Shown: one piece after another, positions 1 to 64,000 of the stretch
How positions within the stretch are numbered: the stretch's first letter is position 1
How the letters are laid out: each line of letters opens with the position of its first letter
From: Photorhabdus sp. CRCIA-P01
GTDB taxonomy: Bacteria > Pseudomonadota > Gammaproteobacteria > Enterobacterales > Enterobacteriaceae
Length of the DNA stretch: 64,000 nucleotides
Direction of reading: 5' to 3'
NCBI RefSeq assembly: GCF_003545805.1
Contig: NZ_NMQR01000001.1
Location: forward strand, 220,702 to 284,701
Position numbers and translations under genes: made by a program
The notes under the pieces: generated by a model
What the model saw: the letters and a program-made list of their open reading frames with translations, nothing else
What the model was told of the DNA's origin: nothing
Databases searched by the model: none

Positions 1-396
1 TGTTTTAAAACCATGTTCAGCGATATAACTGTTGATCACGTTTGCCAGTTCAGCTTGATAATCCTGATCATTACATACTGATGGTGTTGAAAGATTGCCT
101 AACACCCGTAATGTGAAGCTCACTTTCAGAGTATCAGAATCAAAAGGCAATGCAGCAACATCAACGCGTTGTAAATTCGCCTTTTGAATCTCAGCATCCA
201 GTTTGGCCGGATCGCTGGTTAAAGCGTTTTTCAAGCGGTTAGAAATCGTCCCTCGGACAGCTTTTTCCTGAATAGCAATAGGTTGCCATTCACCGTCAAT
301 TTGTTTCCAGTTTCCGGCAAACATAACAGCATCAGAGTTAGAAAGTTTACGTTCAAACGCCAGTACAGAAGCCGTTTTAATAGTTGATTTAGACAT
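1..396 (-). CDS. csy3: Csy3 (Cas7f) backbone subunit of the type I-F Csy complex, 5' part only
   Basis: This is the first 132 codons of Csy3; the rest lies beyond the left edge. In the family, six Csy3 copies coat the spacer part of the crRNA in the surveillance complex. The N-terminus ([20 protein letters not shown]) and the following segment with FAGNW and [15 protein letters not shown] fit I-F Cas7. The start ATG (394-396) has a good ribosome-binding site, AAGGA seven bases upstream, and lies 23 bases after the csy2 stop, so it is the third gene of a csy1-csy2-csy3 transcript. The Cas6f gene csy4, expected next, is outside the window. Family identity is firm from sequence and context. Confidence 0.95.
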
Positions 397-419
397 GTAG
401 ATATCCTTCTTTAAATTAA

Positions 420-1382
420 TCAGTCGATTATTCTTACTTTCTTATTAGGTTTGGATTGACGGGCAACAGTCTGTTGATTACAACACCTGTAGACTCCCTC
501 TTGGTAGTCATAACACCAGAGTAACTGGCGAATATCGTCAATACGGTGCGGGCTTTTCCATTCACCTACTCCGTAGATTGCTTCAACAAAACAAAATGGA
601 GTATTAGGATCACGGGTTTTATCTACTTTCCCGGCGGGATATAGCGGCGATATTGCCTGATAACCTGTTATCAGAGGAACTAAATATCCAGAACCGGGTT
701 TAGGAATATATTCCCAATATGCAGGATCACCAATTTCAGGTTGCTTATCATCCTGAACAGGAATAGCCCGCATTTTTATAGTTGAAAAATCAAGCCAGGC
801 ATCAATCATTTCTACCTGAGGATTATCCTGTTTTAATTCCTCGTAGTGTTTAGCTAACAATTCCGAGCGATCTAACAAGGCAAAACCCGGCAGTAAACGA
901 CGCATTAATTTACGGGTTGCCTGTTCTTGTTGCGGAAAAGCAATAACATCCACTTTAGCAATTTCAGTGATAGTACCACCTGCTAGTCTCTGAGTTGGAC
1001 ATATTTCCAGTAAATATTGTTCCAATTCGTTCGCCTCTGCATCACCAGCAATTTCACCAGAACATTCTATTAATAAAGAAACTGTCATATGCATTCGACC
1101 CTCTTCATTAAATGCAGAGGTTTCTGCTTCCTTGGTTAGTGGATTGCGAGTTAAGGTAAAAACCTTATCTCTAATTGGATCAGACTGATGAGCATGCAGT
1201 TGGTGGTTATGACAAATAACGCCACAATTTTCCAATCTTAAGTCGTGGCTTTGTTGTAGCTTACGTGAAAGTGCATGAGTAAAGCCAAGGAAATGGGTAA
1301 TTGCCGGAAAACCATAGGTTAAACCTGCAACTGCATTCGCGTTTTCTACTTTAACATGGCGCAAAACAATCAAATAACTCAT
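420..1382 (-). CDS. csy2: Csy2 (Cas5f) subunit of the type I-F Csy complex
   Basis: Csy2 pairs with Csy1 and holds the 5' handle of the crRNA at the foot of the complex. The 320-residue length suits the family (about 320-330). The N-terminal segment [20 protein letters not shown] and the region with [17 protein letters not shown] are typical of Cas5f. The start codon overlaps the csy1 stop by four bases (ATGA), so translation of the two is coupled. Odd point: positions 707-738 within this gene are identical over 32/32 bases to a spacer of CRISPR array 1 (11335-11366), making it a self-matched protospacer; see findings. The reading frame itself is intact. Confidence 0.95.
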
Positions 1383-2722
1383 AACGGTACCTCTGGTAAT
1401 TCATCCTCAAATTCACGTAGGCGTTTTTTAAACACAGAGGCCCACTCATTACGTTCAGTCAATCCAACTTCTAACCGTTCATGGCGCAATTCGTTGTTCA
1501 ACCAGAGACCAAAATCGTCGGCAATTTCTTTTTTCCAGTCTCCACTTTCACGTTCAAATTTGAATATTTCATCTTGTTGACAACGATAGGGATCAAGCCA
1601 AAGCTGCTGAGAACGTTTTAAATCACAATTCGCACTCCAACCTTTAAATTCAACCTGATTCTGTATGCTAGCGACATAATTAAATAAAATATCGATAATT
1701 TCATCAACATATGCCTGCCGATTCCGCCGGATTTCTTCCGTACGTTTCTGTACCCGAAATAGATATTGTCGCATCAATCTGACAGTACGGTAGGATAACA
1801 GAACAAACTGACTTCGCTGTTCGAAAATAGATCTGTGCCGTTCTGGAAGATTAATATTACTTTGCCAGTTAGGAGCAGAACAAGATAAAAGCCAAACTCG
1901 TCCACCTCGCACACTATTAAGATAAGAAATATTTTGCGGCTTAGTTCCACCCATATTCTGTACAGCCGTATTGGGGTAAATTACTCTAGTTTCAGAATGC
2001 CAACGTTCTTCTTTCTTTGCCTTATTAATTTCTTTCGATGATTCACCAAAACGGGCTTCCGCGATACGCTGATTCATAGCATGAGCCAGAGATGACGAAA
2101 ATAGTGGACTTAATAAATGATACTCAGCACATTCACCATCTACCGGGAAATAAAGTTGCTTTGCTAGTTTATGAGAGGAAAGCGTTTCATCTGACAAAGC
2201 TTGGCGGAATCCATTCACCCAACGTTCAAGTTGCTGTTCATTTTCCGCCAATTCAGCTAATGCTGAATAATCTCCCCGATTTAAACACACCACCAATGAA
2301 TCTTCTTGGTATTCTGTTTGCAATAATTTTGCAATATCCAAAGCCGCAGCATTTCCTACAGCATCTATTGCAGGTTTACTCAAAGCAGTAGTAGAAAGAT
2401 ATTCAATATTTTTTTTTCCATTTTCCGATATTGCAAAAATACTACTACCCTTTGCATCACTATGAGTAAATTTCAGAGCATGTGTTACCAGACTGATCTG
2501 TTTTGCCCGATTTGCAGCAGCATCTAGCCAATTTCTAACTTCATAGCGCTTTTCCAATTCGTTACGCTGTTCATCTAACTTTTGTTTAACTAGCGAAATA
2601 TCTTCCGCAGAGGTTAGTTTTGCCAGTTTCTTTTCAGCCTCTTTATCAAAAGCTTCTAGCTTTGGTTGCTTACGGCTTTCGATATAATCGATAATGAATC
2701 GACTTAACCCATTTTCATTCAT
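1379..2722 (-). CDS. csy1: Csy1 (Cas8f) large subunit of the type I-F Csy complex
   Basis: Csy1 is the I-F large subunit, which in this family recognises the GG/CC PAM and recruits Cas2-3. At 447 residues it is close to the usual size (about 430-450). It is the first csy gene; it overlaps csy2 by four bases. The start ATG at 2720-2722 has AAGAGG just upstream, with rather tight spacing. Upstream lie a hairpin (2764-2791), a 58-codon reading frame (2813-2989) and a promoter (3026-3052), giving a 5' leader of about 300 bases, unusually long for a cas gene. In many I-F loci csy1 follows cas3 directly; here about 1.9 kb of extra DNA separates them. The call rests on position between I-F cas genes, size, and residue composition rather than on a single motif. 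Confidence 0.92.
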
Positions 2723-2763
2723 AACCTCTTATTTCACCTTATCAATATTGGTTATCAGAATGC

Positions 2764-2791
2764 GCTATCTCCCTAAAAACAGAAAGATAGC
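2764..2791 (-). promoter_or_regulatory. Hairpin in the csy1 5' leader
   Basis: On the minus-strand transcript, ten bases (2782-2791) can pair with ten others (2764-2773) around an 8-base loop. The core GCTATCT/AGATAGC is perfect and three further pairs include G-U. No U-run follows, so it is not a standard terminator. It sits between the small reading frame at 2813-2989 and csy1 and could be a processing site or attenuator; function is inferred only. Confidence 0.4.
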
Positions 2792-2812
2792 ATCATGTTT
2801 ATTCCAATCACT

Positions 2813-2989
2813 CTACTGGTTAGCAGGACTTTGGCTGATAGCAACAGATACCGTGATTACTTTTTGGATTTGAACAATACCTGACTCCTGATGAAAGTCA
2901 GTTACTGAAGGCAAATATATAAGTAACATGATAACTATACTCAGCAAATTTCTTGCTTTTCCTTGCTTCCTATTCGGATTTCTTTTCAT
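2813..2989 (-). CDS. 58-residue basic single-span membrane peptide upstream of csy1
   Basis: I do not recognise this peptide. It begins MKRNPNRKQGKARN, strongly basic, followed by one hydrophobic stretch (about residues 15-29, LLSIVIMLLIYLPSV) and a polar tail ending in PANQ. The start ATG (2987-2989) has a ribosome-binding site AGGA eight bases upstream, and the frame is the first one downstream of the predicted csy promoter (3026-3052), so any transcript of csy1 from that promoter carries it. The shape (basic N-terminus plus one membrane span) is that of type I toxin peptides or of a small secreted peptide. Because the promoter is the apparent target of the mini-CRISPR guide at 3148-3172, a CreT-like toxin role is possible but inferred. 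Its short length means chance cannot be excluded. Confidence 0.5.
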   Translation of the reverse strand: MKRNPNRKQGKARNLLSIVIMLLIYLPSVTDFHQESGIVQIQKVITVSVAISQSPANQ

Positions 2990-3025
2990 AGCTGTTTTCC
3001 TAAAATGAATGGTCTACAACTACAC

Positions 3026-3052
3026 CTTATACTACACCAGAAAAACAGTCAA
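3026..3052 (-). promoter_or_regulatory. Predicted promoter of the csy operon
   Basis: On the minus strand a -35 box TTGACT (3047-3052) is followed after 15 bases by a -10 box TATAAG (3026-3031), slightly short spacing but otherwise near consensus. Transcription would begin near 3019 and run through the 58-codon frame into csy1. The two bases next to the -35 box on its upstream side (3053-3054) are the CC PAM of the guide-matched site. Confidence 0.6.
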
Positions 3053-3079
3053 CCCATGTCGTTTTAGTCTTTACTAGGT
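3053..3079 (+). promoter_or_regulatory. PAM-flanked target site of the mini-CRISPR guide, next to the csy -35 box
   Basis: The plus strand reads CC (3053-3054, the I-F PAM) followed by a sequence that matches the guide-like sequence at 3148-3170 in 19 of 23 positions (3055-3077). Mismatches fall at guide positions 6, 8, 18 and 20, with more beyond 23; 6 and 18 are positions that do not pair in type I effectors. A Csy complex bound here would cover DNA directly upstream of, and its PAM-reading end would abut, the -35 box of the csy promoter. Partial pairing would favour binding without Cas2-3 cleavage. The match is seen; the repression is inferred from CreR/CreA studies in other subtypes. Confidence 0.75.
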
Positions 3080-3119
3080 ATAAACATATAGCATTTAATT
3101 TTTTAATTGCTTACCGTAT

Positions 3120-3200
3120 GGATACTACTGTGCAAGTAGCTTAGAAACATGTTGCTTTAGTCTTAAGTAGAAACCAACTGCCGGACAGGCAGCGGCGCAC
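3120..3200 (+). CRISPR. One-spacer mini-CRISPR with degenerate I-F repeats (CreR/CreA-like guide RNA gene)
   Basis: Two decayed I-F repeats flank a short guide. Pseudo-repeat 1 (3120-3147) matches 20/28 positions of the array repeat and keeps the full 8-base 5' handle CTTAGAAA (3140-3147). Its hairpin is CTACT-GTGCA-AGTAG against CTGCC-GTACA-GGCAG in the arrays: two base pairs changed on both sides, so the 5-bp stem and 5-base loop survive by compensatory change. Pseudo-repeat 2 (3173-3200) matches 18/28, with the stem CTGCC/GGCAG intact (3178-3192). The guide runs from 3148, about 25 bases, or 30 bases from handle to second stem against 37 in a normal crRNA. Orientation is opposite to the cas genes. 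A candidate own promoter is TTTACT (3070-3075) and TTTAAT (3094-3099), weak. Cas6f processing and Csy loading are inferred. Confidence 0.8.
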
Positions 3201-3215
3201 TCAACTAGGTGCGCC
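3194..3215. repeat. Perfect 7-bp inverted repeat after the mini-CRISPR
   Basis: GGCGCAC (3194-3200) and GTGCGCC (3209-3215) form a perfect GC-rich stem with an 8-base loop. It overlaps the end of pseudo-repeat 2 and the stop codon of the old cas2-3 tail. No U-run follows on either strand. It could end or protect the guide transcript, or mark the 3' end of the ancestral cas2-3 message. Confidence 0.4.
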
Positions 3216-3374
3216 AAATACCCCTAAAAATGGGTGGTAATTCCATACATCCTTATCATATTTATCCCTAAAGCAAATTTCCCCAAAATGTAAGCCAACA
3301 TCCGGCAATTCCATCTCATAAATATCGGCAAAATGCTAGTAAATTGTCTCAGTATCAAGTTCAATCCAGACACT
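3201..3374 (-). pseudogene. Decayed copy of the cas2-3 3' end
   Basis: Read on the minus strand these 58 codons give a peptide clearly homologous to the last 57 residues of the intact Cas2-3 (4607-7897): WIELDTETIY, EMEL, HFGEI and YHPFLGVF are shared. It has a TAG where the intact gene has Gln (next to DTETIY), and its own stop TGA at 3201-3203. Many scattered substitutions distinguish it from the live copy, so the two parted some time ago. Because it abuts the mini-CRISPR and csy1 region, it probably marks where cas2-3 originally ended. The 1.2 kb between it and the live gene end (toxin-antitoxin module and small frames) would then be an insertion. Confidence 0.85.
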
Positions 3375-3601
3375 TAGTGTCTCGCTAAATTTAGCGCGAA
3401 AACACGACTTGGTACATCACCACCGACCAATAAATACTCCAGCCCTACATTCATCATCCTAACCAGGGTATTTTAATTTATTCTGTTCATTCCTTTTACC
3501 AAGATTTTGCCTCTGTATATTTCACAACAAAATACCTAAAAATCACCATATTCTCACCCTAAATTATCGCTGTGGTAATGAGAAATAGGGTATCAATCAA
3601 G
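3375..3601. other. Region between the cas2-3 remnant and the small ORFs, no convincing gene
   Basis: The stretch contains a 14-bp palindrome CGCTAAATTTAGCG (3383-3396) and only very short reading frames (17 and 26 codons on the minus strand). Homology to cas2-3 stops at 3374. I see no RNA gene. Confidence 0.4.
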
Positions 3602-3781
3602 TCATGGTATTAAACTTGTTTCTTCTGCCAATTCAAGATGAATATACCCATGAAACATCTCATCATCAATGACATATTCATTAGATAGTTTATCTCCTTC
3701 AACGTTCAATTTATTTAAAAAAAATCTTCCTCCTTTAAGTACTTTTAAAGGGTAACCCGCAATTTTATATGGAATTTTCAT
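3602..3781 (-). CDS. Hypothetical 59-residue protein downstream of the toxin gene
   Basis: An open frame of 59 codons starts at ATG 3779-3781 and begins MKIPYKIAGYPLKVLKGG; the end is acidic (HLELAEETSLIP). No signal peptide or membrane span. I do not recognise it. The ribosome-binding site is weak (GAGAAG, eight bases upstream). It lies on the same strand, downstream of the ParE-like toxin gene, and may be a passenger of the inserted module. Codon use looks protein-like (charged residues spread evenly, no low complexity), but existence as a gene is unproven. Confidence 0.35.
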   Translation of the reverse strand: MKIPYKIAGYPLKVLKGGRFFLNKLNVEGDKLSNEYVIDDEMFHGYIHLELAEETSLIP

Positions 3782-3805
3782 AGTACTTCTCGTTCTATAA
3801 TAGGT

Positions 3806-3910
3806 TTAATACAAAATACAGATGTTATCCATAGGCATTAAACTCAGACGAGCATAAAATTCTTCGACTTCCGTACGTGGTAACAGACAAATACATTTAG
3901 TGTTTTCCAT
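3806..3910 (-). CDS. Possible 34-residue gene or gene fragment
   Basis: A short frame from ATG 3908-3910 begins MENTKCICLLPRTEVEEFYARL and ends CILY. It lies 31 bases after the toxin stop and 24 bases before the next small frame, all on the minus strand. It may be the stump of a longer protein. No family recognised. Confidence 0.2.
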   Translation of the reverse strand: MENTKCICLLPRTEVEEFYARLSLMPMDNICILY

Positions 3911-3941
3911 CTCTAGTCTCAATTCAAAACAATCAGTCACA

Positions 3942-4253
3942 TTAAATCACTTCTCGCTCGGCTAGGTGGTTCAACGGCACCATTCGTTTGTGCAGCACAC
4001 CGAACACTACTAATTGCCACTTATGCACTACGTAATAAATGACATGGCTGGCATAGGGAAAACTCAAAATATCCGTTCCAATATCAGACTTAAACTTGCC
4101 TAAGAAAGGAGTATCGGCAAGCAGGCGAATGGTTTTTCGTAGTTCCAACAGATATTTTTGTGATTGAGCCGTCCCCCATTGTTTCATGGTAAATTGGCGG
4201 ATTTCGATCAGATCTCTTTGGGCATCCTGTGTTAAACGATAGAGGATAGGCAT
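3942..4253 (-). CDS. ParE/RelE-superfamily toxin
   Basis: The 103-residue protein fits the ParE toxins: N-terminal LTQDAQRDLIEIRQFT, then QWGTAQSQKYLLEL, a conserved SFPYASHVIYYVV strand and the C-terminal GVLHKRMVPLNHL signature. ParE members poison DNA gyrase, while RelE members cleave mRNA at the ribosome; the LHKRM..NHL ending favours ParE. The start ATG overlaps the last base of the antitoxin stop codon, so the pair is co-translated. The module lies inside the cas locus between the live cas2-3 and its decayed tail copy, which suggests insertion there. Autoregulation through the palindrome upstream of the antitoxin is likely. Confidence 0.88.
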   Translation of the reverse strand: MPILYRLTQDAQRDLIEIRQFTMKQWGTAQSQKYLLELRKTIRLLADTPFLGKFKSDIGTDILSFPYASHVIYYVVHKWQLVVFGVLHKRMVPLNHLAEREVI

Positions 4254-4513
4254 TAGTCGTATTTACCTGTCTCTAGTTCATCAAAAAACGATTCACCATC
4301 AACTAGGTTGCCTGCTTCAATATCAGCTTTGGCTTGGGTTGCTCGATATTTCAAAAACTGAAGCTTGAGCGCTTCGATGTTTTCATATTCATCCATTGAT
4401 AAAACAACAGCGACCGGCTTGCCGTTCTTATTAATCTGGATTGGGGCACGCTGTGCTCTTAACAACATATCACCAAAGTGAGTTTTAGCTTCATTGGCAG
4501 AAAGTGCATACAT
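4253..4513 (-). CDS. Phd/YefM-type antitoxin
   Basis: The protein has the Phd/YefM N-terminal DNA-binding fold: MYALSANEAKTHFGDML, then APIQINKNGKPVAVVLSMDEYE, and a C-terminal helical tail (FFDELETGKYD) of the kind that wraps the toxin. I place the start at ATG 4511-4513 (86 residues). A longer frame back to a TTG at 4570 would run through the palindromic operator and is unlikely. It is the first gene of the pair, overlapping the toxin by one base. In the family the antitoxin, helped by toxin, represses its own promoter. Confidence 0.88.
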   Translation of the reverse strand: MYALSANEAKTHFGDMLLRAQRAPIQINKNGKPVAVVLSMDEYENIEALKLQFLKYRATQAKADIEAGNLVDGESFFDELETGKYD

Positions 4514-4533
4514 ATTTGTAGTCTCGTAAATAC

Positions 4534-4566
4534 CGTTCGATTCGCTTAATATAATCGAATCGAACG
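4534..4566. promoter_or_regulatory. Palindromic operator of the toxin-antitoxin pair
   Basis: CGTTCGATTCG (4534-4544) and CGAATCGAACG (4556-4566) form a perfect 11-bp inverted repeat around an AT-only core except one C, 21 bases upstream of the antitoxin ATG. Placement fits an operator bound by the Phd-type antitoxin. Promoter elements on the minus strand would overlap it. Confidence 0.65.
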
Positions 4567-4606
4567 ACAATCACCACGATTATTACCTAAAAATACTGCA
4601 TGTTAT

Positions 4607-7600
4607 TCAACCAATTTCTCTAAACACCCCTAAAAACGGGTGATAGCGCCATGCCTCTCCGTCATCTTTTATCCTAAGACGAATCTCACCAAAATGTTGG
4701 CTTACGTTTTTTAACTCCATTTCATAAGTATCAGCCAAATACTGGTAAATTGTCTCCGTATCAAGTTCAATCCAGGCACTCACACCTGGTGCGAACTCTA
4801 ATTCTGGCACATAGTCAAACGCCCCACTTTCTTTTATCCCTACCGAACCGCTGTCCAGAGCCATAAACTTCGCTTCTTCACCTTCTTCTTCAAGCCACAA
4901 ATAATATAATTCGTCAGGTTCTGACTGACGAAACGGTTTATGACGTTGGAGTTCCGCACACCACGAAGCCTGTTCACGCCACCAAAGAGCTGAGCAATAA
5001 CCGTGTTCATTATCAGAGCCACCTTGAAGTTCTTCCCATAAACGTTGATGTTCAAGATCAACCAAATTCTCAAAAGGTGAACTATCTCCAGCATTATCGC
5101 GTTCCTTTATTCTTGGCAATGCGCTGACCAGTTCATATTGATAAGGCTCCAGTAATTCATGTAAATCATGGCTGGTAAGACGATAACTTGTTGATTCAAA
5201 CCCTGGGCGACAATAAGCCGGATGCTCTAAATTAGTCGATGTAAGTGCCTTATAGTTTTTCGCCAGAATATGCAGATTAGGCATCCGTGGCTCTTTTTGC
5301 CGATGGCGTTGAATACGTCCGGCAAGTTGTATCAGAGAGCGCATTGAACTGGGTTCAGCAATGGACCAGTCATAATCATGATCCCTCCCTACTTCTGCTA
5401 CAGAGGTTGCTATTACCACAAAAATATGATGTTTCTCTGGCATCTTCTCTAATGCTTTGCGAATTTCCGTCACTTGCCACAATGACTCTTCATCATATCG
5501 TGTCAACGTTGAATCCAGCCGATGTTCAAGATGAGAACGTATCGCCATAGGATGCTGGCTGTGATAGACACAATAATGAATACGTACATTTTGAGGAGAT
5601 GGTATCTGTAATAACCGCTGTGCAACAGCAACCAATGGATCAATATTTGCCATACGGATTAAACCAATAGAGACGTTTTTACCCGATAAGTGAGTTTGAT
5701 GATGTTCCTCATGTAATTTCAATATAGAGTGATGCATCACTTCGGCGATAGTATTAATAACATTATTAACTTCACAACTTTCAGAAATAATCGGTACAAG
5801 TTCAGCTTTACGCAATGGCACTATTTTTTTAAGCCTGCCAATACGCTTATTAACGAAAATATTATGCTGTTCCTGAAACTGATATGCATTGACCACATCC
5901 TGTTGAGTTGTTTCATATTCATCAAACCAAGCGCAACAGATATTAACCTGAGCACCCGGCTGACCACATGCTAACTGGTAATCTTGGCGTCCAGCCCGAT
6001 AAGCATTGAACAATACCTGAATCAACGCAGGCGGTAATGTGGCTGATGAAAGCAATACCCGCGAACCTAATAACCCGGCCCAGTTCACTAACCTACATAA
6101 AGCCGACAAATCGTTAATATCAAAATCATCGGGTTCATCTAACACCAAATCAGAAGTGAGTAATCTCAGCATAGGTGCAATTTGCTTTCCACCACGAATA
6201 CCCTCAGTGGCGGGAATTAAATGGTCGATGGTCGCTACTAGCACAGGTGCGCTAAGCAGCTTATTAAGTTTATTATCTTTATTTTTACCTTTACGTAGCC
6301 AATGACTCAGACGCCCATCATCTAAGCTGCCGTCATAACTAACATATTGATGCTCTGCAAATAACGCTTCTGCGGACATACTACCTACATCAGGCTCAAG
6401 CTCCTTTTGACGAAGTTGATGTAACTCCTTCACTGCCTGCGAACCAATCAGTACCGCCAGGTCATCTTCTTCCAAATGCAATTTCTTACGTAACGCATCA
6501 CCGGTTTGTAGCGTTAATGTTCTTAACCCTAAGGCGATAGAAAAGCGGCACCCTTGTTTTTCATCAGATAATCCATACATGATGCGTGCATTAGCAAAGG
6601 TTTTACCGCAACCCGTAGAAGCCATGTTAATGCCAAAAAAGCCTTGTTCCACTGAACGCTCACGCAGAGCACATGCAACATCGAACGCTTGATCCTGCCA
6701 GCGATATTTTTCATCTTTGCTGCGTTGTTTAAATCCTTTGTGGCGAGAAATTGCAGGTAGCGTTTTACGGATATGTGGCAAGCTTCTCCCTAGTAATAAA
6801 GCATTCTGCCCAACACCGATATTGTGTTCATCTAACCGCTGCTTGCACTTGCCGGTGGTTCTATCAGTATTAGCAAATACATCATAGCTGATATCCTGCC
6901 AACCCAAAGTTGCAGGCAATGATGAATAATGATGATCGGACAGCATTAAAACCAGCCGAGACATATGGCTAGTGAAACGCTGGTTCAGATCACCATATTG
7001 CAATAATGACGTTGATTGCAGCGCTCTTCGCGCAAATTTTTGGGCTTTCTGACGCCAAGTCTGACTACGGATAGGTGTACCATTTGGGAATGTCCAGACA
7101 TCACGCTTATCCTGATCACTCCAGCCCTCCTTATCCATGTTGATTGAGTTCCACGATGGTTCTAAGTACTTAGTCAACCAATTATCAATGTATTTCAATT
7201 GCGGTTCGTTTGAATAATTACTGTCATAAGAAGGATAAACAGGAAGACGATGATGAGAAAGGATCAACCAAGCGACAGTAGTTGCCAATGGCGATAAGTT
7301 AGCAAAAGGTTTTACATAGGAATCAATACCGTCCTTAACCAAACGGGAAAGTACCTTATCCTCATCACCACAATCAATCTGGCTTAACGAAGTCAGCCAC
7401 TCCTTATCATTTTGCTTATCAACAAATGCCCGAAACAGCCGCAAAGATATCCACTCATGTCGGTACGGTTGGAATCGCCCTTTACCCCGTAAACCTTGCT
7501 GGAATAGCACATTAGCTTTACCAAAATCATGAAATAACCCGGCAATTGCTGCCAGCAAACTAATAGCTTCGACACTGTGCCAATGATTCTCATCCTGACT

Positions 7601-7897
7601 TTTTAGTACATCACGCTGTGTCGTATTCGTGGGTACAACTCCTCGCGAGTTAAAGCGTCGCAAATTCCCGACAATCCATAACAACTCAGTTTGGCCGCCA
7701 CTTTTTATCCAATGGCAAGCAACCGCTGTATTACGACGTGCCGTTTTACGCAATAGCTTACGCAAAGTATTTAAACCTTCCAGTGTGATAGCCGTTTGCC
7801 AAGTTCTATCACCTTTACGTTCAGCGAATTGATCCAAAATTCGGCGGGTTTCTGTTAGTGCTCGTTTGTTGCACTGAGATACTAGGAGAATATTCAT
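4607..7897 (-). CDS. cas3: Cas2-3 fusion: nuclease-helicase of the type I-F system
   Basis: The 1096-residue fusion serves both interference (target DNA unwinding and degradation after Csy recruitment) and spacer acquisition (with Cas1). Order seen: Cas2-like domain (about 1-95), HD nuclease (H123-D124, further His at 215-216), superfamily 2 helicase with Walker A STGCGKT (427-433), motif II DEPD (about 587-590), motif III SAT (618-620), motif V region ATSVAEVGRD (830-839) and motif VI QLAGRIQRHRQ (857-867), then the C-terminal domain ending HPFLGVFREIG. Length is normal for I-F. The start overlaps the cas1 stop by four bases. All key residues are present, so it looks active. A second, decayed copy of its last 57 codons lies at 3201-3374. 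Confidence 0.96.
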   Translation of the reverse strand: MNILLVSQCNKRALTETRRILDQFAERKGDRTWQTAITLEGLNTLRKLLRKTARRNTAVACHWIKSGGQTELLWIVGNLRRFNSRGVVPTNTTQRDVLKSQDENHWHSVEAISLLAAIAGLFHDFGKANVLFQQGLRGKGRFQPYRHEWISLRLFRAFVDKQNDKEWLTSLSQIDCGDEDKVLSRLVKDGIDSYVKPFANLSPLATTVAWLILSHHRLPVYPSYDSNYSNEPQLKYIDNWLTKYLEPSWNSINMDKEGWSDQDKRDVWTFPNGTPIRSQTWRQKAQKFARRALQSTSLLQYGDLNQRFTSHMSRLVLMLSDHHYSSLPATLGWQDISYDVFANTDRTTGKCKQRLDEHNIGVGQNALLLGRSLPHIRKTLPAISRHKGFKQRSKDEKYRWQDQAFDVACALRERSVEQGFFGINMASTGCGKTFANARIMYGLSDEKQGCRFSIALGLRTLTLQTGDALRKKLHLEEDDLAVLIGSQAVKELHQLRQKELEPDVGSMSAEALFAEHQYVSYDGSLDDGRLSHWLRKGKNKDNKLNKLLSAPVLVATIDHLIPATEGIRGGKQIAPMLRLLTSDLVLDEPDDFDINDLSALCRLVNWAGLLGSRVLLSSATLPPALIQVLFNAYRAGRQDYQLACGQPGAQVNICCAWFDEYETTQQDVVNAYQFQEQHNIFVNKRIGRLKKIVPLRKAELVPIISESCEVNNVINTIAEVMHHSILKLHEEHHQTHLSGKNVSIGLIRMANIDPLVAVAQRLLQIPSPQNVRIHYCVYHSQHPMAIRSHLEHRLDSTLTRYDEESLWQVTEIRKALEKMPEKHHIFVVIATSVAEVGRDHDYDWSIAEPSSMRSLIQLAGRIQRHRQKEPRMPNLHILAKNYKALTSTNLEHPAYCRPGFESTSYRLTSHDLHELLEPYQYELVSALPRIKERDNAGDSSPFENLVDLEHQRLWEELQGGSDNEHGYCSALWWREQASWCAELQRHKPFRQSEPDELYYLWLEEEGEEAKFMALDSGSVGIKESGAFDYVPELEFAPGVSAWIELDTETIYQYLADTYEMELKNVSQHFGEIRLRIKDDGEAWRYHPFLGVFREIG

Positions 7898-8874
7898 CGT
7901 GCCACCTGACTCAGTTGTTGAGCAGTTGCTTGCAAGGCATCAATCATGGTGTCCAATGCCTCGGCTTTTTGAAATCCACTAATGCAGCGTTGGCGAAACT
8001 CTTGTTCATCTTCTCCAGCCATTGCCGCAATAAATGCTTGTGGCAATACCAACGCATCTTTAATCAGATCAGCAACATCGAAGACCAGACCGCCACGACG
8101 GGTTTTACCATGTAACACCGCCAGACCATGTGGTAAACCAATGACCCAAGTTGCAACAGCCGCCAATCCGTAAGCCAGATAATTACCGTGATCAAGAAAA
8201 CGGTTTGCCAAATCGACACCACCGCCGCGTTTTGCCCGGACAAAATCGCCGTAACTTACTGCATTAGCAGCTAGTTTGTATAACGCTTTAGTCATCACAG
8301 CTTCTTGTGCCATTAACTCTTTATTATCGCGACAATTTGCAAGATTCTGCTCATAACGTGTAAGTAACGACAATAAACTCTCACGATTAAACATAAAAGA
8401 GTTGTCTCGAAGCATTCGACTACTTAACCAATGCTCACGGATTTGTGCAATGCGAACTTTTTGAAAAGCAATCGCTGCCGCTAATCGTTTTTCATCATCG
8501 AACCAGAAACTCACCCAATCTTGTAAATACTCTGTAGGACGATATTCGCTTTGTGGTGTCAACCAAGACACATCAATTTCAACCTCATTAGCCGCAAATA
8601 GCGGTGTACCACCACCGCCACAAAAACCGACTAAAACACCCGCCTTAGCGAATTCACGCATTGCTGCCTGAGTAATAGAAGTACCCGTTCCCAACATGAT
8701 AACGGTGGTATTTGCAATTGGGATATTCCAATACAGTGATTGCTTTCCTTCATCAGTGACATATTCCACACGGCCACCATTAACTAATACTCGACAATAT
8801 TGCAGGTAATAAATATTCGAACGTTTGGAATGCAAAATAGTTTTAAGGTCACTCGGAGAAAAGTTGTTATCCAT
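7894..8874 (-). CDS. cas1: Cas1, type I-F integrase for new spacers
   Basis: Cas1 with the Cas2 part of Cas2-3 inserts new spacers at the leader end of an array. The 326 residues have the I-F pattern: N-terminal beta domain with LGTGTSITQAAMREFAKAGV and FCGGGG, and the helical catalytic domain with metal ligands E191, H255 and D266/D269, in the same spacing as the Pseudomonas I-F Cas1 (E190, H254, D265/268). It is the first gene of a two-gene cas1-cas2-3 transcript. A predicted promoter lies 40 bases upstream (8916-8944). Array 1 is read toward it from the right. Confidence 0.96.
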   Translation of the reverse strand: MDNNFSPSDLKTILHSKRSNIYYLQYCRVLVNGGRVEYVTDEGKQSLYWNIPIANTTVIMLGTGTSITQAAMREFAKAGVLVGFCGGGGTPLFAANEVEIDVSWLTPQSEYRPTEYLQDWVSFWFDDEKRLAAAIAFQKVRIAQIREHWLSSRMLRDNSFMFNRESLLSLLTRYEQNLANCRDNKELMAQEAVMTKALYKLAANAVSYGDFVRAKRGGGVDLANRFLDHGNYLAYGLAAVATWVIGLPHGLAVLHGKTRRGGLVFDVADLIKDALVLPQAFIAAMAGEDEQEFRQRCISGFQKAEALDTMIDALQATAQQLSQVAR

Positions 8875-8915
8875 AATTTAAGAATTACCTAAATAATTAA
8901 TTTCATTTATGGTAA

Positions 8916-8944
8916 ATATTATGCATAAATTTTACACAAGTAAA
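8916..8944 (-). promoter_or_regulatory. Predicted promoter of cas1-cas2-3
   Basis: Minus strand -35 TTTACT (8939-8944), 17-base spacer, -10 TAATAT (8916-8921). The surroundings are very AT-rich, as in H-NS-silenced cas promoters of other enterobacteria. A TGTGA half-site (8949-8953) just upstream recalls CRP control of the I-F cas genes in Pectobacterium, but only half of the site is good. Confidence 0.5.
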
Positions 8945-9025
8945 ATATCACAGATGTAAATCAAAAGAATTTACAATTCTTTACTGACTTATAGAATGGT
9001 GCCTGCCCTAAACAGGAATAATTAT

Positions 9026-9053
9026 ACTCTAAGCTATCTGTGTGGCAGCATAC
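9026..9053 (-). repeat. Decayed terminal repeat of CRISPR array 1
   Basis: This 28-mer matches the array repeat at 19/28 positions, including ACAG and the handle-like CTTAGA. It is followed by a 33-base spacer-sized gap (9054-9086) to the next repeat, exactly in phase with the array. It is the oldest, trailer-end unit and no longer has a perfect stem. Confidence 0.65.
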
Positions 9054-9086
9054 TTGATAGTTTAGGAGAATAAGGAAAACTTTCTA

Positions 9087-11513
9087 TTTTTAAACTGCCT
9101 GTACGGCAGTGCACTATTTGGATTAATGCGCGTTAGTAGTACCCAACTTCTAAGCTGCCTGTACGGCAGTGCACAGTATTTTTCATTCTGCTTGTAGTTT
9201 CCTACATTTCTAAGCTGCCTGTACGGCAGTGCGCAAGCCATGCTAATTGGCGCACTGAATGTTATTTTTCTAAGCTGCCTGTACGGCAGTGCACAGATGG
9301 GTAACAACCTGTACGCTGACTTAAAATTTCTAAGCTGCCTGTACGGCAGTGCACCTTTATATTTATGCGCTATGGCAATTAAGGCATTTCTAAGCTGCCT
9401 GTACGGCAGTGCACTATCACGCCGAGATGCTGAGAACATGTCTTCTTTTCTAAGCTGCCTGTACGGCAGTGCACCCCATGCGCGAGCCCCGAACGGGATA
9501 AATCGATTTCTAAGCTGCCTGTACGGCAGTGCACGGGTATTTGCCGTTGATGTAAGCCGCGTTTGTTTTCTAAGCTGCCTGTACGGCAGTGCACATCATC
9601 AAGCCAATTTTTCACAAGTTCATTGTTTTCTAAGCTGCCTGTACGGCAGTGCACGGTCCAATACCGGGGTTAATGGGTTTAAATCATTTCTAAGCTGCCT
9701 GTACGGCAGTGCACTATAAAGGTACTTATGACGCACAGCCTTATGGTTTCTAAGCTGCCTGTACGGCAGTGCACATGCTCCCGAACATTGAGCTTAATTG
9801 TTATGATTTCTAAGCTGCCTGTACGGCAGTGCACATAACTCGCCGTTTTTCTCGACTATTTCCGCATTTCTAAGCTGCCTGTACGGCAGTGCACACTGGA
9901 CTAAGTTTATAGTAACTGAGCGTAGATTTCTAAGCTGCCTGTACGGCAGTGCACTTCCTAATGAAATATCAGGCATTAACCTATCATTTCTAAGCTGCCT
10001 GTACGGCAGTGCACAAAGCAATAGAGAAATTTGGATATATGAAAAAGTTTCTAAGCTGCCTGTACGGCAGTGCACATTTCGAGTGGGCTGCGGTGAGTTA
10101 ATCATATTTTCTAAGCTGCCTGTACGGCAGTGCACATTGTGATCAATTAGTACCGGATGGCCGGGGTTTCTAAGCTGCCTGTACGGCAGTGCACGAGACG
10201 CTGAGTTTCAGGCACCGCCGAAAAAATTTCTAAGCTGCCTGTACGGCAGTGCACCTCGGTCATGGTGCCACCCATATACAATTGAATTTCTAAGCTGCCT
10301 GTACGGCAGTGCACTACCTCCGGTAAAAGTGGTTTTGGGGTGTAGTTTTCTAAGCTGCCTGTACGGCAGTGCACTCGTTATGATGTAATGATAATTAATC
10401 AGGTTATTTCTAAGCTGCCTGTACGGCAGTGCACCTACCCCCTCAATGGGTGCGCTCGTCGCTTCTTTTCTAAGCTGCCTGTACGGCAGTGCACTTCCCC
10501 GATTTATTTGAAGCAACGCAAGTAAATTTCTAAGCTGCCTGTACGGCAGTGCACGTTATACCTACAAAAGGTGGCTTACAATCAATTTTCTAAGCTGCCT
10601 GTACGGCAGTGCACAGAAATATGTGTCAGTATCAAATATAACCAGCTTTCTAAGCTGCCTGTACGGCAGTGCACTATAGGGTTAAGGGGATCAGGAATCA
10701 GGTTAATTTCTAAGCTGCCTGTACGGCAGTGCACTTTTAATCTTCATCTCAAAAGTCCTTACTGTATTTCTAAGCTGCCTGTACGGCAGTGCACTTTTCA
10801 GAACGGGGAACTTGGCTTAAGTTTGATTTCTAAGCTGCCTGTACGGCAGTGCACTCTGTCTTATCAGCGATATCTTGCATCAATCCTTTCTAAGCTGCCT
10901 GTACGGCAGTGCACTTTATATCTGTCACGTTCTTTACGAAGAAATTTTTCTAAGCTGCCTGTACGGCAGTGCACTTAACAATATGATGAAACCGTATGCC
11001 GATTCATTTCTAAGCTGCCTGTACGGCAGTGCACAAAGGCGTCGCATTGACGATGGCCGAATATCATTTCTAAGCTGCCTGTACGGCAGTGCACTATGCC
11101 TCACAGAAATATAGTGGGTAAACAAATTTCTAAGCTGCCTGTACGGCAGTGCACGGTCACCGTTACCGGGCAATCGGAAATTCAATTTTCTAAGCTGCCT
11201 GTACGGCAGTGCACGTGCACTCGCTAATGAAGTGGACGGAGACTTGTTTCTAAGCTGCCTGTACGGCAGTGCACGCCAATTGACTAATTACAGCTCATTT
11301 CCGAGTTTTCTAAGCTGCCTGTACGGCAGTGCACTGAAATTGGTGATCCTGCATATTGGGAATATATTTCTAAGCTGCCTGTACGGCAGTGCACGATGCT
11401 CGATCCATCGTATCCGTCCATTTTTTTTTCTAAGCTGCCTGTACGGCAGTGCACGCTTACATCGGCAGCGTCATTATTGGTTATCTTTCTAAGCTGCCTG
11501 TACGGCAGTGCAC
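9087..11513 (-). CRISPR. CRISPR array 1, type I-F, 41 repeats and 40 spacers
   Basis: Repeats of 28 bases (plus strand TTTCTAAGC...GGCAGTGCAC) recur every 59-61 bases. Read on the minus strand they are the I-F repeat, with the 5-bp stem CTGCC/GGCAG, loop GTACA and 8-base handle CTTAGAAA, so crRNAs are made right to left and the leader is on the right. Spacers are 32 bases except one of 33 (10015-10047) and two of 31 (10136-10166, 11455-11485). The trailer repeats are worn: 9087-9114 has two changes, 9147-9174 one and 9207-9234 one (GCGC end); the rest look identical. The spacer at 11335-11366, third from the leader, equals part of csy2. Translations across the array are artefacts. Confidence 0.99.
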
Positions 11514-11690
11514 AGTTACATATTAACTTTAACCTGATGATTTTTAAATAGCATATCTGTTAAAAAGTGAAAAACCCTTTTTATAAGAGATAATTAATTT
11601 TACTATAAAATCAACAAGTTACAATACATCTCAAAAAAAGGGTAAAAATAGGGTTTAACAAAAATACCATCACACACTTAAATCACCCAT
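11514..11690 (-). promoter_or_regulatory. Leader of CRISPR array 1 with IHF site
   Basis: This AT-rich leader resembles that of array 2. The first 19 bases from the array are the same but for one (GTTACATATTAACTTTAA shared). An exact IHF consensus WATCAANNNNTTR lies at 11609-11621, 96 bases from the first repeat in both leaders. The IHF site is bracketed by an inverted repeat (ACCCTTTTT near 11573 and AAAAAGGGT near 11635), also present in array 2. In I-F systems IHF bends the leader to guide Cas1-Cas2-3 to the first repeat; the bracketing repeat may be the upstream Cas1 contact. The array promoter must lie here, pointing left. Confidence 0.85.
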
Positions 11691-12534
11691 TCTAATGTCT
11701 ATGCAGTAAGTGAAAGCATTGATCACAAAACATTCAACCATGATAGAGCTATCAAACAAGATAGACTTTACTCTCACTCTATTTAGAATATGCTGACCTA
11801 ATATTTTTAAGTGCATTTACCAACGTGTGATATTGAACACTTTTAACTGAATACATCATATTTCACTCTCTTCTTGTATAATTACTATATAAAAATAGAA
11901 TTAAATGACTCTGGATTAAAGTAATAAATGTAATATTATTGCTCTATAAATAAAACTCGAATGCCTTTAAATAATTCATTACGATTTTTACTATCCCACA
12001 TTTTTCATATTCAATTATCCAATCTTTTCATGACCAAATTTATCTCCTGATTATAAATATCATTTAATATATCCATCTTAATTCCTTATCCCAATTAGAG
12101 CTATTCTATTTATCATTCTTTTCTATAAAAAAGAGCGAACCCAAGCAGTACTCCGACAAAAGCGATAGCTTTTGAATGCACTTGAGTACAGAGTGGTGGA
12201 TGAACGAAACGAATTACTCCTCACGTACTACGTGTACGTTCCGGGTTCTCTTCACTGTTCATTTAGAAGAATAACGTGCAACAATTACTCCAGTTAGGAT
12301 AAGATTTTAGCTAATATTGGATTTAACCACTTTACCACAACATAATGATAATCTACTGAATGTTAATTATATCGCAGAAATTCTGCTTACCACCTTTATG
12401 TTTACCTTATTCCTTTTATATCACTGATAAAATTCAATATTTAACTGTTTGATATAAATGTTAAGTTAAATCTCATCGATAAATTATCTGCTATATAGGT
12501 AGTTAAGTAACCGTAACAATAAGGAAACAATAAA
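11691..12534. other. AT-rich accessory DNA, no gene recognised
   Basis: No reading frame of note. The DNA is very AT-rich except a more balanced block at about 12120-12300 with a small hairpin (AAAGCGATAGCTTT) and a near-palindrome ACGTACTACGTGTACGT. This could be a decayed mobile element or a structured RNA; nothing more can be said from sequence. Confidence 0.4.
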
Positions 12535-12852
12535 ATGGCAATAATATATATAAACCCTAATCAGACCTTTGAAATTTATAATAAAGGCAATATATTAATC
12601 CCTTTCATACACAATGATGCAATTATAAAAAACAATGGCCCAGCACCAGTTAGGCTTGTAAATTACTGGGCACCTCCATCTGGGAATTATAATCAATATA
12701 TTTCTATAGATATCCCGCCCGGAGAAACCAGAACGCTTCCAGCACCTCCTGACCTTATTTACTATTATAAAGTTGAAGCTATCAATCTCAGCAATAACGA
12801 ACCCGCAGAAATTGAATTTATTGTGTTAACATCTGATCCTGATTGGGATTAA
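12535..12852 (+). CDS. Hypothetical 105-residue protein, predicted beta-rich
   Basis: I do not recognise this protein. It begins MAIIYINPNQTFEIYNK, has no signal peptide or membrane span, and is rich in Asn, Pro, Tyr and beta-forming residues, with alternating hydrophobic strands (VRLVNYWAPP, YISIDIPPG, IEFIVLTSDP), suggesting a single beta-sandwich domain. The start has AAGGAAAC about seven bases upstream. Base composition is AT-rich like the island around it and unlike the backbone to the right, which suggests recent gain. Neighbours are a frameshifted gene and an IS remnant, so no operon context helps. Confidence 0.75.
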   Translation: MAIIYINPNQTFEIYNKGNILIPFIHNDAIIKNNGPAPVRLVNYWAPPSGNYNQYISIDIPPGETRTLPAPPDLIYYYKVEAINLSNNEPAEIEFIVLTSDPDWD

Positions 12853-12895
12853 TAAGTAAGACCTTCATTTTCTGCCCTAAACAAGGCATTAAAAG

Positions 12896-13422
12896 GTGAG
12901 GAATTCGACTTTATCATATCGACAATTGTTATCCAATGTATTAGAAGGGAAAAATTTATAAGTCTTTTTACAGAGACTATGAGACTCTTAAAGATATTAG
13001 GAATAGATATTCTAAAGAAGCGCCCTTAACTGAAGAATCGGAAATTGTTAAAAGAGATTCAGTTAAGAAATGCCTTAAAGAAGATACAAACACAGATGAC
13101 AATTTTAAGTGTGTATATAATTTCTATTCAAAAGAGATAGATATAGAAATATGCACTCAAAAAGCAGATACAGAAGCTACGGAAACAACTAGGCAGCTTC
13201 AATTCAGAATTGAAGCTGCCAAGGAAATAGTTCAAAAAAATATCCGAAAAAGGAACAGAACTAACGGATATCAATATAACTAGATTCTATTACGCATCAG
13301 CAAGGATAGCTGCATTGGCTTATGTCAGCATCGTAGATGTATATCCGATTTACCATATCGAACCCGATCAGATTATACCCAGCTTCTCAGATAAGCTTTT
13401 TGGGCGCCTTGAAAAAAAGTAA
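12896..13422 (+). pseudogene. Frameshifted hypothetical gene
   Basis: Three open pieces in different frames continue one another: NSTLSYRQLLSNVLEGK, then a long piece containing YRDYETLKDIRNRYSKEAP and FRIEAAKEIVQ, then GTELTDINITRFYYASARI through FGRLEKK to a stop at 13420-13422. The shifts fall at the A-runs near 12951 and 13240. The pieces read as one helical, charged protein of about 170 residues. A GTG start near 12896 is a guess. No family recognised. The A-run positions could in principle be programmed shifts or sequencing errors, but two in one gene suggests decay. Confidence 0.6.
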
Positions 13423-13434
13423 ATTCAGATAAAA

Positions 13435-13926
13435 AAGGGATTGCCATGGTGCGTAATGAGCCATCCCCTCCAACTTTTAGAGCCGTTCGGCCCCACTAAA
13501 ACGCTTTTGTTTTTGGCTCACCAATCTGCCACCATCCCACTTTACCGCAGATGACATCATGGCGGTCTATCGCTGTCGCTGGCAGGTCGAACTGCTGTTC
13601 AGGGAACTAAAATCCCACACCCATTGGACAGGTTTTGCGACCGGCCAGAAAGCGATAGCGGAAGGGCTCATCTGGGCAAGTCTGCTGGCGTTGATAGTCT
13701 GGCGAGGCAGTTTTTGCCTTCAGTTTCCTTTCTTAAAGCCGCCAAAAATGTTGATGTCTGGTTGTTGCCGATATTGGGCGCGATTATTCATCATGCCGGG
13801 TCGGAAATAGAACACCATCTGGATTGGGCCCTGAAATATCTCGCCAAAAATGCGTTGAAGTTGCCCCAAGGAAAATCCAATAAAAATAATGGGTTGGAGG
13901 GTATTTTCGAGAGACTTAATGCTTAA
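13435..13926 (+). pseudogene. IS4-family transposase remnant
   Basis: The C-terminal part of an IS4-type DDE transposase: DDIMAVYRCRWQVELLFRELKSH is the family's Y-(2)-R-(3)-E-(6)-K block holding the catalytic Glu. The frame shifts near 13700-13730, then continues with FLKAAKNVDVWLLPILGAIIHHAG to a stop at 13924-13926. The N-terminal half with the first two catalytic Asp residues is missing, and I see no terminal inverted repeats. It is dead and shows past IS activity between the CRISPR locus and tRNA-Ser. Confidence 0.85.
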
Positions 13927-14161
13927 GGTCCAGTGTATGATCGTTGTTATATGTATTAGCTTTAGCAATAGCTTTTGCCACATATTCTGTCATTTTGTCA
14001 AGTGGTACAATGTCCGTACTATCGATATAGTCCATCATTAAGAAGATACCGAAAGCAGTAATAGCACAAGTCTGTGGTTCCATATAATTATCAGTACCAT
14101 GCTTCAGCACAAAGAATTGAGAAGCGATAGCTGGAACTAAGGATTTAGTGATATTGGACAT
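13916..14161 (-). CDS. Hypothetical 81-residue protein
   Basis: I place the start at ATG 14159-14161, because GGAG lies six bases upstream; an ATG four codons earlier lacks such a site. The protein begins MSNITKSLVPAIASQFF and has a mid-section YMEPQTCAITAFGIFLMMDYID that is mildly hydrophobic, then a charged helical tail ending TLDLKH. No recognised family. Its end overlaps the transposase remnant by 11 bases on the opposite strand. The clean ribosome-binding site and intact frame favour a real gene. Confidence 0.6.
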   Translation of the reverse strand: MSNITKSLVPAIASQFFVLKHGTDNYMEPQTCAITAFGIFLMMDYIDSTDIVPLDKMTEYVAKAIAKANTYNNDHTLDLKH

Positions 14162-14506
14162 GATTATCTCCATTATTTCAATAAGAGTTGGATTGGTTAA
14201 TTTGAATTAGCTTGTTACTTTCATGCAGACATGAGAAAACTAGGTATGGGACTCCTACCTCTCTCACCGCCTTACATTCCGCCTCTCACTCCATACACAA
14301 AAAAATTAAATTCTTCACACAACAAAATTCAAGATACCGCAATATTGGCTAGCTATAAAAATAAATAAAACTAGCCCACGACGATAAAGATGAGTACACA
14401 TATGAATGGATTCGCCAGCACCGTTGGAACGATGTGGTACACTCATGTGTAACAGTAAGGTGTGAATCTTAGGAAAATCATTTAGAAACATAAGGCTAGA
14501 AAGAAG
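14162..14506. other. Gap between the hypothetical gene and tRNA-Ser, nothing recognised
   Basis: The stretch is AT-rich with no convincing reading frame. It adjoins the 3' end of tRNA-Ser, the usual integration side of genomic islands, but I could not find a duplicated tRNA 3' end (attachment site) to the left. Confidence 0.4.
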
Positions 14507-14594
14507 TGGCGGAGGAGGAGAGATTCGAACTCTCGGATGGTTTCCCATCGGCGGTTTTCAAGACCGCTGCCTTAAGCCGCTCGGCCACCCCTCC
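14507..14594 (-). tRNA. serT: tRNA-Ser (anticodon UGA), serT-like
   Basis: The 88-base minus-strand sequence folds as a class II tRNA with a long variable arm. Acceptor stem GGAGGGG pairs with CTCCTCC, followed by discriminator G and encoded CCA (14507-14509). The anticodon loop CTTGAAA carries TGA, reading UCA codons (and other UCN). The T arm has GAGAGTTCGAATCTCTC. It matches E. coli serT in position too, near tusE. Its 3' end faces the accessory island. Confidence 0.97.
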
Positions 14595-14778
14595 GCAATG
14601 GGGTGCACTATAAACAGCACCGAGACAGATGTAAAGTATTCTTCTGTTCGATTGCCGTAAATTTACCCTTTCTCACGGTTGTTGGCTTATTTTATCCACA
14701 CATGTGCATACCATCCTTGGGTATGGAAGTGATTTTTGCTAAATTACGGCTACTTTTCTTTGATGGTTATTAATGATT

Positions 14779-15108
14779 ATGCTGGTATTCGAAGGTCAAG
14801 AAATCGAAACCGATGCGCAAGGTTATCTGAAAAACAGTAGTGACTGGCAGGAAGCAATAGCTTTACTCCTAGCCGAACAGGAAGAAATCACTTTGACTGA
14901 ACAACATTGGGAAGTCATCCGTTTTATCCGAGAATTTTATAAGGAGTTTAATACATCCCCGGCTATCCGTATGTTAGTAAAAGCAATCGCACAAAAGTAT
15001 GACGAAGAAAAAGGCAACAGCCGCTACCTTTACCGTCTGTTTCCCAAAGGGCCGGCAAAGCAGGCAACTAAGATTGCCGGTCTGCCGAAACCGGTAAAAT
15101 GTATCTAA
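14779..15108 (+). CDS. tusE: TusE sulfurtransferase of the Tus sulfur relay
   Basis: TusE takes persulfide sulfur from TusBCD and hands it to MnmA for 2-thiolation of wobble uridine in tRNA Lys, Glu and Gln. The 109-residue protein has the DsrC-family core [24 protein letters not shown] and the strictly conserved C-terminal arm GLPKPVKCI, whose penultimate Cys carries the sulfur. I start at ATG 14779, which aligns with the E. coli start; an ATG two codons upstream is possible. In E. coli it lies between yccA and yccX; yccA is missing here. Confidence 0.96.
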
Positions 15109-15121
15109 TCAATAAACTAGT

Positions 15122-15400
15122 TCAGTGGCGGACACTAAAATCTACAACATCCTCCACTGCGCAGGATTGAGATGAAAAGTTATCTATTCGAGCTCCCGGT
15201 GGACCACCCTGTTCCAACCAATGGGTTAATTCATTTAGTTGTTCACTATCACCATAAGCTACGATTTTGACACTACCGTCATGCAAATTACAGACATAAC
15301 CTGTCAGCTTATTAAGTTTCGCCCAACGAAAAGTTTGATAACGAAATCCAACTCCCTGAACCCGGCCATAAACATAAATTGTTACCCCATATTTAATCAT
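15122..15400 (-). CDS. yccX: Acylphosphatase
   Basis: A 92-residue acylphosphatase, which hydrolyses acyl phosphates such as carbamoyl or acetyl phosphate. The signature GRVQGVGFRYQTFRWA holds the catalytic Arg, and Asn in the strand NKLTGYVCNLHDGSVKIVA is the second catalytic residue. It converges with tusE (13-base gap), as in E. coli. rlmI, which lies next to yccX in E. coli, is missing. Confidence 0.95.
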   Translation of the reverse strand: MIKYGVTIYVYGRVQGVGFRYQTFRWAKLNKLTGYVCNLHDGSVKIVAYGDSEQLNELTHWLEQGGPPGARIDNFSSQSCAVEDVVDFSVRH

Positions 15401-15621
15401 AATTACCCCTAATCAACCAGTCACCTTGCGGTATCGCTCACATATATAGTTAAGCACGCGACTCTTGATTGTGTTTTATATTTACTACAGCTAACCTGAA
15501 ATACATGAAGTCACGTTTGCAACTTAAAGCAAAAAATGGCTTCAACTACCGGGTACTGCTCTTGTAATTCACCTTACTACCCTTATATCAATGTCAAGAC
15601 AAGACTTCTTTGGAGATGACT

Positions 15622-15942
15622 ATGATTATCGCCAGCAAATTCGGTATCGGCCAACAAATACGTCACAAACTTCTGGGTTATTTGGGAGTCATCGTGGATA
15701 TTGATGTGGAATACTCTCTGGAACAACCCCAAGAGGATGACATTGCATCCAATGCTACCCTGCGTTCCGCTCCCTGGTATCACGTTGTGATGGAAGATGA
15801 CAACGGTCAACCTGTACACACTTATCTGGCTGAAGCACAATTAACCTATGAAACATCCGATGAACATCCAGAACAACCTTCTCTCGATGAGCTAGCAGAA
15901 TCCATCCGCCATCAACTATTGGCCCCAAAACTGCGCAATTAA
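15622..15942 (+). CDS. hspQ: HspQ, heat shock and Lon-specificity factor
   Basis: HspQ binds hemimethylated DNA in vitro and acts as an enhancer of Lon proteolysis and as a ClpS-linked adaptor in the family. The 107-residue protein has the signatures [32 protein letters not shown] and HTYLAEAQL, almost as in E. coli. The start ATG 15622 has GGAG six bases upstream; frames reaching further up lack this. CRISPR array 2 begins 59 bases after the stop. Confidence 0.95.
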
Positions 15943-16001
15943 CCGCCATTTATACCTAAACAACCTAAGGCAGTTATTGAACCACAACACTATTTTCCGT
16001 T

Positions 16002-18126
16002 TTTCTAAGCTGCCTGTACGGCAGTGCACCTTGTATGCTTATCGACGTACATTGTTGCATTTTTCTAAGCTGCCTGTACGGCAGTGCACCGTGACAAACG
16101 GCATACCCAGGAAGATATCCTTTCTAAGCTGCCTGTACGGCAGTGCACAGCAATAAATATATTGGCGACCCGTGCCCGAATTTCTAAGCTGCCTGTACGG
16201 CAGTGCACAGTAAACAACGGCGTCTCCCTCCAGTTAATCTTTTCTAAGCTGCCTGTACGGCAGTGCACCGTGGAAACGCCGGCGACGGCATTGAGCAGTT
16301 TTTCTAAGCTGCCTGTACGGCAGTGCACCCGCCGAATGCCGAACGATACCCGCACTCGTATTTCTAAGCTGCCTGTACGGCAGTGCACATGCTGACCATC
16401 TGGTCTACCCTGATGTGGACTTTCTAAGCTGCCTGTACGGCAGTGCACGCGGTGATCGGGCAATGGCCGATAGTTTTTGATTTCTAAGCTGCCTGTACGG
16501 CAGTGCACCTTAATAACATGTAAGTTTGCATTCCAAAGGTTTCTAAGCTGCCTGTACGGCAGTGCACGGCTTCCCGTTCATAATTACCTCGCTATTAGTT
16601 TTCTAAGCTGCCTGTACGGCAGTGCACGACTACAATTCTTAAATCCATAAGCCACGGAATTTCTAAGCTGCCTGTACGGCAGTGCACAGTTACTCAAAGT
16701 GCAGGTGCGCCAACTTGAATTTCTAAGCTGCCTGTACGGCAGTGCACTCTGGGGGTGAGTGCGAACACGATTTATTCATGTTTCTAAGCTGCCTGTACGG
16801 CAGTGCACGTGTGTGAGTGACGCAGATTGAAGAGCACAACTTTCTAAGCTGCCTGTACGGCAGTGCACAGTGATATCAAAGCCCCGCAGTGGTCCAAAAT
16901 TTTCTAAGCTGCCTGTACGGCAGTGCACGTGGCACAACAGCAGTTATTGATACAGAGAAATTTCTAAGCTGCCTGTACGGCAGTGCACTGACGCAACAAT
17001 CTATACAGTTGATAGAAGCTTTTCTAAGCTGCCTGTACGGCAGTGCACTGCCGTCGCAATAACGACACTCTGTCGGAATGTTTCTAAGCTGCCTGTACGG
17101 CAGTGCACAGGGTGATTTTAATTCAGCAACGGCTGCATTGTTTCTAAGCTGCCTGTACGGCAGTGCACTCAAGCGGGGCTAAATATGACAAAAATATTAT
17201 TTTCTAAGCTGCCTGTACGGCAGTGCACTGAAGTTATTCGAAAGTTGGGGCCACTATCCTTTTCTAAGCTGCCTGTACGGCAGTGCACATAGCAAAGCAA
17301 TTAATGAGCGAAATACACTGTTTCTAAGCTGCCTGTACGGCAGTGCACAATTAAAATCAATCGGGGTGAGTTTTAATAATTTTCTAAGCTGCCTGTACGG
17401 CAGTGCACTATGAAACTCATGGACAAGCAGCCTGATATATTTCTAAGCTGCCTGTACGGCAGTGCACTAGCAACAACTGATGATATCAATGTCCCTGTCT
17501 TTCTAAGCTGCCTGTACGGCAGTGCACTTACGAGAGGTCGTATGAAGTTTAACTCTCATTTTCTAAGCTGCCTGTACGGCAGTGCACGAACGCGGTCAGC
17601 TACTGGCACAGTGTGAGCTTTCTAAGCTGCCTGTACGGCAGTGCACTTGTTCACTGCAACGGCGTAACCAAAAATTGGTTTCTAAGCTGCCTGTACGGCA
17701 GTGCACGTACAGACCAATTGTTGAGAGAGGGTATTATTTTTCTAAGCTGCCTGTACGGCAGTGCACGGCGGAACTTCATAAAAACAGCCGTGGTAAAATT
17801 TCTAAGCTGCCTGTACGGCAGTGCACTATGACGTATCTCGCCCTGGCGACTGCCTAACTTTCTAAGCTGCCTGTACGGCAGTGCACATAGTTAAATTATG
17901 TGAAAATTTTGATCTTGATTTCTAAGCTGCCTGTACGGCAGTGCACCTTTTGTGCGTGTAGTGAAGTGATCAATACGATTTCTAAGCTGCCTGTACGGCA
18001 GTGCACGCACTGATATTGGCATTTTTCTGGTATACATGTTTCTAAGCTGCCTGTACGGCAGTGCACCCAAAGTCAGCACTTTTTAGCTTCTTAATTGTTT
18101 TCTAAGCTGCCTGTACGGCAGTGCAC
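16002..18126 (-). CRISPR. CRISPR array 2, type I-F, 36 repeats and 35 spacers
   Basis: Repeat identical to that of array 1 (28 bases; minus strand reads stem CTGCC/GGCAG and handle CTTAGAAA), so it is served by the same Cas proteins 7 kb away. Spacers are 32 bases with a few of 31 or 33. No decayed end repeat was found: the trailer unit at 16002 is intact, which suggests a younger or recently trimmed array. crRNA transcription runs right to left from the leader at 18127 onward. It lies between hspQ and yccU, conserved backbone genes, with no cas gene beside it. Confidence 0.99.
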
Positions 18127-18310
18127 TGTTACATATTAACTTTAAGTTGCTGACTGTCAAAGAATATAGTGATAAAAAATGAAAAAACCCTTTTTTCAGG
18201 AGATATTTTATTTTTCTTTTAAATCAATATGTTATTTTTTGATGATAAAAAAGGGTCAAAACTGAGGTACAGCAAAAGCACCATATCTTATAGCAATAAA
18301 AATGTAGATT
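18127..18310 (-). promoter_or_regulatory. Leader of CRISPR array 2 with IHF site
   Basis: Homologous to the array 1 leader: shared first bases, an exact IHF consensus at 18222-18234 that starts 96 bases from the array as in leader 1, and the same bracketing inverted repeat (AACCCTTTTTT near 18188, AAAAAAGGGT near 18247). Retention of identical phasing suggests both arrays can still gain spacers. Confidence 0.85.
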
Positions 18311-18554
18311 CCGGCAAAATTTAGCCGCTATAAGAACAACTAAATTTTCCTTAAAATATTGTAATAACTGTAAAAATAGATTTTATAAGAAGTCTAGAAA
18401 AGTACACTCAACTAAATATCCAGCTCAAACATTATTTGAACACTTGGAACCGGGGCACCGTTTCTCACCCAACACCTTAAGTTTGTATTGGATACTGGTG
18501 CCAAGATCCCTTCATCCACTGATTAAAAACCAAATAATTACAAGCTGGAAAATA
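18311..18554. other. Gap between leader 2 and yccU, nothing recognised
   Basis: AT-rich, with no reading frame of note. The end of yccU follows at 18555. Confidence 0.4.
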
Positions 18555-18968
18555 TTATTTTTCGAGCCCCAATCTTGGAATTTCAATTTTTGGGCAGCGA
18601 TCCATAACAACATCCAGACCTGATTCCTCTGCCAACACTTTTGCTTGCTCATTAATAACACCAAGTTGCAACCAGAGCACTTTTGCTTTGATATCTATAG
18701 CTTCTTGCGCAATGTCATATGCAGCTTCAGCATTACGGAATACATCGACCATATCAACAGTCTGTGGAATATCTGCCAGTTGTGCATGCACTCGTTGCCC
18801 AAGCAGTGTTTGCCCGGCAAGCTTCGGGCTGACAGGAATCACCTGATAGCCTTGTTCCAATAAATAAGCCATAACTTTATAACTTGGACGAGTCGTTTTT
18901 TCACTCGCACCTACCAGAGCGATCGTTTTTACTCGTTTTAGTATGTCGGCAATTTTCTGGTCACTCAT
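18555..18968 (-). CDS. yccU: CoA-binding domain protein YccU
   Basis: A 137-residue single Rossmann-like CoA-binding domain: IALVGASEKTTRPSYKVMAYLLEQGYQVIPVSP holds the glycine-rich nucleotide loop, followed by VDMVDVFRNAEA and LWLQLGV as in succinyl-CoA synthetase alpha. Its precise role is not known. In backbone position between hspQ and mgsA. Start ATG has AGGAG upstream. Confidence 0.93.
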   Translation of the reverse strand: MSDQKIADILKRVKTIALVGASEKTTRPSYKVMAYLLEQGYQVIPVSPKLAGQTLLGQRVHAQLADIPQTVDMVDVFRNAEAAYDIAQEAIDIKAKVLWLQLGVINEQAKVLAEESGLDVVMDRCPKIEIPRLGLEK

Positions 18969-19091
18969 TTACTCCTCCTTAAAATTCGATATTTTTACTT
19001 TGTTTATTTATATCAATGTATATGATAAACATTGTTATCAATTGAGCTCACTACGATCAAAAACACAATAACGATTACCAAAGGTATTCTC

Positions 19092-19550
19092 ATGGAATTG
19101 ACAACCCGCACAATGGCAACCGCTAAAAATATAGCGCTTATTGCACATGACCACTGTAAAACTTCGCTACTAACCTGGTCCAAAAAACATAAGAATTTAC
19201 TCAAGAAACATCATTTATACGCTACCGGCACAACCGGTAATCTGATTCAGAATGAAACCGGATTACCCGTTACCAATATGCTTAGTGGCCCAATGGGTGG
19301 AGATCAACAAATTGGCTCTCTAATCTCAGAAGGGAAAATTGATGTGTTGATATTTTTCTGGGACCCACTTAATTCCGTGCCTCATGATCCTGATGTAAAA
19401 GCACTGCTACGCCTTGCTACAGTATGGAATATCCCCGTTGCAACCAATCTGGCATCTGCGGATTTTATTGTTGGTTCTCCTCTGTTTTCTGAATCAGTAG
19501 ATATTCAAATGCCTGATTATCAACACTATTTGAATGAACGTCTGAAATAA
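19092..19550 (+). CDS. mgsA: Methylglyoxal synthase
   Basis: MgsA converts dihydroxyacetone phosphate to methylglyoxal and phosphate, a bypass that relieves sugar-phosphate stress. The 152-residue protein has the conserved [10 protein letters not shown] start, [10 protein letters not shown] phosphate-binding loop and [10 protein letters not shown] with the catalytic Asp, and [21 protein letters not shown] start at ATG 19092, matching E. coli length; a 20-codon extension upstream is unlikely. It diverges from yccU. Confidence 0.96.
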
Positions 19551-19675
19551 GTCTTTATAATATATATACCTGTAACTACGTACTTTCTCCAAGTCAGATA
19601 CTTAGAAAAAACAGCGTGGGATTTCCAGGAAAGGTATCCCATGATAGCATCGAATATTTCAGTCAACGCAAAACC

Positions 19676-21730
19676 TTAAGGTTTACGTTGAACAGGCACA
19701 CTTAACTGCTCTAGCTGACGTACAAACACCGACGGATTATTCTTGTCTTGCATCAACCACACCTGCTTCTTCGCCCGTGTTAATGCAACATACAAAAGGC
19801 GACGCTCCTCTGCATCCGAAAAATCCTCCGGCGGTGGCAGTAAAACCTGTTCCATCACAGATTCCCTTGCTGGTGCAGGAAAGCCATCTTGCCCCTGATG
19901 CAAACCAAGAATAATCACATAATCCGCTTGCCGTCCTTTGGAAGCATGGACAGTCATAAACTCTATTTTCAATTTAGGCCAACGAGTTGCTGCTTTTTTC
20001 AGTAATTCAGGTTTTAAATAGTGATAACGCGCCAGCAATAAAATCGTTTCCTGCTCAGTGATATAGCCACTCATTTTATTCAACAAAGGTTCAAGCTGGT
20101 CTTCTGGCAGGATAACAATTGATTTTTTATTACCTTTAGTCAAACCATTCAATGGCTTCCTTAACTGATTTGGGTTTTGTTGCACAAACGCGTTAGCAAT
20201 CTCACCAATCCTATCATTAAACCGATAAGAGATATCCAGTACACATTCAGCACCTTTGCCAAAATAATCAGCAAATGCGGTAGTCAACATCAGCTCCGTG
20301 CCACTGAAACGATAAATTGCCTGCCAATCATCCCCTACGGCAAACAGACAGCTTTGGCTATTTTGGCTTCGCAATGTAGTGAGCAATGTGGCCTCTAATG
20401 GTGAAATATCCTGAAACTCATCGACCAGAATATGCTTCCACGGGCTGATAAACCGCCCTTTATCCAGAATATTCACTGCTTGATGGATTAACCCTGAGTA
20501 ATCAACAGCACCTTCTGTTTTCAATTCAGATTTCCACGCTTTTAATAAAGGCCCAATCAAGCGAATACATTTTTGAAATCGATCTAGATACTCTCCCTGA
20601 ACTTGCTCTATCATTGCTTTCTGACTACCACCATGTATACGCATCAACCCCAACCAACGCTCAAACCGATCTGACAAACGGTTAGCAAGCTGTTCATCGC
20701 GCCAAAATTCACCTTCCGGCACTTCCCATTTCAACTCTTCCGTCAGCCATTCCCGCCAACCTTTGGCCTGCGCTTTCTTTCCGCTGCATTGTTGTTGCCA
20801 GTGTTTAATCAGAAAATCTTTTCTTTTTTGTTCATCTGTTTCCAACACGCTGATTTTTGGCGCTTTATTACTCCCTTGCTGAATGATATGCAACACCAAA
20901 GTATGAAACGTTTTTACTTTAATATCATTCACACCAAGACGAGTCTGAATCCTCTCATTCATCTCATTTACGGCTTGATGACTAAAAGCTAACAGTAATA
21001 TCTGTTCGGAAATCACCTGTTGGCGAAGTAATGACCAACCCGCTCTCGCTACTAGCACCGATGTTTTTCCACTACCCGCGCCAGCAAGAACCAGAACTGA
21101 ATTTTCACCATTAATAACAGCCAGACGCTGAGAAAGGTTTAAAGGAGATGTTTCTACCCGCTGAAAAAAGTCACGATGTTGCTCCAACATACGTTCTGTC
21201 CATTGCAGATTGATTTCCTCAGCACACTTTTCGCCATTCTCAAGCCAACGCAAACAAATTTGATACCCATCCCGGCAATGATCAAATTGTTCCAGACGTT
21301 GTAATGGCAATGGTAAAGCCTGAAATGTTGCTTGAATCTGTTGTTGTAATTGGAACAAATCAGCTTTTTTCAACCAGCGATTCTGTTGTCCAATTCTGTT
21401 GATTTCACTAACCTGAGCTGCCAGTACATTAGCACTAATATCACTCATTTCCTGGCTCCATTTCTGCCATTCACCAAGCAGATAATGGTAAAAATGCTGA
21501 GTTTGCTGCCATTCAGTACCGTGAAGGCGAACCGCTTGTCCATCGGATAGTTCAAACTCTAATTCACCCCAGATGATACCCCGTTTACACTGAATATTAA
21601 TTAACTGGTTAAATGGGATCAGGTATTGATGCTTTTCACCACTGACTTCAATACCCGCATTCAGCAAACGCACCCGATTATAAGGATGCTGAGCAAGACG
21701 TTGACCAATTTGTGTTGCTTTAAGTTCCAT
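19676..21730 (-). CDS. helD: DNA helicase IV
   Basis: A 684-residue UvrD/Rep-type (SF1) 3'-5' helicase with roles in RecF-pathway recombination. Walker A is GAGSGKTSV, motif II is DEFQDI, and motif VI region is RRLLYVALTRAKKQVW. The N-terminal 200 residues are the HelD-specific region. Length equals that of E. coli HelD. It diverges from yccS; the E. coli neighbour yccF is missing between them. Confidence 0.96.
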   Translation of the reverse strand: MELKATQIGQRLAQHPYNRVRLLNAGIEVSGEKHQYLIPFNQLINIQCKRGIIWGELEFELSDGQAVRLHGTEWQQTQHFYHYLLGEWQKWSQEMSDISANVLAAQVSEINRIGQQNRWLKKADLFQLQQQIQATFQALPLPLQRLEQFDHCRDGYQICLRWLENGEKCAEEINLQWTERMLEQHRDFFQRVETSPLNLSQRLAVINGENSVLVLAGAGSGKTSVLVARAGWSLLRQQVISEQILLLAFSHQAVNEMNERIQTRLGVNDIKVKTFHTLVLHIIQQGSNKAPKISVLETDEQKRKDFLIKHWQQQCSGKKAQAKGWREWLTEELKWEVPEGEFWRDEQLANRLSDRFERWLGLMRIHGGSQKAMIEQVQGEYLDRFQKCIRLIGPLLKAWKSELKTEGAVDYSGLIHQAVNILDKGRFISPWKHILVDEFQDISPLEATLLTTLRSQNSQSCLFAVGDDWQAIYRFSGTELMLTTAFADYFGKGAECVLDISYRFNDRIGEIANAFVQQNPNQLRKPLNGLTKGNKKSIVILPEDQLEPLLNKMSGYITEQETILLLARYHYLKPELLKKAATRWPKLKIEFMTVHASKGRQADYVIILGLHQGQDGFPAPARESVMEQVLLPPPEDFSDAEERRLLYVALTRAKKQVWLMQDKNNPSVFVRQLEQLSVPVQRKP

Positions 21731-21848
21731 TATCGAGCGCCATACCTAAAAAATAGTTGAATTATGTCTTATAAGAGTTTTTTATCACTAATAAACCTTT
21801 TATCATAATAGTTATTTATGACCGTTATTATTACCTCAGAGGTATTTT

Positions 21849-23990
21849 GTGCTAACTGTTTTCTCCGGTCTGCGCCGTTTTCTTTATAACAGTCATTTTC
21901 TCTACTATAACCGTATCCTAATAGCCTTGGCTGGAACAACACTAGTGCCTTGGTTTCTGGATAAAGAGCCTAAAATAACTATCTCATTGACCTTGGGCGT
22001 TGTTGCCGCAGCACTCGCTGATCTTGATGATCGTCTGACTGGTCGTCTACGTAATCTAGTGATCACGCTGATTTCTTTCTTTATCGCTTCAACCTCTATT
22101 GAATTACTGTTCCCTTATCCCTGGTTTTTTACTATTGGACTGGCATTATCCACTTGCAGTTTTATCTTACTGGGAGCCCTCGGACAACGTTATGCCACTA
22201 TTGCATTTGGTGCGTTGCTGATCGCAATTTATACTATGCTTGGCTCGTCTATTTTCCCACTATGGTATCAACAACCCCTATTACTGCTGACAGGTGCAAT
22301 CTGGTATAACCTGCTAACCCTAACGGGCCATTTACTGTTCCCTATTCGCCCATTACAAGACAATCTAGCACGTTGTTACCAACAACTCGCAGTTTACCTT
22401 GATGCTAAAGCTAACCTGTTTGATCCCGATATAATAGAAGAAGGATACCAGCAATCCGTCGTTAATGTGGCAATGGCAAACAGTGTCTTAGTTAACACGC
22501 TAAATCAAGCCAAAACCTCCCTACTGACCCGTCTGAAAGGCGATAGCAGCCAACGTGGAATCCACCACACTCTACATTACTACTTTGTTGCACAAGATAT
22601 TCACGAACGGGCAAGTTCATCTCATGTGCAATATCAGAGCCTACTACATACTTTCCGTTACAACGATATTCTGTTCCGCTTTCAACGTCTTCTCTCTATG
22701 CAAGCCCGTGTATGTGAACAGATTGCTCAATCGATACTCTGGCACAAACCATACCAGCACGATCCGCGTATCGAACGTGCATTTAACTATTTGGAAAGTT
22801 CCTTACAACAACTCAGTAAACAACAGAAACATAACCTCAAGATTACCGCCTTATGTCATTTGCTAAAAAACCTACGTGCGATTGATGCACAATTAGCAAG
22901 CATGAGTTCTGGACAATACCATCTTTCCAAAGACAGAAGAGATGAAACTCAACTATCCGACGAAACTTTGACGGGCTGGCGTGATATCTGTCTAAGGCTC
23001 AATCGTCACCTAACCCCACAATCAGCCCTGTTCCGCCATGCAATCCGCATGTCTGTTCTGCTATGTAGTGGCTACACCATGATCCAGTTGTTGGACTTAC
23101 AACATGGATATTGGATTTTACTAACCAGTCTATTCGTTTGCCAACCCAACTACAGCGCTACTCGCCGCCGTTTGACACTGAGAATAATAGGAACCCTTGC
23201 CGGCGTCTTGATCGGCTTGCCAATCCTTTACTTTGTGCCATCTATTGAGGGACAACTGGTGTTAATTGTCATTTCTGGTGTATTGTTCTTCATCTTCCGT
23301 AACACCCAATATGCACATGCAACCCTGTTTATCACATTACTGGTATTATTATGCTTCAATTTGTTAGGTGAAGGCTTTGAAGTCGCATTACCAAGAATTA
23401 TTGATACATTAATTGGTTGTGGTAGCGCCTGGTTAGCCGTTAATTTCATTTGGCCAGACTGGAGATTCCGCCAGTTATCACAAGTGATAAACCGGACGAT
23501 GAACACCAACTGTCGCTACCTGGATGCTATTTTAGTTCAATATTATCAGGGAAAAGATAATGGATTAACCTATCGAATTGCCCGCCGTGATGCCCATAAT
23601 AGTGATGCAGAACTGGTATCCGTTATTTCAAACATGTCTGCCGAGCCGAAAAGTGACCAGACTTCTCAAGAAAAAGCATTCCGGCTATTGTGCCTAAATC
23701 ACACCATGCTAAGTTACATCTCTGCGCTGGGAGCACATCGAGATAAATTGGATAATAAAGCTATTCTGGATATTCTTAATGATGTTGTTTGTTATGTCGA
23801 TACAGCATTAAAATCGATATTAATAGACGATGATAGAATTAAGCAAATACCTGTCAACATAGTGAAAAGAATTGAGCAAGCTCCGACAGAAATAAATAGT
23901 AAAGAACAACTGGTATTGCAACAAATCAATTTATTAATAGAATTGTTACCTGAAATCGTCAATATCATTAAAAAAATTAATCAATTATAA
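21849..23990 (+). CDS. yccS: Inner membrane protein YccS (FUSC family)
   Basis: A 713-residue protein of the FUSC/aromatic-acid exporter-like family. Two blocks of membrane spans (about residues 20-155 and 395-520) are each followed by a cytoplasmic domain. In the second block, HGYWILLTSLFVCQPNYSATRRRLTLRIIGTLAGVLIG is the family signature. Substrate unknown. The start is GTG at 21849 with AGAGG upstream. It stands alone in the gap between helD and sxy. Confidence 0.94.
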   Translation: MLTVFSGLRRFLYNSHFLYYNRILIALAGTTLVPWFLDKEPKITISLTLGVVAAALADLDDRLTGRLRNLVITLISFFIASTSIELLFPYPWFFTIGLALSTCSFILLGALGQRYATIAFGALLIAIYTMLGSSIFPLWYQQPLLLLTGAIWYNLLTLTGHLLFPIRPLQDNLARCYQQLAVYLDAKANLFDPDIIEEGYQQSVVNVAMANSVLVNTLNQAKTSLLTRLKGDSSQRGIHHTLHYYFVAQDIHERASSSHVQYQSLLHTFRYNDILFRFQRLLSMQARVCEQIAQSILWHKPYQHDPRIERAFNYLESSLQQLSKQQKHNLKITALCHLLKNLRAIDAQLASMSSGQYHLSKDRRDETQLSDETLTGWRDICLRLNRHLTPQSALFRHAIRMSVLLCSGYTMIQLLDLQHGYWILLTSLFVCQPNYSATRRRLTLRIIGTLAGVLIGLPILYFVPSIEGQLVLIVISGVLFFIFRNTQYAHATLFITLLVLLCFNLLGEGFEVALPRIIDTLIGCGSAWLAVNFIWPDWRFRQLSQVINRTMNTNCRYLDAILVQYYQGKDNGLTYRIARRDAHNSDAELVSVISNMSAEPKSDQTSQEKAFRLLCLNHTMLSYISALGAHRDKLDNKAILDILNDVVCYVDTALKSILIDDDRIKQIPVNIVKRIEQAPTEINSKEQLVLQQINLLIELLPEIVNIIKKINQL

Positions 23991-24049
23991 CCAGATTGAC
24001 ATACTGGGGCAGTTAACTGCCCCTTCCTTTAGCTGTTCACGATAAAGAT

Positions 24050-24652
24050 CTAATAAGCCAATTCCTTGTGCCAGAGTAATAAATCATTACGGATCTGTAC
24101 CGGTAAAACGGCTGAATGGCATCCTTCAATTGCACCAGCCAAAGCAAGTAATAAACTAACATTAGAATTTCTTTTATATTGATGCAGCTTTAAATAACTG
24201 GCTTTCGCACCTAACAACCGCAAATCTTCAACTTTACATATTCCGACTTTCCATAACTGACGTTCCAAAGACATTCCAAGATTAGGCAAATCCTTCAAAC
24301 GCTCTGGCATCTTCTTTTTACCTGCCATTTCAATAAATGAGTAATGATAAGCCAAATACGCATATTGAGATAACAACTCCTGATCTTGCCAAAGGGACTC
24401 AACAACTTGATAATAACGCAAAATTACAGGCACTCCTTTTTTCGAGTAAATATAGTTTTTCATTCCTCTGGCTTTAAATAATACTTCAGCATGGCCATTT
24501 CCTCTTAAATATAATTCTCCATCAGCAATAATAGCGAACATAATCCCATCAGCTAACAGGCTGTAACCGCCGAACTGTGGCTTCCTTGTCAATGCCCCAA
24601 ACGAAGAAAAACCATTTTTGAGTTGAGTAAAACGCACCTCAGACAAAAACAT
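24050..24652 (-). CDS. sxy: Sxy/TfoX competence regulator
   Basis: Sxy works with CRP to activate competence (CRP-S) promoters in gamma-proteobacteria. The 200-residue protein has the TfoX N domain (FGGYSLLADGIMFAIIADGELYLR) and the helical TfoX C domain (LPNLGMSLERQLWKVGICKVEDLRLLGA). I start at ATG 24650-24652, which has GGAG eight bases upstream; an earlier ATG nine codons up lacks this. Faces sulA across a 240-base gap, the E. coli arrangement. Confidence 0.93.
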   Translation of the reverse strand: MFLSEVRFTQLKNGFSSFGALTRKPQFGGYSLLADGIMFAIIADGELYLRGNGHAEVLFKARGMKNYIYSKKGVPVILRYYQVVESLWQDQELLSQYAYLAYHYSFIEMAGKKKMPERLKDLPNLGMSLERQLWKVGICKVEDLRLLGAKASYLKLHQYKRNSNVSLLLALAGAIEGCHSAVLPVQIRNDLLLWHKELAY

Positions 24653-24862
24653 ACAGATCACTCCATGAGTTTTGTGCAAATAAATCTCTTATCCATAGAT
24701 TTGCCCCAATTATTAGTAAAATAAATAACAGGAACAAGCAATTAAAAACATACGCAATCCAATTTTATCTGCCAATGGTTAAATGAGTTTACAGCCATTT
24801 ACAGTCAATATTTGCGAAGCTCTTTGAAAAAATAGGCTTGATCTCAGCCTGATATGAAGATA

Positions 24863-24878
24863 CTGTATATTAATACAG
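24863..24878 (+). promoter_or_regulatory. LexA box of sulA
   Basis: CTGTATATTAATACAG is a perfect CTGT-N8-ACAG LexA operator with an AT-only core, hence a strong site. It lies 22 bases upstream of the ATG (24900) of the original sulA frame, but 250 bases upstream of the surviving SulA core because of an inserted ERIC element. Confidence 0.93.
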
Positions 24879-24899
24879 TTAATTGTGGCGAGGTTCATT

Positions 24900-25588
24900 A
24901 TGGGCATTCAATCATCCTGGGTTTACCCTTCTATGCCTTATGGATTTCAAGATGCATCGCGACGGCAAGGGAGCGAACCCCGGGAGCATAGATAACTATG
25001 TGACCGGGGTGAGTGAGTGCAGCCAACAAAGAGGCAACTTGAAAGATAACGGGTATAAACATCAGTCAACCAAAAAGCGGCTATCACCCTCTTCACCTGC
25101 ACAAGACAATTCAGCCAAAAGAGAGGGTTATAGTGAAAGAGGGTAAAGAAGGTATAGTGAGTGAATTGATTTATAGTGATAACCAATATAGCGATAACCA
25201 AGCGGTCATTAATCGTATATTGCTACCTTTGTTACGCCAATCAGGAAATGAAGCCCGTTGGTTGCTATGGGTTAGTCCACATAAGAAACTGAGTCGCCAA
25301 TGGTTAATTAACTCCGGATTACCTCTAGATAAAATTATTCAATTAAATCACATTAGCTCCATTACAACGGTAGAAGCAATGGAAAGAGCATTGGCGAGTG
25401 GTAATTACAGCGTGGTACTTGGCTGGTTACCAAAGTTATCGGAAAAAGATACCGTAAGATTACGGGCTGCGGCACAAAAAGGTCATGCACTGGGCTTTAT
25501 TATGCGCCCACAAGATGTAAGTAAAGAAACCAACCGTGCTGAATCGCGATCAGATTTACTAAAAATCCATTCCATTCACTATCATTGA
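24900..25588 (+). pseudogene. sulA: SulA, SOS cell-division inhibitor, N-terminus split by an ERIC element
   Basis: SulA binds FtsZ and blocks Z-ring formation during the SOS response. The core (25133-25588 by a GTG start, 151 residues) is intact, from EGIVSELIYS through WLLWVSPHKKLSRQWLINSGLP and GNYSVVLGW to the C-terminal KIHSIHYH, the Lon recognition end. The original start is probably ATG 24900 (MGIQSSWVY), with AGG upstream and the LexA box in place. An ERIC repeat (24924-25057) enters after about 8 codons and brings a stop (TAA near 24993). Past the repeat the SulA frame is open again, so about 25 further residues are stranded. Translation may restart at GTG 25133 or 25157 (AAGG upstream). 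Activity is uncertain: the core could work or the gene could be dead. Confidence 0.75.
24924..25057. repeat. ERIC repeat inside the 5' part of sulA
   Basis: Imperfect palindrome ending in TACCC and GGGTA, with the ERIC core (CCCCGGGAGCATAGATAACTATGTGACCGGGGTGAGTGAG). Homologous to the three other ERIC copies in this window. It lies between the first codons and the main body of sulA. Confidence 0.9.
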
Positions 25589-26138
25589 CCAAAACTAGGA
25601 ATTATTGCAATATTCATAACACAAAATAATCAATTTAGACCAAGAGCCACTAATCACAGTTAAAATCAATTAATTAAGGTAAGATTAGTTGTAAAGAATA
25701 GTAAAGTTTTTTTGAAATCACACATTATCTTTTAAATTTTTTACTCTATTAATCAAGGGGCACTTGTAACTTTTTAACTTCGTTGTAGACTTTACACCAT
25801 TAAAGGTTACTGCACTTAGTACCCTTGTATTGTTTGGTCCATCGGTTTTATGAAAGTGCAGTATTCCTAACTGAGTTTTTTTAATCAATATGGCTCAACA
25901 GCCTATCTTCGTAGGTATTAAATTAGTGCAGGTTATTCTTATGGGTAAATAGTGAACACGGAAATGCACAAAATTCAAAGCGTACACACAATAACGGTAC
26001 CGAAGAATTTGAACACAACTCAGTGTTTGCTTTTATTACAAAGAATGGCAAATGAAATAGCCTAATGGGGTAGGCAGTAAGTAAAAAGGCTCCCAAAGCC
26101 AATTGCCTATTGGGTGATGATAATAACGAGGCGTTAAA
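25589..26138 (+). promoter_or_regulatory. Intergenic region and long 5' leader of ompA
   Basis: No gene. Near the ompA start are a hairpin GCCTA-ATGGGG-TAGGC (about 26059-26075) and the sequence AACGAGGCG before the ATG, which is where the sRNA MicA pairs with the ompA message in E. coli. The long leader with a 5' hairpin resembles the stabilising 5' UTR of E. coli ompA. Confidence 0.6.
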
Positions 26139-27239
26139 ATGAAAAAGACAGCTATCGCGGTAGCAGTGGCAGTGGCCGCTTTCACAACTGCAACGCAAGC
26201 AGCTCCAAAAGACAACACTTGGTATACCGGTGGTAAGTTGGGTTGGTCCCAATACCATGACGTAAATTTCTACGGTAACGGCTATACCAGTGCAATCGGT
26301 AATGGCCCTACTCACAAAAACCAATTGGGTGCGGGTGCTTTCTTAGGTTATCAAGCCAATCCGTACCTAGGTTTTGAAATAGGTTATGACTGGTTAGGTC
26401 GTATGTCTTACAAAGGCAGCGTCAATAATGGTGCCTTCAAAGCCCACGGTTTCCAACTGGCAACCAAACTGAGCTATCCAATTATGGATGACTTGGATAT
26501 CTATACTCGCCTAGGTGGTATGGTTTGGCGGGCAGATTCCAAAGCAACTTACAGCACAACCAATACTCATCTGAAAAATCATGACACCGGTGTTTCTCCA
26601 CTGGCAGCTATCGGTGTTGAATATGCGATAACTAAAGACTGGGCTACTCGTCTGGATTACCAATGGGTTAATAATGTCGGTGATGCAGGTTCAGTAGGTG
26701 CACGTCCTGATAACGGTTTGTTGAGCGTAGGTGTTTCTTACCGCTTCGGCCAAGATGAAGCAGCAGCCCCAGTTGTTGCTCCGGCTCCGGTTGTTGCTCC
26801 AACACCTGCTCCAGCACCCGTTGTTGAAAATAAACGTTTTACCCTGCGTTCTGACGTTCTGTTCGAATTTGCAAGTTCTGAGCTGAAAGCCGAAGGTAAG
26901 CACAATCTTGATCAACTCTATACTGAGTTAGCAAATATCGACCCAAATCAGGGCAAAGTACTGGTTTTAGGCTACACCGACCGTATCGGTAAAGACGTTT
27001 ACAATCAGAAATTGTCTCAGAAACGTGCTCAAAGCGTAGTTGACTATTTGGTATCTAAGGGTATCCCTACCGATAGCATCAGCGCGGAAGGTCACGGTAA
27101 AGCAAATCCAGTCACTGGTTCTACTTGTGATAAGGTTCACAAACCTAATCTAATCAACTGTTTGGCGCCAGATCGTCGCGTAGAGATCGAAATTCAAGGT
27201 ACTAAAGAGGTTGTTACTCAAGCACAATCTGCTCAATAA
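26139..27239 (+). CDS. ompA: Outer membrane protein A
   Basis: OmpA ties the outer membrane to peptidoglycan. The 366 residues have a signal peptide (about 1-21, cut after TQA), an 8-strand beta barrel (22-200, starting [18 protein letters not shown]), a proline-alanine hinge of repeated APVVAP units, and the C-terminal OmpA domain with [12 protein letters not shown] and the peptidoglycan-binding [21 protein letters not shown], with two Cys near the end (TCDK, NCLAP). Ribosome-binding site GAGG six to seven bases upstream. Followed by a strong terminator. Confidence 0.97.
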
Positions 27240-27280
27240 TAGCCTTTCTTGGTTATAATTAATCATCAAAAGCTCAGAAA

Positions 27281-27308
27281 GCCCCATGGTCAAATGGGGT
27301 TTTCTTTT
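27281..27308 (+). terminator. Rho-independent terminator of ompA
   Basis: Stem GCCCCAT / ATGGGGT with a 6-base loop, followed by TTTTCTTTT. Confidence 0.85.
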
Positions 27309-27367
27309 ACCGATAGTGCAAAACTGATTAAGGAGCTTGTTGCAACACCAACCTATCACAACTGAAA

Positions 27368-27823
27368 TTACTCTTCCTTACCCAGAATAGCTTCCAAGTC
27401 GTGTTTCAAGCTGGACATCTGATTAGCATACTTTTCTTTCCGCTCAGCATCTTCAATCAACTGGATAATAGTTTCAGACAACGTATTACCCCGTCGCTGA
27501 GAAAGTGCGGATAAGCGATGCCACACGGGAAAATCCAAGTCAATGGATTTCTTGCGAGTATGCTGATGTTCCGCATTAAAATGCCGTTTACGCCGAGCGC
27601 GGATAGTTTGTTTCATCCGGTTGGATAAATCAGGATTCATATGCTGCTCAATCCATTTCAGTACCCTTACCGGTTCACTCTCAAGTTCAATGAGTTTATC
27701 AACTACTGCATGAGCTGCACTGTTTTCAATATATTTAGTAATTGGCTCACCTTCTTGATGTTTTTTCATCAGATAAGCCCACTTCCAGCCACATTCCAAA
27801 TTTTCCAGTTGTTGATATTTCAT
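27368..27823 (-). CDS. matP: MatP, Ter macrodomain organiser
   Basis: MatP binds matS sites, condenses the chromosome terminus and links it to the divisome through ZapB. The 151-residue protein is nearly collinear with E. coli MatP, including the ribbon-helix-helix part [20 protein letters not shown] followed by [24 protein letters not shown] helices and a C-terminal coiled coil. Diverges from lonH, as in E. coli. Confidence 0.96.
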
Positions 27824-28029
27824 CTTACTTTCTCAGTGACAGCGTAACTAAAAATAAGCATAACAACTATTTTAGTAAATTGCTTATAGCCAAACTAACT
27901 AATATCTGTTTTTTGATAAAATCATTTTTTACATGAAGTGTCTACAATAGCAAACATTCAAGCATGTTGGTTTATATCTTAATCTTGTATAATCGACGCT
28001 TTCCTACTTTACAATATACAGCGATCACT

Positions 28030-29760
28030 TTGACCACTAACAAACTAGACTGGCAGGCATTACTGCCGAATTGCGCTCCTTATGATGCACTTTTTCATTC
28101 CGCTTCCCAACAGGCGTCTGCCAGTATGGAAGCAGTTCAATCACGGCTACATAGTGGTTTGCAGCTTTTTTGCCGGATGGATTCCCACCAGCCTTTTATG
28201 CTATTGAAAGCTGAAGAATGTGATATTTATTTGTCAGCATTAGCTGAGTCTCTCCGTCCATTACTCACGAAAGAACTTCCCCAAATTGGTGGCAATTATC
28301 GCATACAGCAACAGAAAATTAGCTGGCAACCATCAACAGAAGGCCATTTCACACCAGAGTTGCAAGTAGCCTATCGTGAATGGATAGAAGCAGAGCAACT
28401 ATTTGGCTGCTTCCATTCTCACAACGGAGAAATTCACTTACAACCCGGTCTGATTCATCAGGTAAATGGCGGTGTACTTATTCTGCCGTTACGTACCCTA
28501 CTGTCTCAGCCATTAATGTGGGTTCGCCTGAAACAGATGATTATTCAGCAACGCTTTGAATGGTTGTCTCCAGATGGCAACAAGCCGTTACCATTACCTA
28601 TCCCCTCTATGCCATTAAAGCTACGTCTGATCCTGGTTGGAGATCGTCTAAGCCTTGAAGAGTTTCAGGCTATAGAACCTGAATTAGCAAAAAGCACTCT
28701 ATATGGCGAATTTGAGCTGGATATGCCATTTCATAATGAGCAGGATTTGAGCCTGTGGTGCAATTATATCAATGGACTCATTCAACAGTGGCAATTACCT
28801 CCATTGAATCATAATGCCTGGCCTGAGCTGGTCCAACAAGCAATCCGCCATGTAGAAGATCAACACCACCTGCCTTTGGATATTCTCTGGCTACAACGGC
28901 AACTGACTACTGCGGCACTCTATCAGCAAGAAAATCAGATTACAGCTCAATCAATTAAACAAGCAGAGGAAAATCGCCGCTGGCGTCACAATTATCTGCC
29001 TGAACGTGGTTTAGAGGAAATTCACAAAGGCCAGATTCTTGTCCGTACCCAAGGCATGGTCATTGGCCAAATTAATGGATTATCTGTGCTAGAGTATCCC
29101 GGCCATCCTGATCCAGTAGGAGAGCCATCCCGTATCACTTGCGTGGCGCATATGGGAGATGGGGAATTTGTTGATGTTGAACGCAAAGTTGAGTTAGGTG
29201 GCAATATCCATGCGAAAGGCATGATGATTATGCAAGCATTTTTAATTTCCGAGCTAAAATTGGATCAACCACAACCTTTCTCTGCATCTATGGTATTTGA
29301 GCAGTCCTATAGTGAAGTTGACGGCGACAGCGCTTCTCTTGCCGAATTATGCGCATTGATAAGTGCTCTTTCCCTGCAACCCATTGATCAACAGCTGGCC
29401 GTCACAGGTGCAGTAGATCAATTTGGTTATGTTCAGCCAATTGGTGGTATTAACGAAAAAATCGAAGGTTTCTTTGAAGTATGCCACCACAGAGGACTAA
29501 CTGGTCAACAGGGAGTCATCCTACCAGCAGCGAACATCCATCATTTATGTCTTAATCAAACCGTTGTGGATGCGGTAAAAGCACAAAAATTTCATTTATG
29601 GTCAGTAAAACATGTTTCTGAAGCGCTGCCTTTATTGACAGGTATCCCTTATTATGATCAACAAGAAACACACTTGTTAGCTATGATACAAGAACGTATA
29701 ACACAGGCGAATAATCAGGAGCGACCTAAATTCCCGTGGTTTCTTCGCTGGTTGGGTTAA
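28030..29760 (+). CDS. lonH: Lon-like protease LonH (YcbZ)
   Basis: A Lon-family protein without a functional Walker ATPase. The C-terminal S16 protease domain carries the catalytic Ser in EVDGDSASLAEL and Lys in GGINEKIEGFFEVC. The frame extends up to ATG 27964, but a near-perfect -10 box TATAAT at about 27988-27993 lies within that extension, and TTG 28030 begins MTTNKLDW, aligning with E. coli MTITKLAW; I therefore start at TTG 28030 (576 residues). Substrates are unknown. It precedes fabA in the same direction, with regulatory sites between. Confidence 0.9.
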   Translation: MTTNKLDWQALLPNCAPYDALFHSASQQASASMEAVQSRLHSGLQLFCRMDSHQPFMLLKAEECDIYLSALAESLRPLLTKELPQIGGNYRIQQQKISWQPSTEGHFTPELQVAYREWIEAEQLFGCFHSHNGEIHLQPGLIHQVNGGVLILPLRTLLSQPLMWVRLKQMIIQQRFEWLSPDGNKPLPLPIPSMPLKLRLILVGDRLSLEEFQAIEPELAKSTLYGEFELDMPFHNEQDLSLWCNYINGLIQQWQLPPLNHNAWPELVQQAIRHVEDQHHLPLDILWLQRQLTTAALYQQENQITAQSIKQAEENRRWRHNYLPERGLEEIHKGQILVRTQGMVIGQINGLSVLEYPGHPDPVGEPSRITCVAHMGDGEFVDVERKVELGGNIHAKGMMIMQAFLISELKLDQPQPFSASMVFEQSYSEVDGDSASLAELCALISALSLQPIDQQLAVTGAVDQFGYVQPIGGINEKIEGFFEVCHHRGLTGQQGVILPAANIHHLCLNQTVVDAVKAQKFHLWSVKHVSEALPLLTGIPYYDQQETHLLAMIQERITQANNQERPKFPWFLRWLG

Positions 29761-29768
29761 TTTAGAAT

Positions 29769-29804
29769 GTCTGATCGGAGTTGTTCAGCGTACAAGTGTA
29801 CTCT
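29769..29804 (+). promoter_or_regulatory. FadR- and FabR-like operators of fabA
   Basis: The stretch CTGATCGGAGTTGTTCAG (from 29771) resembles the FadR activator site of E. coli fabA, and AGCGTACAAGTGTAC (29787-29801) resembles the FabR palindrome. Both sit 45-75 bases upstream of the fabA ATG, as in E. coli, pointing to control by acyl-CoA and unsaturated fatty acid levels. Confidence 0.7.
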
Positions 29805-29843
29805 ATTATTTACCCTACACTAAATATAAGGCTATCTGATAAT

Positions 29844-30362
29844 ATGGTTGATAAACGTAAATCCTACACAAAAGAAGATCTTATCGCGTCTGGACACAGT
29901 GAGCTGTTCGGAAAAAATGGGCCGCCATTACCATCTGGTAATATGTTAATGATGGATCGCATCATTGAGATGACAGAAAACGGTGGTACCTACGATAAAG
30001 GCTACATAGAAGCCGAGCTGGATATTACCCCTGATTTATGGTTTTTCGACTGCCATTTTATTAATGACCCGGTAATGCCCGGCTGCCTTGGCCTTGATGC
30101 CATGTGGCAATTAGTTGGATTCTTCCTTGGCTGGTTAGGTGGTGAAGGCAAAGGCCGTGCCCTTGGTGTTGGTGAAGTTAAGTTCACCGGCCAGGTATTA
30201 CCAACGGCTAAAAAAGTCACCTACCGTATCAACTTTAAACGTGTCATTAACCGTAAATTGATTATGGGACTGGCTGATGGTGAAGTGTTAGTAGATGGTA
30301 AAATCATCTATACGGCAACGGATTTGAAAGTAGGCTTGTTTAAAGATACCAGCTCTTTCTAA
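29844..30362 (+). CDS. fabA: 3-hydroxydecanoyl-ACP dehydratase/isomerase
   Basis: FabA dehydrates 3-hydroxyacyl-ACP and isomerises trans-2- to cis-3-decenoyl-ACP, the entry to unsaturated fatty acids. The 172 residues match the E. coli length, with the active-site [20 protein letters not shown] holding the catalytic His and, further on, GLDAMW Asp. I start at ATG 29844 ([17 protein letters not shown]). Followed by a terminator. Confidence 0.97.
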
Positions 30363-30389
30363 CAAATAATCAGTAACATATCGAAAAGG

Positions 30390-30422
30390 AAGGTGACTGG
30401 CTAATTGCTTTTCACCTTTTTC
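30390..30422 (+). terminator. Rho-independent terminator of fabA
   Basis: AAGGTGA pairs with TCACCTT across a 15-base loop, followed by TTTTTC. Confidence 0.75.
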
Positions 30423-30786
30423 ACTAAAAGCACACCACCAAGTAACCAGTATCTTAAAAAAATACCTAGTGCTATTTTTGCTCCCTCAAAGGCAATTCCG
30501 GTTATATCTCAGAGTATAAGATTCGATATCCATACAGAAAAAAATCAAATCAAGTTCTAACTTTGACCTACCTCGATTAGAAATAACACAAATCCACACC
30601 TGAATATCTGCATTATAAACACCCAATTGTCGCTGACCAATCAGTATACAATTGGCAAATTGTGCTATGATCAAATTGACCTGATATATCAAACAAGCTC
30701 ACCAAAGCATACTGATAACAGGTAAAAACATTAATAATGATTAAGATTGATGATTAATATTAACAAACACACCGAGGTAATATTAT
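30423..30786. other. Intergenic region, nothing recognised
   Basis: AT-rich, no convincing reading frame or RNA. Probably holds the promoter of the secreted-protein gene that follows. Confidence 0.4.
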
Positions 30787-31125
30787 ATGAACATCAGAAA
30801 AATACTGCTCATAATCATAGCATTGACTCTTACACCAACTGCCATTGCAAAACTCGATAAGATTGACGGTACTGTCGAAATGCTAAAAGCGCCTAACACA
30901 AATGGAGATTGCTATGGAAAAATAGCGACTCCTACTCGTGTCCAAGGATTTAGGTGGGTATGTACTATTAATGGCGGATCGACGCTATTATCATTGCTTC
31001 AAACAGCCTATACAAGTCATGAAACTATAACCATATCAGTCGATGGGATTGAAGAATATAGCCGTCTCTTTTGGGTTGAATTACATCATAAATGTTTATC
31101 AAACCCATCTTACTGCAATTATTGA
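30787..31125 (+). CDS. Small secreted protein, possibly AB5-toxin B-subunit-like
   Basis: The 112-residue product has a clear signal peptide (MNIRKILLIIIALTLTPTAIA, cut near residue 21) and a mature part of about 91 residues with four Cys in the arrangement C-x16-C, then C-x6-C near the end. The central segment GGSTLLSLLQTAYTSHETITISV recalls the helix and strand of the B subunits of subtilase/Artab/typhoid-type AB5 toxins (ordering of Cys, helix, strand, Cys pair is shared), but the protein is shorter and no A subunit lies nearby. It would be exported to the periplasm or beyond. Ribosome-binding site GAGG upstream. It is an insertion between fabA and rmf, neighbours in E. coli. Identity remains open. 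Confidence 0.65.
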   Translation: MNIRKILLIIIALTLTPTAIAKLDKIDGTVEMLKAPNTNGDCYGKIATPTRVQGFRWVCTINGGSTLLSLLQTAYTSHETITISVDGIEEYSRLFWVELHHKCLSNPSYCNY

Positions 31126-31615
31126 ATTACAATCATCCCTCGTATTAGCAAGTAGATTACTTAATGGCCGTAATATCAGTTGTCATGTTGAATAAGTTAA
31201 ATAAGATATGTCACCTAGCGGCCACTCATTCACATGTTACCGAATTCGCAAATAACAGCACAACAATATGAAAGAATTGGAATCCTGACATTGCTAATGC
31301 TTATCGATTTATTAGATGCTATGCATCAAGGCTTTCATCACACGATACTTTAATAATTTAATAAGATACTTTAATAATTCAATAAATAAATAGTTGGTAA
31401 GCCACTGACGTCGGGAAAAACTTATTTTATACGGTACGGCATTTTTACTTTTGTCACAGCCAAAGGGAAATCTGGACAGAGAAAACTTACAGGATTCAAT
31501 CTGACAGATATCTGTATAAACAATCAGTCACTGTCAGATTAAATTTGGGATATATACCACGTTGATAAGGAATGGAGGTTTTTTCTCACCTAACCTATAC
31601 CATCAGTTTGGCAGA
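31126..31615. other. Intergenic region between the secreted-protein gene and rmf, nothing recognised
   Basis: About 490 AT-rich bases, with short direct repeats around TTTAATAAT (about 31350-31375) and no reading frame I can support. Confidence 0.4.
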
Positions 31616-31783
31616 CTAAGCCATCATCGCCCTGTCTTCCATAGCCTGACGCCATCCTCCTAACCAATGAGAACGGGCATCTAATGAATAATAGGGACAA
31701 TGCTCCCTTGGACGCCCCAAAATACCTGCATGGTACCCTCTCGATAACGCACGTGCTAAACGATCTCGTTTCTGTCTCTTCAT
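31616..31783 (-). CDS. rmf: Ribosome modulation factor
   Basis: RMF pairs 70S ribosomes into inactive 100S dimers in stationary phase. This 55-residue frame has exactly the family length; MKRQKRDRLARAL, RGYHAGI, GR, CPY and the ending RSHWLGGWRQAMEDRAMMA align along the whole length with E. coli RMF. The start ATG (31781-31783) has GAGG 11 bases upstream. Position downstream of fabA is conserved. Confidence 0.97.
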   Translation of the reverse strand: MKRQKRDRLARALSRGYHAGILGRPREHCPYYSLDARSHWLGGWRQAMEDRAMMA

Positions 31784-32029
31784 GCTTTTATTTACCTCAT
31801 AAGCTAGATCAGTAGAAAGAAAACAGTGGTCATCATTTATCCAACCACGATTTAGAAATACCCCTATAAATTTTGAAAATCAAGTCAAGAAATTCATATT
31901 AATGTAATATTTGTTATATCAGTACAAAAAAAACAATAACGTATTAATAATAAAGAGAAATTTTTATCCTACTGATAATACTAATTTTCTCCGAGCGCAA
32001 GAGTTTTACACTCGGAGAATGACAGAGGG

Positions 32030-32593
32030 TTACGATTGGGAAATTAATTGACTGGCAATAATTTGCGCCAACTGACTCCATCCTTTTGCCAATGTGCGGA
32101 CTAAATCATCGTAACCATCTTCTTCCTGTTTTAGCTCCAGATTAAAGGGCTGTTTAACGACACTCCCTTGATGAGTTAATGTCCAGTAACCTTGCAAAAT
32201 CACCTTACCATCATAACGACCATGAAAACTGGTGACTGTCACGTCTAGAGTATCTGGCTTATTAACCAATAATTGAGCAGAAACTAAACGCTGAGGCAAC
32301 GCCATAGTTAACTCAGTTACCAGCACTTGCTGTAACTGCTGTTCAAGTGGACTTGCCCACAAGTGATTCTCCGCGCTGACATAACTAACATCACTACCTT
32401 GATACACCACACCGGAGGATGACAGATAATCGGACAACATAACCCGTTGTACCCATAATTGGCGATCATGCTGCACGATAGCACTCTTTTGTGATGCTAT
32501 TGCTACTACCGGCAATTGATAGTAAGTTTTTTCTGGCTGACGGCTACAAGCAGAAATAAAAATCACTAAAATTAATGCCAATCTTCTCATCAT
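32030..32593 (-). CDS. pqiC: PqiC lipoprotein of the Pqi envelope lipid transport system
   Basis: A 187-residue lipoprotein. The N-terminus MMRRLALILVIFISACS has a lipobox ISAC, putting the acylated Cys at residue 16. The rest is the ABC-type transport auxiliary (DUF330) domain with YYQLP and VQRVMLSDYLSSSGVVYQ. In E. coli PqiC anchors in the outer membrane and caps the PqiB needle. Its ATG overlaps the pqiB stop by four bases. Last gene of the pqiABC operon. Confidence 0.94.
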   Translation of the reverse strand: MMRRLALILVIFISACSRQPEKTYYQLPVVAIASQKSAIVQHDRQLWVQRVMLSDYLSSSGVVYQGSDVSYVSAENHLWASPLEQQLQQVLVTELTMALPQRLVSAQLLVNKPDTLDVTVTSFHGRYDGKVILQGYWTLTHQGSVVKQPFNLELKQEEDGYDDLVRTLAKGWSQLAQIIASQLISQS

Positions 32594-34239
32594 TTTTTAG
32601 CCTTTTTCGGTTCTGGATCTTCAATTGGCTTAGACTCAAAAACTAATGCATTGCTCTTATTATTCAGCGTTCTCAGAATAGGTCGTAGTTCACTCAACAC
32701 TTGATCTAATCGCTGCATATTATCCAACATCTTATTATAAACCGGTGAACCGGGCTGGAAACCTTGCATGCTACGGCTAAGCTCCTGCAATGTTTTCTGT
32801 ATATCTTTTGGCAGATCTTTGGTTTCAGGATTCGCCAGCACTTTATTCAATTCATCAAGGGTCCGCTGGGCTTTTCTGATCGCTTTCTGACTCTCTTCCA
32901 AAGTGCGAATAGCCTGATTAAACATTGGCTCAACCGGCATATTATTAATTTTGTCTAACGCTGCAATAACCTTATGTTGAATTTGAGCAAGGCCACCACT
33001 GATTGTTGGCAATAGCGGATAACCCGCAATTTCATACGGACCAGCCCACCCTTTTTCATTTGGATAAAAATCCAAATCAATAAATAGTGCCCCTGTCAGC
33101 AAGTTACCTGACTTGAGAGACGCCCGCAGACCACGTTTAGTTATGCTATTCAGCTCTTTTTCAACATCAAACCCTTCCCCCAACTCCTTCTCAAAGCGCT
33201 CCGGCTCAATGGAGATAAGTACTGGGATACGAAAATCGTTATCCAGCCGCTGTCTCATTCCCTCTGAATAGAACGGTACTTTTGCCACAGTCCCCATACG
33301 GATACCACGGAACTCTACTGGCGCACCCGGCTGTAGCCCTCGAACGGAATCGGAGAAGAGCAACAGATAGTCTTTATGTTCGGTATATAAAGAATCCTGA
33401 ATGCTTCTTTGGTTGTCAAAAAGTTTGTAAGTGGCTTGTTCTTTAATTGGCTCACCCAATTCCCAACCCTTAGGCACATCAAAACTGACACCTCCACCAA
33501 ACAGTGTTGATAACGAAGCCATTTCAACACGTACCCCCTGAGAAGACATATCAAAGGTAATACCACTCTCTTTCCAAAAGCGGACATTGGTTGTCAACAA
33601 ACCATCATAAGGTGCATTAATAAATAGCTGATATCTCATCAGATGAGATTTCGGTTCAAACTCACTGGTTTCAACAGAACCAACCCGATAACCACGAAAC
33701 AACACCGGATCACCCGGATTGAGCTGGCCCGCTTTATCACTGACCAAGATGACACGAATACCTTTTGCATCAGGTGAAGCCAATGGTGGTGAGTCCAACA
33801 AATTAAATTTATCTTCTTCATCACCATTCGTTCCCGGTTGAAGTTCAATAAAAGCCCCGGACAGAAGAGTACCAAGCCCGGATACTCCATCACGGCCAAT
33901 CTGCGGTTTCACTACCCAGAAAGCGCTGTCACTATGCAATAGGTTTTCCATGCCATCATTCAGCCGAGCCTTAATAATAACTTGACTAAGATTATCACTC
34001 AGCATGACCCTCTCAACCACGCCGACATCCACACTACGGCTTTTAATTTTAGTTTTTCCGGCTTCAATGCCCTCCGCATTGGAAGTAATCAACGTCACTT
34101 CCGGCCCTTGGTGGTTGAAATGGTAAAACAATATCCAAGCACCAATAAGCACCGTCACAATCGGTACAATCCAGACTGGCGACCAACTTTTAATTTTATC
34201 GATTTTAGCCTGACTCTGGTCTTCAACTTTATCCGTCAC
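32590..34239 (-). CDS. pqiB: PqiB, MCE-domain lipid transport protein
   Basis: A 549-residue protein with one N-terminal membrane span (about 20-37, WSPVWIVPIVTVLIGAW) and three MCE domains (about 44-130, 158-215, 285-385; each has a GLxxGxPVxFRG-like element, e.g. GQLNPGDPVLFRGYRVG and GLQPGAPVEFRGIRMG), then a long C-terminal helix that forms the needle (TLDELNKVLANPE onward). It spans the periplasm to carry lipids between membranes. Between pqiA and pqiC. Confidence 0.95.
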   Translation of the reverse strand: MTDKVEDQSQAKIDKIKSWSPVWIVPIVTVLIGAWILFYHFNHQGPEVTLITSNAEGIEAGKTKIKSRSVDVGVVERVMLSDNLSQVIIKARLNDGMENLLHSDSAFWVVKPQIGRDGVSGLGTLLSGAFIELQPGTNGDEEDKFNLLDSPPLASPDAKGIRVILVSDKAGQLNPGDPVLFRGYRVGSVETSEFEPKSHLMRYQLFINAPYDGLLTTNVRFWKESGITFDMSSQGVRVEMASLSTLFGGGVSFDVPKGWELGEPIKEQATYKLFDNQRSIQDSLYTEHKDYLLLFSDSVRGLQPGAPVEFRGIRMGTVAKVPFYSEGMRQRLDNDFRIPVLISIEPERFEKELGEGFDVEKELNSITKRGLRASLKSGNLLTGALFIDLDFYPNEKGWAGPYEIAGYPLLPTISGGLAQIQHKVIAALDKINNMPVEPMFNQAIRTLEESQKAIRKAQRTLDELNKVLANPETKDLPKDIQKTLQELSRSMQGFQPGSPVYNKMLDNMQRLDQVLSELRPILRTLNNKSNALVFESKPIEDPEPKKAKK

Positions 34240-34259
34240 CTTGACACTCCTTCATTGCC

Positions 34260-35507
34260 TTATAACGAATGTTTAACGTTGGCTCTATCCCAAATTAAAC
34301 GCGGATCAAATGTCATTGCCGCAAACATAGTCAGGATCACAACTAAAGCAAAAATAACTGCCCCCATAGCAGGGTAGACACTCATTAATTTCCCCATACG
34401 TACCAGTGATGACAATATTGCGATAACAAATACATCAATCATTGACCAACGGCCAACAAATTCGACAACTTCATAAATAAAATGCATTCGGGCGGAATCC
34501 CGTTTACCGTGACCTTTAGCATCCCAACACAACCAGCCAATTGCCAGCATTTTCAGGGATGGCACCATAATACTAGCAATAAAAATGACTAAAGCGACCG
34601 GGTATGAACCTACACTCCATAGTAATATCACTCCAGCCATAATAGTAGAATCACTCTGATTACCTAACGATTCTGTCACCATCATTGGCATGATATTAGC
34701 AGGAATATAAAGCATTAAAGCTGTCACCATCAGTGCCATTGTCCATTGCAAACTGTTACGACGACGGGCATGTCCATGAGTATAACAACGTGAACATACT
34801 AATTGATCCGCCGGTAAAATAGCCGTACAACACTGGCATAATCGAACACCCTGCACTAACCCCGCTCTCCCTGCCTGTAACGGTATATTCACCTTAGGTG
34901 CGGGCGCTATCTGGTTCCATAACCAGTGGCGATCCAGACACTGAAATGCTCTCACCTGGAGAAGACAAAACAGACAATATGGCAAAAAACTTAAACCTAA
35001 CCCAATATCACCATAAGCCATTAACTTAACGAAGCTGACTAATACCCCTGCCAGAAAGATTTCAACCATACACCAGCTTTTCATCTGAAATAAAACTCTG
35101 GCCGACCAGATTTTTATCTTCCGGGAAATAACAACACCCTGGCACAAGAGAATAATCGCTACCATACAAAACGCAGGCACTAGTTGAACACAGAGCAAAA
35201 AAAATGTTCCCACACTGGCGTAATTTTCATTAAACATCACTTGAGGGATTTGAGATAAGGTAACTTCACTGCCAATTCCCGCCACACTCATACTGACAAG
35301 TGGAAACAAGCAAGCCATTAATAGCATAAATAATGCACTGATTGCATAACCTATTGGCTGATGTTTAGGTTCCTTCCACCATGTGACTAATGTCGTCTTA
35401 CAACGAGGACAAACCGCCTTCGTTCCCTGGACCCATTCTGGCAATGTCACCAGCAAATCACATTGAGGGCACAATACCATTTCATGATGATGGTTACCGG
35501 AACACAA
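34260..35507 (-). CDS. pqiA: PqiA, inner membrane protein of the Pqi system
   Basis: About 415 residues with two zinc-ribbon-like Cys pairs (CPQC and CPRC near the start; CQCC and CSRC in the middle) and two blocks of four membrane spans each (family YebS/PqiA). I put the start at TTG 35505-35507: AGGAG lies seven bases upstream and the product MCSGNHHHEMVLCPQC aligns with E. coli MCEHHHAAKHILCSQC. A longer GTG frame (35543) would enter the hairpin between uup and pqiA. Operon pqiA-pqiB-pqiC, 20-base gap to pqiB. Confidence 0.92.
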   Translation of the reverse strand: MCSGNHHHEMVLCPQCDLLVTLPEWVQGTKAVCPRCKTTLVTWWKEPKHQPIGYAISALFMLLMACLFPLVSMSVAGIGSEVTLSQIPQVMFNENYASVGTFFLLCVQLVPAFCMVAIILLCQGVVISRKIKIWSARVLFQMKSWCMVEIFLAGVLVSFVKLMAYGDIGLGLSFLPYCLFCLLQVRAFQCLDRHWLWNQIAPAPKVNIPLQAGRAGLVQGVRLCQCCTAILPADQLVCSRCYTHGHARRRNSLQWTMALMVTALMLYIPANIMPMMVTESLGNQSDSTIMAGVILLWSVGSYPVALVIFIASIMVPSLKMLAIGWLCWDAKGHGKRDSARMHFIYEVVEFVGRWSMIDVFVIAILSSLVRMGKLMSVYPAMGAVIFALVVILTMFAAMTFDPRLIWDRANVKHSL

Positions 35508-35543
35508 GATCTTTCTCCTGTTAAGGAAATCGGGAATATACAC

Positions 35544-35579
35544 AGAATCATACTCAGAAGAATTTCGCAGTATGATTCT
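35544..35579. repeat. Perfect 11-bp inverted repeat between uup and pqiA
   Basis: AGAATCATACT (35544-35554) and AGTATGATTCT (35569-35579), separated by 14 bases. No clear U-run follows on the minus strand. It may act as a terminator-like or stabilising hairpin after uup. Confidence 0.5.
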
Positions 35580-35596
35580 GCTAATTATGTTAACTA

Positions 35597-37507
35597 TTAA
35601 CTGTTTTTCAATGTTTCCAATTCCTGCCAGCGATCAAAAGCAACTTCTAACGCTTGCTCTTTTTGAGACAGTTCAGTCAATATTTTTTGGGTCACTACAT
35701 GAGGCTGATTAAAAAATTCAGGATCACTCACTTGAGATTGTAACTGATCAAACTCTTCTTCCAGTTTCTCCAGCAATGATGGTAACTGCTCTAATTCTCG
35801 CAATAAATGATAACTCATTTTGTTACGAGAGCTTTTCGACGGCTCTTTAATCTTTTCTACTTTAACATCCGTTTGAAGTTTTCTCTCATTTTGCCGACGC
35901 AACGATACAGCCTGTTCGCGCTGTTGCTGAGCATCGTAATAACCACCAACATAATTATTGATCTCACCATTACCTTCAAAAATCCAGCATTCCGCCACAG
36001 AGTTATCAACAAATTGACGATCATGACTCACCAGCAATACAGTACCTTTATAACTGTCTACCAGCTCTTCCAGCAGCTCTAATGTTTCTACATCCAGATC
36101 ATTGGTCGGTTCATCAAGTACCAACAGATTACTGGGTTTCAGGAACAGACGCGCCAGTAACAACCGGTTCCTTTCACCACCAGAAAGCGCTTTAACCGGT
36201 GTCATTGCCCGTTTGGGATGAAACAGAAAGTCCTGTAAATAACCCAGAACATGACGAGGGCGGCCATTCACCATCACTTCCTGTTTACCTTCAGCCAGGT
36301 TATCCATCACCGTTCTTTCCGGATCAAGTGCTATACGATGCTGATCAAAATAAGCAACTTCTAATTTAGTACCACAATGAACACGGCCACTATCAGATTG
36401 CAGCTCACCCAACATCAGTTTCAATAAGGTTGTTTTGCCACAACCATTTGGTCCCACCAGTGCAATTTTATCCCCACGCTGAATTTGCGCACTGAAATGA
36501 TTGACCAGTTTCCTTTCACCAATTTGATAGTTAACATTTTCCAGCTTAAAGACAATTTTGCCGGAACGACTCGCTTTTTCCATCTGTATTTTAGCGGTTC
36601 CCATTACTTCACGGCGTTGTGAACGCTCAATACGTAATGCCTTCAATGCCCTAACACGCCCTTCATTACGAGTACGACGCGCTTTAATCCCCTGACGGAT
36701 CCACACTTCTTCCTGAGCCAACTTACGATCAAATTCAGCATTTTGCATCTCTTCCACACGCAACGCTTCTTCTTTTCCTTCAAGAAACTTATCGTAATTA
36801 CCCGGCCAGGATACTAACTTGCCACGATCCAAATCGACAATACGGGTTGCCATATTGTGAATAAATGAACGGTCATGAGAAATAAAAACAAGGCTACCCT
36901 GAAAATCTTTCAGGAAATTCTCTAGCCATTCAATCGTATCAATATCCAAGTGGTTAGTTGGTTCATCAAGAAGCAAAACTTTTGGCGAACTAACCAACGC
37001 CCTTCCCAATGCTGCTTTACGCAACCAACCACCTGAAAGAGAAGAGAGCTTCGCTTCCGCAGGTAAAGAGAGCTGTTTCAATACGTCATTAATACGGCTG
37101 TCCAGTGACCATAACCCACGGATATCCAGCACCTCCTGCAATTCCGCCAGGCGATTAAGGTTTTTCTCATTTGGCTCCTGCTCCACCAAGCGGGAAACCA
37201 GATGAAAAGATTTAATATATTCGGCCTGCTCCTGAACACCTTCGGCAACAAAATCAAAAACCGTCCCTTCTACATCACGGGGGGGATCCTGTTGTAAGCG
37301 GGCGACAACCAGATCCTGTTCGTAAATAACCTGACCATCATCCAGCGGTTGCTCTTTTGCTAATACCCGTAACAAAGTAGATTTTCCAGCACCGTTACGG
37401 CCAACCAGGCAAACCCTTTCATTTTCTTCTATATGCAATTCTGCATTATCAAGTAATGGCGCATCACTGAACGACAACCACGCACCAGATAAATTGATCA
37501 ATGACAT
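35597..37507 (-). CDS. uup: ABC-F ATPase Uup
   Basis: A 636-residue ABC-F protein with two ATPase domains: Walker A GRNGAGKSTL (first) and GPNGCGKTTL (second), signatures LSGGWLRKAALGRAL and LSGGERNRLLLARL, and Walker B LLLDEPTNHLD and LVLDEPTNDLD. The linker between the domains and a C-terminal coiled coil (about 555-636) mark Uup, which affects precise transposon excision and ribosome function. Five bases separate it from rlmL upstream, so they are co-transcribed. Confidence 0.96.
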   Translation of the reverse strand: MSLINLSGAWLSFSDAPLLDNAELHIEENERVCLVGRNGAGKSTLLRVLAKEQPLDDGQVIYEQDLVVARLQQDPPRDVEGTVFDFVAEGVQEQAEYIKSFHLVSRLVEQEPNEKNLNRLAELQEVLDIRGLWSLDSRINDVLKQLSLPAEAKLSSLSGGWLRKAALGRALVSSPKVLLLDEPTNHLDIDTIEWLENFLKDFQGSLVFISHDRSFIHNMATRIVDLDRGKLVSWPGNYDKFLEGKEEALRVEEMQNAEFDRKLAQEEVWIRQGIKARRTRNEGRVRALKALRIERSQRREVMGTAKIQMEKASRSGKIVFKLENVNYQIGERKLVNHFSAQIQRGDKIALVGPNGCGKTTLLKLMLGELQSDSGRVHCGTKLEVAYFDQHRIALDPERTVMDNLAEGKQEVMVNGRPRHVLGYLQDFLFHPKRAMTPVKALSGGERNRLLLARLFLKPSNLLVLDEPTNDLDVETLELLEELVDSYKGTVLLVSHDRQFVDNSVAECWIFEGNGEINNYVGGYYDAQQQREQAVSLRRQNERKLQTDVKVEKIKEPSKSSRNKMSYHLLRELEQLPSLLEKLEEEFDQLQSQVSDPEFFNQPHVVTQKILTELSQKEQALEVAFDRWQELETLKNS

Positions 37508-37512
37508 AGTAA

Positions 37513-39630
37513 TTATTTTTCCTCACCAGCATGACGTAATAGCCAGCAGTTGTGAATCTGACGGTTGCGGGCAAAATCCTGCGACTGGGTTTTACGGGTG
37601 ATTTCTTCCGCCACCAAGCCAACTTTTTCCAGCTCAGCAAAATCCATTTTAAAACCACGTTTATTATTAGAGAACATCAGCGTTCCCCCACGACGCAACA
37701 AGCGCTTAAGCTGTCTCATCAACATGATATGGTCGCGTTGTACATCAAATGTATCTTCCATTCGTTTAGAATTGGAAAAAGTCGGCGGATCAATAAAAAT
37801 CAAATCAAACTGTTCATTGGCTCGTGCCAACCAAGCGAGACAATCTGCCTGAATCAACCGATGCTGACGCCCTGTTAATCCATTAGCCTGTAAGTTCCGT
37901 TCAGCCCATTCAAGATAAGTGCGAGACATATCAACCGTCGTTGTTGAACGCGCGCCTCCTAATCCAGCATGTACCGTCGCTGCTCCGGTATAAGCAAACA
38001 GATTCAGAAAATCTTTTCCTTCACTCATTTCACCTAGCATTTTCCGGGCAATACGATGATCAAGGAACAAGCCAGTGTCCAAATAGTCAGTTAAATTGAC
38101 CCAGAATTTTGCGTCATACTCATTTACCAGAAAGAATTCCTGTTTTTCCGCCATTCTTTCATACTGGCTTTTGCCTTTCTGACGCTGACGAGTTTTAAGT
38201 ATTAATTGATTTGATGAGAGTCCGAGAATTTGCATCGTTGCACTGATAACATCGAATAAACGCTGACGCGCTTTATTAGCATCAACACTTTTCGGCGGAG
38301 CATATTCCTGAATCACTACTTTATCCGCATAACGGTCAACAGCCACATTGTATTCTGGCAAATCAGCATCATACAAACGATAACAATTAATTCCTTGCTG
38401 TTTTGCCCAATGGGTTAATTTCTTTTCATTTTTGCGCAGACGGTTGGCATAATCTTCCGCCACATTCACCTCTGATGAATGCGGTTTATCTGACAACTGA
38501 TAATTTTTCTGTACGCAATCCAGTGGACCATTTTTAGCTTTAAACTCACGTTCAGCCCGTAATTGCAGACAACTCAGCAATTCAGGTGACTCACTGAATA
38601 GCGACAGGCGCCAGCTAGGGAAACGGCTTTTCATGATCCGCCCAAACAAACTATGTAGTGCAATCAATGCCGGCTCACTTTCCAAACGCTCACCATAAGG
38701 TGGATTACTTAATACTGTTCCAGCCGGGCCTTCTGGTAACGGATTTTCCAGACGACTGGCATCACCTTGCTGGAAAGTTATCAACCGTGCAACCCCTGCT
38801 CTACGAGCATTTGACCGAGCCATATCCAGCACTCGGCGATCAATATCAGAACCAACAAAACGGCAAGTGGTCTCCTGAAGACCTTTACGAAAACGGATCT
38901 GCGCTTCCGTGGTCACCTCACGCCAAATTGCTTCATCATGTTTTAACCAGGCAGTGAAGCCCCAATGATCACGATGTAAACCCGGAGCACGATCAGCCGC
39001 CATCATCGCGGCTTCAATCAATAATGTGCCTGAACCACACATAGGATCGACCATCGGAGTACCAATCTGCCAGCCTGAACGTAAAATAATCGCCGCAGCC
39101 AGATTTTCTTTCAGCGGAGCCTGACCCGCAAGATCGCGATAACCTCGGATATGCAAACCATCACCACTCAAATCCAATGCAATACTGGCTTTCTCTTTAT
39201 TTAGGAAAACATTAATACGAACATCCGGTTGCTGCTTTGCCACATTCGGGCGTTGATCCAACTTACGAATAAAACTATCGACAATGGCGTCTTTAACTTT
39301 TAACGCACCATATTGCGTGTTACGTATCTCTTCATTTGTACCACTGAAATGCACAGAGAAAGTGCTATGTACAGAAAAAACCTGGCTCCAATCAATTGAC
39401 TGAACCCCAAGATAGAGATCTAAATCGCTATAAACATTAAATTCGTTTAGCGGTAGTAAAATACGTGATGCCAGCCTGCTCCACATCAGACTTTTATACA
39501 TCACTAGACCATCACCTTGAAAATGAACTCCACCTTGCACAATCTTGCATGATTGCGCACCCAGCATTTCCAGTTCGTTCTTCAACAATTCTTCTAATCC
39601 ACGCGCCGTGCTGGCAAACAAAGAGTTCAT
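37513..39630 (-). CDS. rlmL: RlmKL, bifunctional 23S rRNA methyltransferase
   Basis: This fusion makes m2G2445 (RlmL part) and m7G2069 (RlmK part) in 23S rRNA. The 705-residue product has THUMP (about 1-160), the first methyltransferase ([17 protein letters not shown] loop; catalytic SNPPYGER) and the second ([30 protein letters not shown]). I start at ATG 39628-39630 ([16 protein letters not shown]), as in E. coli; the frame extends ten codons further without support. Divergent from ycbX. Confidence 0.95.
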
Positions 39631-39732
39631 ATGACATATCACCAAAAAGAAAATTGTCACGCATTATAGCCAATCCGGGTGACATGTCATAAAGTTGCTC
39701 ATGTCAGAAAAATGTTTTGTGGAGATTAATGG

Positions 39733-40842
39733 ATGATCACGCTGTCTCGCCTGTATACCCACCCAGTGAAATCCATGCGTGGTTTGCAACTTTCCCATGC
39801 ATTAGTCAGTGAAAGTGGCCTCATATTTGATCGCAATTTTATGGTCACAACGACAGATGGAACTTTTATCACTGCCCGTAAGTACCCGCAGATGCTGTTA
39901 TTTACTCCTGCTATGTTAAATAATGGTATTTATTTGTGCGCACCCAATGGAGAAAACACCACGATACTTTACCGTGATTTCCTACCTGAACAGCAACCCA
40001 CGGAAGTATGGGGCAACCATTTTACAGCCCTCATTGCACCAGAAACCGTTAACCAATGGCTAAGTAGTTTCTTTGACATTCCGGTGCAATTACGCTGGTT
40101 AAGCCATGAATTAACCCGCAGAGTAAAAAAACACCCTGAGATTCCATTATCATTCGCGGATGGTTATCCATTTCTGCTTATTAATGAAGCCTCATTTCAT
40201 TTATTACAACAACGTTGCCCGGCTAGTATTAAACTAGAGCAATTTCGCCCAAATATCGTCATTACTGGCGCAGAAGCATTTGCGGAAGATAGCTGGCAAT
40301 CAATTCAAATTGGGGATGTTATTTTTGATTTACCTAAACCATGCAGCCGCTGTATTCTGACCACCGTCAGCATTGATAAAGGCATTAAAAACCCAAACGG
40401 AGAGCCATTAGCGACATTACAATCATTCCGTACAGCAGAAAACGGTGATGTCGATTTTGGTCAGAATCTCATTGCCCGTTCAAGTGGTATTATTCGAATC
40501 GGGGATAGTGTCACAGTATTAGCTAAAAAAGATCCGCATCAATATGGCAGCAGTGAAAAAGCTGAAGATATTGATATACCAAAAACAAATGAGCAATCCG
40601 TCATTATCAAATATAACGGACAAACTTTTACAGGTAACAATCAACAAATTATTTTAGAGCAACTGGAACAACAAGGAATAAGAATCCCTTATTCATGTCG
40701 GGCAGGCATATGTGGATGTTGTAAAATTTCTTTAATTAAAGGAGATGTTTTTCCTTTAAAAGCCACGGCAATTAAAGAAAATGGTCAAATCCTGGCTTGC
40801 TGTTGTATCCCAAAGAATAACCTTATTCTTAATAATAAATAA
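39733..40842 (+). CDS. ycbX: YcbX, MOSC-domain and 2Fe-2S protein
   Basis: YcbX reduces N-hydroxylated base analogues with a molybdenum cofactor. The 369 residues have the MOSC N domain ([15 protein letters not shown]), the MOSC domain with the Moco-linked Cys ([12 protein letters not shown]) and a C-terminal 2Fe-2S ferredoxin domain ([13 protein letters not shown] and a last Cys pair CCCIP). The next bases after its stop continue into a remnant of a glycosyltransferase gene. Confidence 0.95.
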
Positions 40843-40845
40843 TAT

Positions 40846-40911
40846 GACGCATTAGCAGAAATATCTAAGCATGTAGAACAATTAATTCTTCAACAAAGAA
40901 GCGTTATCTAA
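40846..40911 (+). pseudogene. 3' end remnant of a third glycosyltransferase copy
   Basis: Starting four bases after the ycbX stop, 66 bases encode DALAEISKHVEQLILQQRSVI and a stop, matching the last residues of the two intact glycosyltransferases downstream (DALAAISRHVEQLILEQSRIN). Similarity goes on past the stop (TAAACCCTA, CTCC, TTTTGG, GGGAGGAG). So a third copy once stood here and only its tail remains. Confidence 0.88.
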
Positions 40912-41132
40912 ACCCTAACTCCGTTATCATCCTCCCTATTTTGGCACTAACATAACCTAAAGGGAGGAGATTAATGAACCATGTTTCATAATTTCACCAA
41001 GAAATCAATCATATTGATTATTGCAATAATGAATTAATTATTACAATAATGAATTTATGACTACTATCATAAAATGATTACACTCTAATCAGGAGCTAAA
41101 GCAACTCAACCAAAACACAAAAGGAGTAAGTC

Positions 41133-42431
41133 ATGGCACGTATCATCATTGCTGCAATCGCAACACCCGGACATGTCTATCCGATGTTGAAGATTGCTCA
41201 ATCACTGATAGCACAAGGACATCAGGTAACCGTATTCACTGGTGCGTTATTTCGCCAACAGGTAGAAACTTTAAGCGCACAATTTGTCCCTTTTGATGAA
41301 CGGATAGATTTTGACTACCGCCATTTAGAACAGCATTTCCCCGACCGTGCTCAACTTCCTCCGGGCAATGTGCAAATGGCACTGGCATTCAAGAATTTCT
41401 TCTCAGCTCCAATCCCACTTCTTGACCACCAATTACGGCAAATTATCCGTGAACAACAAGCAGATCTGCTGATAGCCGAGAACTGCTTTTATGGCATATT
41501 ACCCCTGCTGCAAGAAGAAAAAACCCATCGCCTTCCAGTCATAGTCATTGGCATAACACCTCTGGCTTACTCTTCGAAAGATTCAATTTTCTGGGGACCA
41601 CGTATCCCACCTGCGGTATTACCACCAGAATTGACACATGAACAGCTCGTCGATAAAGCCAACCAACAACTCATAGCCGAAGTGCAGGATAGCTTCAATG
41701 ATTCATTAATCCAATCAGGAGGCTCTGCATTAACCAGACTTTTCAACGATGAAGTCATCTTTGGTGCTGATCGCTTTTTGCAACTCTCAACTCTGGCATT
41801 TGAATATCCACGAGAAGGATTGCCTGATACAGTCCATTTTATTGGGCCACTTCCCAACCCTGCACCGACAACGACATCACCTCAATTATGGGAAGAAGAT
41901 GATCCACGTCCATTGGTTATAGTTACTCAGGGTACTATCTCCAATACCGATTTAAATCAGTTAATCCTCCCCACATTGCATGCACTGGCTACATTACCGG
42001 TACGTATATTGGCCACCACCGGTGGCAGATCGGTAGAAAAACTGAGTAAAGATCTACCTGAAAACGCGCGCGCCGAAGAATTTATTTCATTTGAGCACTG
42101 GCTGCCGAAAGCTTCATTGCTAATATCCAATGGGGGTTATGGAACCATTAATTATGCTCTCAGCCACGGAACACCATTACTCATTGCAGATGCAGGAGAA
42201 GGCAAGCAGGAAGCCGCTTTTCGTGTCGTATGGGCTGGATGCGGTATTAATCTGGATACAGCACATCCCACTGAATCTCAACTTAAGCAAACAGTAGAAA
42301 ACATGCTGAGTACAGATTTATTTAAACAACGTGCACAAATTGTCCAAAAAGATTACGCAAAACATGATGCATTAGCAGCAATATCCCGTCACGTAGAACA
42401 ATTGATTCTTGAACAAAGCCGCATTAACTAA
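41133..42431 (+). CDS. UDP-glycosyltransferase family protein, copy 1
   Basis: A 432-residue family 1 glycosyltransferase (GT-B fold) of the macrolide/zeaxanthin glycosyltransferase type. The N-terminal acceptor domain starts ARIIIAAIATPGHVYPMLKIAQSL, and the C-terminal donor domain has PLVIVTQGTISN, then ISFEHWLPKASLLISNGGYGTINYALSHGTPLLI, the nucleotide-sugar signature. The likely substrate is a small molecule of secondary metabolism; the acceptor is not known. No resistance or biosynthesis gene is adjacent. About 85 percent similar by eye to copy 2, and each has its own AGGAG site and upstream region (also duplicated, 41020-41132 versus 42530-42658). Confidence 0.9.
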   Translation: MARIIIAAIATPGHVYPMLKIAQSLIAQGHQVTVFTGALFRQQVETLSAQFVPFDERIDFDYRHLEQHFPDRAQLPPGNVQMALAFKNFFSAPIPLLDHQLRQIIREQQADLLIAENCFYGILPLLQEEKTHRLPVIVIGITPLAYSSKDSIFWGPRIPPAVLPPELTHEQLVDKANQQLIAEVQDSFNDSLIQSGGSALTRLFNDEVIFGADRFLQLSTLAFEYPREGLPDTVHFIGPLPNPAPTTTSPQLWEEDDPRPLVIVTQGTISNTDLNQLILPTLHALATLPVRILATTGGRSVEKLSKDLPENARAEEFISFEHWLPKASLLISNGGYGTINYALSHGTPLLIADAGEGKQEAAFRVVWAGCGINLDTAHPTESQLKQTVENMLSTDLFKQRAQIVQKDYAKHDALAAISRHVEQLILEQSRIN

Positions 42432-42658
42432 ACCCTAGATACCTCCGTCTTTCCTCTCCATTTTGGTGCTAACACAGACCGACAGGGAGAGGAAATCGGC
42501 ATATTTCATTACATCATAAAAAAATCAATAACAGTTATTATTTGCATAATACATTATTATTACTACAATGAATTTATGACAGTAGTCATAAAATGATCAC
42601 ACCCTGAGTCAGGAGCTAGCTAGCGTAATTAAATCAAAACAATATAGAGGAGCAAGTT

Positions 42659-43954
42659 ATGGCACGAATTGTCATTGCAGCGGTTGCAACACCCGGGCAT
42701 GTCTATCCGATGTTAAAGGTAACTCAATCACTGATAACGCAAGGACATCAGGTAACTGTCTTCACTGGCGCGTTATTTCGCCAACAAGTAGAAGCTTTAA
42801 ACGCACAATTTATCCCTTTTGATGAGCAAATAGACTTTGATTACCGCCACTTAAAGCAACGTTTTCCTGACCGAGCGCACCTTCCGCCAGGAAATCTGCA
42901 AATGGCACTCGCGTTTAAAGATTTCTTCTGTAGCCCAATCCCATTCCTCAACCGCCAACTACAACAAATCATCCATGAACAGCAAGCAGAATTACTTATA
43001 GCCGAGAATTGCTTTTATGGCATATTGCCACTGTTGCAAAAAGAAAAAGCTCATCGCCTTCCCGTGATCATAATTGGCATAACGCCTCTGGCTTACTCTT
43101 CGAAAGATTCAATTTTCTGGGGGCCACGTATCCCACCCGCACTATTACCATCAGAATTGACACATGAACAACTCGTAGATGAGGAAACCCGGCAACTAAT
43201 AACCGAAGTGCAGGATAGCTTCAATGATGCATTAGCTCAGTCAGGATGCGCTACGTTAACCAGATTTTTCAACGATGAAGTCATTTTGGGCTCTGATCGC
43301 TTTTTGCAACTTTCAACCCTGGCATTTGAATACCCACGAGAAGGATTGCCTGATACAGTCCATTTTATTGGCCCACTCCCCAACCCCGCACCGATAACAG
43401 AATCACCTCAATTATGGGAAGAAGATGATCCACGCCCATTGGTTATAGTCACTCAAGGTACCATGTCTAATACCGATCTAAACCAGTTAGTTTTCCCCAC
43501 ATTGCGGGCACTGGCTACATTACCCGTGCGTGTATTAGCAACTACCGGTGGTAGATCAGTAGAAATACGGCCGGAAAACATACCCGACAACGCACGTATC
43601 GAAGAATTTATCTCATTTGAGCACTGGCTACCAAAAGCTTCATTGCTAATATCCAACGGGGGTTATGGAACCATTAATTATGCCCTTAACCACGGTACAC
43701 CAGTGCTTATTGCCGATACAGGAGAAGGCAAACAGGAAACAGCATTTCGCGTCGTATGGGCTGGATGCGGTATTAATCTGGATACAGCACAACCTACTGA
43801 ATCTCAGCTTAAGCAAACAGTGGAAAATATGCTACGTACAAACTTGTTTAAACAACGCGCACAAATCGTCCAAGACGATTACTCCAGTCACGACGCATTA
43901 GCAGCAATATCCCATCATGCAGAACAATTAATCTTCGAAAATCGTGCTAATTAA
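42659..43954 (+). CDS. UDP-glycosyltransferase family protein, copy 2
   Basis: A tandem copy of the preceding gene, 431 residues, same domain order and the same donor-site block (HWLPKASLLISNGGYGTINYAL). Differences are spread over the gene, mainly in the acceptor domain and around residues 155-200, and include many silent changes, so the duplication is not recent. Both frames are intact, suggesting retained and perhaps diverged acceptor use. An AGGAG site precedes the ATG. Located between ycbX and zapC, which are neighbours in E. coli, so the block is an insertion. Confidence 0.9.
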   Translation: MARIVIAAVATPGHVYPMLKVTQSLITQGHQVTVFTGALFRQQVEALNAQFIPFDEQIDFDYRHLKQRFPDRAHLPPGNLQMALAFKDFFCSPIPFLNRQLQQIIHEQQAELLIAENCFYGILPLLQKEKAHRLPVIIIGITPLAYSSKDSIFWGPRIPPALLPSELTHEQLVDEETRQLITEVQDSFNDALAQSGCATLTRFFNDEVILGSDRFLQLSTLAFEYPREGLPDTVHFIGPLPNPAPITESPQLWEEDDPRPLVIVTQGTMSNTDLNQLVFPTLRALATLPVRVLATTGGRSVEIRPENIPDNARIEEFISFEHWLPKASLLISNGGYGTINYALNHGTPVLIADTGEGKQETAFRVVWAGCGINLDTAQPTESQLKQTVENMLRTNLFKQRAQIVQDDYSSHDALAAISHHAEQLIFENRAN

Positions 43955-44302
43955 CTTCATTATCTCTCCTCCCCATCTCGGAACTCATGTTATCCAGAGG
44001 GGGAGGAAATTATAAAAATGCTTCTTATCTATTTTTCACGCCTGATTCAAATGAGCAAGCCATAGCTATTACATATAATAGGCAAGTTTCTGTGATAATA
44101 GCCAACTGGAGATTTTAGAACACAAGAAAAAAGTGACTTACTCATAATCAGATGGGAAGATGTGAATGCGATAATATTTCCTCAAATGATAAAGAACAAT
44201 TTTTTCAATTAAAAACCGTGATTATCTTCTGACTTGTCGCTCTATTTTCAAAAAGTGTCTTTACGCTTGGAAACCACAGAACCATGGGATCTTAAACCCA
44301 AA
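43955..44302. other. Gap between glycosyltransferase copy 2 and zapC, nothing recognised
   Basis: The first 60 bases repeat the 3' flank of copy 1 (CTCC...GGGGGAGGA). No gene or RNA seen in the rest. Confidence 0.4.
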
Positions 44303-44848
44303 TCAAATCGCAGTGCCATAAATTGGCATATAAATAGGTTCTACAAATGGCATCAATCGATCATTCATAATCTTAATTGGATCGCAAAAATTCATTACCC
44401 GATCAGATAACATCAATTGCGGTTGAGCTAGCAGACAAAGGCTCGCACTATCCCCAGCCTCTACGACTAAGAATATAGCACCTGTCCCGCAATCCTGGAG
44501 CTGTACCTGAATCAGTTCTCCTTGTACTGGCTTTTCTATCATGGCAAACCGGGAAAAATACCAGCTTCTTGGCATCTGTGGTTTAATAAAGCGGAAAGCC
44601 ACTAACGCATTAAGAACTAATTCAGCCCTGGATTCATCTGAAATATTAATTCGGCGTGTCTGTTCTTCAAAACAATAATAAAGCGTCGCATCTTCTACAG
44701 AAAACGAAGTTTCTCCCATTGCATGGGGTATCAGCATCTTAGCAGGAAAACAGGAACGAAAAACCATACCATTAGACAGATCGAGCATTACACGGTCATG
44801 GTCAGCATCAAAATACCAACGCCATTGGTCATCGGGTTTAATGTTCAT
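44303..44848 (-). CDS. zapC: ZapC, FtsZ-associated division protein
   Basis: ZapC bundles FtsZ filaments and stabilises the Z ring. The 181-residue protein begins MNIKPDDQWRWYFDADHDRVMLDLSNGMVFRS and has ELVLNALVAFRFIKPQMPRSW and LLAQPQLMLSDRVMNF, along the whole length of E. coli ZapC. An ERIC element lies just upstream of its start. Confidence 0.94.
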   Translation of the reverse strand: MNIKPDDQWRWYFDADHDRVMLDLSNGMVFRSCFPAKMLIPHAMGETSFSVEDATLYYCFEEQTRRINISDESRAELVLNALVAFRFIKPQMPRSWYFSRFAMIEKPVQGELIQVQLQDCGTGAIFLVVEAGDSASLCLLAQPQLMLSDRVMNFCDPIKIMNDRLMPFVEPIYMPIYGTAI

Positions 44849-44870
44849 GAGTTATCCTTTTATACCCGTC

Positions 44871-44987
44871 ATCTTTCAAGTTGCCTCTTTGTTGGCTGCA
44901 CTCACTCACCCCGGTCACATAGTTATCTATGCTCACGGGGATTCGTTCCCTTGCCGTCGCGATGCATCTTGAAATCCATAGGGTATA
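44871..44987. repeat. ERIC repeat upstream of zapC
   Basis: Imperfect palindrome bounded by TATACCC and GGGTATA, with the ERIC core (GTCACATAGTTATCTATGCTCACGGGG). It starts 22 bases upstream of the zapC ATG, so it would be part of the zapC leader. Confidence 0.9.
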
Positions 44988-45164
44988 TGCCAGAAAAACT
45001 TACATCGCCAAACAGATTGTAAATAACTTGCCCGCTATTCAGTGAAATAAGTCCTGCCATAATTAAGAGATATGCGAAGATACAGATAAAATTTAGGTGA
45101 TCAGAATGAATATAGACGAGTTGGGGGCAAAAATAAACCCCCAATGATAAATTAACAACAAGAT
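44988..45164. other. Gap between ERIC and pyrD end, nothing recognised
   Basis: Short AT-rich stretch with no supported gene; presumably holds the zapC promoter or the end of the pyrD transcript. Confidence 0.3.
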
Positions 45165-46175
45165 TTAGATATGATTGACGATATCTTTGATTAATTTTGG
45201 ACCATGATAGATAAATCCAGAGAAAATCTGTATTAAAGAAGCCCCAGCAGCTATTTTTTCTCTGGCCGCGGTGAGTGAATCTATTCCGCCAACACCGATA
45301 ATAGGAATTTTACCTCTTAATTCTTGAGAGAGCTGACGAATAACTTCTGTACTACGTAACTGAACCGGTCGGCCACTTAACCCACCAGCTTGTTGGCAAT
45401 AGTTAAGCCCTTCAACTAATCTCTTATCTAACGTTGTATTAGTGGCAATAGCACCATCGATATTATGACGAATTAAACTATCTGCAATTTGAATCAACTC
45501 TTCTTCAGAAAGATCTGGTGCGATTTTTACCGCAACAGGGATATATTTTTGGTATTTTTGCTGAAGTTCACCCTGTTTATTTTTAATCGCAGATAATAGA
45601 TCATCCAACGCTTCGCCGTATTGCAGTGTTCTTAAACCCGGAGTGTTGGGCGAAGAGATATTAATCGTGATATAACCAGCGTGAGGATAAACTTTATCCA
45701 TGCAGATTAAATAATCATCTTTTCCATGCTCTACTGGTGTATCTTTATTTTTGCCAATATTGATCCCAATAACTCCGCCATATTTTGCCTTTTTGACATT
45801 CTCCACCAGGTTATCAACACCAAGATTATTGAAGCCCATACGGTTAATTAACCCTTCTGCTTCGACGATACGAAATAATCTCGGTTTATCATTTCCTGCC
45901 TGAGCACGTGGGGTTACGGTGCCAATTTCAATAAAACCAAATCCCATTGCACCAAATGCATCAATACAATCGCCATCCTTATCAAGGCCCGCAGCCAGAC
46001 CAAGGGGATTTTTAAATGACAGGCCCATACAAGTAACAGGCTTTGTAGCAACTGACTGGTGGATAAGAAACTCGAAAGGACTACCGGTAATACGTTTGAG
46101 CTGGCGGAAGGTTAATTCGTGTGCCCGTTCCGGATCAAGCTGGAACAACGCCTTCCTGATGAGAGAGTAATACAT
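45165..46175 (-). CDS. pyrD: Dihydroorotate dehydrogenase (quinone), class 2
   Basis: PyrD oxidises dihydroorotate to orotate at the inner membrane with ubiquinone, the fourth step of pyrimidine synthesis. The 336 residues, as in E. coli, have the N-terminal membrane-associated helices ([23 protein letters not shown]), [13 protein letters not shown], the FMN sites, the catalytic Ser region [15 protein letters not shown] and [16 protein letters not shown] start at ATG 46173-46175 with GGAG six bases upstream. The frame reaches 60 codons further, without support. Confidence 0.96.
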
Positions 46176-46343
46176 GCGATCTCCTGAGATCAAGATAACA
46201 GGGAGTGACTGCTGTAAATTAAGCGCCGGGCATCTTAATAAGATTTGATCCGAATGTAAACGGATAGCAAGCAGAAATTTATTTTCCAAGAAAATAGGGC
46301 AAAAAGAATATCGGGCTAAATAACCATTAGCCCGATAAATAAC

Positions 46344-46458
46344 TATACCCTTCATCTTTCAAGTTGCTGCTTTCACTCACCCCAGTCACATAGTTACCTA
46401 TGTTCCTGGGGATTCGCTCACTTGCCGCCGCGCTGCAACTCGAAATCTATTAGGTATA
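46344..46458. repeat. ERIC repeat between pyrD and pepN
   Basis: Bounded by TATACCC and GGTATA, with the ERIC core (CACATAGTTACCTATGTTCCTGGGGATTCGC). It ends on the base before the pepN stop codon, so the pepN message ends in this hairpin. Confidence 0.9.
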
Positions 46459-49071
46459 TCAGCTTTCTAACGCCTTAGTGATTTTCTCAAACAGATCACC
46501 AGACAGATTTTCCAATTCTTTTAACTGCTCCAACGCACTACACATCATATTTTGACGTTTTTCATCATAACGTTTCAGGCGAATCAGCGGCTCAATCAAA
46601 CGGGAAGCAACCTGTGGGTTACGGCTGTTAAGATCAGTCAAAATTTCCATCAGAAATTGATAACCCGTGCCATCTTCAGCATGGAATGCAACCGGATTGT
46701 TAACAAATGTCCCAATCAGAGCACGCACCCGGTTTGGGTTACTCATACTAAATGAACGATGATTCAGAAGATTGCGTACATTAGCCAGAATATCTGCTGC
46801 CGGGCTACTTGCCTGTAAGCTAAACCATTTATCCATCACCAAGCCATCCTGATGCCATTGTTCATCAAACTCCGCCATGAGTTGATCACAGCAAGGTAAC
46901 TCTGCCAGCACCGCGCCAGATAATGCCGCTAGTGCATCGGTCATATTGTCAGATTGATGATATTGATTTGATACCACTTTATCAGCCTGCTCTTGATGAC
47001 CAAAAGCCAGATAATATAGACAAATATTACGCAGAGAGCGCTTAGCAATATCCTGATGAGCGACGCGATATGCACCGATATTGATAGCGTTATAGACCAC
47101 CGCAAATTCATCAGCCATTTCCTGAGCCAAAGTACGGGTGATTGCATCCAAAACTTCATGAATCGCTTTAGGATCAATAATCGTAAACAGTTCTGCTATT
47201 TCACTTTCTGATGGTAAAGCCAGAATATGAGCCGCCAGAGCCGGATCAATATCTTTATCCAATAACACCGCGCGGAAAGCATCCACTACATGCATTGGCA
47301 GTTCGATCGGCTGCTTCTGCTGGTAACGGATAATATTCAGTTTGATATAGTTTGCCATCAACGACTGAGCCGCATCCCAACGTGAAAACGCATTGCGGGC
47401 GTGTTTCATCAAGAATGCCAATTGCTGATCACTGAATTTGTAATCCAGTTTCACTGGTGCCGAGAATTCCCGTAATAAAGAGGGAACCGGCAGTGATGGC
47501 ACATCATCAAATACAAACGTCTGCTCTGCGTTAGTCACATTCAATACATGGTGAACCGGTTGACCATCATAACGTAACGGGATCACATGACCTTTGCTGT
47601 CATAAAGCTCAATATCCAGGGGAATATGCAGAGGCTGCTTCTCTTTTTGATCGGCGGTAGGTGGTGTCATCTGGCTGACATGCAGCTTATATTGCTGCTT
47701 TTCTGCATCATATTCATCGCGGACTGTTAATACTGGTGTACCAGACTGGCTATACCAGCGGCGGAAAAGTGACAAATCCACATTTGATGCATCTTCCATT
47801 GCCTGAACAAAATCATCACATGTTGCAGCACTACCATCATGACGATGGATATAAAGCTGCATCCCTGCCTGGAATTGCTCTTCGCCTAGCAGGGTATGAA
47901 TCATACGGATAACTTCCGCGCCCTTCTCATACACAGTCAGGGTATAGAAATTATTCATCTCAATCACTTTATCCGGGCGAATTGGATGGGCCATTGGGCT
48001 GGCATCTTCCGCAAACTGTGCCGAACGCATAACACGCACATTATTAATACGATTAACAGAACGAGAGCCAAGATCAGAGCTAAATTCCTGATCACGGAAT
48101 ACCGTCAATCCCTCTTTTAAACTCAGTTGGAACCAATCGCGACAAGTAATGCGATTCCCGGTCCAGTTATGGAAATATTCGTGGCCGATCACCGCTTCTA
48201 TATTAAGGTAATCTTTATCAGTCGCGGTTTCAGATTTTGCCAGCACATATTTGGAGTTAAAGACATTCAGCCCTTTATTCTCCATAGCGCCCATATTAAA
48301 GAAATCCACCGCAACAATCATATAAATATCGAGGTCATATTCAAGGCCGAAACGGGTTTCATCCCACTTCATCGCATTTTTCAGGGAAGTCATTGCCCAA
48401 TCGGCCCGATCGAGATTGCCACGATCAACAAACAACTCCAATGCAACTTCACGGCCACTACGCGTCGTAAAAGTATCGCGCAACACATCAAAATCACCCG
48501 CGACCAGAGCAAACAGATAACATGGTTTTGGGAATGGATCTTGCCATTTCACCCAATGACGCCCATCATCGGTTTCTCCCTGCTCAACCCGGTTACCGTT
48601 TGAAAGCAGGTACGGATACTTGGCTTTATCGGCTGTAATACGCGTTGTAAAACGAGCCAATACATCAGGCCGATCAAGATAGTAAGTAATGTGGCGAAAC
48701 CCTTCTGCTTCACACTGAGTACAAAGTGCATCACCAGAAACATACAAGCCTTCCAGCGCCGTATTTTTCGATGGATGGATCTCATTGACAATTTTCAAAG
48801 TGAACCGAGCCGGCAACTGCTCAATGACTAGCGCCCCCTCCTGTTCACGGTAATGCGCCCACGGTTGACCATTCACATGAAGACTTTTCAGTGTCAAGTC
48901 TTCACCATCCAACACTAATGGCGTTATTTCGTGACTCAGACGTTTTATCTGGCTGATTGCGGTGATTTCCGTGTTATCGGCATCAAGATTAAAATCGAGT
49001 TCAATATCAGAAATCGTATAGTCGGGAGCGCGATAATCCCGGCGGTACTTAGCTTGTCGCTGTTGTGTCAT
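46459..49071 (-). CDS. pepN: Aminopeptidase N
   Basis: A cytosolic M1-family zinc aminopeptidase of 870 residues, the main alanyl aminopeptidase. The exopeptidase motif GAMEN (MGAMENKGL) and zinc motif HEYFHNWTGNRITCRDWFQLSLKEGLT (HExxH-x18-E) are complete. The C-terminal helical domain fits the Gram-negative PepN type. Divergent from pncB. Confidence 0.97.
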   Translation of the reverse strand: MTQQRQAKYRRDYRAPDYTISDIELDFNLDADNTEITAISQIKRLSHEITPLVLDGEDLTLKSLHVNGQPWAHYREQEGALVIEQLPARFTLKIVNEIHPSKNTALEGLYVSGDALCTQCEAEGFRHITYYLDRPDVLARFTTRITADKAKYPYLLSNGNRVEQGETDDGRHWVKWQDPFPKPCYLFALVAGDFDVLRDTFTTRSGREVALELFVDRGNLDRADWAMTSLKNAMKWDETRFGLEYDLDIYMIVAVDFFNMGAMENKGLNVFNSKYVLAKSETATDKDYLNIEAVIGHEYFHNWTGNRITCRDWFQLSLKEGLTVFRDQEFSSDLGSRSVNRINNVRVMRSAQFAEDASPMAHPIRPDKVIEMNNFYTLTVYEKGAEVIRMIHTLLGEEQFQAGMQLYIHRHDGSAATCDDFVQAMEDASNVDLSLFRRWYSQSGTPVLTVRDEYDAEKQQYKLHVSQMTPPTADQKEKQPLHIPLDIELYDSKGHVIPLRYDGQPVHHVLNVTNAEQTFVFDDVPSLPVPSLLREFSAPVKLDYKFSDQQLAFLMKHARNAFSRWDAAQSLMANYIKLNIIRYQQKQPIELPMHVVDAFRAVLLDKDIDPALAAHILALPSESEIAELFTIIDPKAIHEVLDAITRTLAQEMADEFAVVYNAINIGAYRVAHQDIAKRSLRNICLYYLAFGHQEQADKVVSNQYHQSDNMTDALAALSGAVLAELPCCDQLMAEFDEQWHQDGLVMDKWFSLQASSPAADILANVRNLLNHRSFSMSNPNRVRALIGTFVNNPVAFHAEDGTGYQFLMEILTDLNSRNPQVASRLIEPLIRLKRYDEKRQNMMCSALEQLKELENLSGDLFEKITKALES

Positions 49072-49415
49072 AAGAAACCTTTTTGTTTCATGCCTGATGG
49101 AATTAATTTAATACTAGGTCTTACGCTGCCATAGAAAGAGGTTGAATTTCAAGAGTGAAACGCACCTTCCGGCGTTTAACATTCATTAAGAACGAGTATG
49201 ATGTTATGTAAGGAATATGTTTACTCTCTGGTGCTTGTTATCACTTAATGACCAAATAACATGATAACATTTAACCAAAGACTCTCTTTAGCTTCGATAT
49301 TTTGGTGAACTATATGACATTATGTGACTTCAATAACAAAATAATCCCGGTATACTCTTCCAACTTTATCGATTTAGCTAATACGAATACGCTCCGTGAG
49401 GATGCATAACGCGCT
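49072..49415. promoter_or_regulatory. Divergent promoter region of pepN and pncB
   Basis: No gene. Both transcripts must start here. I could not assign specific operators with confidence. Confidence 0.4.
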
Positions 49416-50630
49416 ATGACACTAGACGCTACTCCAATTATTAAATCACTGCTTGATACTGACGCTTATAAACTTCATATGCAACAAGCAGTGTACCACC
49501 GCTACAGCCACATTCCTGTTGTTGCAGAGTTTCGCTGCCGCGGCGACGAACTGCTAGGTGAATATGCCACGGAATTACGTCATCAAGTTAATATGATGGC
49601 TGATCTGGCATTAACCGATGCTGAATTTAATTACCTTTCCAGTCTGCCTTTTTTCAAGGCTGATTACCTGGGCTGGTTAAAAACCTTTCGTTTTAACCCA
49701 CGGCAAGTCAATATTTCTGTTACAAATGGTGGCCAATTAGCTATCCATATTTCAGGATTATGGCATGAAGTGATTATGTGGGAAGTCCCATTACTGGCGT
49801 TAATCAGTGAATTAATTCATCGTCATCACTTACCAGATAACGCAGTGGAAAATGCAGTCAACCAGCTACGCAAGTTGATCAAACTGTTCTATCAAAATGC
49901 TGAAAATGAAGGAATCGATCTCTCCAGTTTCAAACTGATGGATTTCGGTACACGCCGTCGCTTCTCACACCGTGTTCAACACGCTGTCGTCAGTGATCTG
50001 CAACAGCATTTCCCTTATCTGATTGGCACTAGCAATTACCAACTTGCACAACAGCTTGGGCTCCCTCCGGTTGGCACACAAGCGCATGAATGGTTTCAAG
50101 CTCATCAGCAAATCAGCCCGGATCTGGCTGGCAGTCAACGAGCAGCATTACAGAGTTGGCTGAAAGAATATCCTAACCAATTAGGTATTGCCTTGACTGA
50201 CTGCATTACAATGGACGCTTTCCTGCGGGACTTTGATGCCCAATTTGCCAAAAATTATCAAGGCTTACGCCATGATTCGGGTGATCCCGTTCAATGGGGT
50301 GAAAAAGCGATCGCCCACTATCAAAAACTGGGTATCGATCCAATGACGAAGACCCTGGTGTTCTCTGACAGCTTGGACTTCCAAAAAGCGCTAGCGCTCT
50401 ATCGTCATTTCCACAACAGAATAAACCTGATTTTCGGTATCGGTACACAGCTCACCTGCAATATTCCAGGGGTTAAGCCACTGAACATCGTCATCAAACT
50501 TGTCGAGTGTAATGGCAAACCAGTCGCAAAGCTTTCAGACAGCCCAGGTAAAACCATTTGTGAGGATAACGAGTTTGTTAACAAGCTACGTGCCGCTTTT
50601 GATATACCCCAAGTTAAACAAGCTTGTTAA
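49416..50630 (+). CDS. pncB: Nicotinate phosphoribosyltransferase
   Basis: PncB joins nicotinate and PRPP in the Preiss-Handler salvage route to NAD. The 404-residue protein has [32 protein letters not shown], the catalytic His region [16 protein letters not shown] and FSDSLDF with the phosphate-binding GIGTQLTCN. Length matches E. coli (400). Confidence 0.97.
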
Positions 50631-50834
50631 CCCAGATTTCATTCAGAAATACCACTGTGCTGTTGGCAGATAAGGCTGCGGCACATCTGAAAAGCACTCT
50701 TTCTCTACTATTTCACCGTTTAAATTGATGATTTCCCCTTGTTTCCTGAAACAGGGCAAGTAACATAGAATAAGTTGCCCCTTGTGGGGATATTCATTTT
50801 CATAAACTTGAACTGATAAAGAAGAGAGAAATCT

Positions 50835-52235
50835 ATGAGCGTAGCGCCTGTAGTCGACGTACTGCAAGGCCGGGTTGCGGTTGATAGTGAAATCACCGTT
50901 CGCGGCTGGATACGTACAAGGAGAGATTCTAAAGCTGGCATCTCTTTCCTCACCGTCCATGACGGTTCCTGCTTTAATCCATTACAGGCCGTCGTTAATA
51001 ATAATTTACCCAATTATCAGGATGAAGTTCTGCATTTAACTACCGGCTGTTCTGTCGAAGTGACCGGGACGGTTGTTGCTTCCCAAGGTCAAGGGCAGAG
51101 CTTTGAATTGCAAGCGACGAAAGTCGTGGTGATCGGTATGGTTGAAGATCCCGACACCTACCCAATGGCAGCTAAACGCCATAGCATTGAATACCTGCGT
51201 GAAGTGGCTCACTTGCGTCCACGCACTAACCTGATCGGTGCTGTTGCCCGTATGCGCCATACTCTTGCTCAAGCGCTACACCGTTTCTTCCACGAAAATG
51301 GTTACTTCTGGGTTTCTACCCCATTGATCACGGCTGCTGATACAGAAGGCGCTGGCGAGATGTTCCGCGTCTCCACGCTGGATCTGCAAAACCTGCCTTT
51401 AACTGACAAAGGTGAAGTGGATTTCAACCAAGATTTTTTCGGCCGTGAAGCTTTTCTGACTGTATCCGGCCAATTGAACGGTGAAGCATACGCTTGTGCA
51501 TTAAGCAAAGTTTACACATTCGGCCCGACTTTTCGTGCTGAAAACTCTAATACCAGCCGCCATCTGGCAGAATTCTGGATGCTTGAACCGGAAATTGCTT
51601 TCGCCAACCTCAACGATGCCGCCTCACTAGCTGAAAAGATGTTGAAATATGTTTTCAAAGCTGCATTGGCAGAGCGCGCTGACGATCTACAATTCTTCGC
51701 TGAACGCGTAGATAAAGATGTTATCACCCGCCTGGAAAAATTTATCAATTCTGACTTTGCTCAGCTTGATTACACCGATGCCATTGAAATTCTGCAAAAC
51801 TGCGGCCAGAAATTTGAAAATCCAGTCTTCTGGGGAGTTGACCTTTCTTCGGAACATGAACGTTATCTGGCAGAGAAACATTTCCAAGCCCCGGTTGTGG
51901 TGAAAAACTATCCAAAAGATATTAAAGCCTTCTATATGCGAATGAACGACGACGGTAAAACTGTCGCGGCAATGGATGTGCTTGCCCCAGGCATTGGCGA
52001 AATTATCGGTGGCTCACAGCGTGAAGAGCGTCTGGATATGCTGGATAAGCGTATGGAAGAGATGGGGCTTAATAAAGAAGATTACTGGTGGTACCGTGAT
52101 CTACGTCGTTACGGCACCGTACCTCACTCCGGGTTCGGACTGGGCTTTGAACGTCTGGTTGCTTACGTGACTGGCGTGCCAAATGTACGTGATGTCATCC
52201 CATTCCCCCGCACACCAAGAAGCGCAAACTTCTAA
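50835..52235 (+). CDS. asnS: Asparaginyl-tRNA synthetase
   Basis: A class II synthetase of 466 residues. The N-terminal OB fold is about residues 1-110 ([26 protein letters not shown]); the catalytic domain carries motif 2 ([21 protein letters not shown]) and motif 3 ([10 protein letters not shown]). Same size as in E. coli. A strong terminator follows, and then the porin genes, as in the asnS-ompF arrangement of E. coli. Confidence 0.98.
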
Positions 52236-52273
52236 TGAATGCGTAAAATAAACATTAAAAAACGATTATGTAT

Positions 52274-52300
52274 AAAGCCAGCAAAAGCTGGCTTTTTTTA
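52274..52300 (+). terminator. Rho-independent terminator of asnS
   Basis: AAAGCCAGC / GCTGGCTTT stem with an AAAA loop, followed by a T run. Confidence 0.9.
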
Positions 52301-52329
52301 TTCTTCCAATTCAATACACGATCAAAAAT

Positions 52330-52400
52330 TCTATTACATTTACATTTTGCAATATATTATTTTCACTTTATTACAAAAACCGTCACTTTGTATCAATTTA
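52330..52400 (+). promoter_or_regulatory. Putative OmpR-box region of porin gene 1
   Basis: The stretch with TTTACATTTTGCAATATATT (52340-52359) and a following CACTTTATTACAAAAACC resembles the tandem OmpR F-boxes of E. coli ompF (TTTAC, TTTTG, NNACAT). A similar block lies upstream of porin gene 2 (54013-54050). Assignment by resemblance only. Confidence 0.5.
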
Positions 52401-52572
52401 ATGATGGATAAAAGCCACGACTAATGAAAAACTGTGCCCCGAATCGGACAACACAATATTTTCATAAATAATTTCAACGAGTTTCTTAAAGGAATTATTT
52501 CTGTCAGTAACAGATGTCCGAATAACGCCAATACTGGTCATTAACGATAGTAATTAAATGAAGGTAACAATA

Positions 52573-53718
52573 ATGAAGGGTAGTATCCTTTCCGTGGTCA
52601 TTCCAGCACTATTAACTGCTGGTGTAGCAAATGCCGCTGAAATTTATAACAAAAACGGTAATAAACTGGATCTCTATGGCAAAGTTGATGCACGTCATCA
52701 ATTCGCTAAAATTACCGAAAAATCAGATACAGACCCTACCTATAGTGAGGATGGTGATGCAAGCTATGTTCGTCTGGGTTTCAGAGGTGAAACCCAAATC
52801 AATGACCAACTGACCGGTTATGGTCGTTGGGAATACAATATTCAAGCTAACAAAGCTGAGGCAAACAATTCCGAAGGTAATCAAACCCGTCTGGGCTTCG
52901 CTGGTCTAAAATGGGCTAAATATGGTTCTCTGGACTACGGTCGTAATTACGGTGTTCTCTATGACGTCAATGCCTGGACTGATGTACTGCCAGTATTCGG
53001 TGCTGACTCCATGTCGCAAGCTGACACCTACATGACTAATCGTGCTACCGGTGTCTTGACTTATCGCAATACAGATTTCTTTGGCTTGGTTGATGGTCTG
53101 AACTTTGCCCTACAATACCAAGGTAAGAACGACGAAGACAGCAAAAACGGCCGTAATTCACTTCATAAACCCGGTGATCGCATCAAGCCCAACGGTGGTA
53201 GTAACGGCGACGGTTTCGGCCTCTCTGTGACTTATGATATCGGTAATGGTATCAGCTTAGGAGGAGCCTACTCCAATTCTGACCGCCCTATTACACATGA
53301 AAGGCTCGTGACATCTGTCGCTCGTGGTGAAAGGGCTGAGGCATGGAACGTTGGCGCCAAATATGATGCAAACAACCTATATCTGGCGGCCATGTATGGC
53401 GAAACTCACAATATGACCTCTTTTGGCTACCAAGATGTTGTCTCCGCCAAAACTCGTAATATCGAATTAACTGCCCAATATCAGTTGGATTCTGGCCTGC
53501 GCCCATCTCTGGCATATGTTCAATCCAGGGGAACAACTTTTTTCACTCATCAGAACTGGGTAAAATATATCTCTATTGGTTCTTATTATAATTTTAACAA
53601 AAGTTTGTCTGCCTATGTTGATTACAAAATCAACTTAGTACATGACACCCCCTTCACCAAATATCTCGACGTCAACACGAATAACGCTGTGGGCGTAGGT
53701 TTGGTATATCAATTCTAA
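52573..53718 (+). CDS. OmpF/OmpC-type porin 1
   Basis: A 16-strand trimeric general porin. Signal peptide [21 protein letters not shown] is cut before [18 protein letters not shown], the typical mature start. PEFGG-like loop 3 is here LPVFGADSM. The C-terminus ends [11 protein letters not shown], with the terminal Phe needed for BAM assembly. I start at ATG 52573, which has AAGG upstream; an ATG five codons before is also in frame. 381 residues. Located at the ompF place after asnS. Compared with porin 2 it has a distinct set of external loops, e.g. around residues 190-215 and 250-265. Confidence 0.93.
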
Positions 53719-53769
53719 CAGTCTGAAATAAATTAGGTAGATTAATAGAAAATCCAATCAACATGTTAT

Positions 53770-53798
53770 GGTGCTCACTTAAAGTGAGCACCACTTTT
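53770..53798 (+). terminator. Rho-independent terminator of porin gene 1
   Basis: GGTGCTCACTT / AAGTGAGCACC with almost no loop (AA), then ACTTTTT. Confidence 0.85.
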
Positions 53799-54220
53799 TC
53801 AAGAATAATCATTATCAGGTATCTGTTAAAAAATGGTATATAACACATCGACAAGCATATCAGTAAGTTACATATAAGAAATAGAATTGACGAAATAAAC
53901 ACCAATTTTACTCTTTTTATTAAGATCAACAGGTAATTTTCTTCCGCCACTGACTGCGAGTCATTTTTCATTTTTTTGATCAACTGGACCAACCAGAGAT
54001 TAAAAAATAATCTCACATTTACATTTTGAAACACTTTGTTTCACATTTTTACTAAATTTTCTTTTTTATAGCATTTTGTGAGTGGATAAAAATAACAACC
54101 AATGAAACACTTGACAGCGAAACAGACGACACTAAACTCTCACAAATAGTTCCGTAGATTTTTAAAGAATTATTTTTGGCAGTGGCAGGTGTCCGAATAA
54201 CACCAATGAGGGTAATAATA
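53799..54220 (+). promoter_or_regulatory. Upstream region of porin gene 2 with OmpR-like boxes
   Basis: No gene. Contains CACATTTACATTTTGAAACA and TTTCACATTTTTACTAAAT (54013-54056), a tandem OmpR-like pattern, and, nearer the gene, a block (CAGGTGTCCGAATAACACCAATGAGGGTAA, 54185-54214) that also precedes porin gene 1, so the duplication included the leader. Confidence 0.5.
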
Positions 54221-55384
54221 ATGATGAAACGCAATGTTCTTGCAGTAGTAATCCCAGCTCTGTTAGCTGCTGGCGCAGCAAATGCGGCTGAAGTTTATAA
54301 CAAAGACGGCAACAAACTGGATCTGTATGGTAAAGTTGAAGTCCGTCACCAATTCGCTAACAACAAAAGTAGCGAAGATGGCGATAACTCCTTCGCTCGT
54401 CTGGGTTTCAAAGGTGAAACTCAAGTTAATGACCAACTGACCGGTTTTGGCCGTTGGGAATACAATATCAAAGGTAACCGTGCAGAAGGTACTGACGAAG
54501 AAACCAAAACTCGTCTGGCTTTCGCTGGTTTGAAACTGTCCGACTACGGTTCACTGAACTATGGCCGTAACTACGGTGTGGTTTATGACGTCAACGCTTG
54601 GACCGATGTGTTGCCAGTATTTGGTGGCGACTCAATGGCTCAGACTGACAACTTCATGACTGGCCGTTCTACTGGTCTGTTAACTTACCGTAATAACGAT
54701 TTCTTCGGTCTGGTCGATGGTCTGAATTTTGCTCTGCAATATCAGGGTGAAAATAGTGAAAACACTGCTAATGGCCGTATCGACCGTAAAGACAACGGTG
54801 ATGGCTACGGTTTCGCTGCAACCTATGACGTAGGTTACGGTATCAACGTCGGTGGTGCATACTCTAACTCTGCCCGTACTTCCGCACAAAAAGGGACTTC
54901 TAAGTCCGCTGAGTATGGGTCTGCCGCATTAGGTGATCGCGCTGAAGCATGGAACATTGGTGCCAAGTACGATGCTAACAACATTTACCTGGCTGCCATG
55001 TACGGTGAAACCCGCAACATGACCCGCTTCGGTGGAAAAGTTGGTGACGACAATAGAGAAAATATCGCCAACAAAACCCAGAACATTGAATTGACTGCTC
55101 AATATCAGTTCGATTTCGGTTTACGTCCATCCATAGCTTATGTTCAATCTAAAGGTAAGAGCCTGAACGACGATGCTGGTCATCTCAATGCGGCAGGCAA
55201 GAAAGTATCTAGTAGTAATGATCTAGTTAAATATATCTCAGTCGGTACTTTCTACCACTTCAACAAAAACTTGACTACCTATGTTGATTACAAAATCAAC
55301 CTGCTGGATAGCAATGAACTCACCAAAGGTAGTGGTATCAACACTAATAACGTTGTTGGCGTAGGTATGGTTTATCAGTTCTAA
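54221..55384 (+). CDS. OmpF/OmpC-type porin 2
   Basis: A second general porin in tandem, 387 residues from ATG 54221 (GAGGG eight bases upstream): signal peptide [22 protein letters not shown], mature start [19 protein letters not shown], loop 3 LPVFGGDSM, end [12 protein letters not shown]. Very similar to porin 1 in the strands and different in the loops, the usual pattern where loops face phage and host selection. Two adjacent porins at this locus rather than one as in E. coli. Confidence 0.94.
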
Positions 55385-55437
55385 TTACTCTGTTAATAAA
55401 TAGATTTAGCTGAACAAGTTAAGCATCATGAAAAGAA

Positions 55438-55462
55438 AGCAGCGCTTATGTGCTGCTTTTTT
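55438..55462 (+). terminator. Rho-independent terminator of porin gene 2
   Basis: AGCAGC / GCTGCT stem with T run TTTTTT. Confidence 0.85.
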
Positions 55463-55619
55463 AGCCTTATGTTTTCTCTCTACTATTCCAACTTTTTCTC
55501 ACTCCGCAAACTGCCTCACAAGATTATCTTCTTTTTACGACAAATAGTTGGCAAACTGTTTTAGCAACGTTAACCTGACTACCCTTTTGGGCTTAACTCT
55601 GAGCTTTGGAATTACAAAC

Positions 55620-56810
55620 ATGTTTGAGAAAATTACCGCAGCGCCTGCCGACCCTATTCTTGGCTTAGCCGATAGTTTCCGTTCTGATCCTCGTACAAAT
55701 AAAATCAACCTTGGTATCGGTGTCTATAAAGATGAAACAGGAAAAACCCCTATCCTGACCAGTGTTAAAAAAGCTGAACAATATTTACTGGAAAACGAAA
55801 CAACAAAGAATTATCTGCCGATTAGCGGTTTAGCTGAATTTGGCCGCGTAACTCAGGAATTACTGTTTGGCAAAGATCACCCAGTCGTCACAGATAAACG
55901 CGCCCGCACAGCACAAAGCCCTGGCGGTACAGGTGCCTTACGTATTGCTGCGGATTTCATCGCCAAACAGACTAACGCTAAACGAGTTTGGATTAGCAAC
56001 CCAACCTGGCCAAACCATAAAAACGTTTTTTCCGCCGCTGGCCTGGAAGTCTGTGAATATAAATACTATGACACTGAAAAACACATGCTGAATTTCGAAG
56101 GCATGCTGGCAAGCCTGGCTGAAACTCAAGCAGGTGATGTTGTTTTGTTCCACGGCTGCTGCCACAATCCGACGGGCATCGATCCAACCCCGGCACAATG
56201 GGCCAAACTGGCAGAAATGTCCGCGGAGAAAGGCTGGTTGCCTATTTTTGATTTCGCTTATCAAGGATTTGCCAAGGGCCTAAACGAAGACGCAGAAGGT
56301 CTACGTATTTTTGCGAAAAATCATGATGAACTGATTGTTGCCAGCTCTTACTCCAAAAACTTTGGCCTGTACAATGAACGTGTCGGCGCCTGTACTATTG
56401 TTGCTAGTGACGGTGATACAGCAGAAAAAGCATTTAGCCAGGCTAAAGCGATTATCCGTGCTAACTATTCCAACCCACCCGCTCATGGTGCATCTGTTGT
56501 CACCACCATTTTGTCAGATGAAGATCTGAAAGCGGCTTGGGAACAGGAACTGACCACCATGCGCGAACGTATTCAGCGTATGCGTCAACTGTTTGTCAAT
56601 ACTTTGCAGGAAAAAGGGGCAAAACAGGATTTCAGCTTTATCATTAGCCAAAATGGTATGTTCTCATTTAGTGGCCTGACAAAAGAACAAGTAGAACGTC
56701 TGCGTGAGGAATTTGGTATATACGCTGTCAGTTCCGGTCGTATTAACGTCGCTGGCTTGACGTTGGAAAATATGGCTCCACTGTGTGAAGCTATTGTTGC
56801 AGTACTCTAA
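55620..56810 (+). CDS. aspC: Aspartate aminotransferase
   Basis: A PLP enzyme interconverting aspartate/2-oxoglutarate and oxaloacetate/glutamate. The 396 residues (start ATG 55620, [20 protein letters not shown]) equal E. coli AspC. The PLP lysine is in [26 protein letters not shown] and [10 protein letters not shown] are conserved. The frame runs 24 codons further upstream without support. Position after the porin genes is conserved. Confidence 0.97.
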
Positions 56811-56812
56811 CT

Positions 56813-56835
56813 GCCCCAATAGGGCTATTTTTATT
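56813..56835 (+). terminator. Weak rho-independent terminator of aspC
   Basis: GCCC / GGGC short stem around AATA, followed by TATTTTTATTT. Confidence 0.5.
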
Positions 56836-56985
56836 TGCCATTTTGAATCTGAGCAGTGCTCAAACTGCCTGCAACAATTACGCCTATTGAGGTAGGCACT
56901 GAGTTAACATTTACCTTATGAAAAAGTCGCTGAATTTCAGCGGCTTTTATCATTCAGAAGCTTCGACGTCCGACACAATTGCGAT

Positions 56986-57198
56986 ATGACTCTTATAGCT
57001 CAAACACCACTGCCCGGTTCTGCTGATTTATGTTTTATCAGCCTATCGTCCATGGATGAGATTATTCAATATCTGCAACAATATAAAGTTGAAATCCTTG
57101 AAGGGCCGGTTAAACGTACCGGAGCAAACGGAGCCATTATGTCCGTTTATTTCCGTGATCCGGATCAAAATCTCATTGAAGTCTCCAATCAGTTATAG
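56986..57198 (+). pseudogene. VOC/glyoxalase-family gene, 5' half missing
   Basis: The 70 codons correspond to the C-terminal half of a VOC (bleomycin resistance/dioxygenase fold) protein of about 125 residues: PLPGSADLCFIS, VEILEGPVKRTGANGAIMSVYFRDPDQNLIEVSN. The last segment carries the metal-ligand Glu of the second module. The first beta-alpha-beta-beta-beta module with its metal ligand is absent upstream, where no matching frame remains. It is probably non-functional, though an ATG at 56986 would allow a fragment to be made. Confidence 0.75.
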
Positions 57199-57263
57199 TT
57201 GCTATCAAACAACTATCAGCCAGCCCTCAGATTGACACTTATTGACTATAACGTTACGTCACA

Positions 57264-57911
57264 TCACCAACTTGGTACTTCATCCTGTAAAAATGGATTA
57301 GTCTGCCGCTCATAACCTAGCGTCGACATTGGCCCGTGCCCTGGAATAAATTCATAATCATCACCAAGTGGCAGAAGTTTATCTTTAATTGAGTTAATTA
57401 ACTGCCGGTGATTACCGCGTGGAAAGTCACTACGCCCAACTCCCCCTTTAAATAGAACATCTCCCATATAAATCAGCTTATCTGCATGATTCACAAACAC
57501 AACATGCCCCGGTGTATGCCCCGGACAGTGCAATACAGATAAATCAACGCCCCCCACCCGCAGCTCATCACCTTCATTTAACCAGCGATCAGGTTCAAAT
57601 GATGGGCATTCTTCAATGCCGAACATCCGACTTTGAGCTTGCAAGCCTTCGATCCAGAAAGCATCTTCCTGCTGCGGTCCGTAGATCGGCACATTAAAAT
57701 GCTTAGCGACTTCCGCCGTTGCACCAACATGGTCAAAATGACCATGAGTCAATAAAATCTGGGTCAATTTCAGACCACGACGTTCTATCTCGGCGATCAG
57801 TTTTTCTGCTTCACCGCCCGGATCAACAACTGCCGCTTCCTTACTCTCTTCGTTCCAAATAAGGGTACAATTCTGCATAAAAGCAGTAACAGGAATAATT
57901 TGGTATTTCAT
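57264..57911 (-). CDS. gloC: GloC (YcbL), type II glyoxalase-like metallo-hydrolase
   Basis: A 215-residue metallo-beta-lactamase-fold hydrolase, which in E. coli hydrolyses S-lactoylglutathione, thus clearing methylglyoxal made by enzymes such as MgsA. Metal motif [10 protein letters not shown] (HxHxDH), second His in [12 protein letters not shown], then Asp in [16 protein letters not shown] and His in [11 protein letters not shown]. Complete and of normal length. Confidence 0.95.
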
Positions 57912-57956
57912 TATTTCATTTACTCCATAGTCAAAACAAAATAGTTACTCACCAGA

Positions 57957-58505
57957 TTACCACGTCCTGACGGGACCTGTATCAATATGAACGAAATTAC
58001 TGCGTGGATAGTATCCTACCCCTCCCGCTTTCATTTTCAGAGCAGCCTTACAGATACGACTAAGCTCAATACCTTCAATATGAAAATCCATCGCCCGCCC
58101 GCGAGTATGGTAACTCTGTTTAGCCACGCCTTTACTTTGCTTGCGCAACTGATTGTTGGTTACTAGTGAACGGTAACCAGAAATTAGTTGTACAGGCTTA
58201 TTAATACCCATCATCATTTGCAGCAAATAAATCTGATCAAATAATTTAGGATCGATCGTTTTAATTCTATTTTGACGGTAATCCCGAAACAGATGATCCA
58301 AGCGAGCCAGCTCTTCTTTGTTGTAACGATAACCGTCAAAAAACTCAGCTTTGATCGTTTCACCCGTATGTAAGTTGTCAAAACGTAAAATTCGTGGGCG
58401 TGGAGTGGCTAGAGTCGCAAAAGTATGCCCCGGCAACAAACTCAAGCCTAAAGCAGCGGCTCCTGCACCAAGCCACTTGCGGCGATTATGATCGATTATA
58501 TCCAT
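57957..58505 (-). CDS. ycbK: YcbK, DUF882 peptidase-like murein protein
   Basis: A 182-residue protein with a Tat-type signal (RRKWLGAGAAALGLSLLPG) and a peptidase M15-like/DUF882 domain; ligands include H in KQSYHTRGRAMDFHI and H in SNFVHIDTGPVRTW. Its fold is that of D,D-carboxypeptidases, and in E. coli (as MepK) it cleaves L,D-(3-3) peptidoglycan crosslinks. This fits its neighbour ldtD, which makes such links. I start at ATG 58503-58505, E. coli length; the frame has 18 more codons upstream. Confidence 0.93.
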   Translation of the reverse strand: MDIIDHNRRKWLGAGAAALGLSLLPGHTFATLATPRPRILRFDNLHTGETIKAEFFDGYRYNKEELARLDHLFRDYRQNRIKTIDPKLFDQIYLLQMMMGINKPVQLISGYRSLVTNNQLRKQSKGVAKQSYHTRGRAMDFHIEGIELSRICKAALKMKAGGVGYYPRSNFVHIDTGPVRTW

Positions 58506-58597
58506 GAAGAAACATCTACCCAAATTATGGAAAAAATAGGCCAACAAGCAATTGGTCACTGGTCACTATGACAATTAATAACAAAAATTAGTTGCGT

Positions 58598-60322
58598 TTA
58601 GTTTTGTAAAGGTAGCAACTTTGACAAAAACTGGGAGCCTTGTCTCACACTATTGTCGTAGTCATAAATATCGGTACGGTACTGAGGTACCCCCTGCTCA
58701 TCTACCCAAGCAGTTAAATAATGCAAATAAACTGGAATACGCCGTGGGATGTTAACATAAACGGTATTGCCCTGTTTCAGGGTATTATTCACTCTACTCT
58801 GATGCCAACCTACATCTTCCAATAACATACTTGCTAATTCTGAAGCCTTGTTAACCCGTACACAACCAGAGCTGATCGCTCTGATATCTTTGTTAAACAG
58901 ACTATGGTTCGGCGTATCATGCAAATAGATAGCATCAGAATTTGGCATATTAAATTTATAACGACCTAATGAGTTAGTCGGCCCCGGAGCTTGCCATATT
59001 CGATAAGGAAAGTTAGCAGGCGTGATCACGCTCCAATCAATAGTGTAAGGGTCGATTACACTGGCATCAGCACGCCAATTTGAAAAGATAACGTATCCTC
59101 GCTGTTGAAAATATCCGGGATCATCAACCGCCCGTGGTGCGATATCTTTTCTTGCCAGGCTAGTTGGCACACTCCAGGGAGGATTAATCACCACATTATT
59201 CAGCACACTACTCATAATGGGTGTCTTACGGCTTGGACGACCAACGATCACTTTCGAGCGCAACACTTCCTGATCATTAAGATAATAATGCAATGAATAA
59301 TCGGGAATATTGACCATAATTCCCGTGGACACATCTCCTGGGATAATACGTAAACGCTGGATATTAAGCGCCATCAATCCTGCTCTGGTTTGAGGCGAAG
59401 TATTTAGCCAATCTCTTGTGCGTTTACCGATTACGCCATCCGGTGCCAACCCTTGCCAATGCTGGAAATTTTTTACCGCAGTCACCAGTTCAGGATCGTA
59501 GATATGATCTGATTGAGTGGTCAGTTCACTCAACATACCAAGACGAATAAGTATTTCCCTCAACACAGCGACATCAGAGCTACTCTGTCCCGGTTTTAGC
59601 GCACTTTTGTCAGCAAGCTGTGGCCACGGTTTACTATCAGCCAGTTGTTTCATCATCTCCTTGCGCATATTTTCATATTGAGGATGTTGTGGTGCCAGTG
59701 CCGCGACATAAGCGGCCACATTGTGATCGATAATAGCTTGCTGCCACTGATCTATAACGACTGGTGAAGGTAATACAATTTTGTATGGTATTTTGGATGG
59801 AATAGTGCGATAGAGCCAGCTTTGGCCCTGATGGCCGACATCTGAGACAAATTGTAAATAACCTAGCATAGCATCCGATAAGATGAGATCACGTCCCATC
59901 TGACTCAATTGAGCATCATTGAGTTCAATCAGCCATTGACCAAATTGCGGCTGAAACCCAGCCAATGCAAGTTCTGAAAGTTGTTGTTCAAAGCGTTGAA
60001 CCGCGATTTTATCTTGCCACAAAGGTTGCATCTGGTTAGAGGAGTACAAACTAACCAACCGGTCAAAGAAAACGGGCTTAAGTTGGGCTGGTATCCAGCT
60101 TCGCAGCGTTTTACGACGTTCTGTTTCTGAAATTGTAGTAGTTTGAATGTGTACTTGTTCAGGCGTTGTTATCTCAGATATCTTTTCAATCTGCATTTTT
60201 GGCAGATTTTGAATATCACCTTCAATAAGCCTATTCTGATGATTAGCGAAAGCATATCCAGCTATTATCGATGCGCTACAAATAACCGAAATACACAGTG
60301 GCTTTATCGCTCTTTTTACCAT
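58598..60322 (-). CDS. ldtD: L,D-transpeptidase LdtD (YcbB)
   Basis: LdtD forms 3-3 peptidoglycan crosslinks. The 574 residues have an N-terminal membrane anchor (PLCISVICSASIIAGYAFA), a peptidoglycan-binding domain (LREILIRLGM to GVIGKRTRDWLN, about 250-310) and the YkuD catalytic domain with the active-site motif HDTPNHSLFNK...SSGCVRV, Cys nucleophile included. Somewhat shorter than E. coli (615). Upstream in E. coli is mukB; here the gap is followed by unrelated genes. Confidence 0.95.
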   Translation of the reverse strand: MVKRAIKPLCISVICSASIIAGYAFANHQNRLIEGDIQNLPKMQIEKISEITTPEQVHIQTTTISETERRKTLRSWIPAQLKPVFFDRLVSLYSSNQMQPLWQDKIAVQRFEQQLSELALAGFQPQFGQWLIELNDAQLSQMGRDLILSDAMLGYLQFVSDVGHQGQSWLYRTIPSKIPYKIVLPSPVVIDQWQQAIIDHNVAAYVAALAPQHPQYENMRKEMMKQLADSKPWPQLADKSALKPGQSSSDVAVLREILIRLGMLSELTTQSDHIYDPELVTAVKNFQHWQGLAPDGVIGKRTRDWLNTSPQTRAGLMALNIQRLRIIPGDVSTGIMVNIPDYSLHYYLNDQEVLRSKVIVGRPSRKTPIMSSVLNNVVINPPWSVPTSLARKDIAPRAVDDPGYFQQRGYVIFSNWRADASVIDPYTIDWSVITPANFPYRIWQAPGPTNSLGRYKFNMPNSDAIYLHDTPNHSLFNKDIRAISSGCVRVNKASELASMLLEDVGWHQSRVNNTLKQGNTVYVNIPRRIPVYLHYLTAWVDEQGVPQYRTDIYDYDNSVRQGSQFLSKLLPLQN

Positions 60323-60620
60323 ATCAACATACCCACCTTCAGAATATTCTCATGAATTAATTTTAATTATGACAAATTCAGATTCTAATCAAAGAAAAAC
60401 AACAAGTTATTTACATTGTAAACTATTTACCTACAAAGGAAATATAATAAGCCATCGCCAGCCAACCAAGCCAAAAAGACGCCAAAGCGTCTCGTCCATG
60501 TCTATATTCAAGGCATTCAACCCGCCTTCTTAACTCAGCAAAGAGACCTACCTGATAACAGGCAGGCCCTTAATTCAACGCTATTCCTACGATAATTTCT
60601 GGTTTACTACAGCGCGACTA
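60323..60620. other. Gap between ldtD and the tetR-type gene, with hairpins
   Basis: No gene. Contains GACGC-CAAA-GCGTC (about 60478-60491) and CCTG-ATAA-CAGG (60553-60564), the latter probably ending the minus-strand regulator transcript. mukB, expected here in E. coli order, is not present. Confidence 0.45.
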
Positions 60621-61295
60621 TCATGATGAAGAAGTGCTACCACATGAGGCAGTACCATATGCAGCGAGAAATGACTGAACAGCGATGGCAATGCGCTGAG
60701 ATTTCTCCTCCGGGGTCGGTAAACCAATGCCCAAAGTAGCCTTAAGCCTTGGCATTCCAATGATGCCATCGATAAACACCTCTGCGGAGATTTTCGGGTC
60801 TACTATGTCCAATTTTCCCTCCTTCACCTTTCGTACCAGATATTCGACAAGAAAATCTACTATCTTTTTGACCCCCTTTTCATAATAGATTTTACCTAGT
60901 TGCGGAAAACGTTGGGCCTCCAGAGTTACCACCCGGTAATTCGCAATCATTGCTTCTGAAAGAATTACCGTGAAAACTTCCTCCGCAAAAATGGTTAACG
61001 CTTTCCCAATATCTGGTTCGGGATTCATGGTCTTGTCCAGACCGCCTTCAACTTCTTCTATCCTCTGCTTAACAACAGCGACTAACAGCTCTTCTTTAGA
61101 AGGGAATCGGCTATAATAGGTTCCCTTCGAAGCATTAGCACGTTTCGCCATCTCATTGATACTGGCACCATCAAAACCCCGTTCTGCAAATACTTGAGCA
61201 GCAATTTTTAACAGCTCGTTAACTCGTTCTCCTGAAATTCTAGAGTACGAACGGGTTCTTTTGTGATCTGTTTGGGCTTTAGGTGGATTTGTCAT
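60621..61295 (-). CDS. TetR/AcrR-family transcriptional regulator
   Basis: A 224-residue TetR-type repressor. The N-terminal HTH is LLKIAAQVFAERGFDGASINEMAKRANASKGTYYSRFPSKEELL (about residues 28-71); the rest is the all-helical ligand domain. It diverges from the FAD monooxygenase, with a palindromic site between them, so it most likely represses that gene and itself, responding to the monooxygenase substrate or a related compound. The pair has no counterpart at this place in E. coli and looks acquired. Confidence 0.93.
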   Translation of the reverse strand: MTNPPKAQTDHKRTRSYSRISGERVNELLKIAAQVFAERGFDGASINEMAKRANASKGTYYSRFPSKEELLVAVVKQRIEEVEGGLDKTMNPEPDIGKALTIFAEEVFTVILSEAMIANYRVVTLEAQRFPQLGKIYYEKGVKKIVDFLVEYLVRKVKEGKLDIVDPKISAEVFIDGIIGMPRLKATLGIGLPTPEEKSQRIAIAVQSFLAAYGTASCGSTSSS

Positions 61296-61320
61296 GTAAA
61301 AAAACCTAAATTTTTATTGG

Positions 61321-61332
61321 TACCGAACGGTA
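61321..61332. promoter_or_regulatory. Likely TetR-type operator between the divergent genes
   Basis: TACCGAACGGTA is a palindrome apart from its AA centre, within a longer pattern of ACCG/CGGT elements (61318-61340), 25 bases from the regulator start and about 125 bases from the monooxygenase start. Placement fits a shared operator. Confidence 0.6.
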
Positions 61333-61457
61333 CGGTATACTATTATTAAGACTATAGCAGTAACACAACCCGATGGCTGTGATCAAATGGTCCTGGCCAG
61401 CTACAGTCACCATGATTCTTTCAGAATCACATCGTACTACTTATGGAGAAAAAAGAA

Positions 61458-62771
61458 ATGAACGTTGGAATAATTGGTTCAGGGATTGGTGGAGCATGCC
61501 TGGCACATGGCTTGCGCAAAAACGGAATAAAGGTGAAAGTCTATGAACGAGGCTCTGCTACGTCATCCATACTTCCCGGTTATGGAATTTACGTCGATAC
61601 ATTCGGCCAACAAGCAATGCAGGAATGCCTCCCGGAAACCAACTGGCTAACCTTTCAAAAGATTTCAAAGCCTGTTGGTGGACAGACAAGATTCTATGAT
61701 GAGCATCTGCGTCTTCTTCTCGCAGCTCAGAGAGATATTCATCAGGAGGATGGACAAATCATTACCGAAGATCGGATGTCAATCAGCCGATCTGAACTGA
61801 TAGAAGTACTAAACGAGGGGCTCTCAGATACCGTTCAATGGAACAAAACGTTCGAGCGTTATGAACACATGCAAAACGGTAAAGTCAGGCTTTTTTTCAC
61901 CGATGGAAGTCACGAAGATGTTGATGTTCTTATTGGTGCGGATGGAAGCAATTCAAAAGTACGCAAGCAGTACCTCCCCGCGATAAAAAGGCTTGATATT
62001 GGTGTCACTCTCACCGTTGGACGTGTACGCCTTACTCCGGCTCTTGCTGCCTCATTACCTCCATATTTGCTGGATGGATCGCCCAACAATATTGTGCCTA
62101 AAAGCCCTGGTGGATTGTTTGTCTCTCTATGGCGTGCTCCGATCAATACTCAAGTAAAAGCCACATCGACAGAAATTGGTGATTTTGTCATGTGGGCCTA
62201 TGCAGCAGCAACGAATAGCTATCCGAATACGATTACTGACTTTCCTGCTAAATCTCTGTGTGATCTGATCCGCTCCCGTATTGCTTCATGGGACCCAAAC
62301 CTGCATACCCTGATTAAGCAGAGTGATATGGAAAACATCTCTGTGATTCCGTTACGCAGCATGGAGCATCTCTTACCCTGGCGCTCCAGCGCTGTCACTC
62401 TACTTGGCGACGCTATTCACAACATGACGCCAATGGTAGGAATGGGAGCAAACATAGCGCTTCGAGACGCACTTTTACTCACGCAGACGCTGGCTCGCGT
62501 AGCATCTGGTCAAGAAGAGTTAATCAAGGCGATTTCAGATTATGAACAACAAATGCGGACATATGCTAATGAAGCCGTTGAGATTTCGTTACGTACCGCG
62601 CTAAATGCAGCCGACCGCTCAATGATCAAGCGAATACTGTTTCGAACAGTACTTCGGGTTGCACAAACTTTACCTCCAATAAAGCGAGTGCTATTCCCGA
62701 TAACAAAATCTGCCCAACACCAGGAAAAAATAAAATTAGGTACTACACATTCTTTTAGTAGTACGCAATAA
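61458..62771 (+). CDS. FAD-dependent monooxygenase
   Basis: A 437-residue flavin monooxygenase of the PHBH fold (TetX/MhpA-like, often in aromatic hydroxylation or drug inactivation). Motifs: N-terminal dinucleotide fold VGIIGSGIGGACLAHGL with a following basic VYERG; DVLIGADGSNSKVRKQ (DG motif); and ALLGDA-type motif VTLLGDAIHNMTPMVGMGANIALRDA that binds the FAD ribityl chain. I start at ATG 61458 (GGAG nine bases upstream), not at the ATG five codons before. Substrate unknown; the divergent TetR gene suggests induction by it. Confidence 0.93.
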   Translation: MNVGIIGSGIGGACLAHGLRKNGIKVKVYERGSATSSILPGYGIYVDTFGQQAMQECLPETNWLTFQKISKPVGGQTRFYDEHLRLLLAAQRDIHQEDGQIITEDRMSISRSELIEVLNEGLSDTVQWNKTFERYEHMQNGKVRLFFTDGSHEDVDVLIGADGSNSKVRKQYLPAIKRLDIGVTLTVGRVRLTPALAASLPPYLLDGSPNNIVPKSPGGLFVSLWRAPINTQVKATSTEIGDFVMWAYAAATNSYPNTITDFPAKSLCDLIRSRIASWDPNLHTLIKQSDMENISVIPLRSMEHLLPWRSSAVTLLGDAIHNMTPMVGMGANIALRDALLLTQTLARVASGQEELIKAISDYEQQMRTYANEAVEISLRTALNAADRSMIKRILFRTVLRVAQTLPPIKRVLFPITKSAQHQEKIKLGTTHSFSSTQ

Positions 62772-62900
62772 AGAGGCTTTCACTTTACCGCCAGATAACT
62801 TAAATGAACGATTAGCAAAGAATTTGCTGTAATATTGCGTCGGCCCAAGAATAGAGTCTGGTTTTGGTAAATCAGTGAGAACTTCTTTTTTGAAAATAAA
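62744..62900 (-). pseudogene. Possible C-terminal gene remnant
   Basis: On the minus strand an open frame without start reads LPKPDSILGPTQYYSKFFANRSFKLSGGK and ends in a stop at about 62744, overlapping the 3' end of the monooxygenase gene. The composition looks protein-like, and other frames around 62780-63010 hold further pieces broken by stops. I do not recognise the family. Confidence 0.25.
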
Positions 62901-63281
62901 GACTTAATCAGGGAGATACGATTCTTTTCTATCGGATCGACCGGAAGATTTTTGTCTAAAAAAATAATAAAAATCCATGCCCGGATTATTAGGTGGGTTT
63001 TTGCCAAATTTACAATGGCTTAACTCCATATTATCCGGGCTACAAAACCTTATGAAATTATATATTTTTAAATCTATTTTATTCAAAAAATATGAATTAA
63101 ATTAATTTACCATTTTATATGGTAGATTCACATAATAAGTTATTCCGATTATCGTGCTTTGCATTTAGATCCTTTAGGAGGATCGCCGATAAGAGGATTA
63201 AAGATGAAAAGGAATAAGCTGTTTTTAACCATTCTATCCCTGTTAAAAACCTGGCATTAATGGATGCCAATTTGCTTAATA
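62901..63281. other. Accessory AT-rich gap with a signal-peptide-like stump
   Basis: No intact gene. A short plus-strand frame (63204-63260, MKRNKLFLTILSLLKTWH) has AGAGG upstream and looks like the start of a lost exported protein. A small inverted repeat GATCCT/AGGATC (about 63167-63183) precedes it. Confidence 0.3.
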
Positions 63282-63408
63282 TATACCTAATAGATTTCGA
63301 GTTACAGCGCGGCGGCAAGTGAACGAATCCCCAGGAGCATAGATAACGATGTGACTGGGGTGAGTGAAAGTAGCCAACAAAGCAGCAGCTTGAAAGATGA
63401 AAGGTATA
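63282..63408. repeat. ERIC repeat near the right end
   Basis: A 127-base imperfect palindrome from TATACC to GGTATA, with the ERIC core (GTGAACGAATCCCCAGGAGCATAGATAACGATGTGACTGGGGTGAGTG), the closest of the four to the standard ERIC sequence and length. Confidence 0.95.
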
Positions 63409-63974
63409 GTTAATCCTGTAAAAGGTTTTAATAGAATCTCATATTCTTGTTATTGGGTTAATACTATTATTTCGTCACTTCCTTTATCAGCTTAAAACTC
63501 GTTTTTCCTGACATTTTCTTTTCCAATATCAATATAGCATTGCGTTTTTTACCTACTTTAAACAATCTTTCATTACGATCTCTTACCTTTAATGATGAAA
63601 TTTTCTACTGGCCTTTTCATCGTGGCAGCTCGTCCTTGCTCGATTGCCAGAGACCCTCACGCAAAAACTGAAAGAGTCATGGCTGGCGTAAGGAAACAAC
63701 ATCTCCATCCTTATCGTGATTTTCCGGCATTTAATATAATAGATTCCCCATTATCAGGATTAAAAAACCGATCGCTGATCACATTTCATACCATTCATTC
63801 TGACAGTCAATTAATTACACATTAGAATGGTTTAATGATGTAACTATTAAATCATCAATATTTCCTGTGGAAAGATGACCATTTTCTCACCGCAGCCTGA
63901 CCGCAGAACCGGGTCACTTATTGGTCAGTCTCACTGACTTTGTCACACTTAAAGTAAACAAAAGGGAAAGTACG
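63409..63974. other. Gap before the last gene, no convincing gene
   Basis: An open frame at 63592-63825 (77 codons) has no ribosome-binding site and no recognisable domain, so I do not call it. Near the end, GTCAG-TCTCA-CTGAC (about 63925-63939) could be a regulatory hairpin for the gene at 63975. Confidence 0.35.
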
Positions 63975-64000
63975 ATGAGTAAACGCAGCAACTCCGTGGC
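63975..64000 (+). CDS. Start of an unidentified gene (only 8-9 codons visible)
   Basis: ATG at 63975 follows AAGGGAAAG, a plausible ribosome-binding site, and opens MSKRSNSVA up to the window edge. Too short for identification. Confidence 0.5.

Follow-up and report, generated by a model that had tools for sequence, protein, structure and literature searches.

A miniature CRISPR between cas3 and csy1 of a Photorhabdus type I-F locus may guide the Csy complex to a predicted promoter ahead of its own genes

What is the function of a miniature CRISPR that lies between cas3 and csy1 of a type I-F locus and whose single guide partly matches DNA in the same gap? The question is raised by the Photorhabdus DNA studied here (the window, by which we mean the whole 64,000-nucleotide stretch that was analysed), which carries csy2, csy1, cas3 (4607–7897) and a gene in the place of cas1 (7894–8874), all on the minus strand, and a canonical array from about 9079 on; ORFs in the csy3 and csy4 places and a second canonical array lie just outside the window on the same contig (csy3, csy4 and cas1 were assigned by position). 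In the cas3-csy1 gap the plus strand of the window contains two degenerate I-F repeats that flank a 25-nt guide, and the parts of this element and its target are as follows:

3125–3147, plus strand: degenerate repeat 1, a Csy4-type hairpin (CTACT-GTGCA-AGTAG) and the complete 8-nt handle CTTAGAAA (3140–3147)
3148–3172, plus strand: guide, 25 nt, compared with 32 nt for the canonical spacers here
3173–3192, plus strand: degenerate repeat 2, a predicted 20-nt 3′ handle with stem CTGCC/GGCAG (3178–3192)
3194–3215, plus strand: trailer hairpin GGCGCAC...GTGCGCC, overlapping the stop of a cas3 remnant
3053–3077, plus strand: CC PAM (3053–3054) and protospacer (3055–3077), the site of the guide match and of guide-target covariation

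A first-pass annotation, made from the sequence of this DNA, had described two decayed I-F repeats around a guide of about 25 bases, the first with its full handle and two compensatory changes and the second with an exact stem, and all of these are present. The stem of repeat 1 is CTACT/AGTAG (3125–3129 and 3135–3139), which differs from the array's canonical CTGCC/GGCAG by two compensatory pair changes, and that of repeat 2 is the unaltered CTGCC/GGCAG (3178–3182 and 3188–3192) with one change in the loop. The repeat 1 hairpin folds alone, with a z-score (−0.62) that is unremarkable by itself; the fold of 3171–3217, which includes the trailer hairpin, has a z-score of −4.42. Cleavage by Csy4 at both repeats would yield a predicted 53-nt product, 3140–3192, and the guide length of 25 nt assumes the 20-nt 3′ handle. 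A search for a promoter of the guide RNA on its own strand gave no good candidate (best score 6/12). Over 42 bases, repeat 2 and the trailer hairpin share 86% identity with an end of the second canonical array that, judged by orientation, is the trailer end, and because of this resemblance the mini-CRISPR may derive from an array end.

Beside the mini-CRISPR, 174 bp (3201–3374) are left of another cas3 3′ end, with 74% identity to 4607–4780, and since P. heterorhabditis, P. bodei and P. akhurstii have a cas3 3′ end at that place, the window's cas3 and a cargo segment seem to have been swapped in. Genes for a ParE-family toxin and a Phd/YefM-family antitoxin (3942–4253 and 4253–4570) are inserted between cas3 and the remnant. 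Farther away, the ORF at 12535–12852 has a weak PirA-like match (24.4 bits, under the 27-bit cut-off).

The guide matches 3055–3077 at 19 of 23 positions, next to the CC at 3053–3054 (CC is given as the I-F PAM in a paper on an Acinetobacter I-F CreTA, PMC10097628), and its mismatches are at guide positions 6, 8, 18 and 20. The match, its PAM and the position 6 mismatch had all been noted in the first pass, whose count of 14 matches in the first 17 positions should be 15. This site is the best match to the guide among the 127,812 23-mers on both strands of the window, where the runner-up has 16 matches, and the next best among 5720 CC-preceded sites has 14; when the guide was shuffled, 1 in 200,000 shuffles reached 19/23 at any of the gap's 26 CC sites. 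On the strength of this window-wide ranking and the shuffled-guide controls we reject a chance match of guide to target.

What would a Csy complex bound at this site obstruct? The DNA on the PAM side of the protospacer, read toward csy1, contains the following features:

3024–3052, minus strand: predicted sigma-70-type promoter, TTGACT (3052–3047), 17 nt, TAAGGT (3029–3024), with the −35 abutting the PAM
2813–2989, minus strand: conserved 58-codon ORF with a basic N-terminus and a hydrophobic segment, a candidate membrane toxin or alarm protein
1379–2722, minus strand: csy1 (Cas_Csy1, E 4.5e-133), the predicted second gene of the repressed operon
420–1382, minus strand: csy2 (Cas_Csy2, E 1.2e-114), overlapping csy1

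The TTGACT directly abuts the PAM as the first-pass annotation had it, but the simple csy promoter that it proposed has to be corrected, because the conserved 58-codon ORF, which it had missed, stands between the predicted promoter and csy1: the ORF (2989–2813) is the first behind the promoter, and csy1 starts 90 nt past it. The −10-like TAAGGT is weak (3/6), and a generic promoter scan of the window did not list 3024–3052; a TTGA-type −35 abutting the PAM with TANNNT 17 nt further on is kept in the window and in four other Photorhabdus species. The same generic scan predicted no terminator and no promoter in the interval from the small ORF to csy1 in the window, and it placed a terminator-like site inside the ORF (2901–2881). 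A strong hairpin at 2771–2797, which is without a T tract, lies between the ORF and csy1 and is kept in five aligned Photorhabdus loci. Co-transcription of the small ORF with csy1, which the proposal below would require, is not certain because of this stable hairpin and the terminator-like site.

The small ORF has an AGGA upstream and encodes six basic residues ahead of the hydrophobic segment. Its dN/dS is 0.16–0.49 in 10 species pairs, which indicates constraint at the protein level, and small ORFs of two other groups gave 0.20 and 0.23 from one pair each (values for L075/L096 and L078/L096, which were misaligned because of a length difference, that group's pooled value and the second-type ORFs described below were left out; L numbers are those of loci in our survey). 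Homologs of the window ORF are three Photorhabdus hypothetical proteins, and those of the corresponding Pectobacterium ORF are three Pectobacterium hypothetical proteins. Nothing above the curated cut-offs was found when nine of the small proteins were compared with Pfam and seven with NCBIfam, and the 58-aa window protein had no Pfam family even at E 0.5.

A csy1 scan found the same module in P. heterorhabditis, P. bodei, P. akhurstii and P. caribbeanensis, so that 5 of the 16 Photorhabdus loci in the survey, window included, have it and the others are without the entire window-type module; P. australis, whose csy1 is 87% identical, carries another instead. The cas3-csy1 gaps of relatives had been named in the first pass as the place to look for covarying guides and targets, and between the window and these four species the two do change together: guide positions 1, 7 and 9 differ between species, the target changes along with them, and all three are matched in 5/5 loci, while position 8 is matched in 4/5, the window being the mismatched one. 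Loss of complementarity in close relatives, which had been named as a reason to abandon the idea, was looked for in part, and the window and the four named species keep the pairing. In P. bodei and P. caribbeanensis a single additional target base near position 12–13 limits bulge-free pairing to the first 11–12 positions, and in P. heterorhabditis the guide is 6 nt shorter. When the Photorhabdus guides were swapped, some still scored 10/10. Counted as cells that are matched on both sides versus broken, covariation is 18:4 in Photorhabdus, 2:0 in a second group (three loci), 56:18 in a Pectobacterium-centred group, 38:13 and 4:4 in the two groups of one family and 0:1 in one pair; it is uneven across groups, favorable in four and not in two (0:1 and 4:4).

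How widespread such elements are was determined in a survey of 130 csy1 loci, obtained through genus, family and order searches plus named contigs, from which duplicates had been excluded by hand (e.g., L069 and L071, duplicates of L031 and L033). A locus was called module-positive if it had a repeat pair and, within 450 nt, a CC-flanked target with at least 13/15 matches outside guide positions 6, 12 and 18, or alternatively with all ten of positions 1–5 and 7–11 matched and at least 11/15. By this criterion 49 of the 130 loci are positive, compared with 1 of 3060 shuffled guides; L151 and L159, evident mini-CRISPRs that fall below it, and L062, a mini-CRISPR with no target by this criterion, were counted as negative. 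L078 and L097, being identical in guide and target, were counted once among the 47 distinct guide-target pairs. The window's layout recurs in 29 loci, 18 of which have a promoter-like sequence scoring at least 8/12 on the PAM side (9.2% of shuffles do). In 15 loci of one family the mini-CRISPR has the csy1 orientation and the promoter-like pair lies after the protospacer start, with a score of at least 8 in 11 of the 15, a figure without a shuffle control.

The mismatches in the 47 distinct pairs are far from evenly spread. From guide position 1 to 18 they number 0, 1, 0, 0, 1, 27, 1, 3, 2, 4, 1, 35, 5, 11, 18, 14, 6 and 30, so that 92 of 141 cells at positions 6, 12 and 18 are mismatched versus 67 of 705 elsewhere. 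Because the criterion ignores just these positions, an unmasked control was run (at least 14/18 matches), and the 37 pairs that it detected are mismatched at 68 of 111 cells at 6, 12 and 18 versus 38 of 555 elsewhere (p = 5e-36, a value that treats related loci as independent). When the phase of the mask was varied, the five other phases found 3 or 4 pairs each and the 6/12/18 mask found 30. Class 1 effectors flip out every sixth base, and in an I-F3 system Cascade binding was unaffected by a mismatch there (PMC12774636); the observed pattern is what selection for pairing within a Csy complex should leave. The lengths of 41 distinct guides peak at 13–14, 19–20, 25 and 30 nt, with a few of 26–29, 36 and 38 nt, and are non-uniform modulo 6 (p = 4e-5, again with kinship ignored; L168, which lacked a second repeat under a stricter rule, was left out of the 49 for this set), as though guides grew or shrank in steps of roughly one Csy3 subunit.

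These patterns bear on the simplest alternative, that the element is the degenerating end of an old CRISPR array with no present function and its target match the fossil of a self-targeting spacer. The likeness of repeat 2 and the trailer hairpin to the trailer end of the second array is what such a fossil would show, but the compensatory stem changes, the covariation and the mismatches at flipped-out positions in 47 distinct pairs need continuing selection. We reject a fossil array end as the sole explanation because of the covariation and the 6/12/18 pattern, and consider it very improbable that the element is without function.

If the guides are in use, what do they control? The genes behind the targeted promoter regions fall into five classes: csy1 follows directly in 13 of the 49 loci (L129, L131, L133, L136, L139, L145, L146, L148, L161, L164, L165, L167 and L168; no ORF of at least 30 codons was listed between the targeted promoter region and csy1), a small ORF comes first in 23, an ORF of 99–107 codons in 8, 2 have a gap alone (L152 and L155, in which there is no ORF of 90 codons), and 3 are the second-type Photorhabdus loci. 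The ORFs of 99–107 codons (L149, L150, L154, L156, L157, L158, L162 and L172) are all from one family, and the best Pfam hint for their protein, from one member scanned, was NUMOD1, below cut-off. The cas3-csy1 gap is 229–1392 nt in 37 module loci and at most 32 nt in 31 of 48 other loci (it was measured in 85 of the 130, and 12 of the 45 loci without a measurement are module loci). None of the 31 loci where cas3 thus abuts csy1 has a module, and their short gaps suggest that csy1 is read through from cas3 in module-free loci.

Since 13 related loci have csy1 alone behind the promoter, repression of csy would be the function that all these elements share and the small ORF an addition. The small ORFs nonetheless allow a second reading, that the window's element is an addiction module of the CreTA or CrePA kind in which the guide silences a 58-codon membrane toxin, any effect on csy1 is incidental, and loss of Csy leads to poisoning. 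The 23 loci of the small-ORF class, window included, have an ORF of 20–62 codons first, and a hydrophobic segment is encoded in 22 of them despite their differing sequences; the ORF of L128 is not hydrophobic, and this counts against a toxin. C-terminal pieces of the ORF survive in L033, L063 (P. asymbiotica) and L046, where guide, promoter and ORF N-terminus are jointly absent, as might be expected if guide and ORF were antagonists. L063, the second csy1 locus of P. asymbiotica, has the beginning of cas3 fused to the central part of the small ORF, and the bulk of cas3 is absent there along with the mini-CRISPR, the promoter and the N-terminus of the ORF. Among the loci inspected by eye there was no clear case of an intact small ORF without a guide, but L053, with a 39-codon hydrophobic ORF and no recognized guide, is ambiguous and speaks against addiction.

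The second type of Photorhabdus mini-CRISPR occurs at about 4066–4485 in L060, at about 4120–4560 in L061 and in L179 (same genus), with a degenerate copy in L076. It has a guide of about 30 nt with a CC-flanked match 386–396 nt away on the opposite strand, this site is upstream of a different ORF, likewise small and hydrophobic (...VWLNCANISHNELK...FCRY...), and guide and ORF converge. This PAM-flanked match ahead of another small hydrophobic ORF is a further point for addiction, and together with the joint-loss remnants it makes us lean to a toxin reading of the small ORF. The 13 direct-csy1 loci argue that toxin silencing is not the shared function of these elements, and as a full account of the window addiction is in our judgment possible and somewhat less than probable.

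The converse reading is that the guide regulates csy and nothing else of consequence, the small ORF being harmless and encoding either a leader peptide or a membrane protein that is an accessory to the Csy system and co-regulated with it. The direct-csy1 loci fit this well, as does the closeness of the small ORF, which ends 4–104 nt ahead of csy1 in 21 of 23 loci (the distance is 393 in L037 and 188 in L102). The dN/dS of 0.16–0.49 argues for a functional protein over a mere leader, however, and an antagonist better accounts for the three remnants, from which guide and ORF N-terminus are missing together; we regard a harmless small ORF as unlikely.

Comparison with known systems places the window between two of them. 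In CreR, mini-CRISPR guides repress cas promoters in subtypes I-B, I-E and V-A, as given in two reviews (PMC13131331 and PMC12737573), one of which says generally "Type I and Type V-A", and CreR is there described as generally not coupled to a toxin gene. The window guide likewise partly matches the predicted promoter of its own predicted cas operon (in the 13 direct-csy1 relatives csy1 follows at once), and autorepression is predicted from this, but the locus is type I-F, outside the named subtypes, and a small ORF, a candidate toxin gene, is interposed between promoter and csy1. The Acinetobacter I-F CreTA (PMC10097628) shares with the window its place in the cas3-csy1 gap, two degenerate repeats, a short guide with a PAM-flanked (CC) partial match and a divergent mini-ORF behind the target, likenesses that also favor addiction; its guide is 20 nt long with mismatches at 6, 11 and 18. 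Its target, however, lies downstream of the promoter and the window's upstream of the −35, and its toxin CreT acts as an RNA, the amino acids encoded by its 11-codon mini-ORF being irrelevant, whereas the window ORF has 58 codons and protein-level constraint (the comparison is by description, not by sequence). An RNA-type CreT is thus disfavored for the small ORF by its dN/dS. CrePA pairs a protein toxin, CreP, with a crRNA-like CreA, and CreP is typically a KilA-N protein that acts on cell division, according to a review; the window protein would likewise be kept in check by a crRNA-like guide and set free upon inhibition of the Cas effector, but it is short and hydrophobic and has no Pfam match, KilA-N included. 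A literature search found no report of a type I-F CreR or of a CreR/CreTA hybrid, most subscription papers, including the original CreR and CrePA papers, being outside its scope, and a term search of two CreTA papers found neither Photorhabdus nor Pectobacterium.

Taken together, the covariation, the mismatches at 6, 12 and 18, the promoter-like site abutting the PAM and the 13 direct-csy1 loci give strong comparative support to the CreR-like reading of the first-pass annotation; its weak point is that the promoter leads first into the small ORF. Because csy1 follows only after that ORF in the window, the CreTA alternative still stands, and both may hold. We think it likely that this mini I-F CRISPR guides the cell's own Csy to the predicted promoter and represses csy in a CreR-like manner, with the small protein probably repressed alongside. 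The mini-CRISPR RNA would be cut by Csy4 and loaded into the cell's own Csy complex, which with so short and imperfect a guide would bind the target without cleaving it; this is plausible by analogy with subtype I-B, where guides no longer than 24 nt repress but give no interference (PMC10989794). Bound Csy would then repress the predicted promoter, Csy levels would be self-limited and the small protein, if co-transcribed with csy1, would likely be held down too, until canonical crRNAs or anti-CRISPRs occupied Csy and repression was released. The small ORF most likely encodes a membrane-active toxin or an alarm protein set off upon Csy failure; the module would then be a CreR/CreTA hybrid.

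A bolder possibility, in our judgment less likely than not, is that these elements form a widespread RNA-guided self-brake of type I-F systems and that enterobacterial versions of it, among them those of Photorhabdus and Pectobacterium, use a single guide to repress csy together with a small membrane toxin. An anti-CRISPR that disarmed Csy would at once call forth new Csy, and arrest or death would follow if Csy stayed disarmed. The sequences would then be a record of the physics of the complex, with pairing except at every sixth base and guide lengths that change in steps of about six bases, one Csy3 subunit each. If csy is indeed repressed by such guides, RNA-guided cas autorepression extends to type I-F, a subtype much used in work on Csy and anti-CRISPRs, and the 49 natural guide-target pairs are a supply for testing it. 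Direct-csy1 (CreR-like) and small-ORF (CreTA-like) forms side by side would make the transition between a self-regulating guide and an addiction module testable, and the 6/12/18 mismatch rule would be a way to recognize such regulatory guides by sequence alone.
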